Below the pieces are notes generated by a model. It worked only from the letters and a program-made list of their open reading frames with translations. It was not told where the DNA came from and ran no database searches. DNA of 64,000 bases, from positions 808,501 through 872,500 of the forward strand of contig NZ_FNOI01000001.1 of the NCBI RefSeq assembly GCF_900107015.1, given 5' to 3'. The stretch is from Litoreibacter albidus. GTDB taxonomy: Bacteria > Pseudomonadota > Alphaproteobacteria > Rhodobacterales > Rhodobacteraceae. Made by a program: the position numbers and the translations under genes. Numbering within the stretch: the first letter of the stretch is position 1; each line of letters begins with the position of its first letter. Positions 1-64,000 of this stretch are shown piece after piece.

Positions 1-2
1 AG

Positions 3-722
3 GTTCAACGCGGGTTGTGGTTGGGGCTGGGCAGCGCCGCCAGTGCGGAAATTGCCGCGACCTCCGGTTTGGACTGGTGTTTGATTGACGGTGAGCACGG
101 CGCATACGACATCGCCAACATCGCAGAGCAAGCGCGCGTCTTGGGGCCTGATGCCTGCGTGCGTATCCCCAAAGCGGAGGACTGGATGATCAAGCAGGTG
201 CTTGATCTGGGGCTTCATACGGTCGTTGTTCCTATGGTTGATACCGCCGAGCAGGCCCACGCCTTAGCCTGCGCCATGCGCTACCCGTCGAAGGAATTTC
301 CACAGGGCACCCGTGGGATAGGGGCAGCGATTGTGCGGGCCTCCGGCTACGATCAGGACACCGCGTATTTGGCCGAAGCCAACGACCGCGTTTGCCTGAT
401 GGTTCAGGCGGAGACGGTGACGGCGCTGGAGAATCTGGACGAAATCTGCGCAGTGGACGGCGTGGACGGCGTGTTTATCGGCCCCGCTGATCTGGCGGCC
501 TCCATGGGGTATCTGCACGATCTAGATGCGGCCCCTGTGCAGGCGGCCATTGACGCTGCGTTACGCAAGATCGCAGCGTCCGGCAAGATCGCAGGGTGCC
601 TTAGCTTTGACGCAAAACGCGCCGCGCATTACGTCGACATGGGCGCGCGCTTCGTGGCTGTTGCCTCGGATGTGGCGGTGCTGTCGGCGGGGCTGCGCAC
701 GGTGTCGACGGATTTGCAATAG
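3..722 (+). CDS. HpcH/HpaI-family aldolase (5' end outside window)
   Basis: Class II pyruvate-dependent aldolase of the HpcH/HpaI (4-hydroxy-2-oxoheptanedioate aldolase / 2-dehydro-3-deoxyglucarate aldolase) family. Members cleave 2-oxo-acids to pyruvate plus an aldehyde in the cytoplasm. 239 codons are visible. The frame is open to the first base, so the N-terminal ~15-20 residues lie upstream; the family is usually about 250-260 aa. Visible family motifs are DGEHG (substrate and metal site region), PQGTRG, QAETV with the metal-ligand Glu, and GPADLAASMG with the metal-ligand Asp. The first in-frame TTG (15) is inside the conserved core and is not the true start. The exact substrate cannot be told from sequence. 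gloB follows after a 62-nt gap. Confidence 0.88.
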   Translation, partial: VQRGLWLGLGSAASAEIAATSGLDWCLIDGEHGAYDIANIAEQARVLGPDACVRIPKAEDWMIKQVLDLGLHTVVVPMVDTAEQAHALACAMRYPSKEFPQGTRGIGAAIVRASGYDQDTAYLAEANDRVCLMVQAETVTALENLDEICAVDGVDGVFIGPADLAASMGYLHDLDAAPVQAAIDAALRKIAASGKIAGCLSFDAKRAAHYVDMGARFVAVASDVAVLSAGLRTVSTDLQ

Positions 723-784
723 CATTGCGCCACGGCGTAGGGGGCTTTACGGCTAAAGCGCAACAGTGACATCCGGAGGCCCCC

Positions 785-1540
785 ATGCTGCAAATCCACC
801 AGTTCCCGCATCCGCCACTTCAAAACTACGGGGTGCTGATTCACGATCCTGACACGGGTGAGACCGCGGCAATCGACGTGGGCGACGGGCCGTCCTACAT
901 GGCGGCGATCAAGGAAACCGGCTGGACGCCCACGCAAATCTGGGTGACGCACCACCATCACGACCACGTCACCGGCTTGCCGGAAGTCAAAGCCGCCAGC
1001 GGCGCCACTGTTTATGGCCCGTCGGGCATTGCTGGTGTGGATAGGGTGCTCGAAGGCGGTCAGACGTTTGAGTTCGCGGGGCGCACTGTAGGTGTCATCC
1101 ACACCCCCGGTCACACGATGGATATGCTTAACTTTCATGTTGCATCGGAAGGTATTGTTTTTACAGGGGATACGCTCTTCGTGATGGGCTGTGGTCGGCT
1201 GTTTGAGGGGGCGCCTGCGGATATGTGGGCCAGCTTGCAAAAACTGATGAAATTGCCCGCGCAGACGACAATCTATTGCTCCCATGAGTACACACAGGCG
1301 AACGCGGCGTTCGCCCTGTCCGTTGATCCCAGCAACATGGTCTTGAAAAACCGCGCAATTGAGGTCGACCAGCTCCGCGATCAAGGCGACCCGACCGTGC
1401 CAACAACGCTGGAGGCAGAGCTGGCAACAAACCCCTTCCTGCGCTGCAACGACCCAGCTATCCGCGCAGGCCTTGGCATGGAAAACGCGAGCGAAGGCGA
1501 AGTCTTCGCGGAACTGCGACGTTTGAAGGATGAGTTTTGA
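785..1540 (+). CDS. gloB: Hydroxyacylglutathione hydrolase (glyoxalase II)
   Basis: Hydrolyses S-D-lactoylglutathione to D-lactate and glutathione, the second step of methylglyoxal detoxification. The 251 aa protein has the metallo-beta-lactamase fold with the binuclear metal motif THHHHDH (about residues 55-61), the HTPGHT segment near 104, the GDTLF segment with bridging Asp near 130, and SHEY supplying a further His ligand. The length matches the family (about 250 aa). A Shine-Dalgarno GGAGG lies 5 nt before the ATG. The stop codon lies only 11 bp before the left attachment repeat of the IME, so the element inserted immediately downstream of this gene without damaging it. Confidence 0.93.
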   Translation: MLQIHQFPHPPLQNYGVLIHDPDTGETAAIDVGDGPSYMAAIKETGWTPTQIWVTHHHHDHVTGLPEVKAASGATVYGPSGIAGVDRVLEGGQTFEFAGRTVGVIHTPGHTMDMLNFHVASEGIVFTGDTLFVMGCGRLFEGAPADMWASLQKLMKLPAQTTIYCSHEYTQANAAFALSVDPSNMVLKNRAIEVDQLRDQGDPTVPTTLEAELATNPFLRCNDPAIRAGLGMENASEGEVFAELRRLKDEF

Positions 1541-1551
1541 GGTAAGGTGTG

Positions 1552-1566
1552 TGGCGGAGAGACAGG
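1552..1566. repeat. Left attachment repeat of the IME
   Basis: The 15 bases TGGCGGAGAGACAGG are identical to 8509-8523, where they form the 3' end of tRNA-Ser (complement CCTGTCTCTCCGCCA). The bases on either side differ between the two copies (G against C before, C against G after). This copy is not part of a tRNA gene, so it is the duplicated att core on the distal side of the element, 11 bp after gloB. Confidence 0.82.
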
Positions 1567-1590
1567 CTGAAGCACTTCTGGCCTAATATA

Positions 1591-1623
1591 TTGATTATTA
1601 ATCGATATCAGGGCGATAATCAA
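1591..1623. repeat. Inverted repeat near the left att site
   Basis: TTGATTAT (1591-1598) and ATAATCAA (1616-1623) form a perfect 8-bp inverted repeat in an AT-rich stretch about 25 bp inside the left att core. The position fits an arm-type binding site for integrase or a directionality factor, but that is inference. The rest of 1624-1696 shows nothing recognisable. Confidence 0.35.
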
Positions 1624-1696
1624 ATATTAACTGCCATTCTATCCCACATTGAGATCCCAAGTCCATTTGGCAAGGTGAACTGAGCCGATCAATAGC

Positions 1697-1766
1697 AGTT
1701 CTGGACGGACGGACACCCCGCCCCCTATGGGGCGGTGTGGGTGTCCGTCCGCCCAGAACTTTTTTT
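1697..1766 (+). terminator. Very long GC-rich hairpin followed by a T run
   Basis: Three nested perfect arms are visible: 1697-1704 with 1753-1760 (8 bp), 1706-1718 with 1739-1751 (13 bp) and 1719-1724 with 1729-1734 (6 bp). They are interrupted only by single unpaired bases at 1705 and 1752 and a 4-nt bulge at 1735-1738, and close on a 4-nt loop. Seven T residues follow (1760-1766). It reads as a strong intrinsic terminator for transcription coming from gloB or the att region. It lies about 90 bp before the repA-like gene, so a replication-origin or element-regulatory role is an alternative. Confidence 0.6.
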
Positions 1767-1858
1767 GCGGTTTCATTTTGGTCCGGTCACCTCCGGAACA
1801 ATGTCTTCTTCAGGAGGGAGAGGCGCGGTGCCGATCTTGACTTACTCAAAATGAAAGA

Positions 1859-2995
1859 ATGACTATGAACATCACATCCCCAAAATCTAAATATAGCTCT
1901 GCACCTGCCGTAACCAAGGCTGGTGAGTTTCGCCCCCAACTTAACGCACCCTTTGTTGTGAAGAACCTTTTCAAACCCGGCGAGGTTTCGATGATTGCGG
2001 GCGCGCCCGGACTTGGCAAATCAACTATTTCGGCGGCGATAGCGGCACATGCTGCGCAGGGTCGTGACTTTGGCGGTTTGTCTGTCCGAAAAACGGTTGT
2101 AATCTACTACGCCGCCGAAGACGCTTACGGAGTTCTTTGCCGAGCACACCCGTATATGCGAGACCCAGCCTGTGCAAATGCACCGTTTTACGTGATCCAC
2201 GGCGCACCTAATCTGATGGACGCTGAAACACCGGAGAAGGTCGCAAGGTTCATCGAGGCAAAAAAGGCCGAATATGGTTGTGAGCAAGCGCTTGTAATCT
2301 TTGATACGCTGAATCGGTGTATAGGTGAGGCAGACGAGAACTCGTCGAGCTCGATGGGCACTGTTGTTGGGAACGCGACATTTATTGCTCAAACCACTCG
2401 CTCATCCGTCGTATTTGTTCATCACGTGGGGAACGGCAATCCCGACCGACCGCGGGGATCCTCGGCATTCCATGGAAATGTTGACTGCCTCTGCTTGATT
2501 TCGAAAACGTCTGTAACTGGGTCAGAAAAAGTCGTTTTGCTCAATGCAATCAAACAAAAGAACGCCCAAGAACTGGGCTCACTTCCATTCAAGTTGTCGG
2601 CGTTGAGAATCGGCGTGGATCATGAAGGCTGCGACGTTACCGTTCCGATGGCAATCCCGATGGAGCCAAAGGCATTTTCGAAAGCGTTGACACAGGCGAA
2701 AGTTGCCAATCACAACAAGCAACCTTCACAGGACACCATGGAACGCGTAGCTGACATCGAACGCGTGCTGGTGGAGCTCGCTAAGACTCATCCCGGCGGC
2801 TATTTTACTCAATCGGAGATAGCAGAGCGTTCGGGCTCGATCTTCAACAATGTTAGAGGTTCCGACAGTCTGCGGGTTGCGGTGAGACGGGCGCTGGTAG
2901 CTTTAGAGAAAGCTGGCAAGGCCGAACGCGGTACAAAGGGTTATCGGAGTTCTCTTCCGCCCTCTAACGCCAATGACCACGTGTTGAGCGATTAA
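1859..2995 (+). CDS. RepA-like RecA-fold ATPase of the IME
   Basis: 378 aa protein of the AAA_25/RepA family (hexameric replicative helicase-like ATPases of plasmids and integrative elements). Walker A GAPGLGKST lies at residues 48-56 and Walker B ALVIFD at 144-149. A HHVGNGNPDRPRGSSAF segment follows, as in RSF1010 RepA-type proteins. The C-terminal ~100 residues look like a winged-helix region. The start at 1859 (ATG, next in-frame ATG at 1865) follows an AT-rich leader without a strong Shine-Dalgarno. In an IME such a protein probably supports replication of the excised circle or copying during transfer. No separate primase or origin protein is visible nearby. Confidence 0.75.
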   Translation: MTMNITSPKSKYSSAPAVTKAGEFRPQLNAPFVVKNLFKPGEVSMIAGAPGLGKSTISAAIAAHAAQGRDFGGLSVRKTVVIYYAAEDAYGVLCRAHPYMRDPACANAPFYVIHGAPNLMDAETPEKVARFIEAKKAEYGCEQALVIFDTLNRCIGEADENSSSSMGTVVGNATFIAQTTRSSVVFVHHVGNGNPDRPRGSSAFHGNVDCLCLISKTSVTGSEKVVLLNAIKQKNAQELGSLPFKLSALRIGVDHEGCDVTVPMAIPMEPKAFSKALTQAKVANHNKQPSQDTMERVADIERVLVELAKTHPGGYFTQSEIAERSGSIFNNVRGSDSLRVAVRRALVALEKAGKAERGTKGYRSSLPPSNANDHVLSD

Positions 2996-3239
2996 CTCCC
3001 AAAGGCGGCGCGCCCTCGGCCCCGGTTCCAGAAGGCACGCTTCCTTCAAAAGTTCCTCCGACATTACCTCTCAGACCTTCCATTTCCTCTTCGAAATAAT
3101 CAAGCATAGAGGAGGCCAGCCGCCGGAGATCCGAAGAGGGGATCGCGGTGAAGTCATGATCTACCAATCTGAATCTGACGCAGTGTCTCGCCGCGTTAGC
3201 CAAAATGGTATCAAGCGATTTTTTTAGTTTTTCATCCAT
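2964..3239 (-). CDS. Small protein of unknown function in the IME
   Basis: 91 aa, not recognised. The N-terminal 60 residues look like a genuine globular alpha-helical protein (acidic and basic helices, DLRRLASSML pattern). The C-terminal 30 are Gly/Pro-rich and run antisense over the last codons of the repA-like gene. The start at 3239 is chosen because AGGGA lies about 10 nt upstream; an ATG three codons earlier (3248) sits too close to it. Its 5' end faces the predicted oriT and the relaxase gene, the position where oriT-binding accessory proteins or regulators of mobilization are often encoded. No function is assigned. Confidence 0.45.
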   Translation of the reverse strand: MDEKLKKSLDTILANAARHCVRFRLVDHDFTAIPSSDLRRLASSMLDYFEEEMEGLRGNVGGTFEGSVPSGTGAEGAPPLGVNRSTRGHWR

Positions 3240-3261
3240 TGCTTTCATTCCCTATGTTCAA

Positions 3262-3301
3262 TTTTTGAAGGCGCACAACGGATAAAATAGTCATTTTATC
3301 C
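3262..3301 (-). other. Predicted origin of transfer (oriT) with nic site
   Basis: Seen: a perfect 9-bp inverted repeat, GGATAAAAT (3280-3288) and ATTTTATCC (3293-3301). On the minus strand it is followed directly by GTTGTGCGCCTTC. Known: RSF1010-type (MOBQ) origins have an inverted repeat followed within a few bases by a TGCGCC core, cut just after that core. Inferred: nicking on the minus strand between 3270 and 3269. The site sits 21 bp upstream of a MOBQ-type relaxase gene, the expected place. The match is by architecture and core motif, not by full-length similarity. Confidence 0.6.
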
Positions 3302-3321
3302 CTAATCCAAAATGGAAAGAC

Positions 3322-4548
3322 ATGGCACTGTTTTCGTTTCGACATTCAGTAAAAACCTTTTCGCCAAAGTGCGAAACGAAAGGCCGAGTAGCGAAAGCAG
3401 GACAGACGGCAGCACATCTCCGCTACATAACTCGGCCTTCGGCGGCGAGAAAAGTCCTGCGAGCGAGATTTGGCCGCGATACGGATCAGCAACATGCAAG
3501 CTCTGCTGAGCAAAACGCGCTGAAACGAAAGGGAAGAGCGTGTGAGAGATTCATCATCGCATTACCCGTAGAAACCACGCCAGAGCAGCGTGCAGAACTT
3601 GCTTCCGCGTTCGCTGAAGTCCTGACACAGGGTAGGGCAAGCTATATCCTCGCTATCCACGACAAGGCCGGCAACGATGTCAAAAACCCCCACTTCCATC
3701 TCGTAGCATTCGACATTCACGAGAAAACCGGAACAAGGGGAAGACCACGCAGCGTTCTCGGGATGGCGCGAAAAAACGCAGTTGAGCGTTGGGCAAAATG
3801 CTGGGCCAGTATTCATAACCAAAAAATGCACGAATGGGGATTCGGACCTGAATGTGCCATAAGTCCTTTGTCATTCAAAAAGCAAGGCATCGACCGCATT
3901 CCACAGATACACGAAGGTCCAACTGGCCGCTCCATAATCAAACGCAAAAAGTATCCCACAGGCAAACCGGAGTGGGAGCGAATAGACGCTGGGCGAACCC
4001 GCGCAGAAGCTAACCGCCTTATCCGGGAAATAAACACACTCAGAGAGGAGAGCAAAGATGACCCACACAATCGACTGGGAAGCTCAGATCGAGGAAATCC
4101 GGCAGAAAGCGGCAGCCGCTGCCCGCCATTCAGAAAGGACAGTTGGGGGGCTGTCCCAGGCTCTTATGGAGACCGCGGCCCAGTCGAAAACGCTTGCCAG
4201 AATCAACATGGAGCAGCAGCAGACCAACAGCCGCCTTGGAACGCTGGAACGCGCTCTGAAATCAAATACAGCTCGCTTGGAAGCTCAACCAAGCAAGGAG
4301 ACAAGAGACCTTCCCACACGTCTTCTAACTGGCCTGACCGGCCTCCTGTTAGGCGGCCTCATATCAGGCGTTTATTTCTGGAACTAATCTTCCTGCGAGA
4401 CACGCTTAGGGTGCGGCTTGCGAATCTTAGCAGTCACCGCACCGCTTCGCTACAGCACCAAACAAAACAGCATTCGCCCCAAAACCTGACGCAAGAAAAA
4501 GCCAAAACTCGGGTTCGAAAAAAAGCGAGACATATTGAAACTCGCTGA
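3322..4548 (+). CDS. mobA: MobA/MobL-family relaxase (MOBQ)
   Basis: DNA-nicking and strand-transfer protein for mobilization, 408 aa. Visible: the N-terminal MobA/MobL start (MALFSFRHSVK), a candidate catalytic tyrosine at Y35 in LRYITRP, and the metal-binding His cluster H113 plus NPHFHL (H124, H126). The conserved block ERWAKCWASIHNQKM lies near 155-170. The relaxase domain covers about residues 1-240. From position 4058 the last ~163 codons overlap a second gene in another frame and encode a basic, low-complexity tail. The stop lies 3 nt from the convergent stop of the specificity-subunit gene. ATG at 3322 has only a weak purine-rich leader. Confidence 0.82.
   Translation: MALFSFRHSVKTFSPKCETKGRVAKAGQTAAHLRYITRPSAARKVLRARFGRDTDQQHASSAEQNALKRKGRACERFIIALPVETTPEQRAELASAFAEVLTQGRASYILAIHDKAGNDVKNPHFHLVAFDIHEKTGTRGRPRSVLGMARKNAVERWAKCWASIHNQKMHEWGFGPECAISPLSFKKQGIDRIPQIHEGPTGRSIIKRKKYPTGKPEWERIDAGRTRAEANRLIREINTLREESKDDPHNRLGSSDRGNPAESGSRCPPFRKDSWGAVPGSYGDRGPVENACQNQHGAAADQQPPWNAGTRSEIKYSSLGSSTKQGDKRPSHTSSNWPDRPPVRRPHIRRLFLELIFLRDTLRVRLANLSSHRTASLQHQTKQHSPQNLTQEKAKTRVRKKARHIETR
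4058..4387 (+). CDS. Nested mobilization accessory protein (MobB/MbeB-like)
   Basis: 109 aa protein read in a different frame wholly inside the relaxase gene. It has an excellent Shine-Dalgarno (GAGAGGAG about 8 nt before ATG). Residues 8-75 form a long polar helix or coiled coil rich in Gln, Ala and Arg; residues 88-107 form one hydrophobic membrane segment ending in the short tail YFWN. Known: mobB of RSF1010 and mbeB/mbeD of ColE1 are likewise nested in or overlapping the relaxase gene, and MobB has a membrane segment that helps present the relaxosome to the transfer channel. The functional link here rests on position and architecture; sequence similarity was not tested. Confidence 0.62.
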   Translation: MTHTIDWEAQIEEIRQKAAAAARHSERTVGGLSQALMETAAQSKTLARINMEQQQTNSRLGTLERALKSNTARLEAQPSKETRDLPTRLLTGLTGLLLGGLISGVYFWN

Positions 4549-4551
4549 AGC

Positions 4552-5037
4552 TTATACCTCAGAAAGAGCGGCTTCTTTGGACTTCAGAAGCGCCAGCATC
4601 ATTTCATTATTGCTTTCGATTTCGCCGCTTAGATCGATTGATGTCTCGCTGTGAGTGGGTGATAAGTCAAGATTTTCCAACCTCCTTTTGCTCGCTTTCC
4701 GTCCATACGAGAACCGCCATTTGTGCAGGACGTTAAACAATGCGGCGTAATAAACCAGTTCTGTATGGGTCAGCTCATCAAGCGCGGAAAGGATTGTACA
4801 GGAATCGCCACCATTTCCTTTTGGCAAAAACGATTTGGCGTGCACAGTTGCGTGACCAAGACCGGAAATGCAGATTGCAGGCCCTGAAAATACTTTATCA
4901 TCATCGAATGGCTCAACGTAATCTACGATCCCGTTGTTCAGCTCAGTATTGGTGACAAACGGGACCATACCACTTGTGTAGTCGTCTACGCTTTTCGAAC
5001 GGGCGACTGCTACCTTAAAAATATCACTGATTTTCAT
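4552..5037 (-). CDS. Half-length restriction-modification specificity subunit (single TRD)
   Basis: 161 aa protein resembling one target-recognition domain of type I/BcgI-type specificity subunits. It carries the family-like segments VPFVTNTELNNGI, ICISGLGHA and WRFSYGRKASKR, and ends in a short helical tail (about residues 125-161). Full specificity subunits have two such domains and usually exceed 340 aa, so this one may act as a homodimer or be truncated. The start at 5037 lies 1 nt after the stop of the fused nuclease-methylase gene, with AGGAG about 9 nt upstream, giving tight coupling. A longer frame to 5133 only overlaps the partner gene and lacks domain content. Confidence 0.72.
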   Translation of the reverse strand: MKISDIFKVAVARSKSVDDYTSGMVPFVTNTELNNGIVDYVEPFDDDKVFSGPAICISGLGHATVHAKSFLPKGNGGDSCTILSALDELTHTELVYYAALFNVLHKWRFSYGRKASKRRLENLDLSPTHSETSIDLSGEIESNNEMMLALLKSKEAALSEV

Positions 5038-5038
5038 T

Positions 5039-6907
5039 CTATTTCTCCTGCGCTTCCTGAAAAGATCTCCGCATTTCCTGAAACACGAGTTCCGAATAAA
5101 TCGCGCCCATTTCCGCCCTAATCTGATCGTCACCTAACTCTGGATGATCTAAGTAAAACTGAGGCACGATCTCCAAATGATCATCGTTCAAGTCAATGAC
5201 CTTCTCCTGAAGAATCCCAGGTGTCTCGACAACCATACCACTCCCAGAGAGAAACGACTTTATTTGGGGGGTTAGCTCATCGAGTTGCGACGCTCTACCA
5301 TGAGGCAGTCGCCGTTTTTTAAGCTTGAGGAAGCCATCATCACTTATCCGGGAAAAAAGAGTCTTTTGCGTAGTCGAGTGAGGCTGCCCCTTTTTTATCA
5401 CAACAATCAATGGCTCAACCGACGCCTGCGGGTAGAAAAGGTCATTAGGAAATGAAATCACTGCCATCACGGTGTTTCGTTCTAAGAGCCGTTTTCTCCA
5501 TGCGAGCTCTTTACCTCCAGAGTACATAACAGAAACTGGAAGAACCGCGAGAAGCAAGCCTTCGTCCACCATCTGGTTCAATGCATGGTCAACAAAAGTA
5601 TATTCTTGCTCGTCATCCCGTTTCAATGCGAATGGTGGGTTCATCAGGGTTTTCGAAACCGAAAGACGGTCAGCAGTTTCTTTGGTGTACTCGGCGCTAA
5701 CCTCACCATTCCTTATTTTTCTTGTTAAATGCAGAGATAAGCAATCATCATTGATAATATTGCTTTTCCCGTCACCCCGGAAGACCATATTGACGATTGC
5801 AAGCGATGCCACGTTTGCTTGTTGCTCGACACCAAATATCCGGTGCTTTTTGAACATCTCCACATCGCCCGGATATTCTTGGCGAATTTTATCATATGCA
5901 GCGACAAGAAATCCTCCGGTTCCGCAGGCGGGATCGTACACAAGGTCATCGGAGTTTATGTCCAGAATCTCAACTGAAAATTCAGTTATGTGACGAGGAG
6001 TCAGGACAATGCCAATGTCCTTTGCGCCATTGCCATATTTGAGAAAAACTTCATAAAACTTCCCCAGAAGATCGTGGCTGCCGTCCATGGCCGCCTTGAT
6101 ATTTATTTTTCTCAGCAGAAAGAAAACCTTCACGACCGCCGCTTTGTACTTTGCCTTAGCTGCATCTTCGTGAGGCAATCTAAGCTCAATATACTCAGCA
6201 AACTCTCTCTTTGAATGGTTTATCAAAACGTCTTCTGCTCTATTATTGATATCCTTAATAAATACATCTGGCGATGCATTGAAGTTTGGCAGTGTATCGG
6301 AGACCATAGCCAATAGAACTGAAGACATTACTGTGGCGCGCAGATCTTTGTTGATAGATGCTTTGTGAAGCTCCTCGTTGATTTGTTCGGCAATGCTTAA
6401 CAGCACAACCTCATCAGTTACCAAAGTGTTGAGGACGTTAGTTTGGTTATCGGCCAAATGAGTCGCCTGTGAGGGCGAGAGAAAGCCGGTTATTGGCTTT
6501 CCGTTATACTCAATGACTTTGACAGAGCCGTCAGGGAGGATCGCACCGGTTTTGACGATATATCCTTGCTCATCCGAACCAGCCACGCCAGTGGCTATTG
6601 AGGCGCGAATGAGCTTCGTTTTTGCGTTAATATCTCTGGCATACTGTACGGCTTCATTATAAGCGGCATCAATCTTATCGAGGCTACCTTTCGCTTCGAT
6701 TACCCAGTAGGCGTCTTCCCGAACTTTGACGACATACTCGGGTTTCTGCTTTCCGAGGCCAGCAGCGAGTTCAGGGTGATCCAAACACTCCTGTTGCGAA
6801 TAAAGTTGGCCAGCGGCATCTCTGTTCGGGTTTCTTACATTCCAACCAAAAGCCTTCAAATCATTCTTAATAAAAACGTACGATGAAAATTCAGAAGTTC
6901 TGGGCAT
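5039..6907 (-). CDS. Fused PD-(D/E)XK nuclease / N6-adenine methylase (BcgI-like RM subunit)
   Basis: 622 aa from the ATG at 6907, which has AGGA about 8 nt upstream; an ATG at 6931 extends the frame by 8 codons. Domains: an N-terminal HsdR-like nuclease region with PEYVVKV followed by YWVIEAKGS (an E-x-K pair, about residues 71/73), a helical linker, then an HsdM-type methylase with motif I DPACGTGG (about 325-332) and motif IV NPPF (423-426). Nuclease and methylase in one chain, with a separate specificity protein, is the layout of BcgI-type (type IIB) systems, whose A subunit has similar length. The gene is AT-rich compared with the flanking chromosome. Likely role: modification of self DNA and restriction of unmodified DNA. 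Confidence 0.78.
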   Translation of the reverse strand: MPRTSEFSSYVFIKNDLKAFGWNVRNPNRDAAGQLYSQQECLDHPELAAGLGKQKPEYVVKVREDAYWVIEAKGSLDKIDAAYNEAVQYARDINAKTKLIRASIATGVAGSDEQGYIVKTGAILPDGSVKVIEYNGKPITGFLSPSQATHLADNQTNVLNTLVTDEVVLLSIAEQINEELHKASINKDLRATVMSSVLLAMVSDTLPNFNASPDVFIKDINNRAEDVLINHSKREFAEYIELRLPHEDAAKAKYKAAVVKVFFLLRKINIKAAMDGSHDLLGKFYEVFLKYGNGAKDIGIVLTPRHITEFSVEILDINSDDLVYDPACGTGGFLVAAYDKIRQEYPGDVEMFKKHRIFGVEQQANVASLAIVNMVFRGDGKSNIINDDCLSLHLTRKIRNGEVSAEYTKETADRLSVSKTLMNPPFALKRDDEQEYTFVDHALNQMVDEGLLLAVLPVSVMYSGGKELAWRKRLLERNTVMAVISFPNDLFYPQASVEPLIVVIKKGQPHSTTQKTLFSRISDDGFLKLKKRRLPHGRASQLDELTPQIKSFLSGSGMVVETPGILQEKVIDLNDDHLEIVPQFYLDHPELGDDQIRAEMGAIYSELVFQEMRRSFQEAQEK

Positions 6908-7096
6908 AACTATCCTGCTCGGGTAAAACATTGTTTTTGATCACTTATCACTATTCTTTGGTGATGCGGCAAGTGCCAATGAAACATGGTTGAGGAGAAA
7001 GTTTCAAGCGCGTTAGGCGCCCCCCTCAGCTCCATCTTCAGGCTGATAGCGGCCCAGACCATAAGCCTCGCTGCGCATCCGTCTCGCCGAGGGGCA

Positions 7097-8383
7097 CTAA
7101 TCGAGACTTGCGAACATCTGGATCGTACGCCGACCCACCTCTGCTGCGCGGGTCTCAGGGTCTGCATAAAGCTCAAACTCACCCATAGCCCACATCCCCC
7201 ACTGCTCAAGCAACTTATGACGCTCGTGAAGCAGCTTGGCTCGGTTGTAGGCTTGGACTGTCTTCGAGCCAACAGCATGGGAGAGGACCATCTCCGCAAC
7301 GTCATCGGGAGCAGCCGTATCTTCTCGCGCCCACGTTCTAAATGCCGCCCGCATCCCATGAACAGTAACCCCCGGCACGTAGGTTTGAAGCAGCTTCCGC
7401 ATCGTATTGTCGGAGATTGGTTTCTTTGGATTGCTCGGCGATGAGAAGACAAGTGGGCTGCCATTGGTACGATGTATCTGCGCCGTGAGAAGCACTTCGC
7501 GTGCATGCATAGAGATCGGAACAATGAACTCGCTGCGTGTCTTCATCATTTCAGCAGGGATAGTCCATTCGGTGAGACCTGCGTCAAACTGATCCCAACG
7601 CGCGTGCCGCACCGATCCAGAGCGCAAAGCCGTAAGAATAGTGAACCGCAGCGCCAGTGCACCGACCACATTTTGCCGCGAAAGCCTTTTCATCAACTCT
7701 GGAAGATCGTGATAGTCCATTGCAGAGAAATGCTTTGCCTTTTGCCCTTGTGGTCTCATCGTACCCAGCATTCCTGCCGCTGGATTACCAGTAGTCCGAT
7801 AGCCACGGCCACATGCAAAATCGAAGACTACTGATATGCGTTGAAGCACGCGGCTGGCCGTTGGTGCCTTCGTCGTCCAAATGGGGTCAATGACCGCTTC
7901 GATATCATCCTGATTTATCTCCGAAACTGCCAAATCACCCAGAATCGGAAAAGCGTAGGTTTCAAGTGTCCGAATCCATTGCGCGATGTGCTTACCATTG
8001 TTCTTTCTGTCCTTGAACTTCCGCTCGTGAACGAGGCAGGCAATCTCTTTGAAAGTTATGACTTTACCTTCATCTTCGCGCGTCCGCACTTTCGGATTTC
8101 CTCCACTTCGAGCAATCCGACGTAGGTCGAGGGCCTTTTCTCGCGCTTCTGCTAACGTCACCAGATTTGCTGATCCAAGGCCAATATCGCGGCGGCGTCC
8201 GCGAACAACCGTCCGAAGCATCCAACGACGCGCCCCGGATAAATCAACCTTCAAATAAAGACCTCCGCCGTCCGCGTGTCTTCCAGGACCAGCTTTTCGC
8301 ACGAATGCGGCGTTAAGCTTCTTTTCAACGTGCGGACCTGACTTCACACGCCGCTTTGACTCAGGAAATGACGAACCGTTCAT
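7097..8383 (-). CDS. int: P4-type tyrosine integrase of the IME
   Basis: 428 aa site-specific recombinase. It has an N-terminal arm-binding domain of the DUF4102 type (about 20-100), a SAM-like core-binding domain (about 105-200), and a catalytic domain with R254 (TALRSG), H342-x-x-R345 (VHGMR), H369 (LSHAV) and nucleophile Y379 (QAYNRA). All catalytic residues are present, so the enzyme is probably active. The start (8383) is about 126 bp from the tRNA-Ser 3' end, the normal place for an integrase that uses this tRNA as attB. The C-terminal ~45 residues extend past the tyrosine, as is common in P4-type enzymes. Confidence 0.92.
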   Translation of the reverse strand: MNGSSFPESKRRVKSGPHVEKKLNAAFVRKAGPGRHADGGGLYLKVDLSGARRWMLRTVVRGRRRDIGLGSANLVTLAEAREKALDLRRIARSGGNPKVRTREDEGKVITFKEIACLVHERKFKDRKNNGKHIAQWIRTLETYAFPILGDLAVSEINQDDIEAVIDPIWTTKAPTASRVLQRISVVFDFACGRGYRTTGNPAAGMLGTMRPQGQKAKHFSAMDYHDLPELMKRLSRQNVVGALALRFTILTALRSGSVRHARWDQFDAGLTEWTIPAEMMKTRSEFIVPISMHAREVLLTAQIHRTNGSPLVFSSPSNPKKPISDNTMRKLLQTYVPGVTVHGMRAAFRTWAREDTAAPDDVAEMVLSHAVGSKTVQAYNRAKLLHERHKLLEQWGMWAMGEFELYADPETRAAEVGRRTIQMFASLD

Positions 8384-8508
8384 ATCTCAACCCTCATTTT
8401 GTCCCACATTCTTTGCGGGAGGTTTGGGGCCAGATGTTGATGCAAGTTTGTCAATAACCAGTAAATGTGGGGCTTTATTGTGCCCACCCCCTGCGCACCG
8501 GGGATATC

Positions 8509-8523
8509 TGGCGGAGAGACAGG
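8509..8523. repeat. Right attachment repeat, within the tRNA-Ser 3' end
   Basis: The same 15 bases as 1552-1566. Here they supply the encoded CCA, the discriminator base and the acceptor-stem 3' strand of tRNA-Ser, so integration keeps the tRNA gene intact. Confidence 0.82.
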
Positions 8524-8598
8524 GATTCGAACCCTGGGAACCCTCTCGAGCTCAACGGTTTTCGAAACCGTCCCGTTCGACCACTCCGGCACCTCTCC
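8509..8598 (-). tRNA. tRNA-Ser (anticodon CGA), CCA encoded
   Basis: 90 nt including the encoded CCA. Acceptor strands GGAGAGG and TCTCTCC pair. The anticodon arm is ACGGT - TTCGAAA - ACCGT, giving anticodon CGA (codon UCG, serine). A long variable arm (about GAGCTCGAGAGGGTTC region) marks the class II serine type. The T arm CAGGGTTCGAATCCCTG is canonical. It is the integration target of the adjacent IME. Confidence 0.95.
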
Positions 8599-8779
8599 GC
8601 AGAGGCTGATTTGTGATCAGGTGCGCGGGGTTTAGCGGGCCTGTTCGCCCGCCGCAAGCCCATCTGTGCCGATTTCCGCGCAAGCGGGGGCGTCTCGCAA
8701 TAAATTCATAGCGGCGGCCATTGTCGCGCGGGCGTTTGGGGCATATCTTGCGGGTAAATTCCGTTTAAAAGGATATGTG

Positions 8780-9601
8780 ATGCGTCTTCTGACAGCTAGT
8801 TTTACCGCGTTGATGATTTCGGCCTCGGCAGTCGCAGCGCAGAGCGCGTCGCTTGTGGATCGCTATTTCACCGCCTTGGATATGGAGACCGTGTTCAAGG
8901 TGCTGCAAGACGAAGGCGTGGCGGCGGGGCGCGACATGTCCAGCCCCGACAGCGTGTCCCCATCGCCTGCATGGACGGCACGGCTAGAGTCGATCTACGA
9001 CCCCGAGAAGGCCAAGTTAGCGTTTATCGACGGCATGAAGGCCGTGAAAGGCATTGAGGAGACGGAGGAGGCGCTGGCCTTCTTCGAGACAGACCTCGGC
9101 GCACGGATCGTGCAGATCGAGATCGAGGCGCGCGAGGCGCTGAACTCCGAAGCTGGGGAGGCGGAGGCCGCCGCCAAGGTCGACGCACTGCGTAAGGACG
9201 ATCCGGCGCTCTACTTAATGTACCAGCATTTCATCGAGGTGAACGGGCTGGTTGAAAGCAATGTCGCGGGGGCGCTGAACTCCAATCTGGCATTCTACCG
9301 CGGGATGGCGACGAACGAGAGCTACGCAGAAGGGTTGAGCGAAAGCTTCATGCTGTCCTCCGTTTGGGAGCAAGAGCCGGAAATCCGCGAGGAGATGGAG
9401 GAGTGGACGATCAACTTCTCCACCGTGGCCTACAGCGCGCTCACCAAGGCGGAGCTGCAAAGCTACATCGATATATCCGAAACCGAGGCAGGGCAGCGTC
9501 TGAACGCGGTGCTATTCGCGGGGTTCGACAAGATGTTCGAGCAACAAAGCTATGAGTTGGGCCGCGCGACAGCCCAGTTCATGATTGGCGAAGACACCTA
9601 A
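8780..9601 (+). CDS. Secreted DUF2059-like protein
   Basis: 273 aa from the ATG at 8780, which has AAAGGA about 8 nt upstream; the frame is open further upstream but without a leader. Residues 1-20 form a signal peptide (MRLLTASFTALMISASAVAA, cleavage near AQS), so it is probably periplasmic. The helical C-terminal part, with ALTKAELQSYIDISETEAG followed by GFDKMFEQQ, resembles the DUF2059 domain. Function unknown. Its stop overlaps by 4 nt the stop of the convergent lipoprotein gene. Confidence 0.72.
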   Translation: MRLLTASFTALMISASAVAAQSASLVDRYFTALDMETVFKVLQDEGVAAGRDMSSPDSVSPSPAWTARLESIYDPEKAKLAFIDGMKAVKGIEETEEALAFFETDLGARIVQIEIEAREALNSEAGEAEAAAKVDALRKDDPALYLMYQHFIEVNGLVESNVAGALNSNLAFYRGMATNESYAEGLSESFMLSSVWEQEPEIREEMEEWTINFSTVAYSALTKAELQSYIDISETEAGQRLNAVLFAGFDKMFEQQSYELGRATAQFMIGEDT

Positions 9602-9990
9602 ATCCCGTGCACCATGAGGCTGACGGTTAGTGCTTCTACATCTGCGGATAAGGCGGGGTCCGCTGCCAGCATCTGCGTCAGGGCAGGGCGGCGTTGCGTG
9701 GGCACGCGGGCGAGGTCGTAGGCTTTTGATAAGACGTCCCCGCCGCCAGTGCGTATGTTTTGGGTAAGTGCAGAAAAGTTGCGCGCGACATAGCTTTTGA
9801 CAGTGGCACGACGCGCGTTGTAAGTGGCGTTTGATACCGCGTTACCCACGGCATGTGCTGGCAATAGCACCGGATTTGGCAGGTGCGACGGCGCGTTTGG
9901 GCTGCACCCAGCCAGCGCCAATGCAATTAAGCTGATTACCGCGACGATATTCGGGCGGAGCCGGTTGACAGGGGCGTGCAATTCCAACAT
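9598..9990 (-). CDS. Putative small lipoprotein
   Basis: 130 aa from the ATG at 9990; an ATG at 10008 adds six residues. A hydrophobic stretch ends in the lipobox LALAGC (Cys about 29), predicting a lipid-anchored envelope protein. The mature part is short and helical with no recognised domain. It converges on the DUF2059-like gene with a 4-nt overlap of stops. The upstream frame to 10089 is Arg-rich and unlikely to be translated. Confidence 0.55.
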   Translation of the reverse strand: MLELHAPVNRLRPNIVAVISLIALALAGCSPNAPSHLPNPVLLPAHAVGNAVSNATYNARRATVKSYVARNFSALTQNIRTGGGDVLSKAYDLARVPTQRRPALTQMLAADPALSADVEALTVSLMVHGI

Positions 9991-10131
9991 AAGCCCGCAT
10001 CTGCGCATGATGCGTGGATTTATGCAATGACGTCCCGATCCGGGGGCGCGCTGTCCGAGGTGGCCCGAACGGGCCCATGAACGCCGCAAAATGCGGGGCC
10101 ACAGGACGCGGATAACAAAAGGGTATGCGAT

Positions 10132-10809
10132 ATGTTCGCGGTTCTAAAAACCGGCGGCAAGCAGTATAAAGTCGCCTCGGGCGATGTTCTGCGTGTCGAG
10201 AAACTGGATGCCGCCGCTGGCGACACAATCCAATTCAACGAAATTTTGATGGTTGGCGGCACTGTAGGTGCTCCGTTGGTTGAAGACGCAGGCGTTCAAG
10301 CCGAAGTCATCGACCAGATCAAAGGCGTAAAAACGATCAACTTCGTTAAGCGTCGTCGTAAGCACTCGTCCAAGCGGACCAAGGGCCACCGTCAACAACT
10401 GACGCTGCTGCGCATCACCGACATCCTTGAAAAGGGTGCAGGTAAGTCCGGCGTTAAAGCTGCCATCAATGGCGCTGGCGTTTCGGTTGCTGCTTTGGAC
10501 ACTGCGACACCTGCCAAGAAAAAAGCTGCCGCCAAGCCAGCTGCAAAAGCTGAAAAAGCCGCTGCACCAAAGAAAGCCGCGCCTAAGAAGGCTGCTGCGA
10601 AAACTGACGGCGCTGACGATCTGTCGCGCATCAGTGGTGTTGGTCCGGTTATCGTCGGCAAGCTTCACGATCTTGGCGTGACAACATTTGCCCAGATCGC
10701 AGCATGGACCCCAGAGGACATTGCTGATATGGACGAGAAACTGAATTTCAAAGGCCGCATCGACCGGGATAACTGGCTCGAGCAGGCTGCAGAACTCGCT
10801 AAAGGCTAA
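10132..10809 (+). CDS. rplU: Ribosomal protein L21 with C-terminal extension
   Basis: 225 aa against about 103 for ordinary L21. Residues 1-103 are canonical L21 ([14 protein letters not shown] start, [21 protein letters not shown]-binding segment). Residues about 125-160 are a Lys/Ala/Pro-rich linker. Residues 161-225 form a helix-hairpin-helix-like domain ([20 protein letters not shown]) like those in DNA-binding and repair proteins. Such extended L21 proteins occur across Rhodobacterales. An AAAGGG leader precedes the ATG. Forms an operon with rpmA, 11 nt downstream. Confidence 0.93.
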
Positions 10810-10820
10810 GGAGACACACA

Positions 10821-11090
10821 ATGGCACATAAAAAAGCAGGTGGTTCGTCCCGGAACGGTCGCGACTCAGCAGGTCGCCGTCTTGGCGTGAAAAAATATGG
10901 CGGCGAGCTCGTCATTCCTGGCAACATCATCGTTCGTCAACGCGGCACTGTTAAGTGGCCTGGCGAAGGCGTCGGCATGGGGAAAGATCACACGATCTTC
11001 GCCAAAGTCGAAGGCAACGTGAAGTTCCACAAAGGCCTGAAAGGCCGCACCTTTGTCTCGATCGTCCCGATGGCGGAGGCTGCCGAGTAA
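10821..11090 (+). CDS. rpmA: Ribosomal protein L27
   Basis: 89 aa large-subunit protein near the peptidyl-transferase centre. The N-terminus [20 protein letters not shown], the [19 protein letters not shown] block and the GKDHTIFA motif are diagnostic. There is no N-terminal processing extension. A GGAGA Shine-Dalgarno precedes the start. Second gene of the rplU-rpmA operon, followed by an intrinsic terminator. Confidence 0.97.
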
Positions 11091-11117
11091 CCGAGACCCA
11101 CAAGGTTAAAAATTTGA

Positions 11118-11146
11118 GGGATCGGTTGAAAAACCGGTCCCTTTTT
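11118..11146 (+). terminator. Intrinsic terminator of rplU-rpmA
   Basis: GGGATCGGTT (11118-11127) pairs with AACCGGTCCC (11132-11141) across a GAAA loop, with one T-G pair, followed by five T residues. It lies 27 bp after the rpmA stop. Confidence 0.85.
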
Positions 11147-11170
11147 CTGTTTGCATAGTTAGGGCTGACC

Positions 11171-11770
11171 ATGAGCGTCGCCGCTGCATCATTTGCCATC
11201 TTTGCCGCCTCACAGGTCGGCACACCAGGGCCGGCCAACATGGCCCTGCTGGCAACCGGTGCGCGGTATGGCCTGCGACGCGCTATGCCATTTGTGTTTG
11301 GCGTGGCACTCGGCAAGCAGTTGATCATTTGGCCCGTAGGTTTTGGCTTGATGCAACTGGCAGATAGCGCGCCGTGGCTTTTCGAGGCGCTAAAGTGGGC
11401 GTCGGCGCTATATATTATCTGGTTGGCGTGGCGCGTGGCAAACCTGCGTTTGAACACGAACACCGAGGCGAAGGCGCCCGGATTTGCGGCGGGGCTGATT
11501 GTGCACCCGTTGAACCCGAAAGCCTGGGCCATGGTCACGGCGAGTTTCACCGCATTTACCACCGCCGACACACCAAGTCTTGAAGCAACCGTTACAATTG
11601 CCCTGATATTACTGGGCCTCCAATTGGTGCTTCATCCGATTTGGACATACGGCGGGGAGCGCATTGCGCGCAGCGTGGCGGGGCGCCCCGCCGAGAAATA
11701 TTTGATGTGGACCTTGGCGGCTTTAACCGTCGCAAGCGTCCTTTTTGTACTATTTGCGGGAGGCAAATAA
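11171..11770 (+). CDS. LysE-family amino acid exporter
   Basis: 199 aa inner-membrane protein with about six hydrophobic segments and the LysE/RhtB signature near the N-terminus (TPGPANMALLATGARYGLRRA) and later NPKAWAM. The family exports lysine, arginine, homoserine or threonine; the substrate here cannot be assigned. Its stop TAA shares one base with the ATG of the following acetyltransferase gene (TAATG), so the two are translationally coupled. Confidence 0.85.
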   Translation: MSVAAASFAIFAASQVGTPGPANMALLATGARYGLRRAMPFVFGVALGKQLIIWPVGFGLMQLADSAPWLFEALKWASALYIIWLAWRVANLRLNTNTEAKAPGFAAGLIVHPLNPKAWAMVTASFTAFTTADTPSLEATVTIALILLGLQLVLHPIWTYGGERIARSVAGRPAEKYLMWTLAALTVASVLFVLFAGGK

Positions 11771-12306
11771 TGAGTTTTGAGGATAAATACACACAGCCGG
11801 TGATTGAGGCCGACGGATTTGTTCTGCGTCCATTGACCAAGGCCGACGCGGGGCAGTTGAGCCTTTATGCGGGCGATGAGCGGATTGCCAAGGCAACATC
11901 GTCGATCCCGCACCCGTTGCCCCCCGGTTGTACCGAGGGCTTTATTGAGCGCTCGCTTGCGGACGACCGCGCCGAAGATGCGTGGGTGATCGACCCCTCC
12001 GACGACGGCTCACAGGTTCTGGGCGTGATCGGGCTGACCCGCATGGATCGTGAGCAGTCAGAGATCGGCTATTGGGTTGCGCCGCAGCTGTGGAACAATG
12101 GTTTGGCATCGAAAGCGGTTGAGGCTTTGGTCGCGGCGAACCCGCAAGCCTGCCGGACGCTGTTCGGTTCGGTCTTTCAAGACAACCCCGCCTCGGCGCG
12201 GGTTTTGACGAACGCGGGGTTCGAATACATCGGCGACGCCGAAACCTTCTCGGTTGCGCGTGACGCGTCGGTGCCCACGTGGACCTATATTAAGAAGCTG
12301 GATTGA
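11770..12306 (+). CDS. GNAT-family N-acetyltransferase (RimJ/RimL type)
   Basis: 178 aa. FVLRPLTKADAGQL at the N-terminus, WVIDPSD, EIGYWVAPQLWNNGLASKAVEAL (acetyl-CoA binding region) and ENPASARVL-like NPASARVLTNAGF are typical of RimJ/RimL-type acetyltransferases acting on protein N-termini or small amines. The target is unknown. Start chosen at the ATG overlapping the lysE-type stop; the longer upstream frame lies inside that gene. Confidence 0.82.
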   Translation: MSFEDKYTQPVIEADGFVLRPLTKADAGQLSLYAGDERIAKATSSIPHPLPPGCTEGFIERSLADDRAEDAWVIDPSDDGSQVLGVIGLTRMDREQSEIGYWVAPQLWNNGLASKAVEALVAANPQACRTLFGSVFQDNPASARVLTNAGFEYIGDAETFSVARDASVPTWTYIKKLD

Positions 12307-12347
12307 GCGCAGCGGCCACCTGCGGTATGGCTGCGCCAACCCGCTAG

Positions 12348-14506
<2,159 letters not shown>

Positions 14507-14540
14507 CCCCACGCGAAACTTCCATAGAAAGCCTGATCCT

Positions 14541-15806
14541 ATGACCGACGTTGAGAATATTCCTGCAGTCATGGCCGATATCGGTAAGAACGCTCGCGCC
14601 GCTGCTGCGGAGCTGTCTTATGCGAGTGCGGAGCGCAAACACGCCGCCCTGATTTCAGCGGCGGAAGCGGTCTGGGAAAATCGCGACAAAATCATCGCAG
14701 CCAACAAGTTGGACATGGAGTTTGGCCGCGCCAAAGGGCTGTCACCCGCGATGATGGACCGCTTGATGTTGGACGAGGACCGTATCCGCGCCATGCAAGA
14801 CGGGCTGCGCGCGGTGGCGGAGCAGGACGATCCCGTCGGCGAGACGATTACCGAATGGGACATGGCGTCCGGTCTGCACATCAAACGCGTGCGCACGCCG
14901 CTTGGCGTGATCGGCGTCATCTATGAAAGCCGCCCTAATGTAACGGCGGACGCAGGCGCGTTGTGCTTGAAAGCCGGTAACGCAGTGATCTTGCGCGGCG
15001 GGTCGGAAAGCTTCCATTCCTCGGGCGCAATCCATGACTGTTTGGCCCAAGGGCTGCGCGACGCGGGTCTGCCTGAGGCGGCGATCCAGCTGGTGCCCAC
15101 CCGCGACCGCGCAGCGGTGACCGAAATGCTGACGATGACCGACCACATCGACGTGATCGTGCCGCGTGGCGGCAAAGGCTTGGTGGGCTTGGTGCAACGC
15201 GAAGCCCGCGTGCCGGTCTTTGCGCATCTGGAAGGCATCGTTCACATCTATATCGACAAGGACGCGGACCCCGTGAAAACGCTGAACGTGGTGATGAACG
15301 CCAAGACCCGCCGCACGGGGATTTGCGGCGCGGCAGAATGTCTGCTGATCCACGAAGACGTCGTGGACACCATCGGCCAAGGTGTTATCCGTGCGCTGCT
15401 CGACAAAGGTGTCACGGTGGACGCGGACATGAAGCTGGCCCAGATTGAAGGCACATCGCCTGCGCGGCCAGACCACTGGGGGCATGAGTTCTTGGACATG
15501 GAAATCGCCGCGAAAACCGTGAGCAGTGTGGAGGACGCGATGGCGCACATCCGCGAATATGGCTCCAACCACACCGATTGTATTATGACCGAAAATCAGG
15601 CGACGGCGGATCTGTTTCTGTCCCGCCTAGATAGCGCGATCCTGATGCACAACGCCTCCACGCAGTTTGCGGACGGTGGGGAGTTCGGCATGGGCGCAGA
15701 GATCGGTATCGCCACAGGCAAGATGCACGCACGCGGCCCTGTGGGGGCGGAACAGCTGACGTCCTTCAAGTATATCGTAACTGGCGACGGCACCGTTCGC
15801 AGCTAG
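14541..15806 (+). CDS. proA: Gamma-glutamyl phosphate reductase
   Basis: 421 aa NADPH-dependent aldehyde-dehydrogenase-fold enzyme of proline synthesis. Catalytic cysteine in RTGICGAAE, plus [21 protein letters not shown] and the C-terminal [16 protein letters not shown] signature. Start at ATG 14541; the open frame to 14454 overlaps proB and is not needed for the fold. Follows proB directly. Confidence 0.97.
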
Positions 15807-15850
15807 GTAACCCATCACACGTTGGACGGACAACACGGACGAGGGCCACA

Positions 15851-16876
15851 ATGACTGTAGAAACGCTCATGGAGGGCATTCCACTACCGCTCATGGTGGT
15901 GGATCAAAGCCGGATGGTGACGCTGACGAACTCCGCCATGGCGGAGGTGTTCGGCCGTGAAACATCGGGCGCTAATGTTGTCTCCCTGCTGCGCCAAGCG
16001 CCGGTGCTGGCGGCAATTGACGGCTGTTTAGACCGCAAAACGGCAGGATCGGCGCGGTTCATTATGTCGGGGCAGTCGGGCGAGAATGTTTATCTGATAT
16101 CCGCCAGCCCACTGCCTGATGACACGGCGGTTCTGTGTTTTGAGGACCAATCGCGCCAAGAAGAAAGCGAAATGATGCGCCGCGACTTTGTGGCCAACAT
16201 CAGCCACGAACTGCGCACGCCGCTGACCAGCTTGATGGGCTTCATCGAGACATTGCGCGGACCTGCGCGCGGTGATGTGGATGCGCATGACAGATTTCTA
16301 ACCATTATGGAGCAGGAAGCGCAGCGGATGAACCGCATGGTCAGTGACTTGCTGTCGCTCAGCCGTGTGGAGGTCGACGAGCGTATCCGCCCCCGCGACA
16401 GGATTGATCTGGCAAGCGTCCTGCGCTCCGTCATTGCTACGCTGGAGGGGAAGCTGTCGGACGCGGACATCACCGTGGCGGCCGCCGATCTGGAGCAGGA
16501 GTTTTCGATCCTCGGGGATCGCGACCAACTGACCCAGCTGTTTTTGAACCTGATTGAGAACGCGATCAAATACGGGGGGGCAGGTAAAACCATCCACGTG
16601 GGCATCCAACGGCTGAGCCGTGACCAGCCGCTGCGCCAGCCTGCCATTCAGGTGGAGATTCGGGATGAGGGGGAGGGAATCGATGAGATGCATTTGCCCC
16701 GCCTGACAGAGCGTTTCTACCGCGTTGACGACCACAGAAGCCGTGATCAGGGCGGGACTGGCCTGGGATTGGCAATTGTGAAGCACATTGTGAACCGGCA
16801 CCGTGGGCGGTTGGAAATCAAGTCAGATCAAGGGGTTGGTAGCCGCTTTTCGGTATTTTTTCCGGCTGGGCCGTAA
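15851..16876 (+). CDS. phoR: Phosphate-regulon sensor histidine kinase (soluble form)
   Basis: 341 aa. An N-terminal PAS-like region (about 1-105) is followed by the HisKA domain with phospho-acceptor H119 (FVANISHELRTPLTSLMGF) and an HATPase_c domain with N box NLIENAIKYGG and GGTGLGLAIVKHI. No convincing membrane segment is visible, unlike the 431 aa E. coli PhoR. Signal input is therefore probably through PAS and contact with the Pst/PhoU complex. It is the first gene of the phosphate block; pstS begins 141 nt downstream behind its own PhoB-box array. Confidence 0.88.
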   Translation: MTVETLMEGIPLPLMVVDQSRMVTLTNSAMAEVFGRETSGANVVSLLRQAPVLAAIDGCLDRKTAGSARFIMSGQSGENVYLISASPLPDDTAVLCFEDQSRQEESEMMRRDFVANISHELRTPLTSLMGFIETLRGPARGDVDAHDRFLTIMEQEAQRMNRMVSDLLSLSRVEVDERIRPRDRIDLASVLRSVIATLEGKLSDADITVAAADLEQEFSILGDRDQLTQLFLNLIENAIKYGGAGKTIHVGIQRLSRDQPLRQPAIQVEIRDEGEGIDEMHLPRLTERFYRVDDHRSRDQGGTGLGLAIVKHIVNRHRGRLEIKSDQGVGSRFSVFFPAGP

Positions 16877-16899
16877 TTAGTTTACGCAATGGCTGTCGG

Positions 16900-16940
16900 T
16901 TGTCATGAAACCGTTACGAAAGGTTCACAAAAGGTCAGCA
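16900..16940 (+). promoter_or_regulatory. PhoB-box array upstream of pstS
   Basis: Consecutive 11-bp units TTGTCATGAAA, CCGTTACGAAA and GGTTCACAAAA, then GGTCAGC, repeat a T-C/A-A core with an A-rich tail. This is the helical spacing of PhoB boxes (consensus CTGTCAT-like heptamers every 11 bp). Placed between phoR and pstS, it predicts activation of pstSCAB-phoU-phoB at low phosphate. Confidence 0.7.
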
Positions 16941-17017
16941 CGGCGTCTCTAGATCGTCGGTCATTCGCTGCCGCCACGAGGGTGGGAGCGCGCACATGAC
17001 ACCAAAGGAGTGACCCT

Positions 17018-18001
17018 ATGTCGTTCGTCAAAACCGTGGCTTCCGCCGCAATCCTCGCTGCCGCAGCTACATCTGCTGCTGATGCCCGCGACCAGATCCG
17101 CATCGTTGGCTCTTCCACCGTTTTCCCATTTTCGACCGCAGTTGCTGAGCAGTTCGGCCGCTCCACAGATTTCCAAACTCCAGTTGTTGAATCCACTGGC
17201 TCCGGCGGCGGCATGAAGCTGTTCTGCGCAGGCGTCGGCACAGAGCACCCAGACATCACCAACGCATCGCGCCGCATGAAAGCAAAAGAATTCAAGCTGT
17301 GCGCAGACAACGGCGTGACCGAAGTCACTGAAGCTGTTGTTGGTTTCGACGGTATCGTCATCGCAAACGCCAAGGGCGGCCCAGAATTCAGTGTCTCCCG
17401 CGAGCAGTTGGTTATGGCATTGGCCAAGCAAGACAGCATGCCAGCCATGTGGTCCGACGTTGACCCATCGCTGCCTGCCATCAAGATCGAGGTTCTTGGA
17501 CCACCACCATCGTCCGGCACACGTGACGCGTTTGAAGAGCTGGTCATGGAAGAAGGCTGCGAAGGCGCAGGCATCCCATGTGACGACATCGAAATCCGCG
17601 AAGACGGCGCATACATCGAAGCAGGCGAAAACGACAACCTGATCGTGTCCAAGCTGGAAGCGAACCCGAACGCGGTTGGCGTCTTCGGCTTCTCGTTCCT
17701 CGACCAAAACTCCGACAAGCTGCAAGGCGCTGTTGTGGACGGTGTTGAGCCGACATTCGACAACATCGCCGGTGGCGAATACCCTGTGTCGCGTTCCTTG
17801 TACTTCTACATCAAGAACGCGCATGTTGGTGTGATCCCGGGCCTGCAAGAATTCGCGAACGAATTCATGTCCGAGGGCGCAGCTGGCGAAGAGGGTTACC
17901 TGGTCGACAAAGGCCTGATCCCACTGCCGGAAGACGAGTTCAAAACCATCTCTGGTAACGTTGGCGCGTTGACCAAGATGACTGGCAACGAATGGAACTA
18001 A
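17018..18001 (+). CDS. pstS: Periplasmic phosphate-binding protein
   Basis: 327 aa solute-binding protein of the high-affinity phosphate ABC importer. Signal peptide about 1-22 (MSFVKTVASAAILAAAATSA). The mature start DQIRIVGSSTVFPFSTAVAE carries the phosphate-binding SST motif; ESTGSGGGMKLFC and PPPSSGTRDAFEELV are further ligand segments. AAAGGAG precedes the ATG. A hairpin follows the stop and probably keeps pstS expression higher than that of the permease genes. Confidence 0.95.
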   Translation: MSFVKTVASAAILAAAATSAADARDQIRIVGSSTVFPFSTAVAEQFGRSTDFQTPVVESTGSGGGMKLFCAGVGTEHPDITNASRRMKAKEFKLCADNGVTEVTEAVVGFDGIVIANAKGGPEFSVSREQLVMALAKQDSMPAMWSDVDPSLPAIKIEVLGPPPSSGTRDAFEELVMEEGCEGAGIPCDDIEIREDGAYIEAGENDNLIVSKLEANPNAVGVFGFSFLDQNSDKLQGAVVDGVEPTFDNIAGGEYPVSRSLYFYIKNAHVGVIPGLQEFANEFMSEGAAGEEGYLVDKGLIPLPEDEFKTISGNVGALTKMTGNEWN

Positions 18002-18028
18002 GCCCACTGGCTTAGATCAACCTAAACG

Positions 18029-18060
18029 GGCAGGGGCGGCACATGGGTGTGGCCCCTGCC
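18029..18060 (+). other. Stem-loop between pstS and pstC
   Basis: GGCAGGGGC (18029-18037) pairs perfectly with GCCCCTGCC (18052-18060), with a 14-nt loop and no T run. It probably stabilises the pstS mRNA 3' end or partly attenuates read-through to pstC. Confidence 0.6.
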
Positions 18061-18098
18061 ATACCACGCAAGACCACTAGATTTCCTTCGGGGGGCGG

Positions 18099-19475
18099 AT
18101 GCTGACAGTTACTTTCTTCGCGATCCTGGCGCTTGCGCTGGCGTTCTACCTCGTTGGCCGCAGCCGCGCCGTGTCCGTTGTTGGGGGCGAGGTGCACCAG
18201 CTGCACTCCCGCCCGAACTTCCACGGCACGCTGGCGATGATGCTATCCGCAATCTGCGGAATTTTGGCGCTGCTGGTGATCGGCACCGCATGGGGCGCCT
18301 ACATCGAGCGCAGCCTGCTAGCCGACATTATGGCGGCACAACCTGACCTGACCCCGATTGAAGCCGAGCTGGTGTTGTCGGACGCCCATGCGCTTGCCAG
18401 CGGCGGCATTGCCTCGCGCAGCGACGCGCTGCGTATCGCTATGGCGGAGCAGGTAACAAGCAAAGGCGCGCTTCATCAGTGGGGCACCATCGCGGTGTCA
18501 CTGGGCCTGACCGTTCTCGCGGGGCTTTGGGCGATCGCAAAGATTGCCCCTGAATGGCGCGCGCGCAACCGCTCCGAGACCATCGTGCGCCGCGTGCTGA
18601 TGCTGACGGCCATTATCGCAGTGCTGACCACGGTTGGCATTGTGATGTCGTTGATTTTCGAGACGATCAACTTCTTCGACAACATTGACTGGCAAATTCA
18701 TAAGTTCCTGTTCGGCACGACGTGGTCACCTTTGTCCGGCGTGCAGGCGGGCAAGCTTGACCCCGACAAGGTGGGCGCGATCCCGCTGTTTGCTGGGACG
18801 TTGATGATCACCGTGATTGCCATGCTGGTGGCGGTTCCAATCGGATTGTTGTCCGCTATCTACCTGTCGGATTTTGCCAGCGCCCGTGTGCGTGCATGGG
18901 CCAAGCCGATGCTGGAGCTTTTGGCGGGTATCCCCACGGTTGTTTACGGCTTCTTCGCTGCGATCACGCTGGCACCATTCATAAGGAACTCTGGTGAGGC
19001 GATCGGCTTGACCATCGCATCGGAGAGCGCGCTGGCGGCAGGTATCGTCATGGGGATCATGATTATCCCGTTCATCTCTTCTTTGTCGGACGATGTAATC
19101 AACGCGGTGCCACAATCCCTACGCGACGGCTCTTATGGATTGGGGGCCACCAAGGGGGAAACCATCCGGCAGGTTGTGCTGCCTGCCGCGTTGCCCGGCA
19201 TCGTGTCGGCAGTGCTGCTGGGCGTGTCGCGCGCTGTGGGCGAAACGATGATCGTGGTGATGGCCGCGGGGCAGGGTGCAAATCTGACTGCGAACCCGCT
19301 GGAAGCCGTCACGACCGTGACTGTGCAAATCGTTATGCTGATCACCGGCGACACTGAGGCATCCACCGCCGCAGGCCCCGCCTTCACGCTTGGATTTACG
19401 CTGTTCTGCGTAACCTTGCTTATGAACATCGCGGCGCAACGTGTCGTGCACAAATACCGCGAACTTTACGATTAA
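18099..19475 (+). CDS. pstC: Phosphate ABC transporter permease PstC
   Basis: 458 aa inner-membrane permease, longer than the ~320 aa E. coli protein. An N-terminal extension of about 180 residues carries three further hydrophobic segments (near 3-20, 45-68 and 130-147). The binding-protein-dependent transport core follows, with the EAA-type loop DGSYGLGATKGETIRQVVLPAALPGI. Extended PstC is usual in alphaproteobacteria. GGGGGGCGG precedes the ATG. pstA follows after 12 nt. Confidence 0.94.
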   Translation: MLTVTFFAILALALAFYLVGRSRAVSVVGGEVHQLHSRPNFHGTLAMMLSAICGILALLVIGTAWGAYIERSLLADIMAAQPDLTPIEAELVLSDAHALASGGIASRSDALRIAMAEQVTSKGALHQWGTIAVSLGLTVLAGLWAIAKIAPEWRARNRSETIVRRVLMLTAIIAVLTTVGIVMSLIFETINFFDNIDWQIHKFLFGTTWSPLSGVQAGKLDPDKVGAIPLFAGTLMITVIAMLVAVPIGLLSAIYLSDFASARVRAWAKPMLELLAGIPTVVYGFFAAITLAPFIRNSGEAIGLTIASESALAAGIVMGIMIIPFISSLSDDVINAVPQSLRDGSYGLGATKGETIRQVVLPAALPGIVSAVLLGVSRAVGETMIVVMAAGQGANLTANPLEAVTTVTVQIVMLITGDTEASTAAGPAFTLGFTLFCVTLLMNIAAQRVVHKYRELYD

Positions 19476-19487
19476 GGGCCTTGGCAA

Positions 19488-21266
19488 ATGGTTGATATGA
19501 CAACACTTAGCGTGCGCCACTCCGGCGAGGCCTCGGCCAAGCGCATCCGTAAGCGGCGTGCCGCTGAGACACGGCTGAAAGCCTATGGCATCTTCGCACT
19601 GGCCTTTGCGGGCGCGGCGCTGATCGCACTTTTGGGCTCTGTCTTCACCAAGGCGGGTGGTGCGTTGACGGAGACCTACCTGACGTTGCCGGTGACGCTG
19701 GAAGCGTCCGAGATTGATCCTGATGGCACCAAAGACGCGAGCATCATCCGGCGTGCTGACTTCTCTGGGCTGACCAAGGACATGTTGAAGGCACAGTTCC
19801 CGAATGCCAAGGGGCGCACTGTCCGCCGTGAGCTCTACGACCTTACATCCTCCGGCGCGGCGTTTGAGTTGGCTGATGAGGTGGCCGCCGATCCGTCGCT
19901 GATTGGCCAAACCATCGACTATGAATTCCTCGCGTCGGATGTGACGGACCTCTACCTGAAAGGCGCCTTCGGGGATCTGGTTTCGCAAGCGGTGAAGGGC
20001 AACCTGACGCTGACAGAGCAGGACGGCAGCTATCTGGTGTCCTCAACCTCGGATGACTTTTCCAAAGCGCTGGAGCGCGTCAAAGAAGGCCTGACCGTCA
20101 ACGCTGACCGTCTGCGCGGCTTGGCGAAACTGCAAGACAACGGCGTGGTGGAATTTACCCGCCGCGCGGAGGTCGCGGAGTCCACAGAGGAGCGTGAAAA
20201 GAACACCGCACTGGCAGAAGCGCGCGCAGCTGCACGCGACAAACTGCTGGCAGATGCGGACGCCTTGGACCTGCGCGCGGTGGCTGCGGGCGGTGACGAG
20301 GTGCTGAATGAAGACAACCGTTCGGTGCTGATCAACGTTGCAGGCGGTTGGCTGAAGATGACGCAGATCACCCCAAGCGGCGGGATCGCCGAGGCTATCG
20401 TGCCGATGGAGCGTCCGGTGTCGGCCTCAAATACTTGGGGGCTGTTCACCACGGACCTGCCGGAATCCTCGCGCAAAGTGTCTGACAACCAGATCATCTG
20501 GATTGAGCAGCTGCAGGCGCAGGGCAGAGTGGACGTCGTGTTCAACACCCGCTTCTTTACCGCAGGCGACAGCCGCGAGCCGGAACTGGCGGGCATCTGG
20601 GGCGCGGTTGTCGGGTCGTTCTGGACAATGGTCGTGACCTTCCTGCTGGCCTTCCCCACGGGTGTGATGGCCGCGATCTATCTTGAGGAATTCGCACCCA
20701 AGAACAAGCTGACCGACTTCGTTGAGGTGAACATCAACAACCTCGCGGCTGTGCCGTCGATCGTGTTCGGTCTGCTCGGGCTGTCGGTTTTTCTGGGGGT
20801 GTTCGGCGTGCCGCGCTCCGCACCACTGGCGGGTGGGATCGTGTTGGCGCTTATGACGCTGCCGACGATTATTATCGCCTCCCGCGCCGCCATCCGTGCC
20901 GTGCCACCATCTATCCGTGACGCCGCCGTGGGCTTGGGCGCAAGCCCGATCCAAGCCGCGTTGCACCACGTCTTGCCATTGGCCATGCCAGGCATTTTGA
21001 CGGGGACAATTATCGGCATGGCGCAAGCCTTGGGTGAAACAGCGCCGCTGATCATGATCGGCATGGTGGCTTTTATCGTGGATATCCCCGGCTCTTTCAC
21101 TGACAGCGCATCGGTGCTTCCGGTGCAGGTGTTCCGCTGGTCCGACTTCCCCGAGCGTGCGTTCGAGGCGCGGACTTCCGCGGCGATCTGCGTGCTTCTC
21201 CTGTTCCTTGTCGTGATGAATGCGATTGCCGTGTTCATGCGCAAACGATTTGAAAGACGGTGGTAA
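19488..21266 (+). CDS. pstA: Phosphate ABC transporter permease PstA with large N-terminal domain
   Basis: 592 aa, about twice the 296 aa E. coli PstA. After one membrane segment (about 36-58) comes a ~300-residue polar region (DUF3333-like, with a helical coiled-coil stretch around residues 225-255) that should face the periplasm. The six-segment permease core starts near residue 360, with the EAA loop DAAVGLGASPIQAALHHVLPLAMPGI. Pairs with PstC in the membrane. The pstB start follows the stop almost immediately. Confidence 0.94.
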   Translation: MVDMTTLSVRHSGEASAKRIRKRRAAETRLKAYGIFALAFAGAALIALLGSVFTKAGGALTETYLTLPVTLEASEIDPDGTKDASIIRRADFSGLTKDMLKAQFPNAKGRTVRRELYDLTSSGAAFELADEVAADPSLIGQTIDYEFLASDVTDLYLKGAFGDLVSQAVKGNLTLTEQDGSYLVSSTSDDFSKALERVKEGLTVNADRLRGLAKLQDNGVVEFTRRAEVAESTEEREKNTALAEARAAARDKLLADADALDLRAVAAGGDEVLNEDNRSVLINVAGGWLKMTQITPSGGIAEAIVPMERPVSASNTWGLFTTDLPESSRKVSDNQIIWIEQLQAQGRVDVVFNTRFFTAGDSREPELAGIWGAVVGSFWTMVVTFLLAFPTGVMAAIYLEEFAPKNKLTDFVEVNINNLAAVPSIVFGLLGLSVFLGVFGVPRSAPLAGGIVLALMTLPTIIIASRAAIRAVPPSIRDAAVGLGASPIQAALHHVLPLAMPGILTGTIIGMAQALGETAPLIMIGMVAFIVDIPGSFTDSASVLPVQVFRWSDFPERAFEARTSAAICVLLLFLVVMNAIAVFMRKRFERRW

Positions 21267-21269
21267 ACC

Positions 21270-22073
21270 ATGCTCGATACGACACAGACATTTCAGACGG
21301 AGCGGACCATGTCCAAAAATATCAAGATTAGCGCCAAGAACGTGGACGTCTTCTACGGCGACACCCACGCAATCAAAGGCGTTGACGTCGAAATCGAGGA
21401 CAAGTCCGTCACCGCATTCATCGGGCCGTCAGGCTGCGGCAAGTCCACGTTTTTGCGTTGCATTAACCGGATGAACGACACCATCGACATCTGCCGCGTT
21501 ACGGGTGACATTTTGCTGGAAGGCGAAGACATCTACGCCAAGTCCATCGATCCCGTGCAACTGCGTGCGCGGGTGGGCATGGTGTTCCAAAAACCGAACC
21601 CCTTCCCAAAGTCGATCTACGACAATGTGGCCTACGGCCCCACGATCCACGGCTTGGCGAAGAACAAGGCAGAACTTGATGAAATTGTTGAGCAATCTTT
21701 GCGCCGCGCCGCCATTTGGGATGAGGTGAAAGATCGCCTTCACCAGCCTGGCACGGGCCTGTCGGGTGGCCAGCAGCAGCGGCTATGTATCGGGCGCGCC
21801 ATCGCCACCGCGCCGGAAGTTTTGTTGATGGACGAGCCTTGCTCCGCACTTGACCCGATTGCCACGGCGCAGGTTGAGGAGCTGATCGACGAACTCCGCG
21901 CCAGCTACACCGTTGTTATCGTGACGCACTCCATGCAGCAGGCCGCGCGGGTCAGCCAGAAAACTGCCTTTTTCCACTTGGGCAACGTTGTGGAATACGG
22001 CGATACGGATAAAATTTTCACCAACCCCGAAGATAGCCGCACTGAAAGCTATATCACCGGACGGATCGGGTAG
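21270..22073 (+). CDS. pstB: Phosphate ABC transporter ATPase
   Basis: 267 aa from the ATG at 21270. An internal ATG at 21309 has the better Shine-Dalgarno (GGAG, 6-7 nt) and would give 254 aa, so the true start is uncertain. Walker [13 protein letters not shown] signature [14 protein letters not shown] and Walker [14 protein letters not shown] are present; [15 protein letters not shown] is typical of PstB. Energises PstCA. phoU follows after 11 nt. Confidence 0.95.
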
Positions 22074-22084
22074 GGAGCAGGACT

Positions 22085-22804
22085 ATGATGGACCAAGGAC
22101 ATATTGCATCCGCATTTGACCGTGATCTAGACGCTGTCCAAGCGTTGATCATGAAAATGGGCGGTTTGGTTGAAACTGCAATCTCCGACGCCGCGCGGGC
22201 GTTGGAGATGCGCGATACCGAACTGGGCGAACAAGTGCGCCAGAACGACAAGTTGATCGACGAGCTGGAAGAGCAAGTCGCCTCGGAAGTTGCACGGGTG
22301 ATTGCGATGCGTTCGCCTGCGGCGGGTGACCTGCGCACGGTGCTCTCCGTGCTGAAGATCTCGGGCAATCTGGAGCGCATGGGCGATTATGCCAAAAACT
22401 TGGGGAAACGAACGGCTGTTCTGTCCGAAATGCCAGCGATTACCGGCACAGGCGGCGCGTTGCGCCGGATGACGCAGCTTGTGAACCTGATGCTGAAAGA
22501 TGCACTCGATGCCTATATCCAGCGCGACCTGGAGCTGGCAATCAATGTACGCCAGCGCGACGCGGACGTTGATCAGATGTATAATGCGCTGTTTCGCGAA
22601 TTCCTGACGCATATGATGGAAGATCCGCGCAACATTACGGCGTGCATGCACCTGCATTTCATCGCCAAGAACGTCGAACGGATGGGCGATCACGTGACGT
22701 CGATCTGCGAGCAGGTCATCTATCTTGTGACCGGCGAGATGCCGGATGAGGACCGCACAAAAACGGACAGAACATCCACCGACAGCACTCTCGGAAAGGT
22801 TTAA
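22085..22804 (+). CDS. phoU: Phosphate transport regulator PhoU
   Basis: 239 aa helical protein with two PhoU repeats of about 100 residues (LVETAISDAARALEMRD, NLERMGDYAKNLGKR; then HLHFIAKNVERMGDHVTSI). The E/D-x-x-x-D metal-cluster motifs lie in each. It mediates inhibition of PhoR at high phosphate and restrains Pst uptake. The start may equally be the second Met codon (22088). The gene ends one nucleotide before the ATG of phoB. Confidence 0.95.
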   Translation: MMDQGHIASAFDRDLDAVQALIMKMGGLVETAISDAARALEMRDTELGEQVRQNDKLIDELEEQVASEVARVIAMRSPAAGDLRTVLSVLKISGNLERMGDYAKNLGKRTAVLSEMPAITGTGGALRRMTQLVNLMLKDALDAYIQRDLELAINVRQRDADVDQMYNALFREFLTHMMEDPRNITACMHLHFIAKNVERMGDHVTSICEQVIYLVTGEMPDEDRTKTDRTSTDSTLGKV

Positions 22805-22805
22805 T

Positions 22806-23492
22806 ATGACGTCGCAACCTGTTGTTCTAATTGTTGAAGATGATCCTGCGCAACGGGAAGTTCTTGCCTATAACGTGCGTGCGGAAGGCTACTTGGTCGA
22901 AACCGCCGAGAATGGCGACGAGGCGCTGCTACGCATACAGGAACACGCGCCGGATGTGATCGTGCTGGACTGGATGCTGCCAAATGTCTCCGGCATCGAA
23001 ATATGCCGCCAAATCAAAGCCAAGCCTGAGACGCGGCGGATACCGGTCATCATGCTATCGGCACGTTCCGAGGAAGATGACCGCGTGCGCGGGCTGGAGA
23101 TCGGTGCAGATGATTATGTTGTGAAGCCGTATTCTGTTGCGGAGCTTTTGGCACGTCTGCGTACGCAGCTTCGCCGCTCACGTCCGTCTGCGGTTGGTCA
23201 ACGTCTCGAATATGAGGACGTGGTGATGGACGTTGAGGAGCACCGCGTGTTTCGCGGTGATACTGCGCTGAAGCTTGGGCCGACAGAATTCAGGCTTCTG
23301 GCCACATTCATGGAACGCCCAGGGCGCGTGTGGTCGCGCGAGCAGTTGTTGGACCGCGTCTGGGGCCGCGACATCTACGTCGACACGCGCACGGTGGACG
23401 TACATGTCGGGCGTCTGCGTAAGGTTTTATGCTCAACAGGCGGCGACGATCCGGTGCGCACGGTGCGCGGCGCCGGATATGCGTTAGGCTAA
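22806..23492 (+). CDS. phoB: Phosphate-regulon response regulator PhoB
   Basis: 228 aa OmpR-class regulator. The receiver domain has acidic pocket EDD, phospho-acceptor Asp in VIVLDWMLP and the conserved Lys in VVKPYS. The C-terminal winged helix ends RTVDVHVGRLRKVL...VRTVRGAGYALG. Start set at the ATG 1 nt after the phoU stop; a frame starting at 22746 overlaps phoU. It should bind the boxes at 16900-16940. Confidence 0.95.
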   Translation: MTSQPVVLIVEDDPAQREVLAYNVRAEGYLVETAENGDEALLRIQEHAPDVIVLDWMLPNVSGIEICRQIKAKPETRRIPVIMLSARSEEDDRVRGLEIGADDYVVKPYSVAELLARLRTQLRRSRPSAVGQRLEYEDVVMDVEEHRVFRGDTALKLGPTEFRLLATFMERPGRVWSREQLLDRVWGRDIYVDTRTVDVHVGRLRKVLCSTGGDDPVRTVRGAGYALG

Positions 23493-23811
23493 CGGTTTAA
23501 ATTACTCATATATAGCTGAGGGTTATTGCAGGGCTTTATCATATATTATTGCACTGCACCCACTATTTATTTACATAATACTGATTATAGGTAAAGCGTG
23601 TGTGTCTCACTCAACGCTGAGTGTTCCGAAATTCTCGCCCCAGCTGCGACCGACGGCTAACGCCTTTTCTTGTGTAAGTTTTCAGGTCTGCGTTAATTTT
23701 ATTGCGCCAAACCGCGCCTTTTCGTAGCGAATGTCCATATGCCGAGCGTAAACTGCTCGACAGTATCTGCGCGAGGACGTAGGTATTTAAGGATACTGCG
23801 AGGAGCCGTCG
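23493..23811. other. AT-rich intergenic region between phoB and aroQ
   Basis: 319 bp without a convincing gene, and markedly AT-rich near 23500-23600 compared with its surroundings. A perfect 6-bp inverted repeat CACTCA-ACGC-TGAGTG lies at 23608-23623. No T-rich intrinsic terminator for phoB was found. The aroQ promoter must lie in the distal part; a GAGGAG leader precedes aroQ. Confidence 0.4.
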
Positions 23812-24261
23812 ATGACTTCTATTCTTGTCCTCAATGGGCCAAATCTGAATCTACTGGGCACACGGCAGCCGGATGTTTATGGCTCCGTCACACTGCCGGA
23901 CGTGGAGGAAATGTGCGAAACGCACGGCAAGTCCTTGGGAATGAAGATTTCCTGCCTGCAGTCGAACCATGAAGGCGTGCTGATCGACGCGATACATGCG
24001 GCCAAAGGATCGCATGCCGGTATCGTGCTGAACGCTGGTGCTTTTACCCATACATCTGTGGCACTTATGGACGCTATCGCATCTGTGGAGTTGCCCGTCG
24101 TCGAGGTGCATTTGTCCAACATCCATGCGCGGGAAGCGTTCCGCCACAAGTCCTTCATCGCCCCTGTCGCGTTGGGCCAAATCGCAGGGTTCGGCGCAAC
24201 GGGTTATCTTTTGGCGCTGGACGCGCTGTCGGCGCATTTGGGGCGTGGGCGCGGAGCATGA
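23812..24261 (+). CDS. aroQ: Type II 3-dehydroquinate dehydratase
   Basis: 149 aa dodecameric enzyme converting 3-dehydroquinate to 3-dehydroshikimate in the shikimate pathway. Diagnostic segments: ILVLNGPNLNLLGTRQPDVYG with the catalytic Arg and Tyr, QSNHEG, NAGAFTHTSVAL, and EVHLSNIHAREAFRHKS with the catalytic His. Length is normal. GAGGAG precedes the ATG. The stop overlaps the next gene by 4 nt (ATGA). Confidence 0.96.
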   Translation: MTSILVLNGPNLNLLGTRQPDVYGSVTLPDVEEMCETHGKSLGMKISCLQSNHEGVLIDAIHAAKGSHAGIVLNAGAFTHTSVALMDAIASVELPVVEVHLSNIHAREAFRHKSFIAPVALGQIAGFGATGYLLALDALSAHLGRGRGA

Positions 24262-25016
24262 TACAAGAGCACCTTGGAGATATCATCGCGAGCAATTCGC
24301 TGGAGGACGTCTGGTCCCTGCACACCGCCAAAATGGCGGAGTTCGGGTTTGACCGCTTGGTCTACGGCTACACACGTTTTCGGACTGGATCGACTTTAGG
24401 CGACCTGCAAGACGCGCTGATCCTCACCAACCACGAGCCCGCCTATGTGGAGCACTTTGTGGGCGACGGCGGCTATTATCAAGGCCCGATGGTCGCATGG
24501 GCCGCAGAGAACGTGGGCGCGTGTAGCTGGTCCCTGATGCGGGATTTGGCGATGTCGGGCAAGCTGTCCCCTGGCGAGATGGAAGTTGTCGCGCTGAACC
24601 AAAGGCTTGGCGTTACTGCGGGTTACACGATTAGTTTTCACGATGTCTCGATGCGGGCTAAGGGTGCAACGGGCCTCACCGCGCGTCGTGGGCTGTCGCA
24701 AGACGACGTGGACGAGATCTGGGCCAAGCATGGCGCAGATATTGAACTGGCCAACAAGGTTATGCACCTCAAGGTCACGCAGCTGCCGCATACTACCGGC
24801 CAGCGTCGTCCGCTCACCGCACGCCAGCGCGAGGTGCTGGAATGGGTGGCAGACGGCAAGACGATCCAAGACACTGCGACGATCATGGGATTGAACCCCG
24901 CTACGATCGAAAAGCACCTGCGTTTGGCCCGAGAAACCTTGGATGTGGACACCACTGCGCAGGCTATTTTGAAGGCCTCCAGCCAGAACCAGTTCTTCCT
25001 GATTGAGAGCGAATAG
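24258..25016 (+). CDS. LuxR-family regulator with autoinducer-binding-like domain
   Basis: 252 aa transcription factor. The N-terminal autoinducer-binding-like domain covers about 15-165. The C-terminal LuxR helix-turn-helix (LTARQREVLEWVADGKTIQDTATIMGLNPATIEKHLRLARETL) covers about 190-245. No synthase gene is nearby, so it is a LuxR solo in this window. In the ligand pocket, the usual Asp-Pro pair is replaced by Gly-Pro (YYQGPMV, about 73-79), so it may bind another ligand or none. Overlaps the aroQ stop by 4 nt; co-expression with a shikimate gene is noteworthy but unexplained. Confidence 0.85.
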   Translation: MIQEHLGDIIASNSLEDVWSLHTAKMAEFGFDRLVYGYTRFRTGSTLGDLQDALILTNHEPAYVEHFVGDGGYYQGPMVAWAAENVGACSWSLMRDLAMSGKLSPGEMEVVALNQRLGVTAGYTISFHDVSMRAKGATGLTARRGLSQDDVDEIWAKHGADIELANKVMHLKVTQLPHTTGQRRPLTARQREVLEWVADGKTIQDTATIMGLNPATIEKHLRLARETLDVDTTAQAILKASSQNQFFLIESE

Positions 25017-25202
25017 GCACCCTGCCCTGACGTCCGTTTTCAGTGAAGTTTTGTGTTGATTTTTCGCCCTGAAAAATCTGGCACTAAGAGTTAGGTTTCC
25101 GTTTTGAATCAAGCTTCTACGCGCCACTCCTAATGTTGGCGTCGAGTGGAGGTAAGGAAAGCCATACTTTGAAATTTTGCACTGCAGCGTAATAGTTTTA
25201 AC

Positions 25203-25425
25203 CATGTCTCATGAGTGACGGCTTCGGCCGTGAGACTATGTTAAGGGTGCACCTTGCATTTCCAAGGGTTGCTGCCGACAGGATCCGTCCCGTTGGCGCA
25301 CATCCCCAAGGCTTCGACAGGTCTTGAGGATGTATGCTCTCCTCCCTGTCGGGCCTGCATCTTCCCCAGCGTGGGGGCCTGACAACCAGAAACGGCGCGA
25401 AGGGTTTCCCCCTCGCGCCGTTTTT
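25203..25425 (+). ncRNA. Candidate structured non-coding RNA
   Basis: No protein-coding frame is convincing in this 432-bp gap. A possible promoter is TTTGAA (25169-25174) and TAATAG (25191-25196), 16 bp apart. Successive pairings follow: GTCTCA/TGAGAC (25206-25236) enclosing a TTCG-capped stem; CCGACAGG (25275-25282) with CCTGTCGG (25345-25352); inside it ACATCC (25300-25305) with GGATGT (25328-25333). The 3' end is an intrinsic terminator (25391-25425). The long rod-like fold recalls 6S-type RNA, but no family could be assigned by eye. It could also be a long 3' UTR of the luxR-type gene. Confidence 0.4.
25391..25425. terminator. Bidirectional intrinsic terminator
   Basis: AACGGCGCGA (25391-25400) pairs with TCGCGCCGTT (25413-25422), a perfect 10-bp stem with a 12-nt loop. 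On the plus strand it runs into five T residues. On the minus strand it runs into TTT, 24 bp after the tsf stop. It serves tsf and any plus-strand transcript from 25203. Confidence 0.8.
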
Positions 25426-25448
25426 AGGTTCTACAGATGAAGGCGGAA

Positions 25449-26324
25449 TTAGCCTTTCAGCGTTGCCGCCACTTCTTCTGCGAAGTTCTCTTCTTTTTTC
25501 TCGATGCCTTCGCCAACTTCCAGACGCACGAAGCCAGTGATCTCAACGCCAGCTTCTTTAGCAGCAGCTTCGACGGTCAGGTCTGGGTTCACAACGAACT
25601 GTTGGTTCAGCAAAGTAACCTCGGCCATGAATTTCTTCATGCGGCCAACGATCATCTTTTCGATCACCGCTTCTGGCTTGCCGCTTTCACGGGCAATATC
25701 CATCTGGACGGTTTTCTCTTTTTCAACAACGGCTGGGTCAAGGTCAGCTTCGGACAGGGACGCTGGGTTTACGGCAGCGACGTGCATGGCAACCTGTTTG
25801 CCGAATGCTTCGTTCTCGGAGGACAGAGCCACCAGAACGCCGATTTTGCCCATGCCTTCTGCGGCAGCGTTGTGCACGTAGGACACAACAGACTGGCCCT
25901 CAAGGCGTGCCATGCGGCGCAGGGACATGTTCTCGCCGATGGTCGCGACTTTCGCCGTGATCGTGTCAGCGACGGACTTGCCGCCCATGTCGGCTGCCGC
26001 CAGCTCTTCGGTTGTTTTCGCCCCGATAGCGACGTCTGCAACGCCCGCAACCATTGCTTGGAACTCTGCGTTTTTACCAACGAAGTCGGTTTCGGAGTTC
26101 ACTTCAACCGCAACGCCAACGCCACCGTCTACCTTGACAGCAACAAGGCCTTCAGCGGCGGTGCGACCGGATTTCTTGGCGGCTTTTGCCAAGCCCTTGG
26201 TGCGCAGCCAATCAACAGCGGCTTCCATGTCGCCGTCGTTTTCTGTCAGCGCTTTTTTCGCGTCCATCATGCCTGCGCCTGTGGAATCACGCAGTTCTTT
26301 CACCATTGCAGCGGTAATCGCCAT
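25449..26324 (-). CDS. tsf: Elongation factor Ts
   Basis: 291 aa guanine-nucleotide exchange factor for EF-Tu. The N-terminal UBA-like domain has the signature [19 protein letters not shown]. The core contains SETDFVGKN and the C-terminal [12 protein letters not shown]. Length is normal for alphaproteobacteria. It follows rpsB on the minus strand after 81 nt that hold a strong stem-loop. AGGAGAT precedes the start. Confidence 0.97.
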
Positions 26325-26354
26325 CTTGGATCTCCTGAATAGAATTGGATTGAT

Positions 26355-26382
26355 CCCGAAGGCCGTATTTCAGGCCTTCGGG
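26355..26382 (-). other. Intercistronic stem-loop between rpsB and tsf
   Basis: A perfect 10-bp stem, CCCGAAGGCC (26355-26364) and GGCCTTCGGG (26373-26382), with an 8-nt loop and no T run in the direction of transcription. It probably acts as an attenuator, processing or stability element between the two translation genes. Confidence 0.6.
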
Positions 26383-26405
26383 TAACAGATTAGCGTGGAA
26401 AAGGC

Positions 26406-27167
26406 TTAGCCTTCAGCCGCAACAGCTTCTTCAGCCATTGCTTCGTCCATTGCGCCCAGATCAACGCCAGCAGCGCCCATTTGCGCCTGCATGCCGTCCA
26501 GAGCCGCACGTGCAACCAGATCACAGTACAGGCCGATAGCGCGCGATGCGTCGTCGTTGCCCGGGATCAGGTAGTCGATGCCGTCAGGGGAGCAGTTGGT
26601 GTCAACCACAGCAATAACTGGGATGCCCAGTTTCTTTGCTTCGGCGATGGCCAAGTCTTCTTTGTTTACGTCGATCACAACCAGCAGGTCAGGAACGCCG
26701 CCCATTTCACGGATGCCGCCGAGGGAAGCCTGAAGCTTGCCTTGGTCACGTTCCATGCCAAGACGCTCTTTCTTGGTCAGACCTGTGAAGCCGGATTCTT
26801 GGGCTTCGTCGATTTTCTTCAGGCGGTTGATCGAGTTGGAAACGGTTTTCCAGTTCGTCAACGTGCCGCCCAACCAGCGGTGGTTCATGTAGTATTGTGC
26901 GCATTTTTCTGCGGCTTCTGCGATCGGGCGCTGTGCCTGACGCTTGGTGCCGACGAACAAGATGCGGCCGCCTTTTGCTGTGGTGTCGCGCACAACTTGC
27001 AGCGCTTGATCCAGCATTGGGACAGTTTGGGTCAGGTCCATGATGTGGATACCGTTTTTAGCGCCGTAGATGTACGGGGCCATACGCGGGTTCCAGCGTT
27101 GGGTTTGGTGACCAAAGTGAACGCCAGCTTCCAAGAGCTGACGGAGCGAAAATTCTGGCAGTGCCAT
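26406..27167 (-). CDS. rpsB: Ribosomal protein S2
   Basis: 253 aa small-subunit protein. [40 protein letters not shown] at the start and [53 protein letters not shown] are diagnostic. The start at 27167 has AAGGA upstream; the frame extending to 27254 is leader sequence. First gene of the rpsB-tsf operon. The 295 bp up to the divergent gene at 27463 hold the promoters; nothing else was recognised there. Confidence 0.97.
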
Positions 27168-27462
27168 ATCCGTTTTCCTTTTCCGGTTTAAGCCTCGGCG
27201 GGGTGTTAGAGGCGGATGCCTCAACCGGTGGACGTCATGGGATTTCTCCCCCAATCGGCCCGACCCCGCCTGCGAAGTACGCGCCAGTTAGCCCATGACC
27301 CTCTGTGCCGCAAGTCCCAAAGGGCGAAATGGCCGCGATTAGGTGATTGCCGCGTGAAATTAGGGTGAAAAACCCATGCAATGGGACTGATGCCCCTATC
27401 CACGCGCAATGTCAGGGCGCAAAATCGGTGCGGACGGTCAGTATATTTAAAGGAGAAGTCAT

Positions 27463-27900
27463 ATGTATGGTTCAATTATCACAGGGCTTGGTGCGCTCGC
27501 CATATCTGTTGCCTTGGCAACGCCGGCAGCAGCGGCGGACGCTATGCGATGCAACGTTCAGGTCTCGCCTGGGCTTTACAGCCCCGTGCTCCGGGTGGTC
27601 ACGGCAGATGGCACGCGCGATATCCGCATGGGCACAGAGGGGCTGACACGGCAGGTGTTCTACCGCGACAGCCGCGTTCGGGCCTATCTTGGTACCGCCA
27701 TGAACATCCCAGCGTCTGAATTGCCCAGCAGCATATCGCGCACCTGCGGCGCTGTAGAGGAGGCGTCGCGCGCCTCGACGCGGGTGACAGTGGCGCGCCC
27801 TGCCCCCACCGTTGCGCGGGAGCCGAGCTATGAGGAACCGCGCTCGGAGCCGCCAGTAATAGACAGCATCGAGACGATCGAGAGCATCCCAGTGGAGTAA
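27463..27900 (+). CDS. Small secreted protein of unknown function
   Basis: 145 aa. A signal peptide (about 1-25, ending ATPAAAA before DAMRC) is followed by a ~75-residue domain with two cysteines (MRCNVQV, SRTCGAV) that could form a disulfide. A Pro/Glu-rich low-complexity tail ends the protein. No family recognised. AAAGGAGAAG precedes the ATG. Divergent from rpsB and 71 nt upstream of the psuK-like gene. Confidence 0.65.
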   Translation: MYGSIITGLGALAISVALATPAAAADAMRCNVQVSPGLYSPVLRVVTADGTRDIRMGTEGLTRQVFYRDSRVRAYLGTAMNIPASELPSSISRTCGAVEEASRASTRVTVARPAPTVAREPSYEEPRSEPPVIDSIETIESIPVE

Positions 27901-27971
27901 CCTGCTCTTTGGGCGGGGATCAGGTGGATGACCTCTTGAACCCCCGCCCTTGGCCTGCTTTTAAGTCGGCC

Positions 27972-28847
27972 ATGAACAACACACCTGACATCTTGTGCAT
28001 CGGTGCTGTCCTTTGGGACATTATCGGACGCCACGACAACGACATGCAGCGCGGTCATGACCGTCCGGGCCGCATTACCCGCCTGCCAGGTGGCGTTGCG
28101 ATGAATATCGCGATGGCGCTGCAAGCTTATGGCATGACCCCTGCCCTTTTGACCGCGATCGGTCAGGACGCGGAGGGCGACGAGCTGCTGCGCGCCTGCG
28201 CCGATATGGGCATGATCACCGATCACATTCACCGCCCCGACGGGCTTCCCACAGACCGCTATATGGCGATTGAAGGCCGCAACGGGCTGATCGCGGCGAT
28301 TGCGGACGCGCATTCGTTGGAAAAATCCGGCGACGCGATCTTGGCCCCCATGCAGGACGCCTTGTCGGGTTGGACAGGGCTTGTAGCGCTTGACGGCAAT
28401 CTGACCGTGGAGTTGCTCACCCAGATTGCCACCGACCAGAGGTTCGCCGAGACGGACCTGCGCATCGCCCCCGCCTCCCCCGGCAAGGCGGAGCGGTTGC
28501 GCCCGTTCCTGAGCCACCCGACAGCGACGCTCTATGTAAACATGGAGGAAGCCGCGCTGCTGCTCGACACCAGTTTTGCGGATAGTACCGCCGCCGCTAG
28601 CGCGTTGCTGGGGCAAGGGTTGTACCGTGCGCTGGTCACCAATGGCGCTGAGGCCGCATCGCTTGCGTTCGGTGACAATCTGTTAACCTTCACGCCCCCC
28701 AAAGTTCAGGTGAAACGCATCACTGGCGCGGGCGACACCTTCATGGCCGCACATATTGCCGCCGAAGCCCAAGGGGCCGACCCAGAGTCGGCCCTGCAAA
28801 ACGCCATGAGCGCCACCGCCACCTATATATCCGGAGACAGCTATTGA
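27972..28847 (+). CDS. psuK: PfkB-family kinase, probable pseudouridine kinase
   Basis: 291 aa sugar/nucleoside kinase. N-terminal DILCIGAVLWDIIGR and RLPGGVAMNIAMAL, and the C-terminal PfkB signature ITGAGDTFMAAH with the catalytic Asp. The substrate is inferred from its partner: the stop overlaps by 4 nt the start of a pseudouridine-5'-phosphate glycosidase gene, and PsuK-PsuG pairs phosphorylate pseudouridine and then cleave it to uracil and ribose 5-phosphate. Start at ATG 27972; the upstream TTG frame is not supported. Confidence 0.85.
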   Translation: MNNTPDILCIGAVLWDIIGRHDNDMQRGHDRPGRITRLPGGVAMNIAMALQAYGMTPALLTAIGQDAEGDELLRACADMGMITDHIHRPDGLPTDRYMAIEGRNGLIAAIADAHSLEKSGDAILAPMQDALSGWTGLVALDGNLTVELLTQIATDQRFAETDLRIAPASPGKAERLRPFLSHPTATLYVNMEEAALLLDTSFADSTAAASALLGQGLYRALVTNGAEAASLAFGDNLLTFTPPKVQVKRITGAGDTFMAAHIAAEAQGADPESALQNAMSATATYISGDSY

Positions 28848-29746
28848 TCCCTCTACACTACGCCCCAGAAGTTGAGGCCGCAAAGGCCGCGGGCCAGCCT
28901 ATCGTCGCACTTGAAAGCACCATTATCACCCACGGCATGCCTTACCCGCAAAACGTGGAGACCGCCCGCGAGGTGGAACAAACCATCCGTGACAACGGCG
29001 CCGTGCCTGCGACGATTGCAGTGATCGCAGGTAAGCTGCACATCGGGCTGACGGATGCAGAGCTGGATACGTTGGGGCAAGCCAGCAACGTGGCGAAGTT
29101 GTCGCGTGCGGACATGGCCGCGTGCATCGCGACCGGCGGCACAGGGGCAACGACCGTTGCGGCGACAATGATCGCCGCGCGCTACGCCGGTATCGAAGTG
29201 TTCGCCACGGGCGGCATCGGCGGCGTGCACCGCGGCGCGGAGTTGAGCTTTGACATCTCCGCCGACCTGCAAGAACTGTCGCAAACAGCCGTGACAGTGG
29301 TGGCCGCAGGCGCAAAGGCCATCCTCGATCTGCCAAAAACACTGGAAGTCCTAGAGACGTTGGGCGTGCCGGTCATCGCTTACGGTCAAGATACCCTGCC
29401 CGCCTTTTGGTCGCGCGAATCCGACCTGGCTGCACCCTTGCGCATGGATGATGCAGCCAGCATCGCCAAGGCGCACCGCATGCGGGCGGCGTTGGGGGTG
29501 CCGGGCGGTCAGTTGATCGCAAACCCGATCCCCGTAGAGGCCGAAATCGCGTCCTCCACTTTGTCGCCGATCATTGAGCAGGCACTGGCAGAGGCCGCAT
29601 CGCAAGGCATCGACGGTAAATCGGTCACGCCGTTCCTTCTGGGCCGCATCTTTGAGTTGACCGAGGGCGCATCATTGACGGCGAATATCGCGCTTGTGCT
29701 TAACAATGCGCGGCTGGCGGCGCAGATTGCGCGAAATCTGATCTAA
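28844..29746 (+). CDS. psuG: Pseudouridine-5'-phosphate glycosidase
   Basis: 300 aa Mn-dependent enzyme breaking the C-C glycosidic bond of pseudouridine 5'-phosphate. Family segments: IVALESTIITHGMPYPQN, PATIAVIAGKLHIGL, KLSRADMAAC, ATGGTGATTVAATM, FATGGIGGVHRGAE, VIAYGQDTLPAFW. The start is a TTG overlapping the psuK stop (TTGA), with GGAG 8 nt upstream, since no ATG fits the conserved N-terminus. A perfect 12-bp inverted repeat follows the stop. Confidence 0.93.
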   Translation: MIPLHYAPEVEAAKAAGQPIVALESTIITHGMPYPQNVETAREVEQTIRDNGAVPATIAVIAGKLHIGLTDAELDTLGQASNVAKLSRADMAACIATGGTGATTVAATMIAARYAGIEVFATGGIGGVHRGAELSFDISADLQELSQTAVTVVAAGAKAILDLPKTLEVLETLGVPVIAYGQDTLPAFWSRESDLAAPLRMDDAASIAKAHRMRAALGVPGGQLIANPIPVEAEIASSTLSPIIEQALAEAASQGIDGKSVTPFLLGRIFELTEGASLTANIALVLNNARLAAQIARNLI

Positions 29747-29766
29747 ATCGGATCATTATTTGTGTC

Positions 29767-29805
29767 TGACCGCACTGCCCGCTTGTCGGATGCGCAGTGC
29801 GGTCA
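29767..29805. terminator. 12-bp perfect inverted repeat after psuG
   Basis: TGACCGCACTGC (29767-29778) and GCAGTGCGGTCA (29794-29805) with a 15-nt spacer. The RNA stem is strong but has no T run, so it is either a Rho-assisted terminator or mRNA-stability element, or a dimeric protein-binding site ahead of the DUF502 gene. Confidence 0.5.
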
Positions 29806-29844
29806 TACATAACTTATAGCGCAACCGAGAGACCATAGGCCGCC

Positions 29845-30546
29845 ATGCTGCTGGACGATCACGAAAACGACCACAAAAAGTCCCGCAGGCCGGGTTTGTT
29901 CGCGCGGATGCGCGGCAACTTCTTGGCGGGTTTGGTGGTGATTGCCCCTATCGGGCTGACCATGTGGCTCACGTGGAGCGTTGTCGGCTGGATCGACAGT
30001 TGGGTGCTGCCATTCGTGCCGTATCACTACCGCCCAGAGCAATACGTAGGTATCAACCTGCGCGGCGTCGGGGTGGTATTCTTCTTGCTGTTTACCATGC
30101 TTGTCGGCTGGATGGGCAAAGGCATCTTGGGGCGCTCCTTCTTGCGGTGGGGCGAAAGTCTTGTGGACCGCATGCCTGTCGTGCGCTCCATCTACAACGG
30201 TCTGAAGCAGATCGCCGAGACGGTGTTTTCACAGCGCGAAACCTCGTTCGAGAAGGCCTGTCTGGTCGAATACCCGCGCCGTGGGATTTGGGCGATTGCC
30301 TTCATCTCCACCACGGCCAAGGGTGAGATTGACCGCGACATTCCGGTGGAAGACGAGATTATGTCGATCTTCTTGCCGACGACCCCCAACCCGACCTCCG
30401 GCTTTTTGCTGTTCGTACCCAAATCCGATGTCATCGAATTGGATATGAGCGTGGAGGACGCCGCGAAATTGGTCATTTCGGCTGGTCTGGTGTACCCGAA
30501 CAAAGAGAACCCCGCGCAACCCGCGCAGGCGGTGGCCGCCCAATAG
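29845..30546 (+). CDS. DUF502-family membrane protein
   Basis: 233 aa. Two membrane segments (about 25-50 and 75-97) are followed by a soluble domain with VDRMPVVRSIYNGLKQIAETVF and the conserved FLPTTPNPTSGFLLFVP block, diagnostic of DUF502. Family members are conserved in bacteria and of unknown function. The C-terminal tail is Pro/Gln/Ala-rich. Stands alone between psuG and the XRE-cupin regulator. Confidence 0.85.
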   Translation: MLLDDHENDHKKSRRPGLFARMRGNFLAGLVVIAPIGLTMWLTWSVVGWIDSWVLPFVPYHYRPEQYVGINLRGVGVVFFLLFTMLVGWMGKGILGRSFLRWGESLVDRMPVVRSIYNGLKQIAETVFSQRETSFEKACLVEYPRRGIWAIAFISTTAKGEIDRDIPVEDEIMSIFLPTTPNPTSGFLLFVPKSDVIELDMSVEDAAKLVISAGLVYPNKENPAQPAQAVAAQ

Positions 30547-30710
30547 GCTTCAATCTTTGGTAGGTGCGCGCGGTGCGTTGCATCCGGCTGCCTGCGTGCG
30601 CAGGTTTAGCTCTAATTATACCTTCAGAAAAATTTTTATTGTTGACGCTCACAAGATGTCACGACAAGTTGCGCGCAGGAGTGCTCAAGAGCATCCGCTG
30701 GGGGGACAAT

Positions 30711-31361
30711 TTGATTGATAAGGCCGGGCTTGCAGCCGCACCCAATCCAACTGATGAGCTGGGCACGCGCATGCGTACACAGCGCCATCGGCTGTCGATG
30801 ACGTTGCAGCAGTTGTCCGCCGTGTCCGGTGTTTCCGTGGGCTACCTTAGTCAGGTAGAGCGCGGCAATGCCACACCGACCCTCGGCACGCTTAACCAGA
30901 TCGCCAAAGCCATTGAGGTGGATACCGACTACTTCATCCGCCCGCCCCGTGCGGTGGACAGTTTGACACGCGGCGCAGGGCGGCCCAAGTTTGCAGTTGC
31001 CGGATCGTCCATTGAGTATGAGCAGATCGGCGCGGAGCGCGCGGGCCACGAGTTGACATCCTATGTGATGAACGTGCCGCCCGGCTACGAGTCCGAAGTT
31101 GTTACCCACGTCGGCGAAGAAATCATCTATATACTAGAGGGTGAAATCTCGCAGATGGTTGGGGAACGCGAATACCTGATGGGTGTTGGCGACAGCCTGC
31201 ACTATCTTGGCACCACGCCGCATTGCTGGGCAAACAAGACCGAAAAGCTGGCGCGGATCCTTTGGGTCGGCCGCATGCAATACGGCAAACCCGTCGACAG
31301 CGGCCCCGCCGCGACCACCGACACAGACAACCAGCGCGAGATGCTACCGCTCAGACGCTGA
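30711..31361 (+). CDS. XRE-family regulator with cupin domain
   Basis: 216 aa from a TTG at 30711, which has a purine-rich leader GGGGGGA; the open frame extends to 30564 without family similarity, and the true start is uncertain. HTH_3 domain (LGTRMRTQRHRLSMTLQQLSAVSGVSVGYLSQVERGNATPTLGTLNQIAKAI) about 17-75, then a C-terminal cupin (HVGEEIIYILEGEIS, GDSLHYLGTTPHCW) for a small ligand. It lies just upstream of, and in the same direction as, the peptide transporter operon and is its likely regulator. Confidence 0.8.
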   Translation: MIDKAGLAAAPNPTDELGTRMRTQRHRLSMTLQQLSAVSGVSVGYLSQVERGNATPTLGTLNQIAKAIEVDTDYFIRPPRAVDSLTRGAGRPKFAVAGSSIEYEQIGAERAGHELTSYVMNVPPGYESEVVTHVGEEIIYILEGEISQMVGEREYLMGVGDSLHYLGTTPHCWANKTEKLARILWVGRMQYGKPVDSGPAATTDTDNQREMLPLRR

Positions 31362-31436
31362 CCAAGTTCACCCTCAGCGGCGCCAAAACGATGTCGCTGA
31401 ATAATAACAACAAGTCGTCAACTAGGAGAGAAACTG

Positions 31437-33026
31437 ATGTCTTTAAACAAAATCATGGCCACTGGCCTGTTGCTGAGCACGCTGGGCGTGTCGGCACAGG
31501 CGCAATCGCTGGTCTACTGTTCCGAAGGGTCCCCAGAGGGCTTTGACCCGGCACTGTACACATCCGGCACAACCTTCGATGCGTCGAGCCACCCGATCTA
31601 CAACCGCTTGTCGGAATTCAAAGTCGGTACAACGGAAACCATTCCTGCGCTGGCGGAAAGCTGGGACGTGTCCGAAGACGGCACCAAGGTGACGTTCAAC
31701 CTGCGTAAAGGCGTGAAGTTCCACTCCAACGCGCAGTTCACACCGACACGTGACTTCAACGCGGACGACGTGATCTTTAGCTTCGACCGTCAGGGCAACC
31801 CTGACAACCCATACAACAAAGTGTCCGGCGGCACGTGGGAATACTACGGTGGCATGTCGATGCCCGACTTGATCGAAAGCATCGAAAAAGTCGACGACTA
31901 CACTGTTGTCTTCAACCTGACCCGCGCCGAAGCGCCAATCATTGCCAACATGGCAATGGACTTCGCGTCGATCGTATCCAAAGAATACGCGGACGCGATG
32001 CTGGAAGCTGGCACACCGGAAATGCTGAACCAAGCGCCTATCGGCACTGGCCCGTTCACCTTCCAAGCCTACCAAAAAGATGCGGTTATCCGTTATCTGC
32101 GCAACGACGCGTATTGGGGCGACAAAGCCAAGGTTGAAAGCCTGATCTTCGCGATCACGCCAGACGCCTCCGTGCGTTACCAAAAAGTGCAAGCGGGCGA
32201 ATGCCACGTCACGGCCTACCCTAACCCTGCTGACATCCAGTCCATGAAAGACGCCGAAGACGTTGTCGTCATGGAGCAGGAAGGCCTGAACGTCGGCTAC
32301 CTTGCCTACAACACCCAAGTGGCACCGTTCGATAATCCAAACGTGCGTAAAGCACTGAACATGGCGATCGACAAACAAGCCATCATCGACGTGGTGTTCC
32401 AAGGGTCCGGCCAGATCGCCAAGAACCCGATCCCGCCAACCATGTGGTCCTACAATGAGGCCGTTGAGGACGACAACTACGACCCAGAAGCCGCGAAAGC
32501 AGCTTTGGAAGCTGAAGGTGTGTCCGATCTGGACCTGAAAATCTGGGCGATGCCTGTTCAGCGCCCTTACAACCCGAACGCACGCCGCATGGCTGAGTTG
32601 ATGCAGGAAGATTTCTCGAAAATCGGCGTCAACGTTGAGATCGTGTCCTACGAGTGGGGCGAGTATCTTGAGCGCTCCAAAGCCAAGGATCGTGACGGTG
32701 CTGTTCTGCTGGGTTGGACTGGCGACAACGGCGACCCAGACAACTTCTTGGCAGTTCTTTTGGGCTGTGACGGCGTGGAGAAATCCAACCGTGCGCAATG
32801 GTGTAACGAAGAGTTCGACGCACTGATCCAGAAAGCGAAAGTCCTGCCAACACAGGAAGAGCGTAGCAAGCTGTACGAAGAAGCTCAGGTCATCTTCAAA
32901 GACCAAGCACCTTGGGCAACGATCGCTCACTCGGTCGTTTACATGGCGATGCGCCCAGAGGTTGACGGCTACGTTGTGCACCCGCTGGGTGGCCACATCT
33001 TCAACCAAGTTGGTTTGTCTAAATAA
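31437..33026 (+). CDS. dppA: Peptide ABC transporter substrate-binding protein
   Basis: 529 aa periplasmic binding protein, family 5 (DppA/OppA type). Signal peptide 1-22 (MSLNKIMATGLLLSTLGVSA). The mature start SLVYCSEGSPEGFDPALYTSGTTFDASS, then ALAESWDVSEDGTKVTFNLRKGVKFH and GWTGDNGDPDNFL closely match dipeptide/haem-binding DppA proteins. AGGAGAG precedes the ATG. A stem-loop follows the stop before the peptidase and permease genes. Confidence 0.9.
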   Translation: MSLNKIMATGLLLSTLGVSAQAQSLVYCSEGSPEGFDPALYTSGTTFDASSHPIYNRLSEFKVGTTETIPALAESWDVSEDGTKVTFNLRKGVKFHSNAQFTPTRDFNADDVIFSFDRQGNPDNPYNKVSGGTWEYYGGMSMPDLIESIEKVDDYTVVFNLTRAEAPIIANMAMDFASIVSKEYADAMLEAGTPEMLNQAPIGTGPFTFQAYQKDAVIRYLRNDAYWGDKAKVESLIFAITPDASVRYQKVQAGECHVTAYPNPADIQSMKDAEDVVVMEQEGLNVGYLAYNTQVAPFDNPNVRKALNMAIDKQAIIDVVFQGSGQIAKNPIPPTMWSYNEAVEDDNYDPEAAKAALEAEGVSDLDLKIWAMPVQRPYNPNARRMAELMQEDFSKIGVNVEIVSYEWGEYLERSKAKDRDGAVLLGWTGDNGDPDNFLAVLLGCDGVEKSNRAQWCNEEFDALIQKAKVLPTQEERSKLYEEAQVIFKDQAPWATIAHSVVYMAMRPEVDGYVVHPLGGHIFNQVGLSK

Positions 33027-33042
33027 TAGGCTTTTCAAATCG

Positions 33043-33067
33043 GGGACGGCGCGTTATGCGCCGTCCC
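33043..33067 (+). other. Stem-loop after dppA
   Basis: A perfect 10-bp stem, GGGACGGCGC (33043-33052) and GCGCCGTCCC (33058-33067), with a 5-nt loop and no T run. It is placed to raise dppA mRNA stability over that of the downstream genes. Confidence 0.65.
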
Positions 33068-33104
33068 TACCAATAATTCTGACAACGTCGGGGGGCGCTT
33101 GCCT

Positions 33105-34214
33105 GTGTCACAGTCATTATCGCAACGCCTATCCGAATACGCCAAGGTTGCCGAAGATTTAGGCGTTGATGCCGTGGCGCTGGTCCCCGGACCGAATTTC
33201 ACCCGTGCTTTGGATCACAGCTTTGGCAGCCATGAGCGGCCATTCGTGTTGGTCATCCCAGCTCACAAACCCGCCGCAGCGTTGGTTCCCAATCTGGAAT
33301 TGGGCAGCTGGGAGCTGGTTGGTTTTGAGGGCGCGGTTTTTGATTGGCGCGACCAGACCGGTTACGCGGACGCCTTCAAGGCGCTGACCGATCATCTGGA
33401 CATCAAAACACTGGCTGTAGAGGGGCAAGTGATGCGCGTCTTCGTGCATCATGCCCTGCTCGCCGCGCAGCCGTCTTTGACGATCACCGACGCGGAGCGC
33501 GAAATCTCTGGCCTGCGGATGATCAAGACGCCGCAAGACCTCGCCGCACTGCAAGAGGCCATTGATATCTCGGAGCGTGCGTTGCACCGCACGCTGGACA
33601 GCGTGAAGCTGGGGCAGTCCGAAGTTGATATCGAGCAGATGCTGGTCAAATGCCTGTTCGACGAGGGCGCGGACGGCCTGTCGTTTAGCCCTATTGTTGC
33701 CGCAGGCGACAACTCCGCCCGCCCCCATGCCCATGCGCGTCATGACTACGCTGTGAAGGCTGGCGACGCGCTTTTGATCGACTTTGGCGCGCGTAAGAAT
33801 GGCTTCGCCGCTGACATCACGCGCACTGTTTTTCTTGACCACGTCAGTGATGAAGGTCGCGCGGTTTATGATACCGTTTTGCAGGCCAATCTTGCGGGCC
33901 TTGCTATCACGCGCGCTGGCGTAACGGCGCATGAGATTGACGACGTCGTGACCAACGTGCTGGAGGCCTCGCCCTACGCAGACCGCATCCGCACAAAAAC
34001 CGGCCACGGTTTGGGCCGCGATGTGCATGAGGCGCCTTATATCGTACGCGGCAACCACACAAAGTTACCCGCCGGAACCGTTTACACCAATGAGCCCGGA
34101 CTCTATCAGATCGGCAAGTTTGGTGTGCGTATCGAAGATGACGTGCTGATTACCGATGACGGATACGAGACCTTAACCAAATTCCCCAAAGACCTGATGG
34201 TGATATCATGCTGA
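33105..34214 (+). CDS. M24-family Xaa-Pro aminopeptidase
   Basis: 369 aa from the GTG at 33105, chosen because the G-rich Shine-Dalgarno is better spaced than for the TTG at 33099. Pita-bread metallopeptidase: an N-terminal creatinase-like domain (about 1-130), then a catalytic domain with metal ligands in LIDFGARKNGFAADITRTVF (two Asp), TGHGLGRDVHEAP (His), TNEPGLY (Glu) and VRIEDDVLI (Glu). It is cytoplasmic, with no signal. Embedded between dppA and dppB and overlapping dppB by 7 nt, it probably degrades imported proline-containing peptides. Confidence 0.88.
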   Translation: MSQSLSQRLSEYAKVAEDLGVDAVALVPGPNFTRALDHSFGSHERPFVLVIPAHKPAAALVPNLELGSWELVGFEGAVFDWRDQTGYADAFKALTDHLDIKTLAVEGQVMRVFVHHALLAAQPSLTITDAEREISGLRMIKTPQDLAALQEAIDISERALHRTLDSVKLGQSEVDIEQMLVKCLFDEGADGLSFSPIVAAGDNSARPHAHARHDYAVKAGDALLIDFGARKNGFAADITRTVFLDHVSDEGRAVYDTVLQANLAGLAITRAGVTAHEIDDVVTNVLEASPYADRIRTKTGHGLGRDVHEAPYIVRGNHTKLPAGTVYTNEPGLYQIGKFGVRIEDDVLITDDGYETLTKFPKDLMVISC

Positions 34215-35215
34215 ACTATGTTTTGGGCCGCCTGCTCACGTTTATACCCACGTTCGTTGGGGTTACGCTGATATCGTTCAGCTTTATCCGTGCCCTGCCC
34301 GGCGACCCTATCCAAGTGATGGCCGGCGAGCGCGGCATCTCTGACGAGCGCTATGCCGAATTGGCCAAACAATTTGGCTACGACCGCCCGATCTATGTGC
34401 AGTTCTGGGAGTATCTGACCGGCGTTTTGCAAGGCGATTTGGGCAACTCCTTCGTGACCAAACGCCCCGTCTGGGACGAGTTCTTCGCTCTGTTTCCTGC
34501 CACTTTGGAGCTGTCCATCTGCGCGATGATCTTCGCGGTTCTGCTGGGCCTGCCTGCGGGGGTGATTGCCGCCGTGAACCGCGGCAAGTTCTTTGACCGC
34601 GCGTTGATGTCCACAGCACTCGTTGGCTATTCGATGCCTATCTTTTGGTGGGCGTTGCTGCTGATCATCGTGTTCTCTGGTAACCTGCAATGGACGCCAG
34701 TGTCAGGCCGCATTGACCTGCTTTACTACTTCCCCGACCCGACGGGCTTTATGATCATCGACAGCCTCGCGTCGGGCCAGAAAGGGGCGTTTACCTCTGC
34801 GCTGCGCCACCTGATCCTGCCGACGGTTGTGCTGGGCACGATCCCCCTTGCGGTGATTGCCCGCCAGACGCGCTCCGCCATGTTGGAGGTTCTGGGCGAA
34901 GACTACATCCGCACCGCCCGCGCCAAAGGCATGTCGCCGTTGCGCGTCAACGGTGTTCACGCCTTGCGCAACGCCCTGATCCCCGTGGTCACGGTAATCG
35001 GCCTGTCGGTCGGCACGTTGCTTGCGGGCGCAATTTTGACAGAGACCATTTTCAGCTGGCCGGGTATCGGCAAGTGGATGGTCGATAGTATTTTCCGGCG
35101 CGATTATCCCGTCGTCCAAGGCGGGCTGTTGCTGATCGCCGTGATGGTGATGATCGTGAACCTTACCGTTGACATGCTGTACGGCGTGATCAACCCGAAG
35201 ATCAGGAAGCGATAG
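34208..35215 (+). CDS. dppB: Peptide ABC transporter permease DppB
   Basis: 335 aa inner-membrane protein with six predicted segments and the family N-terminus MLNYVLGRLLTFIPTFVGVTLISFSFIRALPGDPI. EAA loop EDYIRTARAKGMSPLRVNGVHALRNALIPV. Overlaps the peptidase gene by 7 nt and abuts dppC, whose ATG follows the stop with no gap. Confidence 0.92.
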   Translation: MLNYVLGRLLTFIPTFVGVTLISFSFIRALPGDPIQVMAGERGISDERYAELAKQFGYDRPIYVQFWEYLTGVLQGDLGNSFVTKRPVWDEFFALFPATLELSICAMIFAVLLGLPAGVIAAVNRGKFFDRALMSTALVGYSMPIFWWALLLIIVFSGNLQWTPVSGRIDLLYYFPDPTGFMIIDSLASGQKGAFTSALRHLILPTVVLGTIPLAVIARQTRSAMLEVLGEDYIRTARAKGMSPLRVNGVHALRNALIPVVTVIGLSVGTLLAGAILTETIFSWPGIGKWMVDSIFRRDYPVVQGGLLLIAVMVMIVNLTVDMLYGVINPKIRKR

Positions 35216-36121
35216 ATGGACGACGCACTTTCAGCCGAAGCAGAGATGGTTCAGGAACGTCCGGGCCGCCTGCGCGAGTTTTGGTTTTATTTCCGTGAGA
35301 ACCGCGGAGCCGTCATCGGGCTTTGGATTTTTGCGATCTTCGCATTCCTTGCCTTTTTCGGACCGTTGATCGCACCCCATGACGCCACCAACCAGTTCCG
35401 CGAGGCGACTTTGCAGCCGCCGGTTTGGCAAGACGGCGGCACATGGACCCACATACTGGGCACCGATCCCTTGGGCCGTGACATGCTGTCTCGTCTGATT
35501 GTCGGCGCGCGGTACTCGTTCTTCGTGGGCGTTGTCGTTGTCAGCATTGCGGCAACTGGCGGTATCATCATCGGTCTTATCGCGGGCTTCTCGCCCAAAT
35601 GGGCCGATAGCATCATCATGCGCGTGATGGACATTGTGTTGGCGTTCCCGTCCCTGCTGCTCGCCTTGGTGCTGGTAGCTATTCTTGGGCCGTCGCTGAC
35701 CAACGCGATGATCGCCATCGCGATTGTTTTGCAACCTCATTACGTGCGCTTGACCCGCGCCAGCGTGCTCTCCGAATTGCAAAAGGATTACGTTGTCTCC
35801 GCCCGCGTGGCCGGTGCCGGTATCTTCCGTTTGATGTTTGTCACTGTGTTGCCCAACTGCTTGGCGCCGATCATCGTGCAGGCAGCTCTGTCGTTCTCCA
35901 CCGCCATTCTTGACGCGGCGGCATTGGGCTTCCTTGGCATGGGGGCGCAGCCGCCCACGCCGGAATGGGGCACCATGCTGGCAGAGGCACGGGAATTCAT
36001 CTTGCGCGCTTGGTGGGTTGTGACCTTCCCGGGCCTCGCAATTCTTGTGACCGTTCTGGCGATCAACCTGATGGGTGACGGGCTGCGCGACGCGCTTGAC
36101 CCGAAACTGAAGCGGAGCTAG
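35216..36121 (+). CDS. dppC: Peptide ABC transporter permease DppC
   Basis: 301 aa. N-terminal OppC-type segment (FRENRGAVIGLWIFAIFAFLAFFGPLIAPHD), HILGTDPLGRDMLSRLIVGARYS, and EAA-type loop KDYVVSARVAGAGIFRLMFVTVLPNCLAPI. C-terminal LDAAALGFLGMGAQPPTPEWG is characteristic. Forms the channel with DppB. dppD follows after 4 nt. Confidence 0.92.
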   Translation: MDDALSAEAEMVQERPGRLREFWFYFRENRGAVIGLWIFAIFAFLAFFGPLIAPHDATNQFREATLQPPVWQDGGTWTHILGTDPLGRDMLSRLIVGARYSFFVGVVVVSIAATGGIIIGLIAGFSPKWADSIIMRVMDIVLAFPSLLLALVLVAILGPSLTNAMIAIAIVLQPHYVRLTRASVLSELQKDYVVSARVAGAGIFRLMFVTVLPNCLAPIIVQAALSFSTAILDAAALGFLGMGAQPPTPEWGTMLAEAREFILRAWWVVTFPGLAILVTVLAINLMGDGLRDALDPKLKRS

Positions 36122-36125
36122 GCCC

Positions 36126-37103
36126 ATGACCCTTTTACGTATCAGAAATCTAAGCGTCGACTTCGCGACCGCCACCGGCAAGTTCCGTGCGGTGGACGGT
36201 GTGGACCAAGACGTCAACAACAGCGAAATTCTGGCTATTGTCGGCGAAAGTGGCTCTGGCAAATCGGTGTCGATGCTGGCCGTGATGGGGCTGCTGCCGT
36301 GGACGGCAACGGTCACCGCAGATGAGCTGTCATTCGACGGGCATGACCTGCTGACCATGGATCAACGCGCGCGTCGCAAGATCGTGGGCAACGATCTGGC
36401 CATGATTTTCCAAGAACCGATGTCGTCGCTCAACCCCTGCTTCACCGTGGGCTGGCAAATCCGCGAGGCGCTACGGGTTCATTTGGGCATGGGCCGCCGC
36501 GAACGTCAGGCCCGCGCGATTGAGCTGTTCGAGCAGGTCGGCATCCCCGATCCCGAAAAACGCCTGTCCGCCTTCCCGCACCAGATGTCGGGCGGGATGA
36601 ACCAGAGGGTGATGATCGCCATGGCGATTGCCTGTAAACCCAAACTACTGATTGCGGATGAACCGACAACCGCGCTCGACGTGACCATTCAGGCGCAAAT
36701 CCTTGACCTGCTCGCCTCCTTGCGGGACGAGACAGGCATGGGGCTGGTGCTGATCACCCACGATATGGGGGTTGTCGCTGAAACCGCTGAGCGCGTCAGC
36801 GTGCAATACGCGGGCCAAAAGATCGAGGAGCAGCCCGTTGTGCCGCTGTTCGAGACCCCGCACCACCCTTACACATCGGCCCTTCTGGACGCCCTGCCCG
36901 AACGGGCTACGGAGAAGCGCCTGCCAACTATTCCGGGCGTGGTTCCAGGCCAGTTTGACCGGCCTGCGGGCTGCCTGTTCTCACCGCGCTGCAAGTTCGC
37001 AAACGCGAAATGCAAGGCAGAGACCCCGTTGGCGTTGGGCAGTGACCTAGGCTACGCGCGGTGCTTTTATCCACTGAATTCAGACGAGAGGGCGGCATCA
37101 TGA
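36126..37103 (+). CDS. dppD: Peptide ABC transporter ATPase DppD
   Basis: 325 aa. Walker A GESGSGKS, signature region [16 protein letters not shown] (Asn where Gln is usual) and Walker [13 protein letters not shown]. The C-terminal oligopeptide domain has the Fe-S-type cysteine pattern ([15 protein letters not shown] and a later Cys). Its TGA overlaps the ATG of dppF (ATGA). Confidence 0.93.
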
Positions 37104-38071
37104 CAGATCCGGTGATGACAGCAACCGCACTTGAGCGGCACTACCAAGTCGGTGGCGGTTTGTTCCGTGCCCCACGCACGTTGAAGGCTGTGGGCGGGCT
37201 CGATTTCGCGCTCTACCCTGGCAAGACACTGGCCGTCGTGGGCGAAAGTGGCTGCGGGAAATCCACGCTGGCTCGCATGGTCACGATGATCGAGGAACCG
37301 ACGGCGGGCACTTTATTGCTCGACGGTAAGCCCGTGGTTCGTGATGACTGGGCGTCACTGCGCACCTCGGTACAGATCGTGTTCCAAGACCCCTACGGCT
37401 CCCTGAACCCGCGCCAGCGCGTCGGCATGATTTTGGAAGAGCCATTGAAGATCAACCGCCCCGAGATGAGCGCGAAAGAGCGCACGGAAAAGGCGCGCGA
37501 GATGTTGGGCATGGTGGGCCTGCGCCCTGAGCACTTCGATCGCTATCCGCACATGTTTTCGGGCGGCCAACGCCAACGGATCGCCATCGCCCGCGCGCTG
37601 ATGCTGGACCCTAAAGTTCTGGTGCTGGACGAGCCTGTGTCGGCGCTTGATCTCTCGATCCAGAGCTCTGTTCTGAACCTGTTGGTGGACCTGCAAGAAC
37701 GCATGCAACTGGCGTATCTGTTCATCTCCCATGATCTAAGCGTGGTGCGCCATGTCGCGGACGAGGTGATCGTGATGTATCTGGGCCGTGGCGTAGAGAA
37801 AGGCAGCCGCGACGAATTGTTCGCAGCACCTTTTCATCCCTACACCAAAGCGCTGCTGTCGGCGACGCCGCAGGCTGATCCGCGCAAGACCAAGGAACGG
37901 ATCAAGCTCGACGGCGAATTGCCATCACCGCTGGCCATACCGCAGGGCTGCCCGTTTGCGCCGCGCTGTTGGAAGGTGCAAGACAAGTGCCGAACCACGC
38001 GTCCGGAATTGTCAGATGAGGCACATACCGCCGCCTGCTTCTTCCCAGAGAACGGCGGCACGCCAGCTTAA
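37100..38071 (+). CDS. dppF: Peptide ABC transporter ATPase DppF
   Basis: 323 aa. Walker A GESGCGKST, signature FSGGQRQRIAIARAL, Walker B VLVLDEPVSALD, and the C-terminal oligopeptide-transporter domain GCPFAPRCWKVQDKC. Start at the ATG overlapping the dppD stop; the frame to 37061 is inside dppD. Last gene of the operon, followed by a perfect hairpin shared with the convergent gene. Confidence 0.93.
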   Translation: MTDPVMTATALERHYQVGGGLFRAPRTLKAVGGLDFALYPGKTLAVVGESGCGKSTLARMVTMIEEPTAGTLLLDGKPVVRDDWASLRTSVQIVFQDPYGSLNPRQRVGMILEEPLKINRPEMSAKERTEKAREMLGMVGLRPEHFDRYPHMFSGGQRQRIAIARALMLDPKVLVLDEPVSALDLSIQSSVLNLLVDLQERMQLAYLFISHDLSVVRHVADEVIVMYLGRGVEKGSRDELFAAPFHPYTKALLSATPQADPRKTKERIKLDGELPSPLAIPQGCPFAPRCWKVQDKCRTTRPELSDEAHTAACFFPENGGTPA

Positions 38072-38080
38072 ATGGCGTGA

Positions 38081-38110
38081 TGCTGGCGCGGCTTTGCGGC
38101 CGCGCCAGCA
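38081..38110. terminator. Convergent hairpin after dppF
   Basis: A perfect 11-bp stem, TGCTGGCGCGG (38081-38091) and CCGCGCCAGCA (38100-38110), with an 8-nt loop between two convergent genes. No T run on either strand, so it probably blocks 3' decay or assists Rho rather than acting as a classical terminator. Confidence 0.55.
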
Positions 38111-38116
38111 CAGGGC

Positions 38117-39928
38117 TTATTCAGACCACCACACATCCGGCTGAAACCCGATCCAGTCGCCGTATACCGGCAGCTTGTCGGAAAACTTCAGGTTGGCGTC
38201 ATGCGCCAGCATGGAGACGTTGGAATACCACAGCGGCACCGCATAGCGGCCTGCCGTCAAGATGCGGTCCAGTGCTTTGACCGCGGCGCGGTAATCCTCT
38301 TGGCTGGACGAGGTCAGCATCGTTTGGATCATCGCCTCCGCCGCTGGGCTGTTCATCCCCATCAGGTTGCGAGAGCCCTCTTCCGTGACCCCGTCACTGC
38401 CCCAATAGGCCATCTGTTCATTTCCAGGGCTGAGGGAGAGACCGCGAATAAAGTGGGTCATGTCAAAGTCATAGGCATCGGTGCGGGCGCGATACTGGGC
38501 GCTGTCAATCACAGTGATGGTCGGAAAAATTCCCAGACGTTCCAGATGTTCCTTATAGATGCTGACGATGGATTGATGTTCCGCGCTGCCTTGCTTGAGC
38601 AAGATGTCGAACACAAACGGCTGCCCGTCGGTCCCCGTCAAAACGCCATCTTTCACCACCCAGCCGGCTTCCTCCAGAAGCCGTGTGGCCTCACGAATGC
38701 CTGACCGGTTGCGGGCGGATCCGTTGCTTTCGGGCAGTGCGTAGCCCTCTATCGTGCCGGGCAATAGCTGGTCTTTGAAGGGTTCCAGCAATGCCGCGAC
38801 CTTGCCCGTCGCGGGGCCTTCTTCCATCCCCAAGACGGAGTTGTGGAAGTAGGATGCGATACGTGGCGGGCCGTCCTTGCCGTTCAGCTTTTCGCTGATG
38901 AACTCATAGTTGAACGCTTGCAGCATCGCCTCGCGGACGCGCCAGTCCTTGAAGATATCGCGGCGGGTGTTCATCACGAACCCATCCATGCCCGTGGGCC
39001 GTTGATGAGGGATTTCTGATTTGATGACCTCCCCGTTCCTTACACGCGGAAAGTCGTATTGCTGCGCCCATTTGGCGGTGCTGGTTTCGCGCAGGGTATT
39101 TAGCTCCCCCGCCTTGAAGGCCTCGAACATGGCGGTGGCGTCGCCGTAGAACTCCATGCGCAATTCGTCGATGTTGTTTGTCCCGCGCCGGAACGGCACG
39201 TCGCGGCCCCAGTAATCGGGGTTACGCTTAAGGGACACGAAACGACCTGCTTCAAAATCCTCGATCACGTAGGGCGCTGAAGAAATCGGAATCGTATCCA
39301 GCCCGCTGTCCTCGAAGGTCGCGCCGTCCCATTGCGCCTTCTTCAAAATCGGACGCATCCCCATGATCAGCGCCAATTCGCGGTCAGGCTCTTTGAAAGT
39401 GAACCGGATTTTGCCCTCACCGGTGATCTCTGACTTCTCGATCTTGGACCACGTGCCCGCATAGCGTGGGTGCCCTTCGGTGCCCAAGGTCTCGTAAGAC
39501 CAGATCACATCTTCGGCAGTTACGGGGCTCCCGTCAGAGAATCGCGCCTCTGGCCGCAGCTTGAATTCCACCCAGAGATTCGTCGAATCGGTCTCGACGG
39601 TTTCGGCCAGAAGCCCGTAGAGGGTGAAAGGTTCGTCCCAAGAACGCCCCATCAGGCTCTCATATGCAAGGAACCGTAGCTGCCAAGGCACACGTCCTTT
39701 GCGGATGTGGGGGTTTAGCGAATCGAAGCTGCCGACCTCGCCGGTGACAATTTTTCCCCCCGTCGGTGCGTTCACGTTTGCGTATGGTAGGGACACAAAT
39801 TCTGGTGGTAGGGCCGGATCGCCATACATAGCTATGCCATGCTGGGGCTCCGCCAACGCCGTGCTGGCCGCAAGAATTGCCGCGCAGGACAATCCATTGC
39901 GCACCGATTGGAAAAAGTTTGATTTCAT
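38117..39928 (-). CDS. Extracellular solute-binding protein family 5 (YejA-like)
   Basis: 603 aa from the ATG at 39928 (AGGA about 11 nt upstream); the frame to 39964 adds 12 residues before the signal peptide. Signal peptide about 1-27 (ends ASTALA before EPQHG). The mature part has AMYGDPALPPEFVSLPYANVNAPTGG, FDSLNPH and LRPEARFSDGSPVTAEDV, typical of the longer YejA-type oligopeptide/microcin C-binding proteins. It has no permease genes of its own here and may feed the neighbouring Dpp transporter or a distant one. Confidence 0.88.
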   Translation of the reverse strand: MKSNFFQSVRNGLSCAAILAASTALAEPQHGIAMYGDPALPPEFVSLPYANVNAPTGGKIVTGEVGSFDSLNPHIRKGRVPWQLRFLAYESLMGRSWDEPFTLYGLLAETVETDSTNLWVEFKLRPEARFSDGSPVTAEDVIWSYETLGTEGHPRYAGTWSKIEKSEITGEGKIRFTFKEPDRELALIMGMRPILKKAQWDGATFEDSGLDTIPISSAPYVIEDFEAGRFVSLKRNPDYWGRDVPFRRGTNNIDELRMEFYGDATAMFEAFKAGELNTLRETSTAKWAQQYDFPRVRNGEVIKSEIPHQRPTGMDGFVMNTRRDIFKDWRVREAMLQAFNYEFISEKLNGKDGPPRIASYFHNSVLGMEEGPATGKVAALLEPFKDQLLPGTIEGYALPESNGSARNRSGIREATRLLEEAGWVVKDGVLTGTDGQPFVFDILLKQGSAEHQSIVSIYKEHLERLGIFPTITVIDSAQYRARTDAYDFDMTHFIRGLSLSPGNEQMAYWGSDGVTEEGSRNLMGMNSPAAEAMIQTMLTSSSQEDYRAAVKALDRILTAGRYAVPLWYSNVSMLAHDANLKFSDKLPVYGDWIGFQPDVWWSE

Positions 39929-40007
39929 TTGGGTAACAATCCTTCGACGCCCTTGCCTGTTCAACGGCCATGCTACGCAGGGTTATCAACCTTTTCAAAC
40001 TTTTAGC

Positions 40008-40036
40008 TTGGCGGGTGGCGGAGGACGGCTTATAAA
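40008..40036 (+). promoter_or_regulatory. Predicted sigma-70 promoter of a small RNA
   Basis: TTGGCG (40008-40013) and TATAAA (40031-40036) separated by exactly 17 bp, in the 317-bp gap between the divergent genes at 39928 and 40246. It points to a start near 40043. No coding gene follows before the terminator at 40119. Confidence 0.6.
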
Positions 40037-40042
40037 GAGGGC

Positions 40043-40119
40043 ACTGCTCGATAGGTTTCTTGCCTGTATGAAACCTGCCTCAATAACTTAACGCCAGCTT
40101 CGTGCTGGCGTTTTTTTTT
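40043..40119 (+). ncRNA. Candidate trans-acting small RNA, about 77 nt
   Basis: Bounded by the promoter at 40008-40036 and a terminator at 40091-40119. Hairpin 1: AGGTTTC (40053-40059) and GAAACCT (40070-40076) with a 10-nt loop. A single-stranded A/U-rich stretch (CTCAATAACTTA) precedes the terminator: stem ACGCCAGC (40091-40098) with GCTGGCGT (40104-40111), loop TTCGT, and nine T residues (40111-40119). Hairpin, unpaired A/U-rich stretch and a terminator with a long U tail are the usual form of Hfq-binding sRNAs, and hfq is present in this window. Not assigned to a known family. Confidence 0.55.
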
Positions 40120-40245
40120 GGCACAGGCGGCGCGACTTGTCCGCGCAAACCGACAGCTTTCACCAAATGGTGCAGAAGCTTTTCATAGCCTTCGCAGCTG
40201 CAGCATGTAGGTTGTAGCGGAACGTGATTGAAAGGATTCCGACGA

Positions 40246-41031
40246 ATGTCTCTCCCTACCCCACTCAAAGGCAAAACAGCCGTCATCACTGGCTCCAACT
40301 CCGGTATCGGATTGGGCATCGCGCGCGAGCTTGCGAAATCCGGCGCGAACGTGGTTCTGAACTCCTACACAAACACAGACGAAGATCACGCCATCGCGGC
40401 AGAGATCACGAAGGACAGCGGTTTTGAAGCTCGCTACATCCAAGCTGACCTGTCCAACGGCGAACAGGCCCGCGCCCTGATTGAGCAGGCTGGCCAATGC
40501 GATATCCTGATCAACAACGCGGGCATCCAGCATGTTGCCCCCATCGACGAGTTTCCCGTGGGCAAATGGGATGCGATCATCGCGATCATGCTCAGCTCTG
40601 TGTTTCACACGACCGCCGCCGCCCTGCCCATGATGCGCAAGGCAGGCTGGGGCCGCGTGATTAACATATCCTCCGCGCATGGGCTGACCGCATCGCCGTA
40701 TAAGTCGGCTTACGTCGCCGCAAAGCACGGTGTCGTCGGAATGACCAAAGTGGTGGCCCTTGAGACCGCGCGTGAGCCGATCACGGCCAACGCCATCTGT
40801 CCGGGCTATGTGATGACGCCCCTCGTGGAGTCGCAAATCCCCGACACTATGGAGAAATACGGCATGGACCGCGAGACAGTCATCAAGGACGTGATGCTGG
40901 AGCGCCAGCCGTCCAAAGAGTTCGCCACAACGGAGCAGCTTGGCGGCGTAGCGACCTTCCTATGCTCGGATGCTGCGACGCAGATCACGGGCACCACGAT
41001 CAGCGTGGACGGCGGATGGACCGCGTTGTGA
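40246..41031 (+). CDS. bdhA: 3-hydroxybutyrate dehydrogenase
   Basis: 261 aa short-chain dehydrogenase oxidising (R)-3-hydroxybutyrate to acetoacetate with NAD. TGSNSGIGLGIA cofactor motif, NNAGIQHVAPIDEFP, catalytic Ser-Tyr-Lys (NISSAHGL...YVAAKHG) and ANAICPGYVMTPLVESQIPD characteristic of BdhA. Start at 40246 with AAAGGA about 10 nt upstream; an ATG at 40228 lacks a leader. Followed after 28 nt by a patatin, probably in one transcript. Confidence 0.92.
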   Translation: MSLPTPLKGKTAVITGSNSGIGLGIARELAKSGANVVLNSYTNTDEDHAIAAEITKDSGFEARYIQADLSNGEQARALIEQAGQCDILINNAGIQHVAPIDEFPVGKWDAIIAIMLSSVFHTTAAALPMMRKAGWGRVINISSAHGLTASPYKSAYVAAKHGVVGMTKVVALETAREPITANAICPGYVMTPLVESQIPDTMEKYGMDRETVIKDVMLERQPSKEFATTEQLGGVATFLCSDAATQITGTTISVDGGWTAL

Positions 41032-41059
41032 CGCGGGGCTTGCGGCTGGTGCGCGCCCG

Positions 41060-42088
41060 ATGAAAAAGCGGATCAACCTTGCCTTGCAGGGCGGCGGCGC
41101 GCATGGCGCGTTCACATGGGGCGTCCTCGACCGCATCTTGGAGGACGACCGTATCGAGATCGCTGCGATTAGCGGTACCTCCGCGGGCGCTCTGAACGGG
41201 GCCGCGCTAAAGTCAGGCCTGTTGGAAGATGGCGCAGCTGGTGCCAAGGCCAAGCTGGACTGGCTTTGGGGCGAAATCGGCGCGAGCGATCAAACCCACC
41301 TACAAAGCTGGATGCAGGGCGTCAGCCCCGGCTCTGTCAGTCATGCGGTTGAGTCCTCGCCGTTCTACCAAGCGCTGGATATGTTCAGCCGCGTGGCCAG
41401 CCCCTACAATCTTGGCCTGCTCTACGCGCATCCCTTGCGCCCAATTGTGGAGCAGCTGAACTTCGACGAGGTTTGCGCCAAGGAAGGCCCTGCCCTGTTC
41501 ATTTGCGCCACCAACGTGCGGTCCGGTAAAATTCGTATCTTCGATCATGATGACACCAACACGGATGCCATTCTGGCATCGGGCTGCCTGCCGACGATCT
41601 TTCAGGCGGTGGAGATCTTTGATCCCAAGACCGACCGTGTGGAGGCGTATTGGGACGGCGGCTATATGGGCAACCCTGCCCTGTTCCCGCTGTTCGAACC
41701 GGACTTCCCGTCCGATCTAGTGATTGTGAACATCAACCCCCTGCACCGCGACGAGGTACCGCGCAAAGCGTCGGAAATCCAGAACCGGATCAATGAGATC
41801 AGTTTCAACGGGTCGTTGTTCAGAGAGCTGCGCGCGGTCCAATTCGTTCATGACCTTATCGTAAGCGGCAAACTATCGCGCGGGTCAATGAAAGATGTGC
41901 TAGTTCACATGATCTCGGATGATGCGCTGATGACCCAGCTTTCCGTGGCGACGAAAAGCATCCCCACGCCTTACGTGTTAAAGGAGTTGAAAGCGGCTGG
42001 CCGGATCGCGGCAGATGCGTTCCTTGAGGCGCATTTCGATGATCTTGGCGCGCGGTCCTCCGTCGATCTGCGAGAGATGTTCAGCTAG
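41060..42088 (+). CDS. Patatin-like phospholipase family protein
   Basis: 342 aa serine hydrolase with the catalytic dyad: GGGAHGAF oxyanion loop, nucleophile in ISGTSAGALNG, and Asp in WDGGYMGNP. No signal peptide, so cytoplasmic. The family acts on phospholipids, and some members hydrolyse storage lipids or polyesters. Linkage to bdhA suggests a role in polyhydroxybutyrate or lipid turnover, which is inference. The Shine-Dalgarno is weak; the frame to 40970 lies in bdhA. Confidence 0.88.
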   Translation: MKKRINLALQGGGAHGAFTWGVLDRILEDDRIEIAAISGTSAGALNGAALKSGLLEDGAAGAKAKLDWLWGEIGASDQTHLQSWMQGVSPGSVSHAVESSPFYQALDMFSRVASPYNLGLLYAHPLRPIVEQLNFDEVCAKEGPALFICATNVRSGKIRIFDHDDTNTDAILASGCLPTIFQAVEIFDPKTDRVEAYWDGGYMGNPALFPLFEPDFPSDLVIVNINPLHRDEVPRKASEIQNRINEISFNGSLFRELRAVQFVHDLIVSGKLSRGSMKDVLVHMISDDALMTQLSVATKSIPTPYVLKELKAAGRIAADAFLEAHFDDLGARSSVDLREMFS

Positions 42089-42102
42089 TGGACCGAGGCC
42101 GC

Positions 42103-42738
42103 TTAGGCCATGGATGTGACCCAAAGGATCAGCGCGTCTTCCGCGCTGGTCGACACCACGTTGTGCCCCATCGACGCGTCATAATAAGCGCTGTCGCCGC
42201 GTTTCATGTCAACCGGCTCGTAGAACTCGGTGAACAGCTGAACCGCGCCTGTCAGCACATACAAGAACTCCTCGCCGTCATGGCGGATCCAGCCGTCGAA
42301 TTCATCAAAGCTGCGCGCGCGAATACGGGCGCGGTAGGGCAACATCGCCTTTTTGGTTAAGCCGGAGTTAAGCAACTCATGCTCATAGGTCGGCGTCACA
42401 TGGGCGGAGCCGTGGTCGGAACGGGTCACATCCATGCGACCGTTCACCTGCGCTTTTTTGGGCGGCGTGAACAGTTGTGGCATGCCGATGCCCAACCCGT
42501 CGGCCAGCTTCTTCATCAGCTCGAACGTCGGCGACATTTGCTCGTTTTCAATCTTCGACAACGTGGAGCGCGCCAGTCCGGCTTCCTTCGCGGCTTGTTC
42601 CAGCGTCCAATCGCGGGCTTTGCGTAACTCGCGCACACGGGCACCAAGGTTCAATGGCTCTACAGGGCTGCTGTCGCCGCTGGCGCGGGCGAGGCGAATG
42701 AGGCTGGGTTCGTCTTTACTGGTCATGGTCGTTCTCAT
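42103..42738 (-). CDS. XRE-family regulator with cupin domain (second copy type)
   Basis: 211 aa from the ATG at 42738 (AGAGGA about 5 nt upstream); another ATG lies at 42726 and the frame runs on to 42951 without support. Helix-turn-helix LGARVRELRKARDWTLEQAAKEAGLARSTLSKIENEQMSPTFELMKKLADGLGI, then a C-terminal cupin (DGEEFLYVLTGAVQLF, GDSAYYDASMGHNVV). Divergent from the acyl-CoA synthetase cluster with only 45 bp between starts, so it probably regulates that cluster. Confidence 0.88.
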   Translation of the reverse strand: MRTTMTSKDEPSLIRLARASGDSSPVEPLNLGARVRELRKARDWTLEQAAKEAGLARSTLSKIENEQMSPTFELMKKLADGLGIGMPQLFTPPKKAQVNGRMDVTRSDHGSAHVTPTYEHELLNSGLTKKAMLPYRARIRARSFDEFDGWIRHDGEEFLYVLTGAVQLFTEFYEPVDMKRGDSAYYDASMGHNVVSTSAEDALILWVTSMA

Positions 42739-42783
42739 AGCGTCCTCTTGCGGCATGTGGCAATGGGCACTAGCCCTTTGGTT

Positions 42784-44271
42784 ATGCAATCTGTCTTTGA
42801 TCACGGCCCACCGCCGCCCTGCCCGTCCCCGTTCAATATGGCGGCTTATGTGCTGTCCTACGCGCCAAGTCTTGGCAACAAACCCGCGCTGGAGGTCGTG
42901 GGCGGCGATGCATCGGTTCTGACCTACGACGCCCTTTGTAGGCGTGTGCAACGTGTGGCCGGCGGCTTAAGGGCGCAAGGGCTTAACATTGGCGACCGCG
43001 TGTTGTTTCGCCTAGGCAATACGCCAGACTTCCCCATCGCATATCTCGCGTGTATTTGGGCGGGACTTGTGCCGATCCCCGCGTCCTCTCAACTGACGAA
43101 GCGAGAGGCCACAGACATCGCGCGCCAAACGCAGCCTGCCCTGATTTTACACCAAGACGGCGTGTCCCTGCCGGATAGTGCGGCACCCGTGCTCGGCGAA
43201 TTGCCGGAGGCCGCAGAGATCCCTCCGGTTATGGGCGACCCTGATCGCTTGGCCTACATTGTTTTCACCTCCGGCACATCCGGCCGCCCGACGGGGGTGC
43301 GCCATGCCCACCGCGCGATCTGGGCGCGGCGCATGATGTGGGACGGCTGGTACGGGCTGCGCCAAGACGACCGCGTTATGCACGCGGGCGCGTTCAACTG
43401 GACGTACACACTAGGCACAGGATTGATGGATCCGTGGAGCATGGGCGCGACGGCTCTGATCCCCTCCGCTGGCGTTCCGTCTGACGCGCTGGCGGGGTTG
43501 GTCGCTAAGCACAACGCCAGCATCTTTGCAGCTGCACCAGGGGTTTACCGGCAGATGCTAAAGTTCGCGGTTCCTACGATGCCCGCGCTACGCCACGGGT
43601 TATCGGCCGGTGAAAGCCTGCCGGATGCCGTTCGCATAGCTTGGCAGGAAACAACTGGCACAGATATTCACGAGGCTTTGGGCATGTCCGAGTGCTCCAC
43701 CTTAGTCTCGGGCAGCCCCACACGTCCTGCCCGCAAAGGAACATCGGGCCGTCCGCAGGTCGGGCGCCGCATCGCAGTGGTTCAAGACGGCGCGCCCGTG
43801 CCAGTAGATACCCCCGGCTTGCTGGCCATTCACCGTGATGATCCGGGCTTGATGCTCGGCACATTGGATGCGGACCTAGTGACCGAGGGCGCGTGGTTCG
43901 TGACCGCCGACACCGTCAGCATGGGCGCGGACGGCGATATCACCTATTTGGGGCGCAGCGACGATATGATGAACGCGGGCGGTTACCGCGTGTCGCCGTT
44001 AGAGGTAGAGGCCGCCTTTGCGGGGTATGCCGCCATGACGGGTTGCGCGGCTGTAACGGTTGAAGTCAAAGCCGACACCGAGGTCATCGCGCTGTTCTAC
44101 TCTGCGGATGGCCCCCTTCAGGACGAGGCGTTGCGCGCTCATGCACAGGCGCTGCTCGCGCGGTACAAGCAACCACGCCTTTACATCCACCGCGCGACAT
44201 TGCCAAAAGGTACAAACGGCAAGCTGAACCGTCGCTTGCTGCGATACGCATTTGAGGATCCCCATGATTAA
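42784..44271 (+). CDS. Acyl-CoA synthetase (AMP-forming)
   Basis: 495 aa ANL-superfamily ligase. ATP-binding FTSGTSGRPTGVRHAH, adenylate motif ALGMSECS, and hinge and catalytic region YLGRSDDMMNAGGYRVSPLEVE, with C-terminal Lys in LPKGTNGKLNRRLL. Activates an acid, probably aromatic or medium/short chain, with CoA. The start is uncertain (ATG 42763 and TTG 42748 are possible); 42784 fits the conserved N-terminus. Overlaps the next gene by 8 nt. Confidence 0.88.
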   Translation: MQSVFDHGPPPPCPSPFNMAAYVLSYAPSLGNKPALEVVGGDASVLTYDALCRRVQRVAGGLRAQGLNIGDRVLFRLGNTPDFPIAYLACIWAGLVPIPASSQLTKREATDIARQTQPALILHQDGVSLPDSAAPVLGELPEAAEIPPVMGDPDRLAYIVFTSGTSGRPTGVRHAHRAIWARRMMWDGWYGLRQDDRVMHAGAFNWTYTLGTGLMDPWSMGATALIPSAGVPSDALAGLVAKHNASIFAAAPGVYRQMLKFAVPTMPALRHGLSAGESLPDAVRIAWQETTGTDIHEALGMSECSTLVSGSPTRPARKGTSGRPQVGRRIAVVQDGAPVPVDTPGLLAIHRDDPGLMLGTLDADLVTEGAWFVTADTVSMGADGDITYLGRSDDMMNAGGYRVSPLEVEAAFAGYAAMTGCAAVTVEVKADTEVIALFYSADGPLQDEALRAHAQALLARYKQPRLYIHRATLPKGTNGKLNRRLLRYAFEDPHD

Positions 44272-44908
44272 GCTCGACATTATCTCCGACGTCATTTGCC
44301 CGTGGTGCTACATCGGCAAGGCCCACTTGGACCGTGCGCTGGAGGCGAACCCAGATCATCCGTTCACCATCGAATGGCACCCGTTCCAGTTGAATCCGAC
44401 GATGCCAGAGGGCGGTATGGATCGTCGCGAGTATCTTGAGCATAAGTTTGGTGGCAAAGAAGGTGCGGTGCGTGTCTATGGCCAGATCGCCGAAGCCGCA
44501 GAGGCCGCAGGCCTCGACATTGACTTTGGCGCGATCCAGCGCACGCCGAACACCATCAACGCGCACCGCCTGATCCATTGGGCCGGACTGGAGGGGCGGC
44601 AGACGGCCGTGGTCTCCAAGCTGTTCAAGGCCTACTTCAAAGAAGGCCGCGATATTGGCAACACCGACGCGCTGCTCGACATCGCTGAGGCCGCAGAGAT
44701 GGACCGCAACATGGTTGCGCGCCTTATGGCCACGGATCAAGACGTGGACGACATCCGTGCCCGCGATGCCAACGCCCGCGAACGCGGCGTAACAGGCGTG
44801 CCAACACATATCGTGGCCAGCCAGCACGTGCTGCCGGGCGCACAGCAGCCCGACTTGTGGGCCAGCGTGATCAAAGATGTGAACGAGCAGCTTGCTGCCC
44901 AGTCATGA
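44264..44908 (+). CDS. DsbA-family (FrnE-like) oxidoreductase
   Basis: 214 aa cytoplasmic thioredoxin-fold protein with the active site CPWC (ISDVICPWCYIGKAHLDRAL) and the typical C-terminal GVTGVPTHIV containing the cis-proline. It lacks a signal peptide. FrnE-type members act as disulfide isomerases or polyketide-related isomerases; the substrate is unknown. Overlaps both neighbours (8 nt with the ligase, 4 nt with the next gene), so it is part of a coupled cluster. Confidence 0.87.
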   Translation: MIKLDIISDVICPWCYIGKAHLDRALEANPDHPFTIEWHPFQLNPTMPEGGMDRREYLEHKFGGKEGAVRVYGQIAEAAEAAGLDIDFGAIQRTPNTINAHRLIHWAGLEGRQTAVVSKLFKAYFKEGRDIGNTDALLDIAEAAEMDRNMVARLMATDQDVDDIRARDANARERGVTGVPTHIVASQHVLPGAQQPDLWASVIKDVNEQLAAQS

Positions 44909-45381
44909 TCACCGCACATCTGCCAGCGGGCTATGTGCTGGGCCGCACAGCGCAGCGCTACGGCGTCAACCGTTGGTTGATGCTGGCGGCGCTGCTCGGG
45001 TCGGTGCTGCCGGATTTTGACCTGATCTGGTTCTATCTGGTTGATGACCGCGCCATACACCATCACCACTACTGGGTTCACATCCCCGGCTTTTGGGCAC
45101 CTGTCGCCTTGGCGGCTCTTCTGTCGCTGCGCATGTGGGCCCCGAAATGGTTACCGCCTGCGCGGGTGTTTTTCGTGGCGATCTTCGTGCACCTCATTCT
45201 CGACAGTATTGCGGGTTCCATCGCGTGGGCGTGGCCGTTCAGTGATCACCTGTTTGAATTCGTGCAAGTCCCCGCGACCCAAAGCCATTTCATTTGGTCC
45301 TTCATCCTGCATTGGACGTTTTCGTTTGAGTTGATTATCTGGGCGCTTGCCATCTACCTATTCGCAAAGGCCACCCCGTGA
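44905..45381 (+). CDS. Membrane-bound metal-dependent hydrolase-like protein
   Basis: 158 aa with about four hydrophobic segments. The pattern TAHLPAGYVLG near the start, SVLPDFDLIWFY, a His cluster HHHHYWVHIPGFW and HLILDSIAG resembles the YdjM/DUF457 inner-membrane hydrolase family, whose His and Asp residues are proposed metal ligands. Function unproven. Coupled by ATGA to the DsbA-like gene and by GTGA to the MFS gene. Confidence 0.7.
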   Translation: MITAHLPAGYVLGRTAQRYGVNRWLMLAALLGSVLPDFDLIWFYLVDDRAIHHHHYWVHIPGFWAPVALAALLSLRMWAPKWLPPARVFFVAIFVHLILDSIAGSIAWAWPFSDHLFEFVQVPATQSHFIWSFILHWTFSFELIIWALAIYLFAKATP

Positions 45382-46565
45382 ACGCACCTACACGCCGTCT
45401 GTCGCAGCCCGAATTCATCATTCTGGTGGCGTTCAATTTCGCATTGGTCGCTTTCAGCATCGACTCCATGTTGCCTGCCTTGCCCGAAATCGCGCAGGCC
45501 TTAACGCCGGAGGCGCCCAACCGTGCGCAGCTGGTGCTGACCAGTTTTGTGCTGGGTATGGGCATCGGGACCTTGGTCACAGGCCCACTGTCGGACACGT
45601 TTGGCCGTAAGCCCGTGATCTTTGCGGGGGCGATCTTGTTCGTCATCGGCGCGCTTATGGCGGGTCAGGCGCAGTCGTTGGAGACCATGCTCGCCAGTCG
45701 GTTGGTGCAGGGTTTGGGGGTTGCTGGCCCGCGCATTGTGACACTCGCCATTGTGCGCGACCAGTATGAGGGGCGCACGATGGCGTCGATCATGTCTTAC
45801 GCGATGATGATCTTCACACTGGTTCCCGCCGTGGCCCCCCTGCTTGGCAGCTATGTTATTGCGGGTTTTGGCTGGCGCGCGGTTTTCTACAGCTTCGTGC
45901 TGTTTGCGATCTTGGCCATCGGCTGGTTAATGCTGCGCCAACCTGAAACCCTGCCGCCAAAGGACCGTCGCCCTTTCGTGCCACAGGCATTGGTTGCCGC
46001 GACGCGGGAGTGTTTTTCCTACCGTATCTTTACGCTCTCCACCACTGTGCAAGCGCTGGCATTCGGGATGTTGTTCGGCTGCCTTAGCTCTACCCAGCAG
46101 ATATTCGAGGTCACATACGGACGCGGCGACGAGTTTCCGTTCTGGTTCGCGATCATCGCCTTGGTATCTGGCACTGCGTCCATTCTGAACGCGCGGTTGG
46201 TGGTCCGGGTTGGTATGCAAAGGATGATCTCCGCAGGGTTTGGTTTGCAGATTGTTTTCTCGCTCGCGGTCCTGTTTTCCGGCCTCACAGGGGGCGTTCC
46301 GTTCGCCCTCTATCTGGTGTGGACCACGTCACTGTTCTTCATGGCGGGCTTGGTGATTGGCAACCTGAACGCACTCGCGATGGAGCCTACGGGTCACATC
46401 GCTGGCTTGGCGGCGTCTATCATAGGGGCCACATCCACAGTGCTTGGTGTTGTGATTGCGGCGCCCATCGGCTTGGCGTTCAATGGCACGCCCCTGCCCT
46501 TAGCAAGCGCTACGGCGGCGTTGTCAATTCTTTCCTTCACGATGGTAAAGCGCGGCCTCAGGTAG
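45378..46565 (+). CDS. Bcr/CflA-family MFS drug exporter
   Basis: 395 aa major-facilitator protein with twelve predicted segments. LPALPEIAQAL, GPLSDTFGRKPVIFAG (motif A) and RLVQGLGVAGPRIVTLAIVRDQYEG (Bcr/CflA signature region) identify the subfamily. Probably exports a drug-like or metabolic compound. Starts at a GTG overlapping the upstream stop (GTGA). Converges on mfd with a 7-nt gap. Confidence 0.9.
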   Translation: MNAPTRRLSQPEFIILVAFNFALVAFSIDSMLPALPEIAQALTPEAPNRAQLVLTSFVLGMGIGTLVTGPLSDTFGRKPVIFAGAILFVIGALMAGQAQSLETMLASRLVQGLGVAGPRIVTLAIVRDQYEGRTMASIMSYAMMIFTLVPAVAPLLGSYVIAGFGWRAVFYSFVLFAILAIGWLMLRQPETLPPKDRRPFVPQALVAATRECFSYRIFTLSTTVQALAFGMLFGCLSSTQQIFEVTYGRGDEFPFWFAIIALVSGTASILNARLVVRVGMQRMISAGFGLQIVFSLAVLFSGLTGGVPFALYLVWTTSLFFMAGLVIGNLNALAMEPTGHIAGLAASIIGATSTVLGVVIAAPIGLAFNGTPLPLASATAALSILSFTMVKRGLR

Positions 46566-46572
46566 CCGCGCC

Positions 46573-49500
46573 TTACTTGGCTTTCTTCGCTCGCTTGAAC
46601 GTACCCGCTTGCTCCGCAAGGTCACGGGCGATGGCGAAGGCGCCTTTGATCTTGTCGGCCTCATTCGCCCAGTCGCGGACGACGACAACCTTGTTGTCCT
46701 TCAGCTTGGCCTTGTTGCTTGGCTCTTGCAGATAAGCCACTAGACCTTCGGGCTTGGCAAATTTGTTGTTGTGGAACTCTATGGTCGCGCCACGCTCTCC
46801 TGCGTTGAGCTTGGCAATGCCAGCGCGCTTGCACATGGCCTTGATCCGCACGACCAACATCAGCGTGTTCACCTCGCGCGGCAGCTTGCCGAAGCGGTCG
46901 ATCAACTCGGCGGCGAAGCCTTCCAACTCCACCTTGGTCGTCAGCCCCGACAAACGACGGTAAAGCCCAAGGCGTACGTCAAGGTCTGGCACGTAGTCTT
47001 CCGGGATAAGCACCGGAACGCCAAGGTTGATGGTCGGCGCCCATTGGTCGTCCGTCTCGGTCAGACCTTCCAACTGGCCAGAGCGGATTTTGGCGACGGC
47101 CTCCTCCAGCATGGACTGGTAAAGCTCATAGCCGACCTCGCGCATGTTGCCAGACTGCTCCTCGCCCAAAACGTTGCCTGCGCCCCTGATATCAAGGTCT
47201 TGGCTGGCGATGTTAAAGCCCGCGCCAAGGCTGTCGATGGAGCCCAGAACCCGCAACCGCTTCTCGGCTGTGGGTGTCAGTTTCTGGCGCGGCTTGGTGG
47301 TCAGATACGCATAGGCGCGGGTCTTCGAGCGCCCGACCCGTCCGCGAATTTGGTAAAGCTGACTTAGCCCGAACATATCCGCACGGTGTATAATCATCGT
47401 GTTGGCTGTCGGGATGTCGATGCCGGATTCCACAATCGTCGTGGCCAACAACACGTCATACTTGCCGTCGTAGAAAGCGTTCATCCTGCTGTCCAACTCG
47501 CCCGGTGGCATCTGACCACTGGCGACAAGATAGGACACCTCCGGCACATGCTCCTTCAGCCACGCCTCAACGTCCGGCAGGTCTGACACGCGTGGCACCA
47601 CATAAAAGCTTTGCCCCCCACGGTAATGCTCGCGCAGCAACGCCTCGCGGATGGTGACGGTGTCGAATTCCGACACGTAGGTGCGGATGGCCAAACGGTC
47701 GACGGGCGGCGTGCCGATGATCGACAATTCGCGCACGCCTGACAGGGATAGCTGCAAGGTGCGCGGGATTGGGGTGGCTGACAGTGTGAGCACGTGAATG
47801 TCGGAGCGAAGTTGCTTTAGACGCTCTTTATGTTGCACGCCAAAGTGTTGTTCTTCATCAATAATTAGCAGGCCGAGGTTCTTGATATTCACCTGTTTTG
47901 ACAGCACGGCATGCGTGCCGACCACAATATCCACGGTGCCATCCGCCAATCCCTTGCGGGTTTCGGCGGCCTCTTTCGCTCCAACAAAGCGCGACAGCTG
48001 CCGCACGTTGACTGGGAAGCCGCGAAAGCGCTCCTTGAAGCTTTGGGTGTGCTGACGGGACAGCAACGTAGTGGGCGCAACCACGGCCACTTGCATGCCG
48101 CCCGTCGCCGCGATGAATGCCGCGCGCATCGCAACTTCGGTTTTCCCGAAGCCGACGTCGCCGCAGACCAGCCGGTCCATCGGGCGGCCCTTGGCCAAGT
48201 CGTCCATCACCGCCTCGATGGTGGTTAACTGGTCCTCGGTTTCCTCGTAAGGAAAACGTGCGCAGAATGCTTCCCACATGTCTTGCGGCGGCTCCACGAT
48301 GGGGGCGCGGCGCAACTCGCGCTCTGCGGCGATGCGGATCAGGCGGTCTGCCATATCACGGATGCGCTGTTTCAGGCGGGCTTTCTTGGCCTGCCACGCG
48401 CCACCGCCCAGCTTGTCGAGCAGCCCCTCTTCATGCCCATATCGGCTTAGCAGTTCGACATTCTCGACAGGAAGATAGAGCCGGTCACCGCCCGCGTATT
48501 CCAGCAGAATGCATTCGTGTGGTGCCCCCGCAGCGGTCACCGTTTCCAAGCCAACGTAGCGCCCGATGCCGTGGTCCACATGCACGATCAGCTCGCCCAG
48601 TGACAGGCCTTGGGCTTCGGTCAGAAAGTTTTCCGCCCGCTTGGGTCGTTTGGAGCGCCGGATCAGCCGATCCCCCAGCACGTCCTGCTCTGACACAACG
48701 GCCAGCCCAGCAGCGGTAAACCCTTGATCCAAGCCCCAGACCGTCAGGTAGACGCCCTTTTCCCCGACATCCTTATAGGTGGAGACCAGCTTGGCGTCGT
48801 GGATGTCTTGATCTTCTAACAGACCGTGAAGACGTTCCCGCGCGCCGTCGGAGAAGCTTGCGACGATTACAGCCCGACCTGCTTTCAGCTGATTAACATG
48901 GTCCGCTAATGCGCTGAAAATGTTCCGGTCTTCGGCTTGACGTTCTGGCGCGAAGTTCCGCCCGATACGCCCTCCTGCATCAATAACACCAGGCCCCGTC
49001 GATTGCGGTAAAGCCGCAAGTTGCAGCACGCGGTGCCCCGCGACGGCACCCCTAAAGGCGGCATCGTCAAGATAGAGCAGATGCGGCGGGACAGGTTTAT
49101 AAACACTGTCCATGCGCGCCTTGGACTTCAAAGCCTCCGCACGGTTGTCGTATTGGTCGGCAATACTGTCCCAGCGGGCCAGTCGCGCGGCTTCGGTTTG
49201 GTCATCCAGCGCGACAACGGCATCCGGCAAATAGTCGAAGATGGTCTCGAGCTTCTCGTGAAAGAACGGCAGCCAGTGCTCCACACCTTGGTGCTTGCGC
49301 CCCGCTGACACCGCCTCATAAAGCGGGTCATCTGTGCCAGCCGCGCCAAATTCGATACGGTAATTCTGGCGGAAACGCGCAATCGCGGCCTCGTCCAGAA
49401 TAACCTCTGACACGGGGGCCAATTCTATCCGGTTCAGCGTTTCTGTGGTGCGCTGCGTCGCTGCGTCAAAGCGCCGAGCGCCGTCCAGCACATCACCGAA

Positions 49501-50016
49501 CAGATCAAGGCGCACCGGTCCCAACTCCCCAGGGGGGTAAATGTCGATAATGCCGCCACGGATCGCATAATCGCCTGGCTCCATAACTGTCGGGCTTTGG
49601 GAAAAACCCATGCGCACAAGATATTCGCGCAAAGACTTCTCGTTGATCTGCCGATCAACCTCCGCCACGAAGGACGCCCCGGCCAGCACTTCGCGGGCGG
49701 GCACGTATTGCGTCGCGGCGGCCAAGGTTGTCAGCAAGATGAACGGCCCCGGAACGCCGCCTGCCAGTCCCGCCAGCGTCGCCATCCGTGCGGCGGCGAC
49801 ATCGGCGTTGGGCGACACACGATCATAAGGCAAGCAGTCCCATGCGGGGAAATCCAGAACAGGCACCTCTGGCGCGAAGAATGCGAGCGCGGTGCGCATC
49901 GCGGCCATGCGCTTGTCGTCACGCGCCACATGGATGACCGGCCCCTTCGCCAGTTCCTTGAGAAGCAGTTTCGCGTCAAAGCCCTCGGGGGCGCCGGAAA
50001 TTGTAATCATATTCAT
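46573..50016 (-). CDS. mfd: Transcription-repair coupling factor
   Basis: 1147 aa. Displaces RNA polymerase stalled at lesions and recruits UvrA. The UvrB-like N-terminal region has PAWDCLPYDRVSPNADVAA. The RNA polymerase-interaction domain with DHGIGRYVGL follows (about 480-550). RecG-like helicase motifs are GDVGFGKTEVAMRAA (I), DEEQHFG (II) and QIRGRVGRSKTRAYAYL (VI). A TRCF C-terminal domain ends the protein. Start at 50016 (MNMITISGAPEG); the frame extending to 50109 overlaps the upstream gene's end. Confidence 0.97.
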   Translation of the reverse strand: MNMITISGAPEGFDAKLLLKELAKGPVIHVARDDKRMAAMRTALAFFAPEVPVLDFPAWDCLPYDRVSPNADVAAARMATLAGLAGGVPGPFILLTTLAAATQYVPAREVLAGASFVAEVDRQINEKSLREYLVRMGFSQSPTVMEPGDYAIRGGIIDIYPPGELGPVRLDLFGDVLDGARRFDAATQRTTETLNRIELAPVSEVILDEAAIARFRQNYRIEFGAAGTDDPLYEAVSAGRKHQGVEHWLPFFHEKLETIFDYLPDAVVALDDQTEAARLARWDSIADQYDNRAEALKSKARMDSVYKPVPPHLLYLDDAAFRGAVAGHRVLQLAALPQSTGPGVIDAGGRIGRNFAPERQAEDRNIFSALADHVNQLKAGRAVIVASFSDGARERLHGLLEDQDIHDAKLVSTYKDVGEKGVYLTVWGLDQGFTAAGLAVVSEQDVLGDRLIRRSKRPKRAENFLTEAQGLSLGELIVHVDHGIGRYVGLETVTAAGAPHECILLEYAGGDRLYLPVENVELLSRYGHEEGLLDKLGGGAWQAKKARLKQRIRDMADRLIRIAAERELRRAPIVEPPQDMWEAFCARFPYEETEDQLTTIEAVMDDLAKGRPMDRLVCGDVGFGKTEVAMRAAFIAATGGMQVAVVAPTTLLSRQHTQSFKERFRGFPVNVRQLSRFVGAKEAAETRKGLADGTVDIVVGTHAVLSKQVNIKNLGLLIIDEEQHFGVQHKERLKQLRSDIHVLTLSATPIPRTLQLSLSGVRELSIIGTPPVDRLAIRTYVSEFDTVTIREALLREHYRGGQSFYVVPRVSDLPDVEAWLKEHVPEVSYLVASGQMPPGELDSRMNAFYDGKYDVLLATTIVESGIDIPTANTMIIHRADMFGLSQLYQIRGRVGRSKTRAYAYLTTKPRQKLTPTAEKRLRVLGSIDSLGAGFNIASQDLDIRGAGNVLGEEQSGNMREVGYELYQSMLEEAVAKIRSGQLEGLTETDDQWAPTINLGVPVLIPEDYVPDLDVRLGLYRRLSGLTTKVELEGFAAELIDRFGKLPREVNTLMLVVRIKAMCKRAGIAKLNAGERGATIEFHNNKFAKPEGLVAYLQEPSNKAKLKDNKVVVVRDWANEADKIKGAFAIARDLAEQAGTFKRAKKAK

Positions 50017-50047
50017 GCCCGATGACCTAAGTTTTGGGGCGGCCGTG

Positions 50048-50584
50048 TCAACCGCCCAGCACGCCCACGGAAAGGTTGTGGAACATTCCCCACATCGCCG
50101 TGACAACAATCGCCAACATGCCGATCACCTGAACCGCCAACCGTTGGCGGCGCAGCTTTTTGCGAATATCACTTAGGGAGGTGTGGTCGATGCGCCGCGC
50201 GCAACGCACGGACAACCCGAAAACCAATGCCATCGGCGAGAACATCAAAAATATCGCCTGACAGAACTCCACCCCGTAAACGAAGCCCATCAACGCCACA
50301 GCGGTCAGCGCGAAAAAGCCAAAGCCCACCAGCCACAGGCCGGACATATCAGCAATATAGACAAAGCGGCTGGCGTTGACGCGCACCAAGTCCTTCAAAT
50401 CCTGCTCCACTTGGCCGCCGTATTTCACCGCGCGGGCAACCACATCATAAGGAACCCCGATGACGTAATGCGACGCCGCCGACCACACGTATGCCAGCGT
50501 GATCCAGAACCACAAGTTTGAGAAAGAGCGCATGTCGATTAGCTCGAAGACGGTTGAGTAAATGTCCACGCGGTTGCGCCTCAT
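50048..50584 (-). CDS. Integral membrane protein of unknown function
   Basis: 178 aa with about four hydrophobic segments (near 22-45, 78-98, 102-124 and 148-168). The N-terminus YSTVFELIDMRSFSNLWFWI is similar to Rhodobacteraceae proteins I recall being annotated as a component of a SufBCD complex, but nothing in the sequence supports an Fe-S role. 31 nt upstream of mfd in the same direction and probably co-transcribed with it. Confidence 0.75.
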   Translation of the reverse strand: MRRNRVDIYSTVFELIDMRSFSNLWFWITLAYVWSAASHYVIGVPYDVVARAVKYGGQVEQDLKDLVRVNASRFVYIADMSGLWLVGFGFFALTAVALMGFVYGVEFCQAIFLMFSPMALVFGLSVRCARRIDHTSLSDIRKKLRRQRLAVQVIGMLAIVVTAMWGMFHNLSVGVLGG

Positions 50585-50727
50585 TGGTGGGGATCCTGCG
50601 CGCGCACACTAGTCGGGTAATGTGGTGATGGAAAGGCCGCGCCGCGCGTTTTCCTGCGAGGGGCTTGAGGCGGTCCCCCAATCATGCAACCACTGACAAA
50701 ACATTATCTCATGAAAGCCGCCAGCGA

Positions 50728-51732
50728 ATGCCTCTCACGCCGATCACCGCGCCCTTCCCCGCCACCCGCCTGCGCCGCTTGCGGCGCACAGCCGCCCTGC
50801 GCGGCTTGGTGGCTGAAAATGTGCTGAGTGTGAACGATCTGATCTGGCCGATCTTCGTCATGGAAGGTGAGAACGACGCGCATCCGATCCCGTCCATGCC
50901 AGGCGTGTCGCGTCTGACCCTTGACCGCGCGGTCGTCGCCGCCAAGGAAGCCCGCGATTTGGGCATTCCGGCAGTTTGCATTTTCCCCTACACCCAGGCG
51001 TCCGCCCGCACAGAGGATTGCGCCTTGGCGTGGTCGCCCGACAACCTGTCGAACCGCGTCACCGCCGCGATCAAATCCGCCGTGCCAGAGCTGGCGATCA
51101 TGACCGATGTCGCGCTGGACCCCTATAACGCGAATGGTCACGACGGCATCGTGCGCGACGGCGTTATCGTAAACGATGAAACCGTCGACGCCTTGGTGAA
51201 GATGACGCTGGCGCAGGCCGCAGCGGGTGCTGACATTATCGGACCCTCCGATATGATGGACGGCCGCATCGGCGCCATGCGCCACGCGCTGGAGGCCGAC
51301 GGCTTTCAAGACGTGGCGATCCTTAGCTACTCCGCTAAATACGCCTCCGCGTTCTACGGGCCGTTTCGCGATGCGGTGGGCGCCTCAGGGGCGCTTGTCG
51401 GCGACAAGAAGACCTATCAGATGAACCCAGCCAACGCCGAGGAGGCATTGCGCCTTGTTGCGCGCGACCTGTCGGAGGGCGCGGATATGGTCATGGTCAA
51501 GCCTGGCTTGCCCTACCTTGATATATGTCGCCGCGTGAAGGACCAGTTCGGCGCGCCGACCTACGCGTATCAAGTCAGCGGTGAATACGCGATGATCACG
51601 GGTGCGGGCGCCAACGGCTGGATCAATGAGGAGCAGGTGATGATGGAAAGCCTGATGGCCTTTAAGCGCGCAGGCTGTGACGGAATCCTGACCTATTTCG
51701 CTCCGCGCGTTGCCAGACTGCTAAACGCATGA
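50728..51732 (+). CDS. hemB: Delta-aminolevulinic acid dehydratase (porphobilinogen synthase)
   Basis: 334 aa. Condenses two 5-aminolevulinate molecules in tetrapyrrole synthesis. Active-site lysines are in SYSAKYASAFYGPFRDA and MVKPGLPYLDI. The metal site reads TDVALDPYNANGHDG, with Asp/Ala in place of the zinc-binding cysteines, so this is a zinc-independent (magnesium-type) enzyme as in other alphaproteobacteria. Start chosen at 50728; the frame to 50665 adds a non-conserved segment. Overlaps the next gene by 4 nt. Confidence 0.95.
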   Translation: MPLTPITAPFPATRLRRLRRTAALRGLVAENVLSVNDLIWPIFVMEGENDAHPIPSMPGVSRLTLDRAVVAAKEARDLGIPAVCIFPYTQASARTEDCALAWSPDNLSNRVTAAIKSAVPELAIMTDVALDPYNANGHDGIVRDGVIVNDETVDALVKMTLAQAAAGADIIGPSDMMDGRIGAMRHALEADGFQDVAILSYSAKYASAFYGPFRDAVGASGALVGDKKTYQMNPANAEEALRLVARDLSEGADMVMVKPGLPYLDICRRVKDQFGAPTYAYQVSGEYAMITGAGANGWINEEQVMMESLMAFKRAGCDGILTYFAPRVARLLNA

Positions 51733-52124
51733 CCTATGCAGTGGGCCAAGTTTGGACCTTTCCGGAAACCGAAAACCACCCGCAGCTGATCGTCACGATC
51801 GGGCGCATTGATGCCGCCGCCGATCTTGGGGCCGACCCGTCTAACAGCGCGGTGTTGTCTGTCTCCATCATGCCCAGCGAGGACGCGCGCAAACTTGACT
51901 GGCCGGATGTCGCCCACGCCCCCATCGCGCAAAGCGCGTTCAACGCCAGCGGCGCGGGCGAGTTGGTGATGGACGAGGCGAGCGTGCCGGACGGCTTTGA
52001 AGACGGCTACCGCTCTTGGCGCGCGGCGCTGGAGGCGGGTGAGGCTGGTGTGTTCACCACTGGCCCGCCGGACGCCTACAGCGCGATTTTGCAGATTTAC
52101 GCAGATAGAGACGGATCACAATAG
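51729..52124 (+). CDS. Conserved-looking protein of unknown function
   Basis: 131 aa soluble acidic protein, not recognised. The N-terminal half looks like a small beta-rich domain (VGQVWTFPETENHPQLIVTIGRI). The C-terminal part is helical, with WRAALEAGEAGVFTTGPPDAYSAIL. No signal or membrane segment. Its ATG overlaps the hemB stop (ATGA), so it is translated with hemB. Confidence 0.7.
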   Translation: MTYAVGQVWTFPETENHPQLIVTIGRIDAAADLGADPSNSAVLSVSIMPSEDARKLDWPDVAHAPIAQSAFNASGAGELVMDEASVPDGFEDGYRSWRAALEAGEAGVFTTGPPDAYSAILQIYADRDGSQ

Positions 52125-52243
52125 GCGGACACTTGCCAATTCGCGGTGTAAATCGCGTGACATCGCGCAAGGCATGGCGTAATTTATCCACAAGGCCCAA
52201 TTTTCAGAGGTCAACGGCAGTACAATAAAAATAGGCGGATTCC

Positions 52244-52801
52244 ATGAGCATTCTTTCCCGGCGCAACTTTCTTGCGACCTCCGGCAGCGCGACCCTGTTG
52301 GCGGCCTGCGGCAACGGCGTAAATTCCCAAGGCGGTGCAAAAATCGACGCCCGCGTGGATAGCGCATTCGACTTCATGTATAGCAACGTCGGCGGCACCA
52401 CCGACCTGTCCAACAAGGCTGTTGGTATTTTAATGATGCCGCTCGTCTCGGAAGCGGGCTTCGGCGTTGGCGGCTCATACGGGCGCGGCGCGTTGCGGGT
52501 GAACGACGTCACCGTGGACTATTATTCAACCACCGCCGCCAGCTTCGGCTTCCAGATCGGGGCGCAACAGTATTCGCACGCGCTGTTCTTCATGACAGAA
52601 CAAGCCCTCTCCGACTTCCGCCGTTCTCCAGGCTGGACGCTTGGCGCCGATGCACGCTTTGCCGTGGCCAATGACGCGGGCAACCTTGGCGTGGACACAA
52701 CCACCGCGCTGACACCGGTTATCGCGGTGGTCTTCGGTCAATCCGGCCTGATCGCGGGCGCGCAGGTTGAAGGCAATAAATACAACCGCATCATCCCCTA
52801 A
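52244..52801 (+). CDS. SYLF-domain (YSC84-like) lipoprotein with twin-arginine signal
   Basis: 185 aa. The N-terminus LSRRNFLATSGSATLLAACG combines a twin-arginine motif (SRRNFL) with a lipobox (LLAAC, Cys about 22), predicting Tat export and lipid anchoring. The mature part has KAVGILMMPLVSEAGFGVGGSYGRGALR and the C-terminal TPVIAVVFGQSGLIAGAQVEGNKYNRI typical of the lipid-binding SYLF domain. Function in bacteria unknown. AT-rich leader; the start has a weak GGCGGA leader. Confidence 0.8.
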   Translation: MSILSRRNFLATSGSATLLAACGNGVNSQGGAKIDARVDSAFDFMYSNVGGTTDLSNKAVGILMMPLVSEAGFGVGGSYGRGALRVNDVTVDYYSTTAASFGFQIGAQQYSHALFFMTEQALSDFRRSPGWTLGADARFAVANDAGNLGVDTTTALTPVIAVVFGQSGLIAGAQVEGNKYNRIIP

Positions 52802-52839
52802 ACAGACCTAACTGACACGCGGTGCCCTGCCCCCATCAT

Positions 52840-52905
52840 TGCTTCCGAAATACCTCGGGGGTGCGGGGGCAGCGTCCCCGCGTATAGCGATGCGGCAAAG
52901 CCGCA
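52840..52905. repeat. GC-rich Rhodobacteraceae-type 3' UTR repeat and hairpin
   Basis: CTTCCGAAATACCTCGGGGG followed by GGGGGCAGCGTCCCC resembles a short GC-rich element that, from memory, recurs after genes in Rhodobacteraceae genomes. A small hairpin TGCGGC-AAA-GCCGCA follows (52891-52905). It lies between two convergent genes and probably serves as the transcript-end region of both. Confidence 0.4.
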
Positions 52906-52929
52906 GCGCAATACCTTACCTAACTCCCC

Positions 52930-53805
52930 TTATCCGTCCAAAGCCCGCAGACGCTTGATAAGCGAGGACGTATCCCAACGCCCGCCGCCAAGTTTTTGGA
53001 CGTCCTTATAGAACTGGTCGACCAATGCGGTGACAGGCAGCGACGCGCCGTTCTCGTCGGCGGTATCCAGACATATCCCCAGATCCTTGCGCATCCAGTC
53101 CACTGCAAAACCGTGGTCAAACACGTCGTCTACCATTGTTTCGTAGCGGTTCGACATCTGCCACGAACCTGCGGCCCCTTGGGAAATCACCTCAACCACT
53201 GCCTTGCCGTCCAGCCCCGCCTTCTCGGCGAAGTGCAGCGCTTCGGACAGACCTTGTACCAAGCCGGCGATGCAGATCTGGTTGACCATCTTGGTCAACT
53301 GCCCCGCACCGTTCTCGCCAAGGCGTTTGCATGCTTTCGCATAGCTGTCGATGATTGGCGCGGCGCGGTCATAGGCTCCTTGATCGCCGCCACACATAAC
53401 CCCCAATTGGCCGTTTTCCGCCCCTGCTTGGCCGCCGGATACCGGCGCATCTACAAAGCTGATTTGCAGCGCGTCGGCCGCCGCATAGAGTTCACGGGTG
53501 ACTTTCGCGGACACGGTTGTGTGATCCACAAAAATGGTCCCCGCTGACATGCCCGCGAAAGCCCCGTCGTCACCCAAGCATACCGACCGCAGATCGTCGT
53601 CATTGCCCACGCAGGCCATCACGAAATCCGCGCCATCCGCCGCCTCACGCGGGGTTTTCGCAAAATGACCGCCATGCTCGGACGCCCATTTTTGCGCCTT
53701 CTCGGTGGTGCGATTGTAAACGGTGACCTCGTGGCCCGCTTTCACAAGATGCCCCGCCATCGGGTATCCCATAACGCCCAATCCTAAAAAACTAACTTTG
53801 GCCAT
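52930..53805 (-). CDS. 3-hydroxyisobutyrate dehydrogenase-family NAD(P) oxidoreductase
   Basis: 291 aa beta-hydroxyacid dehydrogenase. Rossmann motif FLGLGVMGYPMAGHL, substrate loop DAPVSGGQAGAENG and catalytic Lys in GAGQLTKMVNQI. Similar to 3-hydroxyisobutyrate dehydrogenase, tartronate semialdehyde reductase and succinic semialdehyde reductase types; the substrate cannot be fixed from sequence. Start at 53805; the frame extending to 53946 crosses the intergenic region and the divergent gene start. Confidence 0.9.
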   Translation of the reverse strand: MAKVSFLGLGVMGYPMAGHLVKAGHEVTVYNRTTEKAQKWASEHGGHFAKTPREAADGADFVMACVGNDDDLRSVCLGDDGAFAGMSAGTIFVDHTTVSAKVTRELYAAADALQISFVDAPVSGGQAGAENGQLGVMCGGDQGAYDRAAPIIDSYAKACKRLGENGAGQLTKMVNQICIAGLVQGLSEALHFAEKAGLDGKAVVEVISQGAAGSWQMSNRYETMVDDVFDHGFAVDWMRKDLGICLDTADENGASLPVTALVDQFYKDVQKLGGGRWDTSSLIKRLRALDG

Positions 53806-53908
53806 GTGATGCGGGCCTCCCTCTTTCAACTGTTTGATTATGACTGCTAACCGATGTAACGACGGGGGCTGAGGCGTCAATAGCGAGGCGCATAAGCATG
53901 GCGGGTCA

Positions 53909-56377
53909 ATGGGTCTGATTTTCAAATGGTTGCTGCGGCTTTTCATGCTGCTGTCGTTGCTTGCAGCACTGGCGGTAACCGCAGTTTACTACCTCGCATC
54001 GCGGTCCTTGGTGGATTACGAGGCGGACTACACAGTGCCCGCAATCACCGGACCGGTGGAGATTATACGCACCAATTCCGGAGTCCCGCATATTTTCGCC
54101 GATGCGGATGAGGACGTCTATTACGGGCTCGGCTTCGCTCACGCGCAAGACCGTCTGTGGCAGATGGTCATGCTGCGGCGCACCGCTCAGGGACGATTGA
54201 GTGAAATTTTCGGGGAGCGCACGCTCAACGTCGATAAGCTGATCCGCAGGCTTGATCTCTACGGGCTGGCGCAACGTTCGGTCTCGGCGCAGGACGCAGA
54301 GACAAAATCCGCGCTGGAGGCTTACTCCGCAGGCGTTAACGCGTGGCTAAGGATTGTGAACGAGGATGCGTTAGGACGTGGCGCGCCCGAGTTCTTCGTG
54401 TTCTCGCCCAAGATCGCCCCGTGGCAACCCGCAGACAGCATTGCCGTGATCAAGATCATGGCGCTGCAACTCTCTGGCCATCTGGAGGAAGAGGTCGTGC
54501 GCGCGCGGGCGTCGTTGTTGTTGCAGCCGGAGCGGGTGCGCGATTTGCTACCGGATACCCCGGGGCAAGGCATAGCCGCGCTAGACTATGCGGCGATGAT
54601 GCAAGGCCTAGGCCTGCCGCGTTACGCCGCGAACACCAGTGGGCCGAAGGACCCGCTCTCCCCCTTCCCAGAGCGCGAGCTTGCTGGCGCGTCCAACGCG
54701 TTCGCCGCCGCACCAGAACGCTCCGCCGCGGGCGGTACATTGCTGGCCAACGATCCGCATCTGGGGCTGTCTGCCCCGTCGATCTGGTATCTGGCACGGC
54801 TGGACCTGTCATCCGGCGGTGTTATCGGCGGCACTATTCCGGGCATGCCTGTGGTGCTGACGGGCCGCTCCGACAAGGTGGGTTGGGGGCTTACGACCGC
54901 CTATGTCGATGACCAAGACCTCTTTATCGAGAAGCTGAACCCAGAGAACGCCAACGAGTATCTGACGCCGGACGGCTACAAACCCTTCCGCACGGCACAG
55001 TCGATCATCGAAATCAAAGATGCCCCGTCGCAAACGATTAACATGCGCTGGACCGAGAATGGCCCGATCCTGCCGGAGACGCATTACAACCTTGGCACGA
55101 TCACGCCCTTGGGGCATGAGGCGGCGCTGAGCTGGACGATGCTGACGGATAAGGACACCTCCATTCAGGCGGCGCTCAAACTTATGCGCGCCAGCACCAC
55201 CGAGGAGGTGATCGCCGCCGCCGTCGACTATGTGGCCCCTGCGCAAAACCTGACAATTGTGGATCAGGACGGTATCGCGCTGAAGACCATTGGCCACGTA
55301 CCGCGCCGCCACCCCGCGCATCAATCGCGCGGGCGCATCCCGTCGCAAGGCTGGCTGGCGCAAAACCGCTGGCTTGGGGTGATGCCCTATGCATCCAACC
55401 CCGAATTCACCCGCCCCGCTGGCGGCATTCTGGGCAACACCAATAACAAGGTGATAGAGCGCCCCTTCCCCGACCATGTCAGCTACACCTATGGCGACAC
55501 GCAGCGTGTGCAGCGCTGGCGGCGGCTGATGCTGAACCGTCAGGTCCACACCCGCGATAGCTTTGTCGAAGCACAGCTTGATACGGTGTCTTTCACGGCA
55601 CGCGCCATGCTCCCGCTCATCGCGGCCGATCTGTGGTTCACGGGCGAAGCCGCGCCAGAAGGCACGCCGGAGCGTCTGCGCCAACAGGCCCTAGAGATCA
55701 TGGCCCAGTGGAACGGTGAAATGTCGGAGCATCTGCCAGAGCCGCTGATCTACGCCGCATGGCTGCGCGCGTTGCAGTCGCGCTTGATCCGCGATGAGCT
55801 GGGGCCGTTGGAGAGCGAGTTCACCCATGTGGAGCCGCTGTTTCTAGAGCGCGTGTTCCGCGATGCCGATGGTGCGGGCGTGTGGTGCGATATCTTGCAG
55901 TCCGCGCCGGTAGAGACCTGCACAGATATCTCCCGCTTGGCGCTGGATGACGCGCTGGTTTGGCTCAGCGAGAAATATGGCCCCGCCATTGAAAGCTGGC
56001 GTTGGGGCGATGCGCATGAGGCGACACATGATCATCAGGTGCTTGGCAAAATTCCGTTGCTGTCCGCAGTGGTGAACATCCGGCAATCGACGTCGGGGGG
56101 CGACAACACGCTGATGCGTGGCCGCACGTCGGGCAGCGGGCCGGAGCCGTTCCAGAACGTCCATGCGGCGGGCTACCGTGGGGTCTATGACTTCGCCGAT
56201 CCCGACAGCTCTTTGTTCGTGATGGCGACTGGCCAATCCGGTCACCCGCTGTCGCGGCACTACGATGATCTGGGTGTTTTGTGGCGGCGCGGCGAATATA
56301 TACCGATGTCGCTGGACCCTGAACTCGCACGCGCGGGATCCGTGGGTACAATCACGTTGACGCCTGCCTCTGAGTAG
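53909..56377 (+). CDS. Penicillin acylase-family hydrolase
   Basis: 822 aa Ntn-hydrolase. A membrane or signal segment lies at about 6-30. Alpha chain with GVPHIFADADEDVYYGLGFAHAQDRLWQM. The autocleavage site is before the nucleophilic Ser in ELAGASNAFA (about residue 270), as a GA-Ser-N junction where most relatives have G-Ser-N. The beta chain contains TLLANDPHLGLSAPSIWY. Family members cleave amide bonds of beta-lactams, N-acyl homoserine lactones or acyl-peptides, so quorum quenching is possible but unproven. Confidence 0.88.
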   Translation: MGLIFKWLLRLFMLLSLLAALAVTAVYYLASRSLVDYEADYTVPAITGPVEIIRTNSGVPHIFADADEDVYYGLGFAHAQDRLWQMVMLRRTAQGRLSEIFGERTLNVDKLIRRLDLYGLAQRSVSAQDAETKSALEAYSAGVNAWLRIVNEDALGRGAPEFFVFSPKIAPWQPADSIAVIKIMALQLSGHLEEEVVRARASLLLQPERVRDLLPDTPGQGIAALDYAAMMQGLGLPRYAANTSGPKDPLSPFPERELAGASNAFAAAPERSAAGGTLLANDPHLGLSAPSIWYLARLDLSSGGVIGGTIPGMPVVLTGRSDKVGWGLTTAYVDDQDLFIEKLNPENANEYLTPDGYKPFRTAQSIIEIKDAPSQTINMRWTENGPILPETHYNLGTITPLGHEAALSWTMLTDKDTSIQAALKLMRASTTEEVIAAAVDYVAPAQNLTIVDQDGIALKTIGHVPRRHPAHQSRGRIPSQGWLAQNRWLGVMPYASNPEFTRPAGGILGNTNNKVIERPFPDHVSYTYGDTQRVQRWRRLMLNRQVHTRDSFVEAQLDTVSFTARAMLPLIAADLWFTGEAAPEGTPERLRQQALEIMAQWNGEMSEHLPEPLIYAAWLRALQSRLIRDELGPLESEFTHVEPLFLERVFRDADGAGVWCDILQSAPVETCTDISRLALDDALVWLSEKYGPAIESWRWGDAHEATHDHQVLGKIPLLSAVVNIRQSTSGGDNTLMRGRTSGSGPEPFQNVHAAGYRGVYDFADPDSSLFVMATGQSGHPLSRHYDDLGVLWRRGEYIPMSLDPELARAGSVGTITLTPASE

Positions 56378-56403
56378 ATTGAGCTAGACCCGTTCGAGCT
56401 GCT

Positions 56404-57687
56404 TTACAGCTTCTCGAACTGGCCTTTCTGCGTAGCATTCCACGTGACGGTGATCTTGAATCCGGTCTCTGTTTGCTCTTCGCTGTCGACAACCTCTTGC
56501 CCGAACAGCCACGCACGCGCTTTGCCGTCTGCGTAGCCGAGGTCCAGAACCTCGGTCACCGACCCTGCCCGCAATAGCGTTGAGACAGCATCCAGCAAAT
56601 CATCCACACCTGCGCCGGTCACGGCAGAGGTCAGGAACAAGGCGTCGTTGCGGTCGGCCTTGTTGGATGCTGACAGCAACATATCCTCGTCAAGCTGGTC
56701 GCATTTGTTCCAGACTTCCAAAACGGGCACGTCTTTGTCGACCCCAAGGTCGGCCATGATCTGGCGCACGTCGCGGGCTTGGCCTTCTGACTCCGAATGC
56801 GAAATGTCGCGCACGTGCAGGATCAAATCCGCACTCAGCACTTCTTCCAGTGTCGCGCGGAACGCGGCCACAAGCTGGGTCGGCAGGTCGGAGATGAATC
56901 CAACCGTGTCCGACATGATGACTTCCAACCCGTCCGGCAACTCGACGGAGCGCATAGTCGGGTCAAGCGTGGCGAAGAGCATGTCTTTGACCAGCACATC
57001 AGCGCCGGTCAGTCGGTTGAACAATGTGGATTTTCCGGCGTTCGTATAGCCCACCAAGGCCACCACCGGATAAGGTATCTTTGCGCGTGCAGCGCGGTGC
57101 AACTCGCGGGTTTTGACCGTCTTTTCTAGCTGGCGACGGATGCGCACGATGGCGTCGTCAATGGCGCGCCTATCGGCCTCGATCTGGGTTTCGCCCGGAC
57201 CACCAACAAAGCCCAAGCCGCCGCGCTGTCGCTCCAAGTGCGTCCAAGCGCGCACCAGTCGGGTGCGCTGATAGCTAAGCGCTGCCAGTTCAACCTGAAG
57301 CACGCCCTCGCGGGTCGCCGCGCGGTCCGAAAAGATTTCCAAAATCAGGCCGGTGCGGTCAAGAATTTTGACGCCCCATTCCTTCTCCAGATTGCGCTGC
57401 TGTACGGGCGACACTGGACCGTCGATCAGGACCAACTCTACCTCGGCGTCGTGAAACCGGGTTTTCAACTCCGCGATCTTGCCCGTGCCGAACAGCGTCC
57501 CTGCTTTGACTTTCGGCAAAGGCACAACTTCAGAGCCCGCGACCTCTAGTCCGGGCAAGGCGTCTGCAAGGGACACGGCTTCGGCAAGCGCATAGCTCGC
57601 GAGCCTGCGCGCCTTCACGTCTTTAATGTCGGGATGGATTACCCAAGCACGGGTAAGGCCGGCTTCCTCAGTTTCAAGAATTCTCTT
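56404..57687 (-). CDS. hflX: Ribosome-associated GTPase HflX
   Basis: 427 aa from a GTG at 57687, lying within the last codons of hfq (14-nt overlap). Longer upstream frames overlap hfq and have no family similarity. N-terminal HflX domain ([48 protein letters not shown]). The G domain carries [16 protein letters not shown] (G1), [10 protein letters not shown] (G3) and NKCD (G4). Splits stalled ribosomes under stress. hfq-hflX linkage is widely conserved. Confidence 0.93.
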
Positions 57688-57913
57688 CACCGTCGTAAAG
57701 GTTGATCGGTTGGGACGGCATGATGGTCGAAATGGCATGCTTATAGACCAGCTGGGATTGACCATCGCGGCGCAAGAGCACGCAGAAGTTGTCGAACCAA
57801 GTGATCACGCCTTGCAGCTTGACGCCGTTGATCAGGAAGATTGTCACCGGAATTTTGGTCTTCCGGACGTTATTCAGGAATGCATCTTGTAGGTTTTGCT
57901 TATCAGCGGCCAT
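57674..57913 (-). CDS. hfq: RNA chaperone Hfq
   Basis: 79 aa hexameric RNA-binding protein pairing sRNAs with mRNAs. Sm1 region [25 protein letters not shown] and Sm2 region [14 protein letters not shown], with N-terminal [13 protein letters not shown]. The C-terminal tail is short, as in other alphaproteobacteria. Position in ntrX-trkA-trkH-hfq-hflX is conserved. It is the expected partner of the candidate sRNA at 40043-40119. Confidence 0.97.
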
Positions 57914-58076
57914 TTTTTATTGCCTTTTTTCTTGCGCGTGGTTTGCGAGTGCCAGCCGAACTGACACCTGTCCGTGATGAAATGTCAGTATGTCTTGGGA
58001 ATTATTTGACGTCCAGCCCAGAAATTGAGGTTTTATTGCGACGATACGGCGCAAACACACTGCCGCCGCTGACCGT

Positions 58077-59624
58077 TTATCGCCGCCAGAAGTCCGGATT
58101 AAACAGCGCGATGATTGCAAGAGTTTCCATGCGCCCCAAGACCATCGCGCCGATCAACACCGCCTTGGCCTCCACGGTCAGATTTGCGTAAGCCAAGCCG
58201 CCGTCCAGTGCCACGTGAACCAAGGGGCCGGTGGTCGATAATGCGGCCAGTGCCAGCACCACAGATTCGTCGAACCGCAGGCCCGACAGCGCCAAGGTCA
58301 CAACCACACCGGAAATCGACAAGGCGAACAGCATGAAGAAAATCCATGCAATAAAAGCGCCCTCGCGGCGCATCCCACGCCCCAAACGCCCGCCACTGCC
58401 GATAGAGGACGGATGCACCAGCCGCTCCATCTCTCGGACGCCGTGTTTGTAAAGCGCGTAGAAGCGCAACAGTTTCACGCCCCCTGCCGTCGTGGCGACG
58501 CCACCGCCCATGATCGCCATGCCCGCCAGCACAAGGCCGGGTGTTGGCAGCGCGGACCAGTCGCGCGCGGTTTCCCAATCGCTGGAGACAAAGCCCGTGG
58601 TGGTCAAAAATGACAAAACCGTAAACAACGCCCCCCAGAGCGCACGCACCGCCGCTAAGGCGTCGCTTTCTTCATTGATTTCGATCGCCCCGATGAAATG
58701 GCGCAGCCACAACGCCAACGGCACGGCCAACAAAAAGCACAGCGCCACGCGCATCTCAGGGTCAAGGCGCAGGGTTGCGAAGTAGTGTTTGTCAAACGGC
58801 AACCACACCACCTGTCGGGTCACGGCGATAAAGAGGAACGCGAAAACAATCACCTCGCCAGGGACTGATATGCCCATATCGACCATTGTGCGCAGCGGCA
58901 AAATCCCGCTGGTCGACATCGTTGCCATCGCGATCATCAACCCGTTGAAGCTTCCGGCGCCGGTGATGATCTGCAAAAGCCAGATGATGAGCGTGAGCGA
59001 GACATAGATCGGCACGATCTTGGAGGTATAGCGGGCGACGCGTTGGTTCGGCTCTGTCGCGCGGGCCAGTTGTGCGCCGGAGCCCGGCAACCCGCCTGTT
59101 GATGCTGTGGGGCGCAACACCTCGAATCCGCCCAGCGTCATCGGGGCCAAGACCGCGACGGCGGACACAATGACCAAAAGCCCGCCGAACCAGCCCACCA
59201 ACCCGCGCCACAAATGGATCGGATCGGGCACCAGTCGCGGGGTGTCAAAGATCGACGCGCCCGTGGTGGTGATGCTCGACACCATCTCGAAGTAGGCGTT
59301 GAAGAACGACATGGACGGGCGGGCTTCGTGCAAGGGCACGGCCAACATCACCGGCAACACCAAATAGGCCGCCACCAGAGTCAGCAGTTGGCTGCGGGCC
59401 ACATTGCGGATCGGTTGGCGAAACGTGGCCAGAGCAACCAGTGCTGCCAGAACGGAGAACAACACCGCCCCGTAAAAGAACGGCTGTGCCACGCGGTGCT
59501 GGTTCAACGCGAAGGCGTGAATAGCAGGGAGCAGCATTGCCACGGAACCCGTCGCCATAAGCTGCACCAAAAGCGGCAACCTGAGCAGCACCGGAAGCGT
59601 CGTGACTGTGACCCCGCGTCCCAT
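58077..59624 (-). CDS. trkH: Potassium uptake protein TrkH
   Basis: 515 aa inner-membrane potassium channel subunit with four pore repeats, whose filter-like segments are visible as SSITTTGASIFD, MATMSTSGILP, FLTTTGFVSSDWE and ALSTTGPLV. Numerous hydrophobic segments. Works with TrkA, whose gene ends 3 nt upstream. The 163-bp gap to hfq downstream holds no other gene. Confidence 0.95.
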   Translation of the reverse strand: MGRGVTVTTLPVLLRLPLLVQLMATGSVAMLLPAIHAFALNQHRVAQPFFYGAVLFSVLAALVALATFRQPIRNVARSQLLTLVAAYLVLPVMLAVPLHEARPSMSFFNAYFEMVSSITTTGASIFDTPRLVPDPIHLWRGLVGWFGGLLVIVSAVAVLAPMTLGGFEVLRPTASTGGLPGSGAQLARATEPNQRVARYTSKIVPIYVSLTLIIWLLQIITGAGSFNGLMIAMATMSTSGILPLRTMVDMGISVPGEVIVFAFLFIAVTRQVVWLPFDKHYFATLRLDPEMRVALCFLLAVPLALWLRHFIGAIEINEESDALAAVRALWGALFTVLSFLTTTGFVSSDWETARDWSALPTPGLVLAGMAIMGGGVATTAGGVKLLRFYALYKHGVREMERLVHPSSIGSGGRLGRGMRREGAFIAWIFFMLFALSISGVVVTLALSGLRFDESVVLALAALSTTGPLVHVALDGGLAYANLTVEAKAVLIGAMVLGRMETLAIIALFNPDFWRR

Positions 59625-59626
59625 CG

Positions 59627-61003
59627 CTAGAAAAAGTCGACCGACACCTGCAACAGGCGTTCGACTTCCGGAACGTCGGCGGTGAGTGCGAAGATGACGA
59701 TGGTGTCGCCTTCCTCCACCCGCGTGCCGCCCTCTGGGCGCACCACTTTCTTGCCCTTCTGGATCGCGCCAACCAGCACGCCCTCAGGAAAGTTGATGTC
59801 GCGGATGGGTTGCCCTGCTATGGGAGAGGTGGACAGCACTTGCGCCTCGATAACCTCCGCCTCCGCGTCCCCGATGGAATAGATCTGGCGCACGCGGCCA
59901 TGGCGGATATGGCGTAGGATCGACGACACGGTTGTCGCGCGCGGGTTGATGTAGGCGTCCACGTCAAGGGGGCCAAGCAGCGGCACCAACGTCGGGTCAT
60001 TGACCAAGGCAATCGCCATTGGGCAACCTTCTGCCTTGGCGCGCACGGCGGCCAAGAGGTTGGTTTTGTCGTCGTCGGTCACACATAGCACCGCGTCGGC
60101 GCGTTTGATGTTGGCCTCATTCAACAGGTCAGCACTCAGCCCGTCGCCGTGTAGCACAATCGTGCGCTCCAACACGTTCGCGGCCCGCTCCGCGATGGTG
60201 CGGTTCTTCTCGATCACCTTGGCGCGAACGCGCTCAGTACGCGCTTCCAAGGCTTGGGCCACGGCTAGCCCCACGTTGCCGCCGCCGATGATGACAACGC
60301 GTTCCTGCTTGGACTGGGTTTTGCCGAAAATTTCCATGGCGCGGGGGACGTCTTCGCGGTGGGTGCAGAGGTAAATCTGGTCCCCGCTAAACAGCTGATC
60401 ACCCGGATCAGGAGCAAACAGGTTCCCGTCGCGACGCACTCCGACGACCACCGCGCGCAGGGTCGAAAACAGCTCCGTCAACTGGCGTAGGGGCGTGTTC
60501 AAAACGGGGCAGTCGTCTTCTAGCTGGATGCCCAAAAGCTGTGCCTGACCTGACAGGAAGTTTTCTGTGTCAAATGCCGCAGGGTCCGCCAACCGTTGAA
60601 GCGCGGCTTCCGCGACTTCCTTCTCTGGGCTGATCACCACGTCGATGGGCATGTGGTCGCGGCGGTAAAGGTCCGAGTAGATCGCCGTCAGGTAGCTTTG
60701 GGACCGCAGCCGCGCGATCTTGCGCGGCACGGAGAACGCGGAGTGCGCAACCTGACAGGTGACCATGTTCACCTCGTCCGAATAGGTCGCCGCGATGATC
60801 ATATCAGCGTCGCGCGCACCCGCGCGGTCCAGCACGTCGGGGTAGCTTGCGAAGCCTGTGATGCCTTGCACGTCGAGTGTTTCGGTCGCGCGGGCGACGA
60901 GTTCTGGGTTGTTGTCCACGACGGTCACGTCGTTTTTCTCGCTCGACAGATGGCGGGCGATTTGCCAGCCAACTTGCCCTGCCCCGCAGATGATTACTTT
61001 CAT
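59627..61003 (-). CDS. trkA: Trk potassium-uptake regulatory subunit TrkA
   Basis: 458 aa cytoplasmic protein with two RCK (TrkA-N/TrkA-C) modules. N-terminal NAD-binding VIICGAGQVGWQIARHLS, and second VVIIGGGNVGLAVAQALE near residue 233. Gates TrkH by nucleotide binding. Separated from ntrX by a terminator-like hairpin, so trkAH may be transcribed from its own promoter at 61004-61129. Confidence 0.96.
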   Translation of the reverse strand: MKVIICGAGQVGWQIARHLSSEKNDVTVVDNNPELVARATETLDVQGITGFASYPDVLDRAGARDADMIIAATYSDEVNMVTCQVAHSAFSVPRKIARLRSQSYLTAIYSDLYRRDHMPIDVVISPEKEVAEAALQRLADPAAFDTENFLSGQAQLLGIQLEDDCPVLNTPLRQLTELFSTLRAVVVGVRRDGNLFAPDPGDQLFSGDQIYLCTHREDVPRAMEIFGKTQSKQERVVIIGGGNVGLAVAQALEARTERVRAKVIEKNRTIAERAANVLERTIVLHGDGLSADLLNEANIKRADAVLCVTDDDKTNLLAAVRAKAEGCPMAIALVNDPTLVPLLGPLDVDAYINPRATTVSSILRHIRHGRVRQIYSIGDAEAEVIEAQVLSTSPIAGQPIRDINFPEGVLVGAIQKGKKVVRPEGGTRVEEGDTIVIFALTADVPEVERLLQVSVDFF

Positions 61004-61086
61004 CGGATTATCCCCGGTTCTTGGAGTGTTAAGCCATGGCAGATGGGCGCGCGTGGGTCAATTGGATAGCACGTTGCACACCAAAA

Positions 61087-61112
61087 GACCGCGCGTCGCC
61101 GCGCGGCCTTTT
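61087..61112. terminator. Intrinsic terminator after ntrX
   Basis: GACCGCGCG (61087-61095) and CGCGCGGCC (61100-61108), nine pairs including one G-T, with a 4-nt loop. T-rich flanks lie on both strands (TTTT on each side). Read on the minus strand it lies 18 nt after the ntrX stop and before trkA. Confidence 0.75.
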
Positions 61113-61129
61113 AACATACTGTAAACGGC

Positions 61130-62551
61130 TTACTCGGTGCCCGTCTCGGCCAGGTCACCGTCTTGCACCTGCGCCACACGGGCGCCCGCCTTGTTGGACG
61201 TTACCACGCCCAAGGACTTCAGCTTACGGTGAAGCGCGCTACGCTCCATCCCGACGAAGGCGGCTGTTCGCGAGATATTGCCGCCAAAGCGGTTGATCTG
61301 CGTCATCAAGTATTCGCGCTCAAACAACTCGCGGGCTTCACGCAGTGGCAGCGTGGCAAGGTTGCCGCCAATGGTCACGCCGCTTTCGCTCTCTACCGCG
61401 CCGTCGGATTGCGGCAGCTCTTTCGCCTCGATGTCGCCCTTGTCAGGACCAAGGATCAGCACCCGTTCAATCACGTTTTTCAGCTGACGGATGTTGCCAG
61501 GCCAATGCATGGTTTGCAGCAAAGTCACCGCGTCGTCGGCCAGTTTGCGCAGCGGCAAGCCCTGCGTGGTATGAAAGGTCTCAATGAAATAGGACGCCAG
61601 CGTCGGGATATCCTCGCGGCGGTCCTCCAAGCTGGGCACCGCAATCGGGACGACGTTCAAGCGGTGATACAGCTCCTCGCGGAAGGTGCCCGCAGCGATG
61701 GCTTCATCAAGGTTGCGGTTGGTAGAGGAAATCACCCTCAGGTCAACGCGCACATTGTCCTTGCCGCCAACCCGTTGAAATTGCTGCTCCACCAGAACCC
61801 GCAGGATTTTAGATTGGGTGCCAAGGGGCATGTCGGCCACTTCGTCGAAGAACACGATGCCGCCGTGGGCTTGCTCCAGCAGGCCCGGCTCCACGCCGCG
61901 TTCCTTGCTTTCGCGCCCGAACAGCAGTTCTTCCATGCGTTCCGGCTCCACTGTGGCACAGTTGATGGTGATGAACGGCGCGTGGGAGCGGTTCGAATGG
62001 GCGTGGATATAATGCGCCGCCACGTCCTTGCCGGACCCCGCGCCGCCCGTCAACATAACCCGACCGTTGGAACCGGTGACCTTGTCGAGCTGCGCTTGCA
62101 GGGCCTTAAAGGCGGAGCTTTCGCCAATTGTCTCGGACGCCACAGCGTCACCGCGCTTTAGCTTGATGTTCTCACGACGCAGGCGGGACGTCTCCATGGC
62201 GCGGGTGATAACCACCATCAACTGATCAATGTTGAACGGCTTTTCGATAAAGTCGTAAGCGCCTTGCTTGATCGCGGCGACGGCGATCTCGATGTTGCCG
62301 TGGCCCGAGATAATCACAACCGGCACATCCGGATTGTCGCGCTTGACCTGCTTGAGGATATCAATGCCGTCCATCGCGCTGTCTTTCAGCCAGATGTCGA
62401 GGATCATCAGCGCCGGCGGCTCCGCGTTGATTTCTGCCATGCAGGCGTCGGATGTCCCCGCAAGCCGTGTGGTGAACCCCTCGTCCTTCAAGATATCCGA
62501 GATCAATTCTCGAATGTCGCGTTCGTCGTCTACGATCAGAATATCGCCCAT
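61130..62551 (-). CDS. ntrX: Response regulator NtrX lacking the GAFTGA loop
   Basis: 473 aa NtrC-class regulator. Receiver with phospho-acceptor D52 (MILDIWL) and FIEKPFN. AAA+ domain with Walker A GGAGSGKD (169-176) and Walker B VFFDEV (233-238). C-terminal Fis-type helix-turn-helix (INRFGGNISRTAAFVGMERSALHRKLKSL). The sigma-54 contact loop GAFTGA expected near 212-217 is replaced by RESKERGVEP. It therefore probably acts without sigma-54, as known for Rhodobacter NtrC. Partner of NtrY, 24 nt upstream; controls nitrogen and redox/respiratory genes in alphaproteobacteria. Confidence 0.95.
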   Translation of the reverse strand: MGDILIVDDERDIRELISDILKDEGFTTRLAGTSDACMAEINAEPPALMILDIWLKDSAMDGIDILKQVKRDNPDVPVVIISGHGNIEIAVAAIKQGAYDFIEKPFNIDQLMVVITRAMETSRLRRENIKLKRGDAVASETIGESSAFKALQAQLDKVTGSNGRVMLTGGAGSGKDVAAHYIHAHSNRSHAPFITINCATVEPERMEELLFGRESKERGVEPGLLEQAHGGIVFFDEVADMPLGTQSKILRVLVEQQFQRVGGKDNVRVDLRVISSTNRNLDEAIAAGTFREELYHRLNVVPIAVPSLEDRREDIPTLASYFIETFHTTQGLPLRKLADDAVTLLQTMHWPGNIRQLKNVIERVLILGPDKGDIEAKELPQSDGAVESESGVTIGGNLATLPLREARELFEREYLMTQINRFGGNISRTAAFVGMERSALHRKLKSLGVVTSNKAGARVAQVQDGDLAETGTE

Positions 62552-62575
62552 ATTTCTGCTCCTTATAGCGGCTCT

Positions 62576-64000
62576 CTAAGCCACTTTCCTGCGTTTGGCA
62601 GCCGACAGGCGTGGCAGTTTTATGACTGCCTTAGCGCCCTGATGGCCAGTGTTGTCGAAGGCATCGGCGTCGCGCAGCACGAGGCTGCCGCCATGTTCTT
62701 CGATGATCTTTTTGACGATGGGGAGGCCAAGGCCAGTCCCCTTCGCGCGCGTCGTCACGTAAGGCTCAAACAGCCGCGTGCGGTCTTCCGGAAGGCCGAT
62801 GCCGTTGTCCGAAATCGTGACTGTGACGTCTTTATCTGTGGTGCTGACCGCCAGTTTTATCTGCGGTTGGTGGCCGTGGTATGTGCCTTTTTCTTGCAGG
62901 GATTCAATGGCTTCTCCTGCGTTTTTGATAAGGTTTGTCATCGCTTGCCCGATCATCGTCTGATCCAGATCCGCAAGGATCGCGTCTTCGTCGCTGGTCA
63001 GCGAAATCTCCACCTCAGGCTGGCCGGATTGTTGCAGAACGACCGCGTCGCGGATCAGTTTCATTAGATCAATCTCTCGCAACTCGGGTTCCGGCATACG
63101 TGCGAATTTAGAGAACTCATCGACGATGCGGCGCAGATCATTGGTCTGGCGAATGATGACATCCGTGTACTGCTCCAGACTTTCCAACTCATCCCCTGCG
63201 AGCGGGGAAAACTTGCGCTTTAAGCGTTCAGCGGACAGCTGGATCGGGGTGAGCGGGTTCTTGATCTCATGCGCAATCCGGCGGGCGACATCGCCCCATG
63301 CGGCCATTTTCTGCGCGCTCACCAGCTCAGACACGTCGTCAAACGCCAGCACGTAGCCTTCCAGATCGCCGTAGGCAGAAGTTCGCGTGGCGATGCGGAC
63401 CAATAGGCTTTCCAACTGGCCGCGACGGGTGATTTTCACCTCTTCTTGCGCGGTCTCGGCACCGGTTTCGGACAGCATCGCAGGCAGGGCACCGAACTCT
63501 GGGACCAACTCTGTTAAGGAATGCGAAATATCCGTGTCTTCGCTGATGTCCAACAAACGCAACGCGGAGCGGTTCATGAAGGTGATGGTGTTGTCCGCGT
63601 CCAAGCCAATGACGCCAGCGGTGACCGAGGACAGCACGGAATCGAACAGACGGCGACGACGTTCAATCTGCTCGGTGTTGCTCAGCAAGGTTTCGCGCTG
63701 GATTTTAAGCTCTCGCGTCATCTGGTTAAACAAGCGTCCCAAAAGCGCGATCTCGTCCTCGCTTTTGCCCTCGATGACCTGCACGTCCAAGTCCCCTGCC
63801 CCGACGCGTTGCGCGGCGCTGGCAAGCTGCCCCACGGGGCGCGCCAAACGCTCCGCAAACCACAGCCCCAGCCAAATGGCGGCAAGGATCAGGATCATCG
63901 CGAAGCCCAGATAAATCAGCCCGAATTCGAACAACAAACGCCCGCGATCGTTCTCGAGCTGTTGGTACAAACGCACGGTTTCTTGCGTTTGGTCTAGCAG
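62576..64000 (-). CDS. ntrY: Sensor histidine kinase NtrY (N-terminus outside window)
   Basis: 474 codons visible; the frame is open to the window edge. The missing part should hold the first membrane segments and periplasmic domain (family about 720-760 aa). Visible, in order: the last membrane segment (LIYLGFAMILILAAIWLGLWF), HAMP (LARPVGQLASAAQRVGAGDLD), PAS region (VTAGVIGLDADNTITFMNRSALRLL), HisKA with phospho-acceptor His in RIAHEIKNPLTPIQLSAERL, and HATPase (NLIKNAGEAI, GTGLGLPIVKKI). Phosphorylates NtrX. Confidence 0.93.
   Translation of the reverse strand: MLDQTQETVRLYQQLENDRGRLLFEFGLIYLGFAMILILAAIWLGLWFAERLARPVGQLASAAQRVGAGDLDVQVIEGKSEDEIALLGRLFNQMTRELKIQRETLLSNTEQIERRRRLFDSVLSSVTAGVIGLDADNTITFMNRSALRLLDISEDTDISHSLTELVPEFGALPAMLSETGAETAQEEVKITRRGQLESLLVRIATRTSAYGDLEGYVLAFDDVSELVSAQKMAAWGDVARRIAHEIKNPLTPIQLSAERLKRKFSPLAGDELESLEQYTDVIIRQTNDLRRIVDEFSKFARMPEPELREIDLMKLIRDAVVLQQSGQPEVEISLTSDEDAILADLDQTMIGQAMTNLIKNAGEAIESLQEKGTYHGHQPQIKLAVSTTDKDVTVTISDNGIGLPEDRTRLFEPYVTTRAKGTGLGLPIVKKIIEEHGGSLVLRDADAFDNTGHQGAKAVIKLPRLSAAKRRKVA

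Follow-up and report, generated by a model that had tools for sequence, protein, structure and literature searches.

A putative BcgI-like restriction-modification system with a dedicated half specificity subunit, carried on a candidate mobilisable element of Litoreibacter albidus

How could a BcgI-like restriction-modification enzyme work with only half of the usual specificity subunit? This question is raised by a gene pair in a 64,000-nucleotide stretch of the L. albidus genome, the whole of which was analysed here and is called the window. A preliminary description, made from the letters of the DNA, had noted a large protein joining an E-x-K nuclease to an HsdM-type methylase in one chain like BcgI A, and a 161 aa single-TRD partner separated from it by a 1-nt gap. 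Below, RM denotes the large nuclease-methylase gene, S the small specificity gene, and L-numbers the compared loci. The gap was confirmed, as base 5038 alone lies between the stop codon of RM and the start codon of S. The features of the pair are as follows.

5039..6907, minus strand: RM gene, 622 aa from the ATG at 6907; nuclease, HsdM-type N6-adenine methylase and C-terminal helix
Within RM, N-terminal: predicted PD-(D/E)xK nuclease part, with P56-E57 and E71-x-K73 (E71-A-K73)
Within RM: methylase motifs DPACGTGGF at residues 325-333 and NPPF at residues 423-426
5038, minus strand: spacer of one base, from the RM stop codon to the S start codon
4552..5037, minus strand: S gene, 161 aa; one TRD and one C-terminal helix (residues 137-159)

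An alternative in-frame ATG at 6931 would extend RM to 630 aa; the start residue of the homologue in L010 aligned with the ATG at 6907. In Pfam, residues 277-528 of RM matched N6_Mtase (PF02384) with an E-value of 1e-38, and all 66 members of the RM family alignment matched PADLOC models of Type IIG restriction enzyme-methyltransferases. Over 92 aligned rows including the window, the nuclease residues were kept almost without exception (P56 in 91, E/D57 in 92, E71 in 91 and K73 in 92), which argues for selection on cleavage. The AlphaFold2 model of RM (pLDDT 89.1) contained strands 58-61 and 66-73, helix 76-96 and strand 101-111 in its N-terminal part, and ended in helix 593-621. The order strand, strand, helix, strand is that expected around a PD-(D/E)xK site. 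In a Foldseek search with the whole model, the top matches included Type I M subunits and the Type IIG enzymes BpuSI and DrdV; BsaXI (8w2q_B) was matched with an E-value of 2.4e-16 over 629 alignment columns at a TMq of 0.43. The RM family profile matched the Type I R subunit 3h1t_A at positions 7-90 (E 9.7e-5), and 10 of the 66 family members matched Pfam HSDR_N (best 6.3e-7), the window RM not being among them. A search of the PDB with the N-terminal 200 aa of the window RM alone gave no solved relative (best E 0.92). The preliminary description had made the nuclease depend on alignment with PD-(D/E)xK enzymes; this held for the family profile, the motif and the fold, but not for the window sequence by itself. 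On these three lines of evidence, RM is predicted to be a PD-(D/E)xK-type nuclease and a gamma-class N6-adenine methylase in a single chain, in line with the BcgI A-like chain first described.

The S protein gave a single match to Methylase_S (PF01420) in Pfam, at 24.6 bits against a cut-off of 22. Its model (pLDDT 91.5) consisted of a TRD followed by one long helix, residues 137-159. Foldseek matched this model to the HsdS structures 1yf2, 5ybb, 3okg and 1ydx (E 3.6e-5 to 2.3e-4) and to the BsaXI S chain 8w0p_C (E 1.4e-3), with a TMt of 0.24-0.29 on these targets of 374-475 residues; a PDB search with the S sequence alone returned an unrelated best match at E 0.9. Judging from the model and the Foldseek matches, S corresponds to one TRD joined to a single conserved-region helix and so to one half of the TRD1-CR1-TRD2-CR2 order of an ordinary S subunit. 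A TRD profile built here and run over the six frames of the window detected this TRD and no other, in agreement with the single-TRD protein originally proposed. In the L. albidus genome (99.9% complete), the only Methylase_S hit was this S and the only hit to the N6_Mtase family was this RM. BcgI and other two-gene Type IIB systems likewise have a nuclease and a gamma N6-adenine methylase in one chain and a separate S (PMC3874165), and in the window, too, S is encoded beside RM. Their S, in contrast, has two TRDs and serves RM in a ratio of 2 RM to 1 S (PMC3874165), whereas the window S has one TRD, and the expected stoichiometry would be 2:2.

We then compared 119 relatives of RM, comprising 80 loci of GTDB genomes (the best 80 of at least 541 confirmed matches) and 39 viral contigs, in which TRDs were counted with the profile made here; some rows are near-copies, e.g. 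L113/L114, L115-L117 and L063/L064. A single TRD fused to RM was found in 61 (57, plus 4 with a broken RM frame) and a separate two-TRD S in 39 (36, plus 2 with a broken RM frame and L027, whose S lies in two frames). The counting rule assigned a separate one-TRD S to 14, of which 10 were accepted (L010-L014, L041, L092, L093, L112 and L125); the remaining 9 relatives are the 4 set aside and 5 without an assigned layout. Those set aside were L026 and L055, in which an extended RM frame is immediately followed or overlapped by a TRD in another frame and which are probably frameshifted fused genes; L042, cut by a contig end; and L045, with no clear S start and a contig ending 158 nt after S. L027 was also rejected as a half-S locus, as it proved to hold a full two-TRD S broken into two frames with one TRD in each. 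The split S at L027:7824-8851 may be a frameshift, possibly a switch as in HpyUM032XIII, or an assembly error. No chain with RM and two TRDs was seen among the 119 relatives, the 5 without an assigned layout counting neither way. The three layouts observed share one RM scaffold, and all permit one TRD per RM. AloI-type enzymes have one RM and two TRDs per chain (PMC3874165), so this rule is not universal.

The relatives that best matched the window RM all had a half S. The five best matches were L010 (Thioclava MAG, RM identity 92%), L011 (Thalassospira, 69%), L012 (Bacteroidetes MAG, 62%), L013 (Lamprocystis, 60%) and L014 (Provencibacterium MAG, 59%), spanning Alpha- and Gammaproteobacteria, Bacteroidota and Bacillota, and in 5/5 a separate half S of 159-168 aa was called by script. 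Recurrence of the adjacent pair across several phyla indicates more than chance. As judged by eye, the pair lies between apparently chromosomal genes in L011 and L014, between murE-like and murF-like genes with short gaps at positions 420-5587 of L041 (Rickettsia endosymbiont MAG), and in phage-like surroundings in L092, L093 and L112; the gene next to the pair in L112 resembles an integrase, also by eye. L112 and L125 have a one-TRD S in viral loci amid mostly two-TRD relatives (L106-L127). The system is rare: the window's genome alone matched among 390 genomes in the order-level search at E 1e-60 or better and among 398 in the phylum-level search at 1e-90, and 9 of 385 genomes, the window's included, matched in the class-level search at 1e-30. 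When viral contigs were searched with the window RM as a single sequence, 12 pattern matches and no relatives were obtained. Among plasmids, 2478 records matched RM, none over more than 80% of the query, and one record matched S (Lactobacillus iners, 30.8%).

Two trees of RM were built, one of 92 rows, in which L027 was still labelled half-S, and one of 54 rows with that label corrected. The former omits L114-L128 and 17 loci whose RM frames were incomplete or broken (some as near-copies); the latter further omits a 29-row fused clade, L106, L112, L111, L006, the long branches L067, L069 and L076, and the duplicates L064 and L003. The half-S locus L125 is in neither. The window and L010-L014 formed a supported group in both (SH-aLRT 100 in the 92-row tree and 99 in the 54-row tree). 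The other half-S rows stood apart from it: L041 with L093, L092, and, in the 92-row tree only, L112. The 54-row tree requires 14 changes among the three layouts and, for the half-S label, 3; forcing the nine half-S rows together was rejected (p-AU 1e-58). Since these are quick trees without a known root, they do not distinguish gain from loss of a layout. The TRDs were compared in an alignment of 74 of the 122 found in the relatives. Outside the window's group, identities of 35-45% to its TRD were observed for the first TRD of the two-TRD S genes of L043, L036, L015, L091, L027, L025 and L021, for the fused L062 and L040, and for the half-S L093 and L041. TRDs akin to that of the window are therefore found in two-TRD, fused and half-S loci, and TRD modules occur across layouts.

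Here, we propose that the two genes form a Type IIB/IIG (BcgI-like) system in which a dedicated gene encodes a half S, and which would assemble as (RM)2(S)2, methylate an interrupted palindrome and probably cut around it (probability about 0.8). Starting from the observed anatomy, domains, catalytic residues and single TRD, we infer the 2:2 assembly, the palindrome and the cutting pattern as follows. One RM would need one TRD, which fused relatives supply in cis, and a two-TRD S would serve two RMs. In the window system, two RM chains and two S chains would assemble as (RM)2(S)2, the S chains being packed against each other through their C-terminal helices, probably antiparallel. These helices would probably form a four-helix bundle together with those that end the RM chains; the helical tail of a methylase has been reported in such a bundle with CR1 and CR2 (PMC11997821), and the modelled window RM resembles it in ending in helix 593-621. 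Pairing of the S chains would set two identical TRDs in inverted orientation, so the site would consist of a short half-site and its reverse complement, separated by about 5-8 unspecified bases. One adenine would be methylated per half-site, and unmethylated DNA would be cut at fixed distances, probably on both sides.

By analogy, a homodimeric assembly on an interrupted palindrome is well supported, the analogues being HpyUM032XIII, HaeIV, M.AhdI and EcoR124I-NT. The strongest support for the assembly and the palindrome comes from HpyUM032XIII, a BcgI-like Type IIG system of Helicobacter pylori UM032 that, like the window, has an RM fusion and a one-TRD S: RM with the half S1 methylates CYAN7TRG, S2 is dispensable, and S1 joined to S2 gives CYAN7TTC (PMC4450513). 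Its half S is a piece of a full S gene frameshifted in a G tract, with the second half adjacent (PMC4450513); the window S, unlike it, has a dedicated gene, and no second half was found for it in six frames of the window or by Methylase_S, which hit the genome once. HaeIV, a single-chain Type IIG enzyme recognising GAY N5 RTC, is thought to act as a homodimer (PMC3874165). It would share with the window system one TRD per RM and a symmetric bipartite site; its TRD lies in the RM chain, as in 61/119 relatives, whereas that of the window is set apart by a stop codon and the 1-nt gap. M.AhdI, a "Type 1 1/2" or IIH methyltransferase of 2M + 2S with the site GAC N5 GTC (PMC3874165), similarly uses a separate single-TRD S with a gamma methylase, but the AhdI endonuclease is a separate Type IIP protein with no nuclease in the methylase chain, whereas the window nuclease lies within the RM chain. 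EcoR124I-NT is an engineered counterpart (PMC2877798), and the one-TRD HsdS JHP0785 has been tied to RTAYN5RTAY (PMC3936762). In H. pylori, one-TRD S alleles of Type I systems have been called aberrant, and a figure reference extends this to a Type IIG S gene (PMC3077401). BplI is a Type IIB enzyme of two polypeptides in a 1:1 ratio that recognises GAG N5 CTC (PMC1892151, Table 1). It resembles the window system in type, in its two polypeptides and in the palindromic site predicted here, and with a palindrome and 1:1 subunits it might be of the same kind.

Alternatively, one RM and one S could act as a monomeric Type IIG enzyme divided over two chains, with a short asymmetric site, methylation of one strand and a cut on one side. 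We consider this very unlikely. Monomeric one-TRD Type IIG enzymes are common in the literature (PMC3874165), but a single TRD of the present kind reads just a short half-site, and if one strand alone were methylated, DNA would lose its protection on replication unless a second methylase acted, in a genome with the one N6_Mtase-family hit noted above. Moreover, the sites obtained with HpyUM032XIII and the one-TRD HsdS cases were palindromes with methylation on both strands (PMC4450513, PMC3936762).

It might also be supposed that S is a degenerate remnant of a two-TRD S whose second half disappeared at this locus, so that the system is failing or inactive, and we judge this still less likely. 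In favour of a remnant, a two-TRD S is common in the relatives (39/119), the TRD class of the window is the first TRD in the seven two-TRD S genes listed above, and L027 exemplifies a full S broken by a frameshift. The preliminary description had pointed to full-length S genes in homologues as the sign of truncation; since the five best-matching relatives instead all carry a separate single-TRD S, the window S is not a recent truncation. No second TRD was detected in the window or in the L010-L014 stretches, whichever frame was read; the L013 contig ends 161 nt after S. Between the window and L010, S was less conserved than RM (85% against 94%), which counts somewhat against the main proposal; dN was 0.047 and dS 2.4 for RM, and dN was 0.088 for S, whose 109.5 synonymous sites showed 84.8 differences, a saturation that gives no dS. 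Both genes are thus under strong purifying selection in this comparison, which stands against a remnant. Because relatives in several phyla share the half-S layout, the pair is probably a working enzyme and not a broken gene. Least likely of all is that the pair is a methyltransferase only, with an inactive nuclease, kept for maintenance of the element or for regulation: identity between the window and L010 is lower in the nuclease part (89%) than in the methylase part (96%) and cleavage cannot be demonstrated from sequence, but P56, E/D57, E71 and K73 are kept in 91-92 of the 92 rows.

RM and S lie between an integrase gene and a relaxase gene, beside a tRNA-Ser gene, together with the following features.

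7097..8383, minus strand: tyrosine integrase, 428 aa; Pfam Phage_integrase, Phage_int_M and Arm-DNA-bind_3
3322..4548, plus strand: MobA/MobL relaxase, 408-aa frame; Pfam MobA_MobL 1.6e-16; its 3' part overlaps another conserved frame
1859..2995, plus strand: AAA_25 ATPase, 378 aa; Pfam AAA_25 2.3e-23
8509..8598, minus strand: tRNA-Ser (cga), found by ARAGORN; attachment probably at its 3' end
8509..8523: copy of an exact 15-nt direct repeat, within tRNA-Ser; putative near end of the element
1552..1566: second copy of this repeat, identical to the 3' end of tRNA-Ser; putative far end of the element

The repeat occurs in the window as two plus-strand copies only, with none on the minus strand. 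The integrase, the relaxase, the tRNA-Ser and the repeat bear out the proposal that the pair travels on an integrative mobilisable element, and suggest one of about 7 kb at tRNA-Ser, its extent being taken from the repeat. L010 has the same element backbone, with identities of 83% for the integrase, 69% for the relaxase (residues 1-340) and 57% for the part of the AAA protein at residues 264-363. The exact 15-nt repeat was absent from the L010 stretch examined and no empty site was found, so the proposed ends are placed by the window repeat alone. Five same-genus genomes (L132-L136) retain the tRNA-Ser; about 790 nt of the window's right side is present in L132 and L133, and in pieces in L136, and neither the window's left side nor the element interior was found in these five stretches. 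A tRNA-Ser without the window's left side would fit an integration hot spot. Two small frames were also seen in the element. A 109-aa frame (4058-4387, plus strand) with a C-terminal hydrophobic stretch lies inside the relaxase gene, in its 3' part, and is conserved in L010 (68% over residues 1-79 and 62% over 78-109); we presume a likeness to the mobilisation genes that small plasmids carry nested in this way. A 94-aa frame (2964-3248, minus strand), 57% identical in L010 over 80 residues, lies between the AAA gene and the relaxase and possibly encodes a small mobilisation or regulatory protein.

The pair had at first been called a possibly undescribed subtype. This has to be narrowed: a BcgI-like RM with a half S is already published as HpyUM032XIII, where the half came from a frameshift, and what is new here is a stable lineage with a dedicated half-S gene. 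Table 4 of PMC3874165 gives, as Type IIG layouts, RM with a two-TRD S, RM fused to one TRD and RM fused to two TRDs; that table has no row for RM with a one-TRD S, and the matching methylase table in the same source does include a one-TRD S form (M.AhdI). The literature searched, with REBASE outside its scope, held no report of a dedicated half-S Type IIB gene. We therefore lean towards the view that a stable, horizontally mobile (RM)2(S)2 class whose half S has its own gene supplies the layout that the published Type IIG list lacks, and that it may be one of three interchangeable solutions by which a single RM scaffold has repeatedly arrived at a ratio of 1 RM to 1 TRD. If this is true, one small gene sets both half-sites, and any change of its TRD would give a new palindrome still methylated on both strands. 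The half-S lineage, together with its fused and full-S relatives on one RM scaffold, would offer a natural series for the gain and loss of symmetry in Type I-like enzymes. Such a series could test whether assembly in the RM family follows a rule of one TRD per RM, and whether new palindromic specificities could be made by swapping one small gene.
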